DNA from: a virus
IMG/VR virus record: IMGVR_UViG_3300006119_000058
Location: 1 to 26,222 of that record
Length of the DNA stretch: 26,222 bases
Strand: one strand, 5' to 3'
Shown here: positions 1 to 26,222 of the stretch, in pieces
Position numbering within the stretch: position 1 is the stretch's first letter
Layout of the letters: the number at the start of each line of letters is the position of its first letter
Position numbers and translations under genes: made by a program
Notes under the pieces: generated by a model
Database searches by the model: none
The model's input: only the letters and a program-made list of their open reading frames with translations
Told to the model about the DNA's origin: nothing

Positions 1-198
1 GGTGAAGGCTATCCTACAGTACCTTATTTATCTTTGGAAGCTCTTATTTACCAGCAACAAGCATCTAACCCTTCTGTAGCAACTGTAAACGTTACAGCTG
101 GTAGTTCTACTGGTCAGCAAGTCGTTGGTTCTACTACATCACAAAATGATGCTAATGGTACACCTAGAGTATTAAGCGGAAGTCAGGCTACAGGATAA
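1..198 (+). CDS. C-terminal end of an unidentified, probably structural protein (partial)
   Basis: The frame is open from base 1 to a TAA at 196-198, giving the last 65 residues of a gene that begins outside the window. The visible part starts GEGYPTVPYLSLEALIYQQQ and continues as a Ser/Thr/Gly/Gln-rich, low-charge tail ending in SGSQATG. Such composition is common in phage virion proteins. The stop overlaps the start of the next gene (TAATG), so the two are probably translationally coupled. No function can be assigned; the structural role is inferred from its neighbours. Confidence 0.65.
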   Translation, partial: GEGYPTVPYLSLEALIYQQQASNPSVATVNVTAGSSTGQQVVGSTTSQNDANGTPRVLSGSQATG

Positions 199-782
199 TG
201 GCTACATCAATACCAGCAGGTTCATCTAATAAATTCTTTGGTCAGAAAGTATCAAAGCAAGGTGTTAATGTATACAATGCTTCTGATTCAGATTTGATTT
301 ATAAGAACGATTACAGTTCTACACTCTATTACAATAACGCTGGTGTTCCAACAGTACTTCTTGGTAAGCGATACACAAGCCCTGTTCAACAAGGATTATT
401 TGTGAGTAAATCTGGTGTAGATGTAACTAAAGCTTCAGACGAAGAACTTATATTTAGCACAAACTTTTATTTAGAAAACGTAGTCCTTAAAGACCAATTA
501 ACCACAACTCCACAGAGTGCTAACTCGACAAACACTTACAATTACATACATGGGTTGGGTCAAATACCTGTTGTTGCCGCTTGGTATGAGTACAACCAGA
601 ATCAATATGTACAGCTACCATATACTAACTATAATAGTGGTCTAGGTGTAAGTTGGAATGTTTCTCTCTCGTATTTAGATAAAACGACTATGGTATTTAC
701 AATTCAAACAGGTCCAGTAAGTCTTATTGCTGGTGCTATTTACTTTACCTTGTCTACTACACCATTATTAATGATTGATTAA
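198..782 (+). CDS. Tail/fibre-like virion protein with internal repeat
   Basis: A 194-residue protein starting at an ATG that shares its A with the upstream TAA. It carries two copies of a short motif of the form VSK-x-GV-x-V-x2-ASD-x2-LI, near residues 18-35 and 69-86. Each copy is followed by an aromatic beta-type segment. This ASD...LI unit is familiar from phage tail or receptor-binding proteins, where it sits before a C-terminal beta domain. The C-terminal half (about 95-194) is rich in Tyr, Asn, Thr and Ser, as expected for a beta-structured virion domain. The promoter of the next transcription unit (-35 at 775) begins inside its last codons. The exact role is inferred. Confidence 0.6.
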   Translation: MATSIPAGSSNKFFGQKVSKQGVNVYNASDSDLIYKNDYSSTLYYNNAGVPTVLLGKRYTSPVQQGLFVSKSGVDVTKASDEELIFSTNFYLENVVLKDQLTTTPQSANSTNTYNYIHGLGQIPVVAAWYEYNQNQYVQLPYTNYNSGLGVSWNVSLSYLDKTTMVFTIQTGPVSLIAGAIYFTLSTTPLLMID

Positions 783-803
783 TGAAAAATATAGATGTAT
801 AAT
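775..803 (+). promoter_or_regulatory. Sigma70-like promoter A (ATAGGCA type)
   Basis: TTGATT (775-780), a 17-nt spacer and TATAAT (798-803). The predicted start is A810, so the RNA begins ATAGGCAACTAA. The -35 lies inside the end of the upstream gene. An intrinsic terminator follows within 40 nt. It is one of four promoters in the window sharing the ATAGGCA or ATCAGGCA start-site box. Confidence 0.7.
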
Positions 804-825
804 CTTGTTATAGGCAACTAATTTC

Positions 826-848
826 AGCCCCAGAAAGGGGTTTTTTTT
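826..848 (+). terminator. Intrinsic terminator between promoter A and the 854 gene
   Basis: Stem CCCC (828-831) and GGGG (837-840) with loop AGAAA, extended by AG/TT pairs, followed by eight T (841-848). It lies about 17 nt after the predicted start of promoter A and only 5 nt before the ATG at 854. RNA stopping here would be about 39 nt. It also terminates transcripts from the upstream gene. Confidence 0.8.
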
Positions 849-853
849 ATTTT

Positions 854-1831
854 ATGCAACCAGTATCAGCACAACAATCAGCACAAGATATAGCAAACGC
901 CAGAGCACAAGGGCAACAGCTACAAAATCAATACAACCAACAAGCTGCACAAGCACAAGGTCAGTATCAGAACACCTATAATCAGGCACAACAAGATAGA
1001 GCCCAAGCTAACGCAGCTCAGGCAGCTTTGTCTGGATACAATGTTCAAGGTGGTGGACAGCTATATAACCAATATCTTACTCAAGCACAACAGCAGTATG
1101 GATTTGACCCAAGAGCATTAGCTGGTGCACAAAAACAATTATTAGCTTCTCAGACAGCCATGCAGTACGCTCCACAGGCCGCACAGCAAGCAGGTAACTA
1201 TTATGGTGCAACTGCAGGTCAAGCATCTCAGGCATACCAGAACATGGCTCAGAACCTAAACACAACTCTTGCTAACCAGACTAACAAAGTTAATACATTC
1301 CAGAACTTATTAAACGCTACCCAAGCTCAAGCTCAAGCTCAAACAGGTGCTGAAACTACCACTCAAGGGCAGAAAATTACACAATTAACTGCTGGTGCAC
1401 AAAACGCAACACAGTTATTTAATGCTTCAACTGCACAAATGACAGCAGCTGAAAAAACAATGAATGACATTGAAACCTTACAACAAAATCAAGGATACGC
1501 TACAGCACAACAAGTCGCTGCTTACCAGAATGCTTACAGTAATTATCTTTCTGCTAAAGCTGCACAAGTTGCTGCTCAAGGTTCATTATTACAGGGTCAA
1601 GGTGCTGTTATGCAAGGACAAGCCGCTCAGACTCAGGCTAACTATGTTGCATACCAACAACAACTGCTTAAGAATTACGTTTCATCTGTACAAGCTTACT
1701 TTGGTTACGACCCCAACAAAGGTGCTAAAGGTGGACTTACTGGTGCTCAATTAAATAATTACAATGACTTTATCGGTAGATTAAATCAAGTATCAAGTAC
1801 TGCTCCAAATAAAACTGCTCCAGGTAAATAA
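854..1831 (+). CDS. Q/A-rich coiled-coil internal virion protein (putative ejection protein)
   Basis: A 325-residue protein dominated by Gln, Ala, Asn and Tyr, with long stretches of predicted helix or coiled coil (QQSAQDIANARAQ at the start, many AQ and QA repeats) and almost no hydrophobic core. Composition and position beside a large glycine-rich protein, after tail-fibre genes, recall internal-core or ejection proteins of short-tailed phages, but no family was recognised. The ATG lies 5 nt after a terminator T-run. The only SD-like sequence, AAAGGGG, is the 3' arm of the terminator stem 13 nt upstream, so initiation may depend on the hairpin. An overlapping plus-frame ORF at 1464-1754 is judged a shadow. 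Confidence 0.6.
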   Translation: MQPVSAQQSAQDIANARAQGQQLQNQYNQQAAQAQGQYQNTYNQAQQDRAQANAAQAALSGYNVQGGGQLYNQYLTQAQQQYGFDPRALAGAQKQLLASQTAMQYAPQAAQQAGNYYGATAGQASQAYQNMAQNLNTTLANQTNKVNTFQNLLNATQAQAQAQTGAETTTQGQKITQLTAGAQNATQLFNASTAQMTAAEKTMNDIETLQQNQGYATAQQVAAYQNAYSNYLSAKAAQVAAQGSLLQGQGAVMQGQAAQTQANYVAYQQQLLKNYVSSVQAYFGYDPNKGAKGGLTGAQLNNYNDFIGRLNQVSSTAPNKTAPGK

Positions 1832-1832
1832 T

Positions 1833-3983
1833 ATGCACAATAACTCAATGCCCCAAACTGCAAATTTGTTAAACATAGCGGACACGCACACTAACAATGT
1901 TGCACAACAGCAAAATGTTCCAAGTGGAATATCTCAATTAATGAATGCAAAAAATGCTCCTTCACAAATGGGTACTGGTTCATCTCCTAACTTAGCTACT
2001 AAAGCTTTACCAACAGCTGGTGCTATAGCAGGTGGTATTGGTGGTGGTATCGGTGGTACAGCTCTTGCTGGAGCGTTGTTACCAGAAGAAACAGCATTAG
2101 CTCCTGAAACTTTTGGATTATCTTATCTCCCTTCAGCTATTGCTTATCTTGGTGGTGTATTAGGTGCTGGTTTAGGACAAGCAGGCGGAAAAGCAGCGGA
2201 AAACGTTATGACTGGTCAGCCAGCTCAAAATAAATTAGCACAAAACTTTTTATACGGTGCTGGTGGTCAAGCAGGTGGTGAAGTTCTTGGTAAAGGACTT
2301 TCTATGTTGGGTACTAAAGTAGTCGCACCAACACTAGAAAAAGGTGCATCTAAACTCATTGGTGGACAACTTAAAGGTGCTCAAGGCGACATAGGTCAAT
2401 ACTCTAAAACAATACAACAAAGCAACATTTCAGATATTAGACAAGTACCTAGCTTATTCTCAAGAATAACTGGTGGTCTTGGTGCTGTAACCAAAGGTGT
2501 ATCTGATGCACTCACAACTTCTAACATAAAAGTGGATATGGGTGGATTTCTTGATACAGTAAAAAACGAATTACAAAGTCAACCATTAATTCAAAAAAAT
2601 GCTGAAAATAAATTATTATCCACAGCTCAAAAAACATTGTTTAACCTAACAGGTAAAAAAGGTGGACAAGTTGGTGTACAGGGTGCTGACCCTAACGCAG
2701 TTTTAAATGAAGTAAGAAATTGGGAAAAATTAGCCCAACAAAATTCTGCTAAAGGTGGTACGAATGCCGAAGCCGCTGCTATTGGTGATTTTGCTACTAA
2801 CATAGCTAGAAGTTTAGAAAGTTCGATATTTAAACCAGTTGACGCAGCAGGTAATGAAATAGCAACGCCGCTTACTAACCAAATTAAAACTAGCATGAAA
2901 GCTGGATTGGCTGATTTACAAAAAACTAACCCAACACTGTTTAATAGAATTTCTGGTCAAATAGATTCTGCAAAGACTATCAAAGATGCAAGAACTATAC
3001 AATCAGAATATGTAGGTGCATCAAAAGCATCACAAGATGCTATTAAACAACAATCTGCAAAGAGTGGTGTAACAGGTGGACAACTTGCACAAATAGCGGC
3101 ACCAGTACTTGGTGGACTTAGTGCAGGACCTATAGGTGCAGGATTTGGAGTAGCAGGAGCATTAGCTACAACTCCAACAGGTGAAAGATTAATCACTAAA
3201 GGTGTTCAAGGATTAGCTGGTAAAGCCGCAGGAACTACAGTTCCTAAAACAGTCATCGGAAAGACACTTAGCAATTTACCTAAAGGTTACCCAAAAGCAT
3301 TAACTGGATTAACAGCATTAGGTAGCACAGCAACAAATTATGGTCCACAAGCAACTGGAGCAGCAGGACAAACACAATTAACACAAGGAGCAGGTATGCA
3401 AGGAGCAGGAGCACCAGGAGCAGCAGGAGCAGCCCCAACACAAGATATTAACCCAAACATTTCAACACCAATAGCATTGATGCAATTAGCAGCTATGACA
3501 GACCCATTAATTTTCCAACAAATGGGTGGTGCATCAGCTCTACAAAATCTAACTAAGCCAGTAGCAGCAGCACAAACTGCACAACAAGGTTTACAATCCT
3601 TATATAATCCTACTTACGGAACTGGTGCACAAGCTGGACAAATTACAGGTTTAGGTGGAGCATACCAACAAGCTGGTGGTGGTCAAGGTATTTTAGGTGG
3701 TGGTGCTTCAGGAGTTCTATCACGACTATTTGGTGGTGGTGAAACTTCAAGATTTGCACAACAACAATCTGCTGAACAAAACGCAGTTAATGCAGCACTT
3801 AAAGCACAAGGTCTTGATATTAACGCTCCATTACCAGGAATTACATCTACTCCACAAGCAGCACAAGCTCAACTACAGTACATTCAGTCATTACTTAACC
3901 AACTTGGTGGTTCAATGCCACAAGCTCAGGGTGGTGGATATGTTCCACAAGGTGTATTAAATTCTATTCCTGCTGGGCAATAG
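1833..3983 (+). CDS. Large Gly/Ala-rich internal virion protein (putative DNA-ejection protein)
   Basis: A 716-residue protein starting 1 nt after the previous stop, so probably cotranscribed and coupled. Near residues 62-85 is a glycine-zipper membrane-type segment (AGAIAGGIGGGIGG followed by TALAGALL). A second Gly/Ala-rich hydrophobic segment lies around 105-125, and a third around 420-445. The middle (about 160-400) is helical and polar; the C-terminal 200 residues are Gln/Gly/Ala-rich. Such glycine zippers in a phage structural cluster suggest a protein that inserts into the host envelope during DNA delivery, like internal proteins of podoviruses. This is inferred from composition, not from a recognised domain. 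Its last 20 bases overlap the end of a convergent gene. Confidence 0.6.
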   Translation: MHNNSMPQTANLLNIADTHTNNVAQQQNVPSGISQLMNAKNAPSQMGTGSSPNLATKALPTAGAIAGGIGGGIGGTALAGALLPEETALAPETFGLSYLPSAIAYLGGVLGAGLGQAGGKAAENVMTGQPAQNKLAQNFLYGAGGQAGGEVLGKGLSMLGTKVVAPTLEKGASKLIGGQLKGAQGDIGQYSKTIQQSNISDIRQVPSLFSRITGGLGAVTKGVSDALTTSNIKVDMGGFLDTVKNELQSQPLIQKNAENKLLSTAQKTLFNLTGKKGGQVGVQGADPNAVLNEVRNWEKLAQQNSAKGGTNAEAAAIGDFATNIARSLESSIFKPVDAAGNEIATPLTNQIKTSMKAGLADLQKTNPTLFNRISGQIDSAKTIKDARTIQSEYVGASKASQDAIKQQSAKSGVTGGQLAQIAAPVLGGLSAGPIGAGFGVAGALATTPTGERLITKGVQGLAGKAAGTTVPKTVIGKTLSNLPKGYPKALTGLTALGSTATNYGPQATGAAGQTQLTQGAGMQGAGAPGAAGAAPTQDINPNISTPIALMQLAAMTDPLIFQQMGGASALQNLTKPVAAAQTAQQGLQSLYNPTYGTGAQAGQITGLGGAYQQAGGGQGILGGGASGVLSRLFGGGETSRFAQQQSAEQNAVNAALKAQGLDINAPLPGITSTPQAAQAQLQYIQSLLNQLGGSMPQAQGGGYVPQGVLNSIPAGQ

Positions 3984-4236
3984 CTTCGTCAACTACTTCT
4001 TTAGGTATCTCGTGAACAGTTAGTTCTTTTGTGTCTTTATCTAAATCTATTTCAAATTGAAGGTTAGTATCTTCTGCATAACCAAACTTAGTTGTACACA
4101 CATAGTATAGGTAACCAGATAATACTTTGTCTTTGAGTATGTTGTAAGTCAAAGCTAGGTTTAATATCTTCAGATAGTCAAACTCTCTGTCAGTTAAAAC
4201 GTGTACGTTATCTTTCTTAGTTTTAATCTTTCCCAT
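3964..4236 (-). CDS. Unknown 90-residue protein, last gene of the chaperonin operon
   Basis: An ATG at 4236 preceded by a strong Shine-Dalgarno (TAAGGAGATAAC) supports translation. The protein is charged and soluble, with an N-terminal Lys-rich start, a central hydrophobic/Tyr-rich helix (about 20-50) and an acidic C-terminal half. No family was recognised. It follows the 80-residue gene by 9 nt on the minus strand. Its 3' end overlaps the convergent ejection-protein gene by 20 bp with no visible terminator between them, so the two transcripts would be antisense at their ends. Confidence 0.65.
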   Translation of the reverse strand: MGKIKTKKDNVHVLTDREFDYLKILNLALTYNILKDKVLSGYLYYVCTTKFGYAEDTNLQFEIDLDKDTKELTVHEIPKEVVDEAIAQQE

Positions 4237-4245
4237 GTTATCTCC

Positions 4246-4488
4246 TTATAAATTTTTTAAATCTTCATCTTTGGGTAAAAACCCATATTCTTTACTTTCA
4301 TTTGGATAGGCATCTATAAAATCTTGGTTAGGCTGTCCGCTTCTGTCGTATGGTTGTATGATTTCTCTGGCATAATCTTTTCTTTGTCGGTCATGTTCAT
4401 GTTGTTTATACATTGAACTTTGTCTGGATTGTAGCTTCATCATGTCAGGTTTATCCTTGTAGTATTTACCATTTAATACATAACCCAT
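4246..4488 (-). CDS. Unknown small phage protein, 80 residues
   Basis: An open frame extends up to an ATG at 4536, but that start has no SD and lies 49 bp inside the preceding gene. The ATG at 4488 forms a TAATG overlap with the preceding stop and gives a protein starting MGYVLNGKYYKDKP, so I prefer it. The sequence is hydrophilic, with a run DRQRKDYAREIIQPYD and an end motif of the type NQDFIDAYP-x4-YGFLP. The GYVLNGKYYKG...HDRQR..YAREIIQPY pattern recalls small conserved phage proteins of unknown function (from memory). It sits between a membrane-anchored protein and an unknown gene in the groES-groEL operon. Confidence 0.6.
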   Translation of the reverse strand: MGYVLNGKYYKDKPDMMKLQSRQSSMYKQHEHDRQRKDYAREIIQPYDRSGQPNQDFIDAYPNESKEYGFLPKDEDLKNL

Positions 4489-4751
4489 TATTGTGGTCCA
4501 ATCTGCATCTTCCTTAATCTTTCTTGTTCTTCCCATTCAAGTCTTTGAGCTGTTTTGGGTTCAACAAGTCCTACATCACCATCTTGATTAACCTTGTAAG
4601 GGTCTACACGACCATACGCAGCATAAGTTGCACCTACATCAGGTTCTTCTTTTTTCAATTGAGCAGTCAATTCTGTAACTTTATCCCTCATATCTCTGAA
4701 TAAATAACCAAAACCCCAAGCTACAACAAATAGCAGTATGTAACTAATCAC
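4488..4751 (-). CDS. Small membrane-anchored protein, 87 residues
   Basis: It starts with GTG at 4751, overlapping the groEL-like stop by 8 nt (GTGATTAG), with AGGG about 8 nt upstream. Residues 2-18 (ISYILLFVVAWGFGYLF) form one hydrophobic transmembrane or signal-anchor segment. A charged coiled-coil-like stretch (DMRDKVTELTAQLKKEE) and an acidic hydrophilic tail follow. No family was recognised; the topology resembles small phage inner-membrane or spanin-like proteins, but there is no lipobox and it is not near the lysis cassette. It is translationally coupled to the chaperonin gene, suggesting coexpression. Confidence 0.6.
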   Translation of the reverse strand: MISYILLFVVAWGFGYLFRDMRDKVTELTAQLKKEEPDVGATYAAYGRVDPYKVNQDGDVGLVEPKTAQRLEWEEQERLRKMQIGPQ

Positions 4752-6297
4752 TTTTCATTTCCCTGTCTTTGAAAGTTAATCCAACAGTGGTGGTAATAAG
4801 AGTTGTTACAACACTTACAGCATTCACGACAGTCTGTTTAGTAACTTCAGCAGGGTCTATAATTCCAGCTTTTAATAGGTCAATAGGTTTAGTAGTGTAA
4901 TCACGCAAATCAAATCCATACCATACTTTTGATTCTTGCATTTTAAATAGTGCTTCTTCTGGATTGTTACCAGAGTTAGAAACTAATTGTTTAAAGGGTG
5001 CTTCAAAAGCTTCATTGAAATAATCTGTATCCATTCTAGCTAGTGTAGTTCCACCACCAGGCACAACTCCATCTCTTATGGCGGCTTGAGTAGCAGAGAT
5101 AGCATCATCAACTCGGTCTTTGATTTCATCTCTTTCACCCTCAGTAGCAGCACCAACACGAATGATAGCTATTTTACCTGTTAGCATACTCAGTCGTTTC
5201 TTAATCTCTTCTTTGTCTACTAGTGATTCAGCTTCTTTGTATTGCTTTCTCAAATCTTCTATACGAATTAATAAGTCTTCTTCAGCACCTTCTCCATTAA
5301 TTATAGATGTAGAAGTCGAACTAACATTTACAGTTGTTGCTCCACCAAGCATGTCTATCTCAAAGCTAGATGAGGGTGCTCCTTCGTCTAAAGCACGACC
5401 ACCTGTATAGCATGCTATGTCTTCTAAGAAAAGGGCTCTCATAGGTCCGTAGATAGGTACATCAACTAAAGTAGTAGTAATGTTACCTTTGGCTTTATTA
5501 AGTGCTAATGTAGCAAGTGCTTCATCTATGACTTCACCAATGATTACAATCTCGCAACCCTTACCTGCAGCCATTATTATCTTTTCTAAAATTGGTGTCA
5601 CATCACCAGCAGTTCTTAATGTTTTTTTGGTAATAAAAATGTCAGCGTTAGATACGTTTGATTCTAGGTTAGTAAAATTGTTTATTAAGTATTCGTTAGT
5701 AAAACCTTTCTTAAAATAAAGACCTTCTACTTCTTCATCGTAGCAACCAATTCCGTCAAACTTTTCTACTAAAATATTAGATTCAATACCGACTCGTTCA
5801 ATTACATCAGCAATCATTTCACCAAGAGCTTCATCGCTGGCGGATACTTTAGATACAAACCTAATTAACTCAGGGGTAGCATCAATTTTGATTTCATCAA
5901 TTTGTTCTAAAACATGGTTAGCAGATTCTCTAAGCATCTTAGCTACTTCCATACGATTGAAACCAGAACCAATAAGTTTCTTAGCTTCTTTATATAAGTA
6001 GTAACTTAAGATAACAACTGCAGTAGTACCATCACCAACAACTTGGTTGGATTTTTCACTAGCCTGAACTATAGTTCTGGCTGCCATGTTTTCCACAGGG
6101 TCTTCTAAAAATACTTTTCTAACATTAGTTACACCATCTCTAGAAGGATTTGGATAACCAAAGTTTTTTTCTACAAGAGCTATACCTGCACTAGGTCCAT
6201 AAGCTGCATTAGCTACTTGAAATAATTTTTCTACACCACTATCTAATCTATCTTCTAAGTCTTTACCAAAATAAATATCTCTAGCTAACTTGCCCAT
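4744..6297 (-). CDS. groEL-like: Phage-encoded GroEL-like group I chaperonin (divergent)
   Basis: A 517-residue protein collinear with bacterial GroEL/Cpn60, the ATP-driven double-ring folding machine of the cytoplasm. Equatorial ATP-site motifs are visible: YGPSAG (33-38, where bacteria have LGPKGRN), SRDGV (52-56, the D52 region of E. coli), GDGTT (88-92, with the D87 equivalent D89), VDDAISAT (396-403, retaining hydrolytic Asp398), GGG (414-416) and DPAEV (481-485, Asp495 equivalent). The apical domain (about 185-365) keeps DEALATLALN, part of the substrate/GroES-binding helix. However, the GFGDRRK motif is replaced by IYGPMRA, and a serine-rich variant stretch follows at 309-335. The GGM tail is absent. 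It starts 17 nt inside the groES-like gene with AGAGGG upstream. It probably helps fold phage capsid or other virion proteins; partner and independence from host GroES are untested. Confidence 0.9.
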   Translation of the reverse strand: MGKLARDIYFGKDLEDRLDSGVEKLFQVANAAYGPSAGIALVEKNFGYPNPSRDGVTNVRKVFLEDPVENMAARTIVQASEKSNQVVGDGTTAVVILSYYLYKEAKKLIGSGFNRMEVAKMLRESANHVLEQIDEIKIDATPELIRFVSKVSASDEALGEMIADVIERVGIESNILVEKFDGIGCYDEEVEGLYFKKGFTNEYLINNFTNLESNVSNADIFITKKTLRTAGDVTPILEKIIMAAGKGCEIVIIGEVIDEALATLALNKAKGNITTTLVDVPIYGPMRALFLEDIACYTGGRALDEGAPSSSFEIDMLGGATTVNVSSTSTSIINGEGAEEDLLIRIEDLRKQYKEAESLVDKEEIKKRLSMLTGKIAIIRVGAATEGERDEIKDRVDDAISATQAAIRDGVVPGGGTTLARMDTDYFNEAFEAPFKQLVSNSGNNPEEALFKMQESKVWYGFDLRDYTTKPIDLLKAGIIDPAEVTKQTVVNAVSVVTTLITTTVGLTFKDREMKSD

Positions 6298-6547
6298 AAT
6301 ACCCTCTTATATCTTCATACTTAATAAATGCGTAAGACTTGTCATCAATTTGGAATTGAGTACCATCTTTGTATTCTTCAAAATAAACTTTTTTGTCTAT
6401 GATGTCGACTATATCTAAATCTGTCGCAATTTTCTTTACTATGCCTGAAGTTTTAGTTGAGTATTGTTTGTCTGGTGTAGCAACATACTGAAATGATTCA
6501 GTTAATTCAACGAGTACACAACCATTTATTGGGTGTAAATTGTCCAT
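6281..6547 (-). CDS. groES-like: Phage GroES-like co-chaperonin
   Basis: An 88-residue protein with the GroES layout: HPINGCVLVEL at the N-terminus matches the first strand (RPLxDRVxV in GroES). A polar loop of about 20 residues (TESFQYVATPDKQYS and following) sits where the mobile loop lies, followed by SGIVKKIA (compare GxVxAVG). Then come KVYFEEYKDGTQFQI and the final YAFIKYEDIRGYYG, equivalent to the GroES end with its ESDILA-type motif. The mobile loop lacks an obvious GGIVL tripeptide before TSGIV, so GroEL specificity may differ. It is the first gene of a minus-strand operon. The ATG at 6547 coincides with the predicted transcription start, so the mRNA appears leaderless. Confidence 0.8.
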   Translation of the reverse strand: MDNLHPINGCVLVELTESFQYVATPDKQYSTKTSGIVKKIATDLDIVDIIDKKVYFEEYKDGTQFQIDDKSYAFIKYEDIRGYYGQVS

Positions 6548-6553
6548 AAGTGA

Positions 6554-6581
6554 ATTGTATCACATATATTGTTAAAACCAA
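6554..6581 (-). promoter_or_regulatory. Promoter of the groES-groEL operon (leaderless)
   Basis: Read on the minus strand: TTGGTT (6581-6576), a 16-nt spacer and TACAAT (6559-6554) with an extended -10 TG (TGATACAAT). Six bases separate the -10 from the ATG at 6547, so the usual +1 is the A of the start codon. No SD is possible. Its -35 region overlaps that of the divergent promoter B (6569-6597). Confidence 0.65.
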
Positions 6582-6597
6582 TATGGTGGGTTATAAT
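6569..6597 (+). promoter_or_regulatory. Sigma70-like promoter B (ATAGGCA type), divergent from groES
   Basis: TTGTTA (6569-6574), 17-nt spacer and TATAAT (6592-6597). The predicted start is A6604, giving RNA ATAGGCAATCAAG. It drives the small-gene/lysis region to the right. It overlaps the minus-strand groES promoter back to back. Confidence 0.7.
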
Positions 6598-6620
6598 CAT
6601 TGTATAGGCAATCAAGCTAA

Positions 6621-6644
6621 AGCCCCTTTGAGAGGGGTATTTTT
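6621..6644 (+). terminator. Intrinsic terminator-like hairpin in the leader of promoter B
   Basis: CCCCT (623-627 of 6600s) pairs with AGGGG (6633-6637) around a 5-nt loop, followed by TATTTTTAATTT. It lies about 19 nt after the predicted start of promoter B and before the SD of the 6663 gene. No plus-strand gene lies upstream until the end of the gene at 3983, so it is best read as an attenuator rather than an operon end. The T-run is interrupted, so termination may be partial. Confidence 0.65.
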
Positions 6645-6662
6645 AATTTAAAAAGGAATAAA

Positions 6663-6953
6663 ATGTTAGTCAAAGACTTACTTAAGGCAGATTTACCACC
6701 AACACATGCAGACGCAGTGATGCGTAAGAAGCATACACTTGGTTCTATTGAGCACAACTCTAATCACATTAAAGACCACGCTAAAGGTTTGGAAGATTCT
6801 TTGAATAAGTTATACACAGTTGATAGTAAAGAATATGCTAAACAATTAAAAATGGAATTAGCATCACTAAAAAAAATATATGACCACATAAACTCAATGA
6901 AAAAAGGTCCAAGTGATGGACATGACTGGAAACACAAAGGATTTCAAGCATGA
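6663..6953 (+). CDS. Small helical Lys/His-rich phage protein, 96 residues
   Basis: An ATG preceded by AAAAAGGA with a good spacing. The protein begins MLVKDLLKADLPPTHADAVM and is mostly alpha-helical and basic, with a DSLNKLYTVDSKEYAKQLK stretch that looks coiled coil, ending in a Gly/His/Lys-rich tail. No family was recognised. It is the first gene of a run of tiny genes, several of which begin with a similar short motif (M-x-(K)V-K-x-L). It overlaps the next start as ATGA, so it is probably coupled. It could be a minor virion or host-takeover protein; nothing in the sequence decides. Confidence 0.6.
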   Translation: MLVKDLLKADLPPTHADAVMRKKHTLGSIEHNSNHIKDHAKGLEDSLNKLYTVDSKEYAKQLKMELASLKKIYDHINSMKKGPSDGHDWKHKGFQA

Positions 6954-7075
6954 GTAAGGTACAAGACTTAGTTAAAAAGACCACTTGCAAATGTAACTGT
7001 GATAGCTGTAAACAAACTAAGAAAATGAATAAGATGTGTAATTGTACATGTCCCAACTGCAAAGGCAAATCATGA
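6950..7075 (+). CDS. 41-residue cysteine-rich peptide with duplicated CxCxCxxC motif
   Basis: A short frame between two ATGA junctions (start 6950-6952, stop 7073-7075). It reads MSKVQDLVKKTT, then C-K-C-N-C-D-S-C, a nine-residue Lys/Met spacer, C-N-C-T-C-P-N-C and a KGKS end. All eight cysteines are in two identical C-x-C-x-C-x2-C motifs. That is a metal-binding pattern (metallothionein- or zinc-cluster-like), though no known family was recognised. Overlap with genes on both sides on the same strand, and a start nearly identical to the next gene (MSKVKDLVK), support translation. Confidence 0.6.
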   Translation: MSKVQDLVKKTTCKCNCDSCKQTKKMNKMCNCTCPNCKGKS

Positions 7076-7233
7076 GTAAGGTTAAAGACTTAGTCAAAAT
7101 TAAAAAATCTGAGTTTGTCAAAGAACACAAAAATTTATTAAAGGTATTGAAAAGTAAAAATCGTAAAGACGATAAGACTGAATACAAGAAGCAATCTAAA
7201 GAACTTAAAGGAGTATTAAATGCCAAAAGTTAA
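7072..7233 (+). CDS. 53-residue lysine-rich protein
   Basis: The frame is open further upstream (7042), but the ATG at 7072 overlaps the previous stop as ATGA and gives MSKVKDLVKIKK, paralleling the start of the preceding peptide, so it is preferred. The protein is about one-third Lys, helical, and highly basic, consistent with nucleic-acid binding or virion packing, but no family was recognised. The upstream gene's start region and this one share nearly the same 24 bases after ATG, pointing to local duplication of 5' gene ends. Confidence 0.55.
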   Translation: MSKVKDLVKIKKSEFVKEHKNLLKVLKSKNRKDDKTEYKKQSKELKGVLNAKS

Positions 7234-7366
7234 AAACATGATGGGAAAGAAAAACTCTAAAGGAGCTACTTTAGTAATAGCTTTAATTAAAGGTAAAAAG
7301 AAAAAGCAAAAAGGTGGCTCTGTTTCTAACGGACAAGGCGGATATACAGGCGGGATTTCGGCATGA
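7220..7366 (+). CDS. 48-residue Lys/Gly-rich protein
   Basis: ATG at 7220 with AAAGGAG 7 nt upstream, overlapping the preceding gene by 14 bases. It begins MPKVKNMMGKKNSKGATLVI, has a short hydrophobic stretch (ATLVIALI), a KGKKKKQKGG run and a Gly-rich end. The start resembles the neighbouring genes (M-x-KVK-x-L/M). It ends ATGA on the next gene. No family is known to me. The good SD and the perfect linkage on both sides are the evidence for it. Confidence 0.55.
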   Translation: MPKVKNMMGKKNSKGATLVIALIKGKKKKQKGGSVSNGQGGYTGGISA

Positions 7367-7566
7367 GCACTGTAAAAAGCTTAATGGGTCGTTCCCACAA
7401 AAGTTGGACATCAGGAAAGCCAATGTATGGCAAATCTAAAGTTTCCAAAACCATGAAAGAATGGAAAAAGGGTTCGCTTCATTCAGGTTCTAAAAAAGGA
7501 CCAGTAGTTAAAAGTCAGAAGCAAGCTGTTGCTATTGCTCTAAGTCAGGCACGAAAGGGCAAGTAA
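7363..7566 (+). CDS. 67-residue basic protein resembling DUF6496-type phage proteins
   Basis: It begins MSTVKSLMGRSHKSW and ends with KKGPVVKSQKQAVAIALSQA followed by RKGK. The pattern of KEWKKGSLHSGSKKGPVV, then a QAVAIALS(x)ARK helix, is one I recognise from small phage and bacterial proteins grouped as DUF6496. Function is unknown. Start overlaps the preceding stop (ATGA), and its stop overlaps the next ATG (TAATG). The match is by memory of the motif, not by search. Confidence 0.6.
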   Translation: MSTVKSLMGRSHKSWTSGKPMYGKSKVSKTMKEWKKGSLHSGSKKGPVVKSQKQAVAIALSQARKGK

Positions 7567-7772
7567 TGACTCTTCTGGAGAAAGAAAGGTTAGCTAAATT
7601 GGAAGAAAAGACTGACAACATAGTGGATAAGTTAGACGTTGTTATCGACAAAATTGACAACCTTGACAGTAAGTTTGTTACTCGTGCCGAGTTCAATGTA
7701 ATTAAATGGATTATAGGTGTGTTGATAGGTTTAACAACAGCTGTATCAACATTTCTATTAGTTAAAAAATAA
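7566..7772 (+). CDS. XhlA-like coiled-coil/membrane protein (lysis accessory)
   Basis: A 68-residue protein with a heptad-type coiled coil over about residues 3-42 (LEKERLAKLEEKTDNIVDKL and onward) followed by one transmembrane segment at about 46-65 (IKWIIGVLIGLTTAVSTFLL) and a VKK end. This is the architecture of XhlA/hemolysin-type phage membrane proteins, which are often encoded beside holin and endolysin. It is coupled to the gene before it (TAATG) and lies 10 nt before the lysozyme. Its membrane role is inferred from topology and context. Confidence 0.65.
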   Translation: MTLLEKERLAKLEEKTDNIVDKLDVVIDKIDNLDSKFVTRAEFNVIKWIIGVLIGLTTAVSTFLLVKK

Positions 7773-7782
7773 GGAGGTCATT

Positions 7783-8637
7783 ATGGCTTATATAAACGCA
7801 TTAGATGTTTCGCAGTGGCAAGGTAATATTGATTGGAGTGCTGTAAGAGGTGGCGGTTATCAAATTGCTGTAATTAAAATATCAGGTGGAGATAATGGAC
7901 TCTACTACGATTCAAAAGCTACACAGAATTATTATGGTGCTAAAAATGCTGGACTAGCAATTGGTGGCTATCACTTTGCTGGTGGTCAAGACCCTAACTC
8001 TGAAGCTGAATACTTTGTAAAAGGTATGTCACCATTAGAAGAAAACGATGTTTTAGTATTAGATTGGGAAATTCAACACCCAGACCCAGTTGGTTGGTGT
8101 AACGCTTTTGTAAACAAAGTACACGACCTTTGTGGTGTATGGCCATTAATTTACATGAATGGTTCAACACTTAACTCACAAGATTGGTCACCAGTCACTA
8201 AAAACTGTGGCGTATGGGTAGCTTGGTATGGTCAAGACCCTAATGCAGATTTACCTGTTAAGTATCCTTACATCATGCACCAATACACAAGTTCAGGTCG
8301 AGTATCTGGAATTGGTGGTAACGTAGATTTAGATGCTTGGTACGCTAGTGTAGATACATGGAACAAATATGGTTATCACGCACCACAAACACCATCACCA
8401 ACTCCACCACCAGTAGAACCAACACCAGAAGTGCCTACACCGCCTACAACGCCTACACCACCTGTAGTAGAGCCAGTAGTTCCACCTGTTGAAACTCCTG
8501 TAGCTCCAGTTGTACCTCCAAAACCAACTCAGCCCGCTACTGTAACAGTTTCAGTTAGCAAGCCCATACAACCTGGTTTACTTAAAAAGATTATTGAAGC
8601 AATTCTTAGTCTTTTCAATAAAAAGAAAAAACAATAA
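7783..8637 (+). CDS. Endolysin: GH25 muramidase with Pro-rich linker and cationic C-terminal helix
   Basis: A 284-residue enzyme predicted to cleave the MurNAc-GlcNAc bond of peptidoglycan at the end of infection. The GH25 domain spans about 1-195: ALDVSQWQG (Asp8), GYHFA (62-66), LDWE (93-96, with Asp94 and catalytic-type Glu96), HQY (166-168) and VDLDAW (181-186). A Pro/Thr/Val-rich linker fills about 202-254. The C-terminus (about 260-284) is an amphipathic cationic helix, GLLKKIIEAILSLFNKKKKQ, in place of a usual cell-wall-binding repeat. A perfect SD (AAGGAGGT) precedes the ATG. No signal peptide is seen, so export would depend on a holin. GH25 endolysins are typical of phages of Gram-positive hosts. 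Confidence 0.9.
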   Translation: MAYINALDVSQWQGNIDWSAVRGGGYQIAVIKISGGDNGLYYDSKATQNYYGAKNAGLAIGGYHFAGGQDPNSEAEYFVKGMSPLEENDVLVLDWEIQHPDPVGWCNAFVNKVHDLCGVWPLIYMNGSTLNSQDWSPVTKNCGVWVAWYGQDPNADLPVKYPYIMHQYTSSGRVSGIGGNVDLDAWYASVDTWNKYGYHAPQTPSPTPPPVEPTPEVPTPPTTPTPPVVEPVVPPVETPVAPVVPPKPTQPATVTVSVSKPIQPGLLKKIIEAILSLFNKKKKQ

Positions 8638-8903
8638 TGAAAAACTTCCTAGATAAGAAACTATTTCCTGCAGTCATTAGATTTGCAGTAAACCGCTGGC
8701 ATATACTGGGACTTCTTTGTTTAGGCGTAGTCTTAATGACATTCCAAAAGCCTATAGTAGAACTTGTAGGTGGTAATTACACAAATGTAGTATCTGCTAC
8801 TGTTGCCCTTTTAATTCTTAGAGAAGAAATACAACAGAAACTTTCTCACGGAGATATACACGACAAACTAGATGAATTACATAAAAAGTTAGATAAATTA
8901 TGA
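8637..8903 (+). CDS. Holin-like membrane protein
   Basis: An 88-residue protein coupled to the lysozyme (TAATG). It has a basic N-terminus, a hydrophobic segment at about 22-38 (WHILGLLCLGVVLMTF), a second at about 50-61 (VVSATVALLIL) and a charged coiled-coil tail (GDIHDKLDELHKKLDKL). Two membrane spans with a charged C-terminus directly after the endolysin gene fit a holin or antiholin. No specific family was recognised. The small membrane protein at 9496 is an alternative holin. Confidence 0.6.
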   Translation: MKNFLDKKLFPAVIRFAVNRWHILGLLCLGVVLMTFQKPIVELVGGNYTNVVSATVALLILREEIQQKLSHGDIHDKLDELHKKLDKL

Positions 8904-9496
8904 ATGATGACCCAAGACTGTCCCCACTAGGTGCATTTACCCCAGAAGGTAAACTTTCACCTGGATATGGTGATTCTTACCTATTCTTTGTAGGTCGTGA
9001 TGATGTACATGGAATACTTCACTATCTGATACCACAAGAAAAATTCTTTTTTAAGCTAAACATGTTTGGATATGATGACGAAGAACTTAATATGGACATT
9101 CTTGACCTGTTTAAAGACCCTAGCGTACATGTACAAATTAGCTTGGACAAATCCCAAGCAGGCGGTGTACATGAAAGAGAAATTATTGCCGCTGACCAAC
9201 AAAAAGACCCTGAGGACTTTTCATCGTCCTTTGTAATTTTACAGTCTGCCACACACCAGATAAGCCACACTAAGGGCGGTGTGTTGGTTGGACAGGGTAT
9301 TTATTTTGAAGGCTCAACTAATTGGAGCAATTCAGGTGAAGGAGTTGGTATATCTCTTAAACCAGATAAATCAAATCCATCAGGATTTAAGGCACAGAAT
9401 AACACATTGTTAGTTAGTACCAATCCTGTAAACTTCACTCGTTTTTCTACACAGTTAGACATTGAGCATAAATTAGGCTTGAAAGGAGCAAAATAA
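8900..9496 (+). CDS. PLD-like (single HKD-type) phage protein
   Basis: A 198-residue protein whose C-terminal half reads ISHTKGGVLVG, then IYFEGSTNWS and NSGEGVG (about 121-149). This is the HxK...GSxNW core of the phospholipase D superfamily, whose members include nucleases and lipid hydrolases. The N-terminal half has DILDLFKDPSVHVQI, like the region before the HKD motif. The Asp expected in HxKx4D is not in place, so activity is uncertain. It has only one HKD motif, so it would have to work as a dimer. It sits within the lysis region between two holin-like genes. A membrane-lipid or nuclease role is possible; the sequence does not decide. Confidence 0.65.
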   Translation: MNDDPRLSPLGAFTPEGKLSPGYGDSYLFFVGRDDVHGILHYLIPQEKFFFKLNMFGYDDEELNMDILDLFKDPSVHVQISLDKSQAGGVHEREIIAADQQKDPEDFSSSFVILQSATHQISHTKGGVLVGQGIYFEGSTNWSNSGEGVGISLKPDKSNPSGFKAQNNTLLVSTNPVNFTRFSTQLDIEHKLGLKGAK

Positions 9497-9708
9497 TGAA
9501 ATTACCATCATGGATTAACGTAAGTGCACCAACAAAAAATCAAATAAAACACGACATTTGGGTAATAGTATCAGCGTTTGTAGGTGGATTCATCGCCAGC
9601 TGGCAGGTACAACCAAACCAATTAAGCAAGTCTGCAATAGTTGCAGGGGCGGCAGCAGGATTTGCTGCGGCAGTCACAGTAGTTAAAAGTATCATTACAA
9701 CACTTTAA
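9496..9708 (+). CDS. Holin-like small membrane protein
   Basis: A 70-residue protein with two hydrophobic segments: about 22-37 (IWVIVSAFVGGFIASW) and about 46-68 (SAIVAGAAAGFAAAVTVVKS). It follows the PLD-like gene with TAATG and has GGAG 8-9 nt upstream. Its small size, two spans, Gly/Ala-rich second helix and position at the end of the lysis block fit a class II holin. No named family was recognised. Confidence 0.6.
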   Translation: MKLPSWINVSAPTKNQIKHDIWVIVSAFVGGFIASWQVQPNQLSKSAIVAGAAAGFAAAVTVVKSIITTL

Positions 9709-9726
9709 ACTTGAAAAGGTGGGCTT

Positions 9727-11031
9727 ATGCAGCCATACAAGGTCAAATGGGAGGGTGATGACCTAAAAAACCTCCTAACCATGAGCAACGCACAGCTCCA
9801 ATCACATTATTACTGGTTGGACTGGGAAGGATTAAGAAGAACTAGAAACAAGTATAGGGCTAAAGCAAGGAAGGTAATCGAAATGGAAAGAAACCCAGAG
9901 CAAGCAAGAACTCCTGAAGCAGATAAACTGTCGGAGCTATTTGAACGCTCTGGGATTGACCCTAATGATATATTAAAAATCAATCGTGTCAACCTTTATC
10001 AAGGATATATGAAGAACCAGGAAGGTGAATTTGAAACCACCGACCTTATGAGTGTTCAATACATTCCTAAACCTACTGAATTAACCGAAGATATGTTTAT
10101 TAGCCAAGCTAAACCAACTATCATTCGACCTACTAAAAGCACTGGTAAAAAGACTTCACATGAAAAGTTAGCAATTGTATTACCAGATATACAGGCAGGA
10201 TTCAGAAGATACGAGGACGGAACGCTTGACCCTATTCACGACCCAAGAGCTTTAGATGTAGCATTACAGATTATTCGAGATACTAAACCAGACCAAGTTG
10301 TATTAAATGGAGATAACCTAGACCTACCTCAACTTGGAAGATTCTCACAAGAGAACAGCTTTGCTCAAACACTTAACCCAACTTTAGATTATGTACACGA
10401 GTTTTTAGCTAAAATACGAGCCAACGCTCCAGACACCAAGATTGTCTATTTGGCAGGTAATCACGAACTCCGACTCAGTAAATACATTATGCAGTACGCC
10501 GAAAAGCTACATGGAGTTAAACAAGCTGGCACAGAAGAAAAAGTTCTAACTATACCATTCTTACTTAACCTTGCCGACATAGACGTTGAATACAAGTCAG
10601 GTTATCCTGCTGCACAATACTGGATTAACGAAAGATTAAAAGCAATTCATGGACACTTAGTCCGACCTGCTGGGAAGACTGCTGCTGCTATCGTGAACAA
10701 CGAGGAAACTTCTACACTGTTTGGACACATTCATAGACACGAATACGCTGCTCGTACGGCACGAAACTTTGCAGGTGCTAGATTTGTCATTGCACAGTCT
10801 TTTGGCTGTCTAGCAAGAGTAGATGGAGCTGTACCGAGCTATGGTAGTGGTATAGACGAAATGACCGACCAACCAGTGCAAAATTGGGAGAACTGGCAAC
10901 AAGGTATTGGAGCAGTTTATTACCAAGAAGGAGATAAACCCTTTGACACACAGCAGATAACTATACAAACACATAATGGTTACACTACAAGATTTAATGG
11001 TAAAATTTATGTGCCTAATGAGGAGAAGTAA
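9727..11031 (+). CDS. Calcineurin-like metallophosphoesterase with N-terminal extension
   Basis: A 434-residue protein. The metallophosphoesterase domain spans about 145-345. Visible metal-ligand motifs are LPDIQ (152-156; Asp154 and Gln156 in place of the usual His), NGDN (194-197), GNHE (244-247), HGH (308-310) and GHIH (333-336). The first 140 residues are a separate basic, helical region with no domain I recognise. Members of the superfamily cleave phosphomono- or diesters, including nucleic-acid ends and cyclic nucleotides. In phages similar proteins are usually of unknown function. It has an SD-like AAAGGTGG and is coupled to the next gene by TAATG. Confidence 0.85.
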   Translation: MQPYKVKWEGDDLKNLLTMSNAQLQSHYYWLDWEGLRRTRNKYRAKARKVIEMERNPEQARTPEADKLSELFERSGIDPNDILKINRVNLYQGYMKNQEGEFETTDLMSVQYIPKPTELTEDMFISQAKPTIIRPTKSTGKKTSHEKLAIVLPDIQAGFRRYEDGTLDPIHDPRALDVALQIIRDTKPDQVVLNGDNLDLPQLGRFSQENSFAQTLNPTLDYVHEFLAKIRANAPDTKIVYLAGNHELRLSKYIMQYAEKLHGVKQAGTEEKVLTIPFLLNLADIDVEYKSGYPAAQYWINERLKAIHGHLVRPAGKTAAAIVNNEETSTLFGHIHRHEYAARTARNFAGARFVIAQSFGCLARVDGAVPSYGSGIDEMTDQPVQNWENWQQGIGAVYYQEGDKPFDTQQITIQTHNGYTTRFNGKIYVPNEEK

Positions 11032-11339
11032 TGGAAAGTATAAATAGAGAACAACACCCAGAAATATTTCGAGCAGTCAATGAATACTTTGGTGTAGAAG
11101 TACATCAAGAATTTCCTGATGTTGCTGCTAATTTTATTAAAGAAAAACTTGTACAACCTCAACTTGAGGGATTTGAAGATTCTCATATAGACGAAATGAT
11201 TATTGTCAGAGATGGATTAATAGAACAAGTACAGCAATATCAAGCCAAGATACATGGTTTAATGTTCAAGATATACCGATTACAAGAAGGTATAGATATG
11301 GAGAAGTTTCGTGGGCCAAATGGAGTTCGGTCAGAATAA
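11031..11339 (+). CDS. Unknown 102-residue protein
   Basis: Starts at the TAATG overlap with the phosphoesterase. Acidic and mostly helical, with EVHQEFPDVAANFIKEKLVQ and a late coiled-coil-like region (IVRDGLIEQVQQYQAKIHGL). No family recognised. Tight coupling to both neighbours supports it being real, and suggests it works with or near the phosphoesterase, but no function is visible. Confidence 0.6.
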   Translation: MESINREQHPEIFRAVNEYFGVEVHQEFPDVAANFIKEKLVQPQLEGFEDSHIDEMIIVRDGLIEQVQQYQAKIHGLMFKIYRLQEGIDMEKFRGPNGVRSE

Positions 11340-11715
11340 AGATAATGTTCGTGAATTTTTACCTACCTATGGTGGGGTAGATTGGCATGAAGCATGGTTA
11401 GCTCGACACCCTAAAGAATTAGGAAGATTATCTATCTGGGGAGAAACCTTTGATGAGTATGGAGAATTTTGCGAACAACTTAATCAAACTAATTGTGCAT
11501 TCTATCTAAATGATACTGATGATGATTTTGATTGCTTAGTAGTAATAGACCACCGTGACGATTCAGGTGACTTCTGGTGGAGTAGAGGACAGTTAGGTGA
11601 TGAGTTTGATAACCTCTTAGACACACTTGGAGAAGAAGTAATGATTATTCACACCAAATACCCTAGCCAACAAGTTGCTGAGTTCGTTTTAAGAATTATG
11701 ATGAAAGATATTTAG
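11311..11715 (+). CDS. Unknown acidic protein, 134 residues
   Basis: It starts GTG at 11311 with GGAGAAG seven bases upstream, overlapping the preceding gene by 29 bases; an ATG nine bases later is possible. The protein is strongly acidic (many Asp/Glu, DTDDDFDCLV), Trp-rich, and ends MMKDI. Small acidic phage proteins of this type are often DNA mimics or inhibitors, but there is no homology I can point to. A bulged hairpin (about 11735-11758, GTAGTAA/TTACTAC) lies just after it without a T-run, so a conventional terminator is not visible. Confidence 0.55.
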   Translation: MGQMEFGQNKDNVREFLPTYGGVDWHEAWLARHPKELGRLSIWGETFDEYGEFCEQLNQTNCAFYLNDTDDDFDCLVVIDHRDDSGDFWWSRGQLGDEFDNLLDTLGEEVMIIHTKYPSQQVAEFVLRIMMKDI

Positions 11716-11836
11716 ATTCTGATTCAAGTGGTTCGTAGTAAAGTTTGTAACTTACTACAATCGGTTTCTTCTTGGGTTTGGCAAGTTCTATCTGTAGCCC
11801 AATCAAGATTCCTATTAAAATAATAAAGTATTTCAT
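11696..11836 (-). CDS. 46-residue protein with signal-anchor (weakly supported)
   Basis: A minus-strand frame of 46 codons: MKYFIILIGILIGLQIELAK, then a basic/Tyr-rich tail ending YLSS. The N-terminus is a plausible signal anchor. It overlaps the end of the convergent 11311 gene by 20 bases. There is no SD close to the ATG; GAGTCATTAAGACTC just upstream is a perfect inverted repeat of 5 bp. It is the last of three consecutive minus-strand membrane-type frames. Confidence 0.35.
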   Translation of the reverse strand: MKYFIILIGILIGLQIELAKPKKKPIVVSYKLYYEPLESESKYLSS

Positions 11837-11884
11837 AATTGAGTCTTAATGACTCTTTTGCTCCTGTAGAACGTTTACATTATA

Positions 11885-11947
11885 TCAATCTGCAAAGATG
11901 CAATACAAATAGATAATAAAAAGTACAATAATTAACAGATGTAACAT
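11885..11947 (-). CDS. 20-residue hydrophobic peptide (very tentative)
   Basis: A 20-codon frame starting 1 nt after the stop of the 59-residue gene, encoding MLHLLIIVLFIIYLYCIFAD, almost entirely hydrophobic. It may be a real membrane peptide translated by coupling, or chance. There is no separate SD. Confidence 0.2.
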   Translation of the reverse strand: MLHLLIIVLFIIYLYCIFAD

Positions 11948-11948
11948 G

Positions 11949-12128
11949 TTAGTCTTTCAATATTATGTGGACAATCAACAAACAAATACCAACTGCAAAC
12001 CCATAGGCTACTATGTGATTCACTTTATCTAGTATTGTCTTGATACCTACTACAGCGAACAACACTAAAGCAATGTATGCCAATACCTTAGGTAGGTTCA
12101 AATCTATCATTTTAGGTTTTTTTGTCAT
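11949..12128 (-). CDS. 59-residue two-span membrane protein
   Basis: ATG at 12128 with AAAGGAAA about 9 nt upstream. The sequence MTKKPKMIDLNLPKV is followed by two hydrophobic segments, about 16-29 (LAYIALVLFAVVG) and about 39-56 (IVAYGFAVGICLLIVHII). It is preceded by a good minus-strand promoter (TTGACA-17-TAAGAT, 12184-12156) which in turn follows a terminator, so it forms its own short unit. Its topology is holin-like or toxin-like; no family recognised. Confidence 0.55.
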   Translation of the reverse strand: MTKKPKMIDLNLPKVLAYIALVLFAVVGIKTILDKVNHIVAYGFAVGICLLIVHIILKD

Positions 12129-12155
12129 AAAGCGTTTCCTTTCTTTAATACAATT

Positions 12156-12184
12156 ATCTTACTAAGCTATTATGTTTATGTCAA
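12156..12184 (-). promoter_or_regulatory. Minus-strand promoter for the small membrane proteins
   Basis: On the minus strand: TTGACA (12184-12179), 17-nt spacer and TAAGAT (12161-12156). It starts right after a minus-strand terminator and about 20 nt before the SD of the 59-residue gene. Confidence 0.6.
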
Positions 12185-12192
12185 GTACAAAG

Positions 12193-12219
12193 AAAAAAGA
12201 GCCCAACGAGGGGCTCTTA
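12193..12219 (-). terminator. Minus-strand intrinsic terminator
   Basis: Read on the minus strand: GAGCCC, loop region CTCGTT, GGGCTC, then six T. The flanking A on the plus strand mirror this, so it is directional to the minus strand. It ends transcripts of the HNH/zinc-ribbon unit and of the putative 56-nt RNA starting near 12248. Confidence 0.8.
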
Positions 12220-12248
12220 AACGAGTATTGGAAACGCCAAATAACTCA
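12193..12248 (-). ncRNA. Candidate short RNA (about 56 nt)
   Basis: A promoter of TTGATA (12283-12278), a 17-nt spacer and TAGAAT (12260-12255) on the minus strand predicts a start near 12248. The only thing downstream before the terminator at 12219-12193 is about 30 nt with no reading frame. The product would be a short terminated RNA, like the leader RNAs of the plus-strand modules. No conserved RNA family is recognised. Confidence 0.35.
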
Positions 12249-12398
12249 AAACGCATTCTACATTATTTTATAAGATTTATCAAGGTCGCCTACCCAACCT
12301 TGTACTATTAACGAGAGTGATTAAACTTTAATTTTTGTGGGGGGATACAAAAAAATTCATAAATAGTAGGTGCTAAGTCGATAGGGACTTCATAAGCA

Positions 12399-12515
12399 TT
12401 ATACACCACGACATAAATCGCACAAATTATGCTCTACAAAACCCTTATCGTCACTCCATAAAATAAAATAAGTCGCACCGCATTTGATGCAAACCTTCTT
12501 TCTTTTATGAATCAT
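12399..12515 (-). CDS. 38-residue zinc-ribbon peptide
   Basis: Start ATG 12515 with AAAAAAGGAAGTA as SD, overlapping the HNH gene stop by 11 bases. The peptide is MIHKRKKVCIKCGATYF, then a short middle and LCDLCRGV at the end, so Cys9-x2-Cys12 and Cys32-x2-Cys35 give a four-Cys zinc ribbon. It is too short for most gene callers. It could be a DNA- or RNA-binding adaptor made together with the HNH protein; this is an inference from linkage. Confidence 0.6.
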   Translation of the reverse strand: MIHKRKKVCIKCGATYFILWSDDKGFVEHNLCDLCRGV

Positions 12516-12741
12516 TACTTCCTTTTTTATAGTTGCACCAATAACACGATGGTACTAAGTTACTAAGTTCAAATCTAAGTTCAGGGTGTCTACTCCGACT
12601 CTTTTTGTGGTCAAGTGTAGTTTCATTCTGTGGCATAACCTTTCCACAATAGTAACAGACATAAAAGTTAGCAGGGTTTTCTTTAAACCATAATCTTCTA
12701 GTATTTAGCCATTTCCTGCCATACTTTCCAATCTTTCTCAT
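12505..12741 (-). CDS. Small HNH endonuclease
   Basis: A 78-residue protein with YYCGKVM (a CxxC zinc-knuckle half), TLDHKKSRS (catalytic-type DH), ELSNLVPSC (the Asn), WCNYKKGS (the second CxxC: SCYWC) in the order of a minimal HNH nuclease. The third conserved residue is a Lys in a KKG context rather than His, as in many HNH proteins. The frame extends to GTG 12747, but the predicted transcription start is 12741, so Met at 12741 is preferred and the mRNA is leaderless. HNH proteins in phages act in packaging (near terminase) or as free-standing homing nucleases; it is about 3.8 kb from the terminase, so a homing or host-DNA role is as likely. Confidence 0.8.
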   Translation of the reverse strand: MRKIGKYGRKWLNTRRLWFKENPANFYVCYYCGKVMPQNETTLDHKKSRSRHPELRFELSNLVPSCYWCNYKKGSNDS

Positions 12742-12747
12742 TAACAC

Positions 12748-12756
12748 ATTATAGCA
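12748..12756 (-). promoter_or_regulatory. Extended -10 promoter of the HNH gene (leaderless)
   Basis: Minus strand reads GTGCTATAAT: an extended -10 (TG-C-TATAAT) with TATAAT at 12753-12748, then six bases and the ATG at 12741. The normal +1 therefore is the A of ATG. No convincing -35 is seen, as expected for an extended -10 promoter. Confidence 0.6.
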
Positions 12757-12986
12757 CTGTTTTTTCCACTAAACCTTCTTCCCTACTACTTGTAAGGCTA
12801 CCCTAAATATAAAGACTATTACTATTATTATTAAGAACCCATTGATACCCTAATGGTTCGTTGGCAGTCGGTTTCTGTTCCCAAGTTCTCTACTAAATTA
12901 CTTGTAAGAAGCCCTTATTTAATCACTTTAGATATGGTAAGGGTAACCAGAAGTAATTCAGATTGAATAATGAAAAGTAAAAGTGC
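12757..12986. other. Non-coding stretch between divergent units
   Basis: About 230 bases without a supportable frame. It holds two copies of a short ACTTGTAAG element (near 12788 and 12900) and two copies of ACCCTAA (near 12799 and 12847), plus GGTAAGGGTAACC near 12937. These might be operator or replication elements, but no regular iteron spacing is visible. Together with flanking promoters it makes a control region of about 490 bases between 12742 and 13233. Confidence 0.3.
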
Positions 12987-13015
12987 TTGACAGCATAAGG
13001 ACTAAGTATTACTAT
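12987..13015 (+). promoter_or_regulatory. Strong sigma70-like promoter E
   Basis: TTGACA (12987-12992), 17-nt spacer and TACTAT (13010-13015). The predicted start is about 13022, giving an RNA that meets a terminator 16 nt later. It lacks the ATAGGCA box. Confidence 0.65.
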
Positions 13016-13021
13016 CATAAA

Positions 13022-13062
13022 TGAAAGTATTTACATGAAACCCCTTTTAGCGAGGGGTTTTT
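13022..13062 (+). ncRNA. Candidate short terminated leader RNA E
   Basis: RNA from promoter E would start near 13022 and end in the terminator T-run at about 13062, about 41 nt. No reading frame of note. It may be an attenuated leader for the 13234 operon or a stand-alone short RNA; there is no upstream plus-strand gene for the terminator to serve. Confidence 0.35.
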
Positions 13063-13064
13063 CT
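13038..13064 (+). terminator. Intrinsic terminator after promoter E
   Basis: AAACCCCT (13038-13045) pairs with AGGGGTTT (13053-13060) over a 7-nt loop, followed by TTTTTCTT. It is strong and perfectly paired, and symmetric enough to act on both strands (AAA before the stem). Confidence 0.8.
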
Positions 13065-13156
13065 TATGTTGTGGGCTGGAAAGTATCTACAGCTTGTTTA
13101 GTATTATAGTCCCCATGCTTAATTTATGTCAAATGTAATAAACATAAAAAAAACTA

Positions 13157-13185
13157 TTGACATAGACATAATTGTTTTGTACACT
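13157..13185 (+). promoter_or_regulatory. Promoter of the early-type operon at 13234
   Basis: TTGACA (13157-13162), 17-nt spacer and TACACT (13180-13185), predicted start near 13192, followed by a leader with a strong SD for the ATG at 13234. The promoter lies inside the extended frame starting at 13126, which argues that translation begins at 13234. Confidence 0.65.
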
Positions 13186-13233
13186 ATAAATAACTTAGGA
13201 AACGCTAAGTATAACTTAAACAAGGAGGACGTA

Positions 13234-13488
13234 ATGTCTTACAAAAAAATAAATGTAGAGTACATAAACACAGGTACATTAGTACTTGACGAAGATTGTG
13301 CTTTAGACGAAACATGGGTACTAAAGTGTAACCACGAAAATGGTCTAGAAGTTAGCTACAACAAATACGATGACGAGATGGAAGTTAGCTGTGACTTTTG
13401 TTGGGATTTAACTGAAGAAGAAATCTACAACGCTCTAATAGAATACACAGCTGAAGGTGACGAATCTTACAAAGAGGAGGAACTATAA
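13234..13488 (+). CDS. Unknown acidic 84-residue protein
   Basis: ATG at 13234 has AAGGAGG seven bases upstream. A longer frame exists from 13126, but its first 36 codons contain the promoter just described, so it is not used. The protein starts MSYKKINVEYINTGTLVLDE and is rich in Asp, Glu, Tyr and Asn, with four Cys spread out (none paired in a clear zinc motif). No family was recognised. It is the first gene of a long plus-strand unit. Confidence 0.65.
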   Translation: MSYKKINVEYINTGTLVLDEDCALDETWVLKCNHENGLEVSYNKYDDEMEVSCDFCWDLTEEEIYNALIEYTAEGDESYKEEEL

Positions 13489-13625
13489 TGTCTGACGAAT
13501 TACTAGACGATTTAATTGAAGCTCTTGACGAATCATCACAAATAATAAAAGAGATGCAAGACTTAATAGCAAAATACATACACGAGATTAATAAACCAAT
13601 GGAGGAATGGGGCGATGAGTTCTAA
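13488..13625 (+). CDS. 45-residue acidic helical protein
   Basis: Starts in TAATG with the previous stop, with GAGGAGG seven bases upstream. It reads MSDELLDDLIEALDESSQII and ends EEWGDEF; nearly all helix and acidic. It overlaps the next gene by 11 bases. No function visible. Confidence 0.55.
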   Translation: MSDELLDDLIEALDESSQIIKEMQDLIAKYIHEINKPMEEWGDEF

Positions 13626-14313
13626 ATCACTTAAAGAAAAAGCAATAGACATTAAAGGCAAAAAATATGTCTTGGTGTCAGACCGAGTACAATACTTTAA
13701 CGAAACTTATCCTAATGGCTCAATAACTACTGAACTAGTTAGTGACCCTAGCAACGACTATATAATTATTAAAGCTATAGTTATACCAGACGCAGATAGT
13801 ATCAGATGTTTTACAGGCTACTCGCAAGCTGTAATTGGTGACGGCATGGTCAACAAGACTGCAGCACTAGAAAACGCTGAAACATCAGCCGTAGGTCGTG
13901 CATTAGGTTTCATGGGTATAGGTGTTATTGAATCAATAGCATCAGCCGATGAGATGCACAAAGTCAGAGTAAACACAGCACCAACTGGACACACAACGAC
14001 TACTGACCGTTACATAACAGCTAAACAAGTAACATTACTTATTAATAAAGTTAAATGGACATATAACAGCTGGGGAGAATATCCTGAAGCTGATGAAGTT
14101 CTAAATTTATTAAGTACAATACTTGGTAAAGAGGTTAACAAAGTTAAGATGTCAGAAATGGACAAAGCTATATCAGATATAGAATGGTGGGCTAAAAGTG
14201 CTAAACGTGAATCAATAGACCCAGCACCAGAAGTCAAGCATATAGAAGACAATGCAATAGACATAGACTTAGAAGAAGATATAAGCAAACTAATGGAAAA
14301 GATACCTTACTAA
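13615..14313 (+). CDS. ERF/Rad52-like single-strand annealing protein (putative)
   Basis: A 232-residue protein with the motif NKTAALENAETSAVGRALGF (about 81-100) then MGIGVIESIASADE. The ALENAETSAVGRALGFxGIG pattern is the signature of the ERF/Rad52-like ssDNA annealing proteins found in many phage recombination modules. The rest is a basic/hydrophobic N-terminal half (1-80) with beta segments, and an acidic C-terminal tail (IDIDLEEDISKLMEKIPY) of the kind that binds partner proteins. It would anneal ssDNA in recombination-dependent replication or repair. The start is ATG with GGAGG upstream. ssDNA-binding protein is an alternative assignment. Confidence 0.6.
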   Translation: MSSKSLKEKAIDIKGKKYVLVSDRVQYFNETYPNGSITTELVSDPSNDYIIIKAIVIPDADSIRCFTGYSQAVIGDGMVNKTAALENAETSAVGRALGFMGIGVIESIASADEMHKVRVNTAPTGHTTTTDRYITAKQVTLLINKVKWTYNSWGEYPEADEVLNLLSTILGKEVNKVKMSEMDKAISDIEWWAKSAKRESIDPAPEVKHIEDNAIDIDLEEDISKLMEKIPY

Positions 14314-14314
14314 T

Positions 14315-14581
14315 ATGACTTTAGACAAATTTACTGCAACACAAAAATTCGAAATAATTAAACCTAGATGGAAAGACAGAGTAGTCTTATTAGCAGATTA
14401 CAAAATAGGTTTACATAACGAAATTGAATACAGATATGCACCGTCATTACCTGGCAAATGGTACATTAGTGGTGAAGAAGCAAAAAAATGGCCAACAATG
14501 GAAATGAAAACTAAAAACGGTTCATTTATAACAATGAGAGAAGTTCCTCTAGATAAATTTGAACCACTAGAAAGGGTATAA
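14315..14581 (+). CDS. Conserved-type phage protein of unknown function, 88 residues
   Basis: It begins MTLDKFTATQKFEIIKPRWK and contains DRVVLLADYKIGLHNEIEY, then LPGKWYISGEEAKKWPT and an end VPLDKFEPLERV. The series KPRW-x-DR-x-VLLA-x-YK-x-G-x-HN-x-I is a pattern I have seen in small phage proteins of unknown function. It starts 1 nt after the annealing-protein stop. A beta-rich soluble protein without identifiable active site. Confidence 0.6.
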   Translation: MTLDKFTATQKFEIIKPRWKDRVVLLADYKIGLHNEIEYRYAPSLPGKWYISGEEAKKWPTMEMKTKNGSFITMREVPLDKFEPLERV

Positions 14582-14728
14582 ATGTTTTGGGCAATATTAA
14601 TGGTGGGAGCAATGCTGTTTTTCTTCTTAGCAGTTTTTGAAGGTGTAGCCTTCATGTGCGTGGGATTCATATTAGCATTAGGAACAATAATCTATAAAAT
14701 AATAAGGAAAATTTATGTTAGAAATTAA
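14582..14728 (+). CDS. 48-residue two-span membrane protein
   Basis: ATG immediately after the previous stop (TAAATG), with GGG six bases upstream. It reads MFWAILMVGAMLFFFLAVF, then a second hydrophobic stretch GVAFMCVGFILALGTIIY and a basic tail KIIRKIYVRN. Too short for most gene callers, but the hydrophobicity pattern and tight packing support it. It overlaps the next gene by 14 bases. No family recognised. Confidence 0.5.
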   Translation: MFWAILMVGAMLFFFLAVFEGVAFMCVGFILALGTIIYKIIRKIYVRN

Positions 14729-14915
14729 GTACGATAACCCAGAGCTAGAATACGAAATCAAATACAAATTTAACTTGGAGTTTTTTGATTCAGAATGGCT
14801 TGAAGAAAAGATGGCATTGCTTGGTGACATTACCAAAGCTTTTATATCTGAATATAAAACTCAACTTGAAGAAGAATTGGAGAACATATTTGAAGAAGAA
14901 TTGGAGAACATATAA
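14715..14915 (+). CDS. Acidic 66-residue protein with duplicated C-terminus
   Basis: ATG with AAGGAAA about 6 nt upstream. It is acidic and helical, starting MLEIKYDNPELEYEIKYKF. The C-terminus is LEEELENIF followed by EEELENI, encoded by two perfect 24-bp tandem copies (14866-14889 and 14890-14913). The stop is TAA, overlapping the next ATG. The repeat adds exactly eight codons. No function known. Confidence 0.55.
   Translation: MLEIKYDNPELEYEIKYKFNLEFFDSEWLEEKMALLGDITKAFISEYKTQLEEELENIFEEELENI
14866..14913 (+). repeat. Perfect 24-bp tandem duplication
   Basis: The unit TTGAAGAAGAATTGGAGAAC plus ATAT occurs at 14866-14889 and again, identical, at 14890-14913. It keeps the reading frame of the 14715 gene. 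Perfect identity suggests a recent slippage or duplication. Confidence 0.9.
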
Positions 14916-15184
14916 TGGGAGGTACTCGTGTTGGTGGCTTAAGAGCTGCCGAAACTAACAAGACTAAGTATGGTGAAGACTTTTACAAGAACATTGGACA
15001 TATAGGTGGCAAGAATGGCAATACTGGCGGGTTTGCTGCTAACCATGATGTTGCTAGGAAAGCTGGTTCAATCGGTGGTAAAAGAAGTAAAAAAGGATAC
15101 AAGTACATAGAAACAAGCTATGGCTACCATCACTACTTAAATAAGAAAACTAACACAGTTGAAAGATTTAAGGTAGATGCTTAA
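14915..15184 (+). CDS. Small Gly/Lys-rich KGG-type protein
   Basis: An 89-residue protein coupled by TAATG. It holds GGLRAAETNKTKYGEDFYKN, IGGKNG and GGFAANHDVARKAGSIGGK, repeated Gly-Gly-Lys blocks like those in small stress-type (KGG) and phage proteins. The C-terminus YGYHHYLNKKTNTVERFKV is aromatic. Such proteins are probably nucleic-acid binding, but this is an inference. Confidence 0.55.
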   Translation: MGGTRVGGLRAAETNKTKYGEDFYKNIGHIGGKNGNTGGFAANHDVARKAGSIGGKRSKKGYKYIETSYGYHHYLNKKTNTVERFKVDA

Positions 15185-15302
15185 CTTCCTAGCTTATTTT
15201 TTCCTAGTATGGGCATGCTTAGTTGCATTCTATATAGGACTTATTGGAATCGGAGTAATTTTAGTAATTAAAAATTATTATAAGAAACGGAGAAATAGAT
15301 GA
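15177..15302 (+). CDS. 41-residue single-span membrane protein
   Basis: ATG overlaps the previous gene end by 8 bases with AAGG upstream. MLNFLAYFFLVWACLVAFYI plus GLIGIGVILVI form one long or two short hydrophobic segments, followed by a basic tail (KNYYKKRRNR). It ends ATGA on the next small membrane gene. No family recognised. Confidence 0.5.
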   Translation: MLNFLAYFFLVWACLVAFYIGLIGIGVILVIKNYYKKRRNR

Positions 15303-15376
15303 TATTTTTAATAATAGGTGCATTAATCTCTGGTCTAGCTTTAGCTATACTAATAGATATGTATTTAACCAAATGA
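15299..15376 (+). CDS. 25-residue hydrophobic membrane peptide
   Basis: ATG after CGGAG (good spacing) and ATGA overlaps on both sides, encoding MIFLIIGALISGLALAILID plus MYLTK. Extremely short, so it is held with reserve, but its linkage with the flanking genes is precise. Confidence 0.4.
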   Translation: MIFLIIGALISGLALAILIDMYLTK

Positions 15377-15741
15377 GCAAGATAGAAAAACATCATGTAC
15401 TATATCCCAATAGATTATGGGGAGCATTTGATTCAGGCAGAAAGTTAAGACAGACTCCTGAACTTATAGTTCCTCTCTATCATGGGGCGCATCAAAGAAT
15501 ACATGCACATCTTGAGCAAGTACCTGTGCTGGATACGTTTACACTAGACAGAGTTGTCAGGGACTTTCAACCAATACGAGATAACCCAGTGTATAGTATT
15601 TACGCATTACAAAAGTCTATACATGAAGCAGTAAACTTTAATGCCAGAGCATCTAAGGTTGCCAGAGAAGTTGGCATGATAGCTTGTGAGGCATTAGAGA
15701 TGCAAGTAGCAACAATAAAAGAAGGATTAGCAACACTATGA
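15373..15741 (+). CDS. Unknown His-rich 122-residue phage protein
   Basis: Starts ATGA on the previous peptide. It has KHHVLYPNRLW, LRQTPELIVPLYHGAHQRIH and AHLEQVPVLD, a cluster of His (HH near residue 7-8, then HxxxHxRIHxH) that could bind a metal, spaced somewhat like an HNH-type or other zinc-nuclease site. The second half is helical. I do not know the family. Metal-dependent nuclease is one possible reading. Confidence 0.5.
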   Translation: MSKIEKHHVLYPNRLWGAFDSGRKLRQTPELIVPLYHGAHQRIHAHLEQVPVLDTFTLDRVVRDFQPIRDNPVYSIYALQKSIHEAVNFNARASKVAREVGMIACEALEMQVATIKEGLATL

Positions 15742-15965
15742 ACTTAGATGAAAAGCTAGATGAGATACTTGGTCAATTATTAGGACAAGCAAGTGTAGAG
15801 TTTATGAGTAATCCAAAAGGCAGACAAATTGTTATGCCCGCTGAAAAATTACTGCAATATCAAACTAAATCTAAACAAGCTATTAAACAACTTATAGAAG
15901 AAGTACAAACAGAAAGCTTTAAGAAAGGTTACATTGATAAAGGAATTGAGGAAATAAGCAAATGA
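15738..15965 (+). CDS. Unknown helical 75-residue protein
   Basis: Coupled by ATGA with the gene before and after. Entirely charged/helical (MNLDEKLDEILGQLLGQAS and EKLLQYQTKSKQAIKQLIEE). No membrane segment or motif. Confidence 0.5.
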   Translation: MNLDEKLDEILGQLLGQASVEFMSNPKGRQIVMPAEKLLQYQTKSKQAIKQLIEEVQTESFKKGYIDKGIEEISK

Positions 15966-16183
15966 GTAGACGCAGTGAACATGGTGGTGGTGAATCTGCC
16001 ATAAACAGAGCAAACTTAGAAGCACAGCGATACAATGATGAAAAAAGAAATCGTAAACTAGCAAGAACAGCTATGCACGAAATAGACCAAATCATTCAAG
16101 AAGAAAACGAACACTGTCCAATACAAGAAGTAGTAGAACCAGATGTCTTCTGGGATAGAGAATCATTAAACTTTGACCTATAA
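15962..16183 (+). CDS. Unknown hydrophilic 73-residue protein
   Basis: ATGA-coupled. MSRRSEHGGGESAINRANLE at the start, a basic helical middle (YNDEKRNRKLARTAM), and an acidic end with two aromatic residues (DVFWDRESLNFDL). No family. It is the last gene before the tRNA, whose promoter starts at its stop codon. Confidence 0.5.
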   Translation: MSRRSEHGGGESAINRANLEAQRYNDEKRNRKLARTAMHEIDQIIQEENEHCPIQEVVEPDVFWDRESLNFDL

Positions 16184-16184
16184 T
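16179..16184 (+). promoter_or_regulatory. -10 element upstream of the tRNA
   Basis: TATAAT at 16179-16184, with the predicted start near 16191. No convincing -35 is seen. The 64 nt before the tRNA hold two mutually exclusive hairpins: GCTTGC (16204-16209) with GCAAGC (16226-16231), or GCTTACC (16194-16200) with GGTGAGC (16211-16217). Confidence 0.4.
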
Positions 16185-16254
16185 ACGATAGGTGCTTACC
16201 AAAGCTTGCAGGTGAGCTAAGTGTCGCAAGCGTTAAATACCGAACAGCCATCAT

Positions 16255-16330
16255 GCCCTTGTAGCTCAGTTGGTAGAGCAATTGTTTTGTAAACAATGGG
16301 TCGCAGGTTCAAGTCCTGTCGAGGGCTCCA
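16255..16330 (+). tRNA. tRNA-Thr (anticodon UGU)
   Basis: A complete 76-nt cloverleaf: acceptor GCCCTTG (16255-16261) pairs with CGAGGGC (16320-16326, one G-U), the D arm has AGCTCAGTTGGTAGAGC, anticodon stem ATTGT/ACAAT (16281-16285, 16293-16297) closes loop TTTGTAA with anticodon TGT at 16288-16290, and the T arm has GGTTCAAGTCC. Discriminator T and the CCA end (16328-16330) are encoded. It reads ACA, a codon used heavily in these genes. Confidence 0.95.
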
Positions 16331-16335
16331 GACTA

Positions 16336-16364
16336 TTGACATTACACTAATGCTTATATATTAT
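16336..16364 (+). promoter_or_regulatory. Sigma70-like promoter after the tRNA
   Basis: TTGACA (16336-16341), 17-nt spacer and TATTAT (16359-16364), predicted start near 16371, followed by a leader with AAAAAGGAAAA before the small gene at 16399. It starts 6 nt after the tRNA CCA end. Confidence 0.7.
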
Positions 16365-16398
16365 GTATAAGTAAACTAAAAACAAAAAGGAAAACAAA

Positions 16399-16494
16399 AT
16401 GAAATACTTAAAACCAATAGACTACATAAAAATTATAGTAGGTGTATTCATGCTTTATGTAGGATACGGAATACTATATACATTCATGGGTTGA
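16399..16494 (+). CDS. 31-residue single-span membrane peptide
   Basis: ATG with AAAAAGGAAAACAAA upstream (AGGA about 9 nt away). It reads MKYLKPIDYIKIIVGVFMLY plus VGYGILYTFMG: a basic, then one transmembrane span. A dedicated promoter (16336-16364) supports it. It lies 25 nt upstream of TerS. Function not visible; could be an inner-membrane regulator or toxin-like peptide. Confidence 0.5.
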   Translation: MKYLKPIDYIKIIVGVFMLYVGYGILYTFMG

Positions 16495-16501
16495 TTAGCG
16501 T

Positions 16502-16509
16502 GTTATAAT
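16502..16509 (+). promoter_or_regulatory. Extended -10 promoter before TerS (near-leaderless)
   Basis: The sequence GTGTTATAAT gives TG-T-TATAAT (TATAAT 16504-16509). Ten bases separate the -10 from the ATG at 16520, so the leader would be about 4 nt, with no SD. A -35 is not evident, in keeping with an extended -10. Confidence 0.5.
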
Positions 16510-16519
16510 TTTAAATAAG

Positions 16520-16954
16520 ATGGCAACTCTGAAGCAAAAGAAAGCTGCACAGTTTATAGCTAATGGAGATAGCGTTTCTAAAGCTATGAAGAAAGCAGGA
16601 TATACAGAAGCTAGTGCTAAGAACCCACAGTATTTAACTAAAAGTCAGTCTTTCTTAGAAATTATGGAAAAGTATGGAATTACTGATGATAAGTTATCCA
16701 CAGTATTGAATGAAGGATTAACAGCTACCAAAGCAGTTGTAATGGGTAAAGAAAGCACCGAAAGCTTTGTAGATGTACAACCTGATTTTGCTATTAGACA
16801 CAAATACCTAGAAACAGCATTGAAACTTAAAGGACATACCAAAGAAAGTACAACCAATAACATCACTATTAAATATAAGCCACTATTAGGGGGTAGAAGT
16901 GTTCAAGGATACAACAGCGACCGAAAAGTTATTGAAGCTGAAACAGAGGATTAG
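16520..16954 (+). CDS. terS: Terminase small subunit (TerS)
   Basis: A 144-residue protein starting MATLKQKKAAQFIANGDSVS with KAMKKAGYTEASAKNPQYL, a helix-turn-helix of the TerS type in which an N-terminal HTH binds phage DNA. The middle (ITDDKLSTVLNEGLTATKAV, FVDVQPDFAIRHKYLETALK) is the family's oligomerisation region. It lies immediately before the large subunit and overlaps it by 56 bases, as usual. TerS recognises the packaging site and regulates TerL. No SD precedes the ATG. Confidence 0.8.
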   Translation: MATLKQKKAAQFIANGDSVSKAMKKAGYTEASAKNPQYLTKSQSFLEIMEKYGITDDKLSTVLNEGLTATKAVVMGKESTESFVDVQPDFAIRHKYLETALKLKGHTKESTTNNITIKYKPLLGGRSVQGYNSDRKVIEAETED

Positions 16955-18221
16955 AGGAGTAGCTGGTGGTACATCTGCTGGTAAGACTATTTCTATTCTC
17001 CAAATACTTATAGACTACGCTTCCTGCTGTGGAGTCAAACCAGATAACTGGGACGATGATGTTAAATTTATAGAATGCACACCTAAATTGATATCAGTTG
17101 TGTCTGAATCATTTCCACACCTTCGTAGAGGTGCTATCAGGGATTTCATAAACATCATGGCAGATAGAGGTTACTATGTGGATAGTGAGTGGACAAAGAC
17201 AGAATTTACTTACACTTTTCCCAGTGGTTCTAAGATAGAGTTTTTCAGTGCAGACCAACCTGGTAAAGTGCGTGGTCCTAGACGTGATGTATTGTATGTA
17301 AATGAAGCAAACAACATAGATTATGAAAGCTTTGACCAGCTCAGAGTTCGTACTAGAGAAATTATATGGTTAGACTGGAACCCTACCAATGAGTTCTGGT
17401 GGTATACAGAAATAGTTCCAAATTATCCACATGATTTCATAACACTTACATACAAAGACAACGAAGGTTTGAGTCAAGAGCTTATAGACGATATTGAATC
17501 ACACAGACACAACAAACAATGGTGGAGAGTCTATGGTGAAGGTAAGCTAGGTGAACTAGAAGGCAAAGTATATCGTGATTGGGTTATCATTGATGAAATA
17601 GCACACGAAGCCAGACTAGAACGAAGAGGTATGGACTTTGGTTATTCCAATGACCCAACAGCAATAATAGATGTCTACTACTACAATGGTGGATTTATAC
17701 TTGATGAAAGATTGTATCGCAAAGGACTTAGCAACAAACAAATAGCAGACTTTCTTAACAACGCATCTAATCCTGAAACATTAATCATTGCAGATAGTGC
17801 AGAGCCTAAAAGTATTGACGAACTTAGATTGTATGGTGTGAATGTATTACCAGCACAAAAAGGACAGGGCAGTATATTGCAGGGTATTCAGTATGTCCAA
17901 AACCAAAGAGTTAGCATGACCAAGCGTAGTCTTAACTTAATTAAAGAGTATCGTAACTATATGTGGAAAGCTGACAAGCTAGTACCAGACAAGTATTTAA
18001 ACATTCCAGAAGATATAAACAACCACCTTATGGACGCATTACGCTATGCTCTTGAAGGCTATGCTAGAAACAGTACAGGAGAAATAGGAGTAGTAAACTC
18101 AGTACCTCCAAATGCACAAAAGGAATCATTCTATGTCAATGAAAATGGTGAGGCAGAAATGTTCCACATTAACGTTGCTGATGTAATTAAAAGAAACCAA
18201 GAGGAGAATTGGTATTTATGA
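16899..18221 (+). CDS. terL: Terminase large subunit (TerL)
   Basis: A 440-residue packaging ATPase/nuclease. Walker A GGTSAGKT at about 23-30. A Walker B-like stretch DVLYVNEA in the middle, followed by WLDWNPTNEFWW. Nuclease-domain acidic motifs: MDFGYSNDPTA (first Asp), LIIADSAEPKS (second), and NNHLMDALRYALEGY near the end. This order matches the phage TerL of the Terminase_3/6 group: ATP-driven DNA translocation into the procapsid and cutting at packaging ends. It starts GTG with AGGGGG upstream, inside the TerS gene. The stop overlaps the methyltransferase ATG. Confidence 0.95.
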   Translation: MFKDTTATEKLLKLKQRIRGVAGGTSAGKTISILQILIDYASCCGVKPDNWDDDVKFIECTPKLISVVSESFPHLRRGAIRDFINIMADRGYYVDSEWTKTEFTYTFPSGSKIEFFSADQPGKVRGPRRDVLYVNEANNIDYESFDQLRVRTREIIWLDWNPTNEFWWYTEIVPNYPHDFITLTYKDNEGLSQELIDDIESHRHNKQWWRVYGEGKLGELEGKVYRDWVIIDEIAHEARLERRGMDFGYSNDPTAIIDVYYYNGGFILDERLYRKGLSNKQIADFLNNASNPETLIIADSAEPKSIDELRLYGVNVLPAQKGQGSILQGIQYVQNQRVSMTKRSLNLIKEYRNYMWKADKLVPDKYLNIPEDINNHLMDALRYALEGYARNSTGEIGVVNSVPPNAQKESFYVNENGEAEMFHINVADVIKRNQEENWYL

Positions 18222-19258
18222 AATACTTTAGTATGTTTAGTGGAATAGGAGGATTTGAATTTGGAATACAACGAGCTATTAAGAGTAGGACAAGCGAGCA
18301 ACATAGGAAGCCAAGCAGGAATGATATACAGCGACAAAGGAATATTTCCAACGATAGCAGCTTGCACTCACGGTTACGCTCTGGGTTATGTGTTGGTTAC
18401 TCCGAAATTGATAAATACGCAATTAAAGTCTACGAAAGGAACTTCAATGGACACACAAACTATGGAAACGCCACAACTATCAACCCAAGCGAACTCCCAG
18501 ATTTTGACCTTCTTGTCGGAGGATTTCCTTGCCAAGCTTTCAGTATTGCTGGAAAAAGAAAAGGATTTGACGACACCAGAGGCACACTCTTCTTTGATAT
18601 CGCTAGGATTCTCGCAGAAAAAAAACCCAAACATTTGGTACTTGAAAATGTCAAAGGTTTACTTACTCACGAAAAAGGAAGAACTTTCCAGACAATCATT
18701 GGGGTTCTTGCCGACTTGGGGTATGGAGTTGAATGGCAGGTACTTAACAGCAAAGACTTCGGAGTTCCCCAAAACAGGGAAAGGGTCATCATTGTCGGAC
18801 ATCTTGGAAACAAATGTGAACGAAAAATATTTCCTATCATCAACAATTCAGGAGAAACTATTAAATATGATGTCAGTGGAAGCCAAAGGGATAGAGTTTA
18901 CAACAAGTCAGGAATAGCTCCTACTTTACCTACAATGCAAGGTGGCAACACACACCCTAAAATAATTGTTTCTAGAAAACATAGAACTAAAGTAGATTTA
19001 CAAGACATTTCTAGCACATTAACATCATCATTTAGAGGACAACCAGACGGGGACGGAAGACCAGCAATATTTAATAATGCTCGCATACGCAGACTAACAC
19101 CTAAAGAATGCGAACGCTTACAAGGTTTTCCTGATGACTTTACTAAATATGGCGTAGGTGATGAGCCTATTAGCGACACACAACGATATAAGATGTGTGG
19201 TAACGCAGTAACAACAAATGTAATACAAGCAGTTATGGAGAAACTATATGATAATTAG
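18218..19258 (+). CDS. DNA (cytosine-5) methyltransferase
   Basis: A 346-residue enzyme with all C5-methylase motifs in order: FSGIGGF (7-13, SAM binding), PCQ (104-106, catalytic Cys105), ENV (143-145), QNRER (185-189), a variable target-recognition region about 200-300, RRLTPKECERLQGF (301-314) and GNA (338-340). The frame opens at a TTG, but the ATG at 18218 makes ATGA with TerL and is preferred. Between motif I and GYSEIDKYA is an extra basic insertion (about 21-57, KSRTSEQHRKPSRNDIQRQR and on), unusual for the family. The whole first two-thirds is overlapped by another long open frame on the same strand. Likely role: protection of phage DNA from host restriction; the target sequence is unknown. 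Confidence 0.95.
   Translation: MKYFSMFSGIGGFEFGIQRAIKSRTSEQHRKPSRNDIQRQRNISNDSSLHSRLRSGLCVGYSEIDKYAIKVYERNFNGHTNYGNATTINPSELPDFDLLVGGFPCQAFSIAGKRKGFDDTRGTLFFDIARILAEKKPKHLVLENVKGLLTHEKGRTFQTIIGVLADLGYGVEWQVLNSKDFGVPQNRERVIIVGHLGNKCERKIFPIINNSGETIKYDVSGSQRDRVYNKSGIAPTLPTMQGGNTHPKIIVSRKHRTKVDLQDISSTLTSSFRGQPDGDGRPAIFNNARIRRLTPKECERLQGFPDDFTKYGVGDEPISDTQRYKMCGNAVTTNVIQAVMEKLYDN
18255..18917 (+). other. Long alternative reading frame inside the methyltransferase
   Basis: 220 codons without a stop in the +1 frame of the methyltransferase, opening at a TTG. Residues about 9-47 (RVGQASNIGSQAGMIYSDKG then IFPTIAACTHGYALGYVL) look like a C5-methylase target-recognition motif of the type GxxxxxSQxxxVYxxxGxxPT, also present in the methyltransferase's own frame (GSQRDRVYNKSGIAPTLP at residues 221-238). 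Near its end is SSLSDILETNVNEKYFLS, which resembles segments seen between motifs in other C5 methylases. It may be an overprinted gene, a captured out-of-frame domain fragment, or a by-product of coding bias. Listed as a frame, not as a proven gene. Confidence 0.3.
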
Positions 19259-19469
19259 CATGTACATATATCACAATACATTGCCACAGCGTGAGGTAAA
19301 TATTATCTATTGTTTTAAATGTCGGAAGCCAATGTTTAGATGCTCAGGCAATCGTTTTGTAATTAGCAATGGTGGAGTCAGTGACGATAAAGCATACGGA
19401 CCAAGCTCACATTACATAGAATTTATATGTAAGAATTGCGTAACAACATACCAGGTATTGTTTCAATAA
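19248..19469 (+). CDS. Small zinc-ribbon protein
   Basis: A 73-residue protein starting ATG 19248, with GGAG seven bases upstream, overlapping the methyltransferase stop by 11 bases. It has YCFKCRKPM (Cys-x2-Cys) and ICKNCVTTYQV near the end (a second Cys-x2-Cys), about 35 residues apart, a four-Cys zinc ribbon. No specific family. It ends about 50 nt before the promoter of the portal unit. Confidence 0.6.
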   Translation: MIISMYIYHNTLPQREVNIIYCFKCRKPMFRCSGNRFVISNGGVSDDKAYGPSSHYIEFICKNCVTTYQVLFQ

Positions 19470-19523
19470 ATGAAACTTTCTTGGGGTGAAATCAATTTCA
19501 ATAGCACATTTTCAAATATGATG

Positions 19524-19529
19524 TATAAT
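19524..19529 (+). promoter_or_regulatory. Promoter C (ATAGGCA type) before the portal gene
   Basis: TATAAT at 19524-19529, then seven bases and ATAGGCAACTAA (from 19537), the same start-site box as promoters A and B. No clear -35 is seen, so it is weaker evidence than the others. A terminator follows at 19552. Confidence 0.55.
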
Positions 19530-19551
19530 AAAGACCATAGGCAACTAATAC

Positions 19552-19578
19552 AGCTCTCATGGTAGAGCTATTTTTATT
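19552..19578 (+). terminator. Intrinsic terminator after promoter C
   Basis: AGCTCT (19552-19557) pairs with AGAGCT (19564-19569) over a 6-nt loop CATGGT, followed by ATTTTTATTT. It begins about 15 nt after the predicted start of promoter C and ends 13 nt before the portal ATG. It may also end the upstream terminase-methyltransferase unit. Confidence 0.75.
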
Positions 19579-19590
19579 TAAAGGACAACA

Positions 19591-21801
19591 ATGAGTACAG
19601 TTTGGGATAGAGAACAAGTAGCAAAACCACTAAATGATATTAGGGTAGATAACTATCAAGGGCAGAAAGAAGTCATTGATACACTGCCATCTCTTTCTAT
19701 TCAAATTGATGACCTACAACTCATTAAGAACTTGGAACAAAGAGTCCAAGACTCCAAGGATTATTGGGACACACCAGACGGATTTAACTTAGCTAAGGTT
19801 CGTGGAGATAATGAACGAGTGTACTTGGGTAAACAGACAGATGTTCGTTCACTTTATCGTTTTCAAATGCCTTACATTGAAAACCAAGTCTACATTGCAG
19901 AGCAAGCTATCATGGCATACCTTACAGCTCGTGAACCACAATCAGAAGTTAGCCCAGCCAATGATTCACCTACATCAAAGCAGTTTGCATTAGACTTAGA
20001 AAAGATACATATGGCACACAGCCAAAAGATTAAGCTTGGTCGTATTATGGAAAGCGTAGTTAGGAATGCACTCAACAAGAGAATTGGTTTAATTAAGTTT
20101 GAGTTTGACCCTGACTATGGCAAGAATGGTGAGATACTTGCACACGCAGTAAACCCAGAGCATGTTGTTGTAGACAAGAACGCCGCACAAGGTGAGAACC
20201 CTGCATTTATCGACATGACACTTAAGATGAGCATCAACGAAGTATGCCACAGGTGGCCAGAGAAAAAAGAAGAAATCTACAAAGCATCTGGCATTAAGCG
20301 TGGCACATACAAACAGCTTGAAGAAATGATTGCTATCCACGAAACATACTTAACCTACTACGACAAGAAGTATGAACCACACGAAGCATTAGTTTACTGG
20401 TTCTCTGATGTAATATTAGAGAAGAGCAAAAACCCACATTTCATTTACAGCGACCGAGATAGAAACTTCTTTGATGCACCAATGAAGCCATACATTGCAT
20501 TGAACTTTGATAACGATGGTACACACTGGATTGACCAGACATCAGCAGTAGAGCAAGCACAGCCACTACAGAGCGTACTCAACAAGCGTGGTCGTCAGCT
20601 TATGGAAGTTGCAGACAAAGCCAATGGTATCTTAGTAGTATCCAGTGATTCAGGACTTAGCAAAGATGACCTACAGAACCTTACAGGTGACCCTAACCAA
20701 AGACTACTAATTAAAACTGCAGGTAAAGCAACACAGGACATGGTATTCCAAGTACCACCACCAGTTGTGCCTAACTTTCTATATCAGGATAAGATTGATT
20801 TGCGAACTCAAGTGGCTAACTTAATGGGAGCACCAGTAGACTTCTCTGGTGTAGACAGTGCCGAGAACGAAAAGAACACACTTGGTGAAACATTATTAAA
20901 GAAGAACCAAGCATCTGGTCGACAAGACTTATATGTTCGTTCAATTGATAGATTCTCATCTGACTATTACAGCTTCCTCACACAAATGATGTGTGTTTGG
21001 TACAACGAAGACCACTACTTTGTATACAATGGCGGTGACGGACAGTTTGATTACCTAACAGCTAACCGATACTTATTTGAAGATGGTATTGCAGTGTCAG
21101 TTAAAGCAGGCTCAACTCCACCACTCGACAAACAAAGAGAAGAAGTAATTGCTATGAACTTATCCAAAGACGCACTACTATCTCCACTTGACATTTACAA
21201 GATGCTTCACTTGCAAAGCCCACAGAAGCTTTACGATAACTGGGCTAAGTTTAAAACTGACCCAATGTCATTGGCTCGTGATGCTATGGACGGTGTTGAT
21301 GAAACCAAAGCATACATGGCTTACACACTCATCATGAACGATGTAGAACCAGAAGAACCTAAAGACTGCAACAAAGAATACATACTTACACTACGCAAGC
21401 TGATGTTGAGCGATGGCTTCTTGAAAGCTGAAAAGAAATATCAGAACGCATTCTTGAAGTTTGTAAACAAAGCTATTGACTCATTAGAAAAGCGGACAGC
21501 ATTAGACCAAATGGCACAGCAAGGTATACAAATGCTTGAACCAAACGTACCATTACAACCACCACAACCAGAACAAATGGGAGCTATGCCAGGAATGCCA
21601 CCAGCACCAGGTATGCCACCACAAGGTATGCCGCCAACAACTGGTATGCCACCAATGGGACCAACAGGTCAAGCAGGACCACCACTTCCTCCTCCAGGTT
21701 TAGACTTATCAGCATTAGGTGGAGCACGACCTAATTTAAATAACGCAGCAGCACCTCAACCAATCAACCCAGCCAGCCCTACACAATTGCCTAATCTCTA
21801 A
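19591..21801 (+). CDS. Portal protein
   Basis: A 736-residue protein with the size and position of a phage portal: after terminase, before scaffold and capsid. The first 550 residues are mixed alpha/beta (SLYRFQMPYIENQVYIAEQA, GLIKFEFDPDYG, QPLQSVLNKRGRQLMEVADK, QVANLMGAPVDFSG), typical of dodecameric portals that form the DNA channel. The last ~90 residues are a Met/Pro/Gly-rich, low-complexity tail (QMGAMPGMPPAPGMPPQG and further PPLPPPG). The ATG at 19591 has AAGGACAACA upstream. Assigned by order, length and fold-like pattern rather than one motif. Confidence 0.85.
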   Translation: MSTVWDREQVAKPLNDIRVDNYQGQKEVIDTLPSLSIQIDDLQLIKNLEQRVQDSKDYWDTPDGFNLAKVRGDNERVYLGKQTDVRSLYRFQMPYIENQVYIAEQAIMAYLTAREPQSEVSPANDSPTSKQFALDLEKIHMAHSQKIKLGRIMESVVRNALNKRIGLIKFEFDPDYGKNGEILAHAVNPEHVVVDKNAAQGENPAFIDMTLKMSINEVCHRWPEKKEEIYKASGIKRGTYKQLEEMIAIHETYLTYYDKKYEPHEALVYWFSDVILEKSKNPHFIYSDRDRNFFDAPMKPYIALNFDNDGTHWIDQTSAVEQAQPLQSVLNKRGRQLMEVADKANGILVVSSDSGLSKDDLQNLTGDPNQRLLIKTAGKATQDMVFQVPPPVVPNFLYQDKIDLRTQVANLMGAPVDFSGVDSAENEKNTLGETLLKKNQASGRQDLYVRSIDRFSSDYYSFLTQMMCVWYNEDHYFVYNGGDGQFDYLTANRYLFEDGIAVSVKAGSTPPLDKQREEVIAMNLSKDALLSPLDIYKMLHLQSPQKLYDNWAKFKTDPMSLARDAMDGVDETKAYMAYTLIMNDVEPEEPKDCNKEYILTLRKLMLSDGFLKAEKKYQNAFLKFVNKAIDSLEKRTALDQMAQQGIQMLEPNVPLQPPQPEQMGAMPGMPPAPGMPPQGMPPTTGMPPMGPTGQAGPPLPPPGLDLSALGGARPNLNNAAAPQPINPASPTQLPNL

Positions 21802-21814
21802 TTCGTGATACAAT
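21787..21814 (+). promoter_or_regulatory. Promoter before the scaffold gene
   Basis: TTGCCT (21787-21792), 16-nt spacer and TACAAT (21809-21814) with extended -10 TG at 21806-21807. Predicted start about 21821, then AAGGAG before the ATG at 21842. The -35 is inside the portal gene end, and no hairpin follows it. Confidence 0.6.
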
Positions 21815-21841
21815 ACAATTAAGTAATTTAAGGAGCATTCT

Positions 21842-22819
21842 ATGGCAGATGCAAACATACCAGGTTTCACAGCCAGCCCAGAGCTGGAGAGGAAGCTTAA
21901 CGCTTTAGATGATAATTTAAATCCTATAACTAAGGAGTTAGTCGAAAATGAAGACGATGCAACAGAGAAAACAACAGAAGAGAATGAAGCAGTTGATGAA
22001 ACTGAAGAAGAACAGGAAGTCGTTGAATCTGAAGAAGCAAGCGATGATAGTGAAGAAAGCAATGATGAGGAAAATGGCTATACGATAGATGACGATTCTG
22101 ATGATGAAGAAGAAGTCGTTGCTGAAACACCTACCGAAACCCAGACAGTTAATCGTTCAGACCTTAACCCAGAACAACAATACATACTAGACAACATTCG
22201 ACCTATTAAGGTAAGAGGTAGTATTGGTGTAGATGGTGAAGTACAAGAATATGAAGTATTAAGCCCAGAGCAACTACCACAAGGTTTCCACTATGTAGAC
22301 CAACGTGAGATGAGTATTGCTAACAAGAACTTCTCATTATTAGAAAACCGAGCTTTGGAATTACAGAACGATTTTCGTACACAGGAAACAACCAAAGCTG
22401 CACAACAGTTCAGAGAACTGGAAGACAATGCAGACCGAGCAGACATTAACGAACTACAAAAGGAAGGTGAGCTACCTAAGTTTAAGGCAGCACCTAACGA
22501 CCCTAACTTTGAGAAAGACCCAGCAACAGTATTAATCCAAGAGATTCTTGACTTCAAAGAAGACATGAATAATCGTTACATGGAAGAGTACAACGCTGGC
22601 CGACCTTACAGACACATTGGATTCCAAGAAGCCTATGCAATGTATAGAAGACAGAATCCTAAGGTAAGTCCTAAGCAACAAGCTGAAGACAATGAAAGGA
22701 AGGGAATAGCTCGTAGAACATCAAACGTTAAGAGTAGAAGCCAACCAGAACGAGCTAAAGTAACTCGTGGTATGAGCAGTAGAGATTTAGACATATATTT
22801 AGAAAACTTAGACATATAG
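21842..22819 (+). CDS. Scaffold-like protein
   Basis: A 325-residue protein between portal and capsid, the usual place of scaffold. Residues about 20-95 are strongly acidic (runs of E, D and S), the middle is helical (LENRALELQNDFRTQETTKA, QFRELEDNADRADINELQK), and the last 50 residues are basic (RKGIARRTSNVKSRSQPER). An acidic coiled middle with a basic C-terminus that binds capsid protein is a known scaffold design. It has an SD (AAGGAG) and its own promoter. Confidence 0.7.
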   Translation: MADANIPGFTASPELERKLNALDDNLNPITKELVENEDDATEKTTEENEAVDETEEEQEVVESEEASDDSEESNDEENGYTIDDDSDDEEEVVAETPTETQTVNRSDLNPEQQYILDNIRPIKVRGSIGVDGEVQEYEVLSPEQLPQGFHYVDQREMSIANKNFSLLENRALELQNDFRTQETTKAAQQFRELEDNADRADINELQKEGELPKFKAAPNDPNFEKDPATVLIQEILDFKEDMNNRYMEEYNAGRPYRHIGFQEAYAMYRRQNPKVSPKQQAEDNERKGIARRTSNVKSRSQPERAKVTRGMSSRDLDIYLENLDI

Positions 22820-22828
22820 AGGAGTAAT

Positions 22829-23092
22829 ATGCAAAATTGGTTTATAGCAGCGTTAGAGTCAGCAGGTATCTGGACACATGAACAAGCTGAACATGTATCA
22901 AAGGAAATAAGACTACACATTCACAAAGAAAACTATCAGGAAGCAGTGTTGGAACTATCATCTATCTTAGATAAGTTTAGAAGTGAAGAACTACCTATTG
23001 TAGAAAAACTACAAAACAGGATTGCTCAATTAGAAGCAGATGTTGAAAAACTAACAGCTACAAAAACTGTTGCAAAGCCTAAGAAAGTTTAG
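22829..23092 (+). CDS. Unknown small helical protein, 87 residues
   Basis: GAGGAG precedes the ATG. It is helical and coiled-coil-like (LQNRIAQLEADVEKLTATKT) with a basic end (VAKPKKV). It lies between scaffold and capsid, where small auxiliary head proteins are often found, but no function is visible. Its stop lies next to the -10 of promoter D. Confidence 0.55.
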   Translation: MQNWFIAALESAGIWTHEQAEHVSKEIRLHIHKENYQEAVLELSSILDKFRSEELPIVEKLQNRIAQLEADVEKLTATKTVAKPKKV

Positions 23093-23098
23093 TATTAT
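23070..23098 (+). promoter_or_regulatory. Promoter D (ATCAGGCA type) before the capsid gene
   Basis: TTGCAA (23070-23075), 17-nt spacer and TATTAT (23093-23098). Predicted start A23105 gives RNA ATCAGGCAGTGAAATTAAAG, close to the box of A-C. The -35 lies in the gene before. Confidence 0.6.
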
Positions 23099-23120
23099 AA
23101 CCTTATCAGGCAGTGAAATT

Positions 23121-23145
23121 AAAGCCCATCACAGGGCTTTTTTTT
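23121..23145 (+). terminator. Intrinsic terminator after promoter D
   Basis: AAAGCCC (23121-23127) pairs with GGGCTTT (23134-23140) over loop ATCACA, followed by eight T (23138-23145). It lies about 16 nt after the predicted start and about 30 nt before the capsid SD. Confidence 0.85.
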
Positions 23146-23179
23146 ATTGGTGATGTAACAAACTAAATAAGGAGATAAT

Positions 23180-24268
23180 ATGGCAGGAATGGTATTTACC
23201 GATAGAGTGGCAGACATCACCTATCAAGACATACTTCCAACGATTGTTGACCAAATCAACAACTCGAACGTCTTATTGGCTCGTGTACTTAGCAAACCAG
23301 GAAACTGGAAGGGTGTATACGAATCACAGCCAATTGAAACAGCCAACAGTACAACTGGTGGTTCTTTCTCAGGAATGGACACATTCCCAACTTCAGCAAC
23401 TAACAATACACGTCTTATGACTTGGTACTTGGCAGCTTACGAGCAGTCAGTAGTAGTACCTGGTATTGAAAGAGCTGTAAACGCTAACAACGAAAAGCAA
23501 GTTTTGATGCTTCTTAAGACTCGTCTTGACGAAGCTAAAATCTCAGCTAACCAAAGTGTTGGTCAGATTGCTTACGGTGTTGGTTCAGGAAAAGACTTTG
23601 ACGGTCTTGGATTAATCGTTGACAACGGTACAAACTCAAGCTCATACGCTGGTTTGACTCGTTCAAGCAACACATTTGTAAACGCAGACGTAACAGCTGT
23701 AACAAGCGGTATCATTACTCTTGATTACCTATCAAGCGAATTCGATAACGTATCAGCTGCTGGTTCAACTTCAGAAAGCCCAACAATTGGTCTTACAACT
23801 AAGACTATCTGGACTTACATCGAAGGTTTGATTCAGCCTATGGTTTCTGCTCGATACGACACACTACAACTTCGTGGATACGACAGAGTAGATGGTGGTA
23901 CACCAAATGGTCAGACTCGACCTTCAGGTGAGCAAACTTCAGGTTTCGCTGGATTTAACGCTATTAGTTACAGGGCTCGTCCTTTAGTAGCTGATGACAA
24001 CTGTACATCACAGACATTCTTCTGGTTGAACGAAAACTACATGGAATTCAAGCGTCTTATTGACTCAGGTCTTAAGCAAATTAGTTCTACTGTAGATGTT
24101 ACAGAAGGTTACTACAAAGATGTACCATTCCCAAGTGCTTGGCAATTCCGAGAATTGATTTCTCCTGTCAACCAGTATGGTGAAGTAGGTCTACTTATCC
24201 TTATGGGTAACTTAATCCACAGACAACCTCGAAGAAACGGTAAACTAACTGGTATTACTTCAAACTAG
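23180..24268 (+). CDS. Major capsid protein
   Basis: A 362-residue protein after scaffold. Its plan fits an HK97-type coat protein: N-terminal ITYQDILPTIVDQINNSNVL, a beta-rich loop (TTGGSFSGMDTFPTSATNNT), LMTWYLAAYEQSVVVPGIER, a Gly/Ser-rich middle, an aromatic region (SQTFFWLNENYMEFKRLID), and LISPVNQYGEVGLLILMGNL near the end. It is preceded by AAGGAGATAAT and by its own attenuated promoter. Strong use of C-ending codons (AAC, GAC, TAC) compared with upstream genes fits high expression. Confidence 0.8.
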   Translation: MAGMVFTDRVADITYQDILPTIVDQINNSNVLLARVLSKPGNWKGVYESQPIETANSTTGGSFSGMDTFPTSATNNTRLMTWYLAAYEQSVVVPGIERAVNANNEKQVLMLLKTRLDEAKISANQSVGQIAYGVGSGKDFDGLGLIVDNGTNSSSYAGLTRSSNTFVNADVTAVTSGIITLDYLSSEFDNVSAAGSTSESPTIGLTTKTIWTYIEGLIQPMVSARYDTLQLRGYDRVDGGTPNGQTRPSGEQTSGFAGFNAISYRARPLVADDNCTSQTFFWLNENYMEFKRLIDSGLKQISSTVDVTEGYYKDVPFPSAWQFRELISPVNQYGEVGLLILMGNLIHRQPRRNGKLTGITSN

Positions 24269-24292
24269 GTTTGATAGAAAGGATTATTTATC

Positions 24293-25069
24293 ATGGATGT
24301 AGGAATTAGAACATTAACAGAACAAGACATCAATACTCTATCTACTTCAAAGCAGGTACAGTATGGTGCAACAGGAATGACCGAAGACGGTCGAAAATAT
24401 CGATACGTATCTTTCGGTGGTACATCAACAATCAACTCAGGCCAATTAGTTGTTGCTGCAGCAGTAACAGCTGGTTATCAAGGTCTAACAATCACAGCAA
24501 CTGGTACAGGTGGTCAGGTTGCTGCTAACCTAGCAACTGGTGCAACACAAATCGTTATTACTAACGGTTCAACTGCAATTACTCAAGACCAATTTGCTGA
24601 AGGTTACCTCGAAGTATTAGTAGGTGCAGCTGGTGTTACTAGCTCATACTTATATAGAGTTAAAGGAAACACAGCAGCAGCTGGTAGTGCAACTTTCACA
24701 GTTTACCTAGCTGAAGCTATGCGACACACAACTGCATTAGTACCTGGTACTGACACAGTTAACCTAAACCCAAGCATTTACAGCTCAGTAAACACATCAG
24801 CAACAGCTGATATCCCTGTAGGTGTAACAGTAATGCCTGTTCCTAACACAGCTTCTGTAACTAACTACGGTTGGGTACAAACTGCTGGACCAGTAGACGT
24901 CAAGAACGACGCAGCTGGTACAATCGCTGTTGGAACTGCAATTGGACAAAGTGTATCTGTAGCTGGTTCTGTAAGAACTGCAACAGCTTCAACTAGCCCA
25001 GTAATTGGATACTCACACGTTGCTATCTCAGTATCAACAAGTGGACCAGTATTCCTAAACATTAACTAA
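24293..25069 (+). CDS. Capsid decoration-like protein (first paralogue)
   Basis: A 258-residue protein rich in Ala, Thr, Val, Gly and Ser, probably mostly beta. The N-terminal MTEDGRKYRYVSFGG, middle NYGWVQTAGP and final VIGYS motifs are shared with the partial gene at 25475 (TGDGRVFRYVKVGA, QYGWVQTHG, IVGYG), so the two are paralogues. Position directly after the capsid gene fits a decoration, head-stabilising or tail-completion protein. No specific family was recognised. Confidence 0.6.
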   Translation: MDVGIRTLTEQDINTLSTSKQVQYGATGMTEDGRKYRYVSFGGTSTINSGQLVVAAAVTAGYQGLTITATGTGGQVAANLATGATQIVITNGSTAITQDQFAEGYLEVLVGAAGVTSSYLYRVKGNTAAAGSATFTVYLAEAMRHTTALVPGTDTVNLNPSIYSSVNTSATADIPVGVTVMPVPNTASVTNYGWVQTAGPVDVKNDAAGTIAVGTAIGQSVSVAGSVRTATASTSPVIGYSHVAISVSTSGPVFLNIN

Positions 25070-25092
25070 TATCCTTTTAAGGAGGGGTACTT

Positions 25093-25455
25093 ATGGCAAT
25101 AACAAATAGAAATCGCCTATTAGAGAAGTACGTTCAAGTTGTCCGAATGGACGGCTTAAACACTAACAAAAACGTAAATGTTGGAATCAACGGTTCAACT
25201 CCAAGTCTTAGCGTAGCTGGCTCTTTACTCGCTAACGCAGGTGCTACCAGTGTAACAGCTGGTGGTGCCACAACTGGAGTTGTTCTAGGTGGTGCTGCAA
25301 CAGCTCCTGGTATATACGCAGGTTCTGGTGCTCCAACAATTTCAGCAACACAAGGTTCTTTGTACTTAAGAACTGATGGTAGCTCAACTAGCACACGTTT
25401 ATACGTTAACTCAACTGGTTCAACCACTTGGGTAGCAGTAACAACAGCTAGCTAG
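25093..25455 (+). CDS. Head-fibre-like protein
   Basis: A 120-residue protein with AAGGAGGGG before the ATG. The C-terminus, GSGAPTISATQGSLYLRTDG followed by SSTSTRLYVN, is a motif widespread in phage fibre and head-appendage proteins. The N-terminus (ITNRNRLLEKYVQVVRMDGL) may anchor it. It lies between the two paralogous decoration-like genes. Role as a head or tail fibre is inferred from the motif. Confidence 0.65.
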   Translation: MAITNRNRLLEKYVQVVRMDGLNTNKNVNVGINGSTPSLSVAGSLLANAGATSVTAGGATTGVVLGGAATAPGIYAGSGAPTISATQGSLYLRTDGSSTSTRLYVNSTGSTTWVAVTTAS

Positions 25456-25474
25456 TAAAAACTAAGGAGAATAT

Positions 25475-26222
25475 ATGCAACAGGCTGGTAGGGAACTCAC
25501 TAGTGTTGACTTGAGAGTAGTCACAAACGACAAACAAGATTTTCTTGGTTCAACTGGTCAAACAGGTGATGGTCGTGTGTTTCGATATGTTAAAGTTGGT
25601 GCAAGTCCAGTAGCTGCTGGCCTAGTTGTGTGTACTCCATACACAAGCAATCTCGTAGGATTAACAGTAGCGGCTGCTTCTGCGACTACAGTTGGACAGG
25701 GAGTGTACGAATTAAAAGTACAACTCAATGGTACAGCTTTGGGTCTTAACGATTTACAAGATGGTGAAGTAGATATAATTACTGGTACTGGTAAAGGTAC
25801 TAGCTATAGAATTCGTGGTAACACACCAGCGGCTTCCAATGGTATTACTACAATAAATCTTGCATCACCTCTTGTATTAGCTGTTCCAGCTGGTTCAATA
25901 GTCAATTTAGGTTACAGTCTTTATTATAACGTTGTAACAGATTATGCAGCCAACCAAGCTGGTTCTACAACAAACAAACATCAAGTGGGGGTAACAACTG
26001 TAGCTATAGGGGCTAACCAATATGGTTGGGTACAAACTCATGGTCGTGGACTTGTAACAAGTGATAATAACTACTGGAATGGTACTACAATTACTACTGG
26101 TCAAATCCCACAAGGATTTTCACTCGTGCTAACTAAAAACAGTGGTACTCCAGGTTATGTGACTGGTGCTAACCCACAAACAGATGCAGATAAACAAATA
26201 GTAGGATATGGATTAGAAACTC
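25475..26222 (+). CDS. Decoration-like protein, second paralogue (partial)
   Basis: Open from ATG 25475 (with AAGGAG upstream) to the window edge, 249 codons without a stop. It reads MQQAGRELTSVDLRVVTNDK at the start and shares TGDGRVFRYVKVGA, QYGWVQTHG and IVGYG with the gene at 24293, with similar spacing. The rest is Gly/Ser/Thr/Asn-rich and beta-like. The C-terminus is outside the window. A duplicated surface or collar protein is the most likely reading. Confidence 0.65.
   Translation, partial: MQQAGRELTSVDLRVVTNDKQDFLGSTGQTGDGRVFRYVKVGASPVAAGLVVCTPYTSNLVGLTVAAASATTVGQGVYELKVQLNGTALGLNDLQDGEVDIITGTGKGTSYRIRGNTPAASNGITTINLASPLVLAVPAGSIVNLGYSLYYNVVTDYAANQAGSTTNKHQVGVTTVAIGANQYGWVQTHGRGLVTSDNNYWNGTTITTGQIPQGFSLVLTKNSGTPGYVTGANPQTDADKQIVGYGLET

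Follow-up and report, generated by a model that had tools for sequence, protein, structure and literature searches.

A chaperonin and co-chaperonin pair encoded by a phage

Why would a phage carry a chaperonin and a co-chaperonin of its own? The question is raised by a 26,222-base IMG/VR virus record (the window, the whole stretch of DNA analysed here), which is probably a fragment. The first-pass annotation had read a chaperonin plus co-chaperonin pair on the minus strand at 4744-6547, and both open reading frames are present there: groES, the first gene of the operon, at 6547-6281 (88 residues) and groEL at 6297-4744 (517 residues), the two overlapping by 17 bp. Pfam profiles and AlphaFold2 (AF2) models searched with Foldseek agree on these assignments. 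The operon had also been described as lying amid plus-strand genes, and the flanking terminase, portal, capsid and endolysin genes are indeed all on the plus strand. The terminase, C5-methyltransferase, portal and major capsid protein genes span 16899-24268, with the capsid gene at 23180-24268, and a GH25 endolysin, recognized by Pfam, is encoded at 7783-8637. The C5-cytosine methyltransferase gene (18209-19258, plus strand; Pfam 2.6e-83) overlaps the 3' end of the terminase gene, and is found beside terminase in few relatives only (L002, L027 and L028). The window also contains one tRNA-Thr gene (anticodon TGT, 16255-16330, plus strand).

The GroEL protein matched Pfam Cpn60_TCP1 (E = 1.5e-46, above the curated cut-off) and PHROG 5725, 'chaperonin groEL' (E = 2.7e-103). 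Its AF2 monomer model (pLDDT 87.6) has the three-domain Cpn60 fold, with TM scores of up to 0.87 against GroEL structures. Together with the active-site alignment given below, these matches identify a diverged group I chaperonin. GroES matched Pfam Cpn10 (E = 1.4e-6, above the curated cut-off), and its AF2 model (pLDDT 79) is the expected beta-barrel, for which the best Foldseek matches in the PDB were all GroES/Cpn10 proteins at probability 1.00. A phmmer search of the PDB with the window GroES returned nothing relevant.

The pair is a core module of a phage lineage

A scan of viral contigs with the single GroEL sequence found nothing, whereas scans based on the capsid protein and on a GroEL alignment did find relatives. 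Among the IMG/VR relatives recovered by their capsid protein, all 23 of those at least 28 kb long encoded a PF00118 chaperonin, and the capsid-matched relatives that lacked one were exclusively shorter fragments (<28 kb). The nearest named capsid relative was TM7 phage DolZOral124_53_65 (MG269973), with 57% identity in the capsid protein and 38% in the portal, and a further relative was a contig binned in a metagenome-assembled genome (MAG). In every one of 28 genomes, these two and the window included, the chaperonin gene was opposite in strand to the major capsid protein gene, as judged from match orientations. The scan with the GroEL alignment gave 55 loci, and a GroES profile detected an upstream GroES in 41 of the 50 examined; most of those without GroES had GroEL identities of 30% or less, and nearly all of the close loci had one. 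One groEL match (L245, 6001-7494) has an in-frame stop, which may be an assembly error, a frame slip or an inactivated copy, and it was excluded from the alignment.

GroEL divergence followed that of the portal (Mantel r = 0.87), the major capsid protein (0.81) and GroES (0.81; p = 0.0005 for each). Nei-Gojobori dN/dS values for the three closest sequences were 0.10-0.18 for GroEL and 0.15-0.25 for GroES, with dS near saturation. Given this co-divergence with portal and capsid under purifying selection, GroEL is a vertically inherited core gene, and the GroES-GroEL pair is a core module carried and maintained by the phages themselves.

The chaperonin probably came from the host lineage

The relative in the genome collection is a 41-kb contig with the chaperonin, binned in the 0.9-Mb MAG MAS4.bin52, and sampled genomes of the phylum of this MAG are 0.4-2.0 Mb in size, as expected of Patescibacteria. 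The DolZOral124_53_65 record names candidate division TM7 as the host. These two items, one host field and one binning, are good but indirect evidence that the hosts are Patescibacteria (TM7/Saccharibacteria-like), very small and probably parasitic bacteria.

A tree built from GroELs of phages and hosts united the proteins of this phage lineage in one clade (support 100/100) on a long stem of 1.18 substitutions per site. This clade lay inside the Patescibacteria GroELs and adjoined the GroEL of MAS4.bin52 (91/66). When 30 more GroELs of the class were added, the phage clade joined the branch (SH-aLRT 98-99) that separates all other sequences from a class clade of 20 rows, in which the MAS4.bin52 host GroEL is included. 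The simplest reading of the tree is that these phages captured the chaperonin of their host lineage long ago, a derivation that the tree strongly suggests, although, as the stem is long, the exact sister or donor may be affected by long-branch effects. A single phage chaperonin lineage uniting these proteins with those of immuto, DAC20 and LR756501 was rejected (p-AU 0.0059).

Recent acquisition, in which the proteins would sit within a recent host lineage and have no phage relatives, is excluded by the dozens of phage relatives, by the 32-36% identity to host GroELs and by the vertical inheritance.

Anatomy of the phage GroEL and GroES

The first-pass annotation held that the main ATP residues of GroEL were kept. 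This is true of the acidic and catalytic residues. On alignment with E. coli GroEL, residues D52, D87, T89, S151, D398, G415 and D495 were retained throughout the aligned lineage, and the GDGTT motif was intact in the window and in nearly all other members, a few of which differ at G88 or T90. It does not extend to three other positions of the pocket: T30 is replaced by A, S or G, T91 by A, G or L, and K51 by R or H in nearly all members of the lineage (H or N is frequent at this position in the hosts as well). Owing to these changes the rate and allostery of the enzyme may differ from those of GroEL.

Two segment replacements noted earlier, LGPKGRN to YGPSAGI and GFGDRRK to IYGPMRA, are present in the window sequence, and the GGM tail is likewise missing: GroEL ends in KSD, and the tail is absent from the whole phage lineage. 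A Gly-Met-rich C-terminal tail is common in group I chaperonins, but is neither universal nor strictly defining. The supposed Ser-rich apical insert did not hold up. The stretch in question, APSSSFEIDMLGGATTVNVSSTSTSIING, aligns to E. coli GroEL without an insertion and is two residues shorter there, and its serines are local, being mostly absent from relatives. Of the peptide-groove positions, 204, 237 and 259 are mostly still hydrophobic, and 203 and 234 are changed.

In the equatorial domain about 18 residues are deleted after PGGG, as in the EL-like phage sequence, in which the GGM tail is missing too and ring-contact residues of this region have been lost. R452, which the hosts keep, is nearly always lost, E461 is usually N and the region of residue 434 is altered. 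In GroEL the R452 and E461 region makes ring-ring contacts; hence, weaker ring pairing is predicted. This suggests that the phage rings separate or work singly, a reading that depends on alignment across the deletion and on residues some of which are absent from the hosts also. Separating or single rings have reportedly been seen for phages EL and OBP.

In the GroES model residues 19-26, at the expected position of the mobile loop, are of very low confidence. The corresponding region of the window protein, ESFQYVATPDKQYSTKTSG, has a degenerate form (YVAT-PDK) of the canonical GGIVL motif with its hydrophobic tripeptide, and the GroES proteins of several relatives keep G-I/V-x-L/M/V-P-E/D in the loop. 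T4 Gp31 has an altered mobile loop and a reduced roof region. The roof region of the window GroES is also shortened. However, the host MAG's own GroES is likewise short there, so the short roof is not specific to the phage, and a roofless GroES as a phage novelty like Gp31 was discarded.

A five-gene operon led by groES and groEL

The earlier description of the operon was correct for GroES and GroEL but overlooked three further minus-strand genes between 4751 and 3964. The operon thus has five genes, with groES and groEL leading, and the three small genes are conserved along with the pair in the lineage. Gene 3 (4751-4488) encodes 87 residues with an N-terminal hydrophobic stretch and a conserved C-terminal motif of the PKTPxxLEWE type; most relatives, like the TM7 phage, keep the gene for this TM protein behind groEL. 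Gene 4 (4536-4246) encodes 96 residues as called, of which the conserved part is about 80 residues beginning MGYVLNGKYY, and has a motif of the QRxDxxxDIIQPYxxxGxPNxxFI type. It is kept in the operons of relatives, including that of the TM7 phage (CQ476_29). Gene 5 (4236-3964; 90 residues) is kept in most relatives, and its 3' end overlaps a convergent plus-strand gene (1833-3983) by 20 bp. Neither Pfam nor PHROGs gave a convincing family match for genes 3-5.

Upstream of groES is a promoter-like site on the minus strand at 6554-6581, TTGGTT-16-TACAAT with an extended -10 (TGATACAAT). The -10 box ends 6 nt before the ATG, and there is no Shine-Dalgarno sequence in 6548-6581; the groES mRNA of the window is probably leaderless. 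A generic promoter scan did not include this site among its calls, and its promoter counts equalled the shuffled background. The promoter reading therefore rests on comparison among relatives, in which -10-like hexamers cluster 5-9 nt ahead of the groES start (12 in that bin). Roughly half of the lineage members, among them the window and loci L062, L065, L068, L173-L178 and L183, have a -10-like hexamer, often extended (TGn), whose end is 6-9 nt from the start codon of groES, and have no Shine-Dalgarno sequence; other members do have one before groES. Leaderless transcription of groES is thus probable in roughly half of the lineage. The gap separating the start of groES from the divergent gene at 6663 contains a terminator-like hairpin with a T-run (6622-6638, plus strand), and G+C-rich inverted repeats seem to recur there in some relatives.

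Comparison with known phage chaperonins

The closest known counterpart is the cassette CQ476_26-30 of the TM7 phage, which likewise lies on the other strand from the capsid gene and encodes in order a GroES-like protein, Cpn60, a TM protein, an IQPN/IQPY protein and a further small gene product. Its GroEL differs from that of the window in being shorter (480 residues), with 32-33% identity. The GroES-like protein has 100 residues, is below Pfam detection and is annotated as hypothetical; by position and alignment we take this protein, CQ476_26 (L045, 14894-15196), to be the diverged GroES of the TM7 phage.

The first-pass annotation considered a linked GroES to be less usual. Linked pairs are in fact known: neighbouring GroES and GroEL genes are annotated in Flavobacterium phages immuto and elemo and in Cellulophaga phage phi40:1. 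According to the paper on the phage EL structure (PMC7185714), which cites a virioplankton survey, phages with GroES alone are numerous, some have both proteins and few have GroEL alone. Unlike the window phage, immuto, elemo and phi40:1 have larger genomes with no detectable relative of the window capsid, and their GroELs (27-33% identical) lie outside the clade of the window protein, for immuto by explicit test. Pseudomonas phages EL (gp146) and OBP (gp246) also encode chaperonins, for which no GroES partner is known, and the EL-like sequence is 19% identical to the window GroEL. T4 Gp31 is a phage co-chaperonin with the GroES fold, to which the window GroES is a weak structural match (1g31). 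As summarized in PMC6318259, Gp31 replaces GroES in working with the host GroEL, whereas the window groES adjoins a phage groEL.

A more distant relative, Manatee Spring myovirus MW202566 (capsid 30% and portal 23% identical), also encodes GroES and GroEL as a pair, next to the genes for terminase and portal (L276, 5695-7646; the GroES is annotated 'mhsp60'). Unlike the pair of the window, it is on the same strand as the capsid gene, and its GroEL falls in a different Patescibacteria clade. From its position in the tree this appears to be a second, independent capture.

A proposed dedicated folding machine for phage proteins

We propose, with a probability of roughly three in four, that the locus encodes a working GroES-GroEL folding machine dedicated to phage proteins, in a tailed phage of Patescibacteria that obtained it by an old host capture. 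During infection the phage GroEL ring would bind one or a few non-native phage proteins, phage GroES would cap the ring by means of the modified mobile loop that it has, and folding would be powered by ATP hydrolysis, as in GroEL/GroES. The pair would work beside the host chaperonin, probably orthogonally to it, given that both the loop and the groove have diverged. The first-pass annotation suggested a pair tuned to a phage substrate such as capsid or the large ejection protein, which is plausible. The major capsid protein would be the first candidate substrate, since it is never missing and since a captured pair is also found in a distantly related phage with this type of head; other candidates would be the endolysin and the large Gly/Ala-rich protein of 716 residues encoded beside the operon (1833-3983). 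A strict requirement of the capsid family for a chaperonin is unsupported, as the distant capsid relatives Mx8, Mx9 and MW202803 (~23% identity) have none.

It is unlikely, we believe, that the phage GroEL acts instead as a holdase or timing device, for example by keeping the endolysin or another late protein inactive until release, as proposed for phage EL. In phage EL the chaperonin is associated with endolysin gp188, and it kept a model substrate from aggregating but did not refold it (PMC7185714), the window encodes a GH25 endolysin, and the altered ATP-pocket residues could slow the cycle. However, the EL chaperonin has no known GroES partner and did not bind E. coli GroES (PMC7185714), whereas most of the lineage studied here has kept a GroES that co-diverges with GroEL, a sign of encapsulation and folding.

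More improbable still is that the phage supplies a chaperonin which its hosts lack or have lost. In the sample of the inferred host phylum 15 of 145 genomes (10 of 61 in the class) show no GroEL, but genes missing from MAGs may reflect incompleteness, and GroEL and GroES are each found in 130 of the 145. Moreover, MAS4.bin52, in which the phage contig was binned, carries a groES-groEL pair of its own, and the phage copy is kept throughout the lineage rather than just where hosts lack GroEL. As about 90% of the phylum carries its own GroEL/ES, the phage pair fills no host gap, and we reject this as a general explanation. That the genes are cargo (a moron), recently copied from a host groESL and dispensable to the phage, would be in keeping with the tree position beside host-class GroELs, but is largely refuted by the low identity to any host GroEL, lineage-wide fixation, low dN/dS and vertical descent alongside portal and major capsid protein.

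The dedicated folding machine may have a wider form, which we put forward tentatively and think rather unlikely: the five genes might make up one assembly module, in which a ring-separating GroEL, GroES and three partners, one of them membrane-anchored, deliver or release specific virion proteins, with phages of this head family having captured host chaperonins more than once.

Implications

Phages with both GroEL and GroES were already known (PMC7185714 and annotations), as was the Cpn60 annotation of the TM7 phage. A search of mainly open-access literature on phage GroEL or chaperonins and Patescibacteria, Saccharibacteria or the candidate phyla radiation found no title or abstract describing such a cassette. 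As far as our searches reached, what is new is that a lineage of Patescibacteria phages has the pair as a fixed core cassette, together with the recognition of the GroES of this lineage, the origin in the host class and the three attached undescribed families. The named phage GroEL/GroES pairs found here are scattered and mostly in larger genomes. In contrast, a lineage of ~40-kb phages, whose hosts are reduced and probably parasitic bacteria, has the pair in all long genomes examined, although these hosts usually have a GroEL and GroES of their own. Why a phage needs a private chaperonin thus becomes a testable question, in a system with fixed partners, a strict five-gene cassette and many natural variants, which can be compared with the host ancestor and with distant capsid-family relatives that have an independent chaperonin or none.
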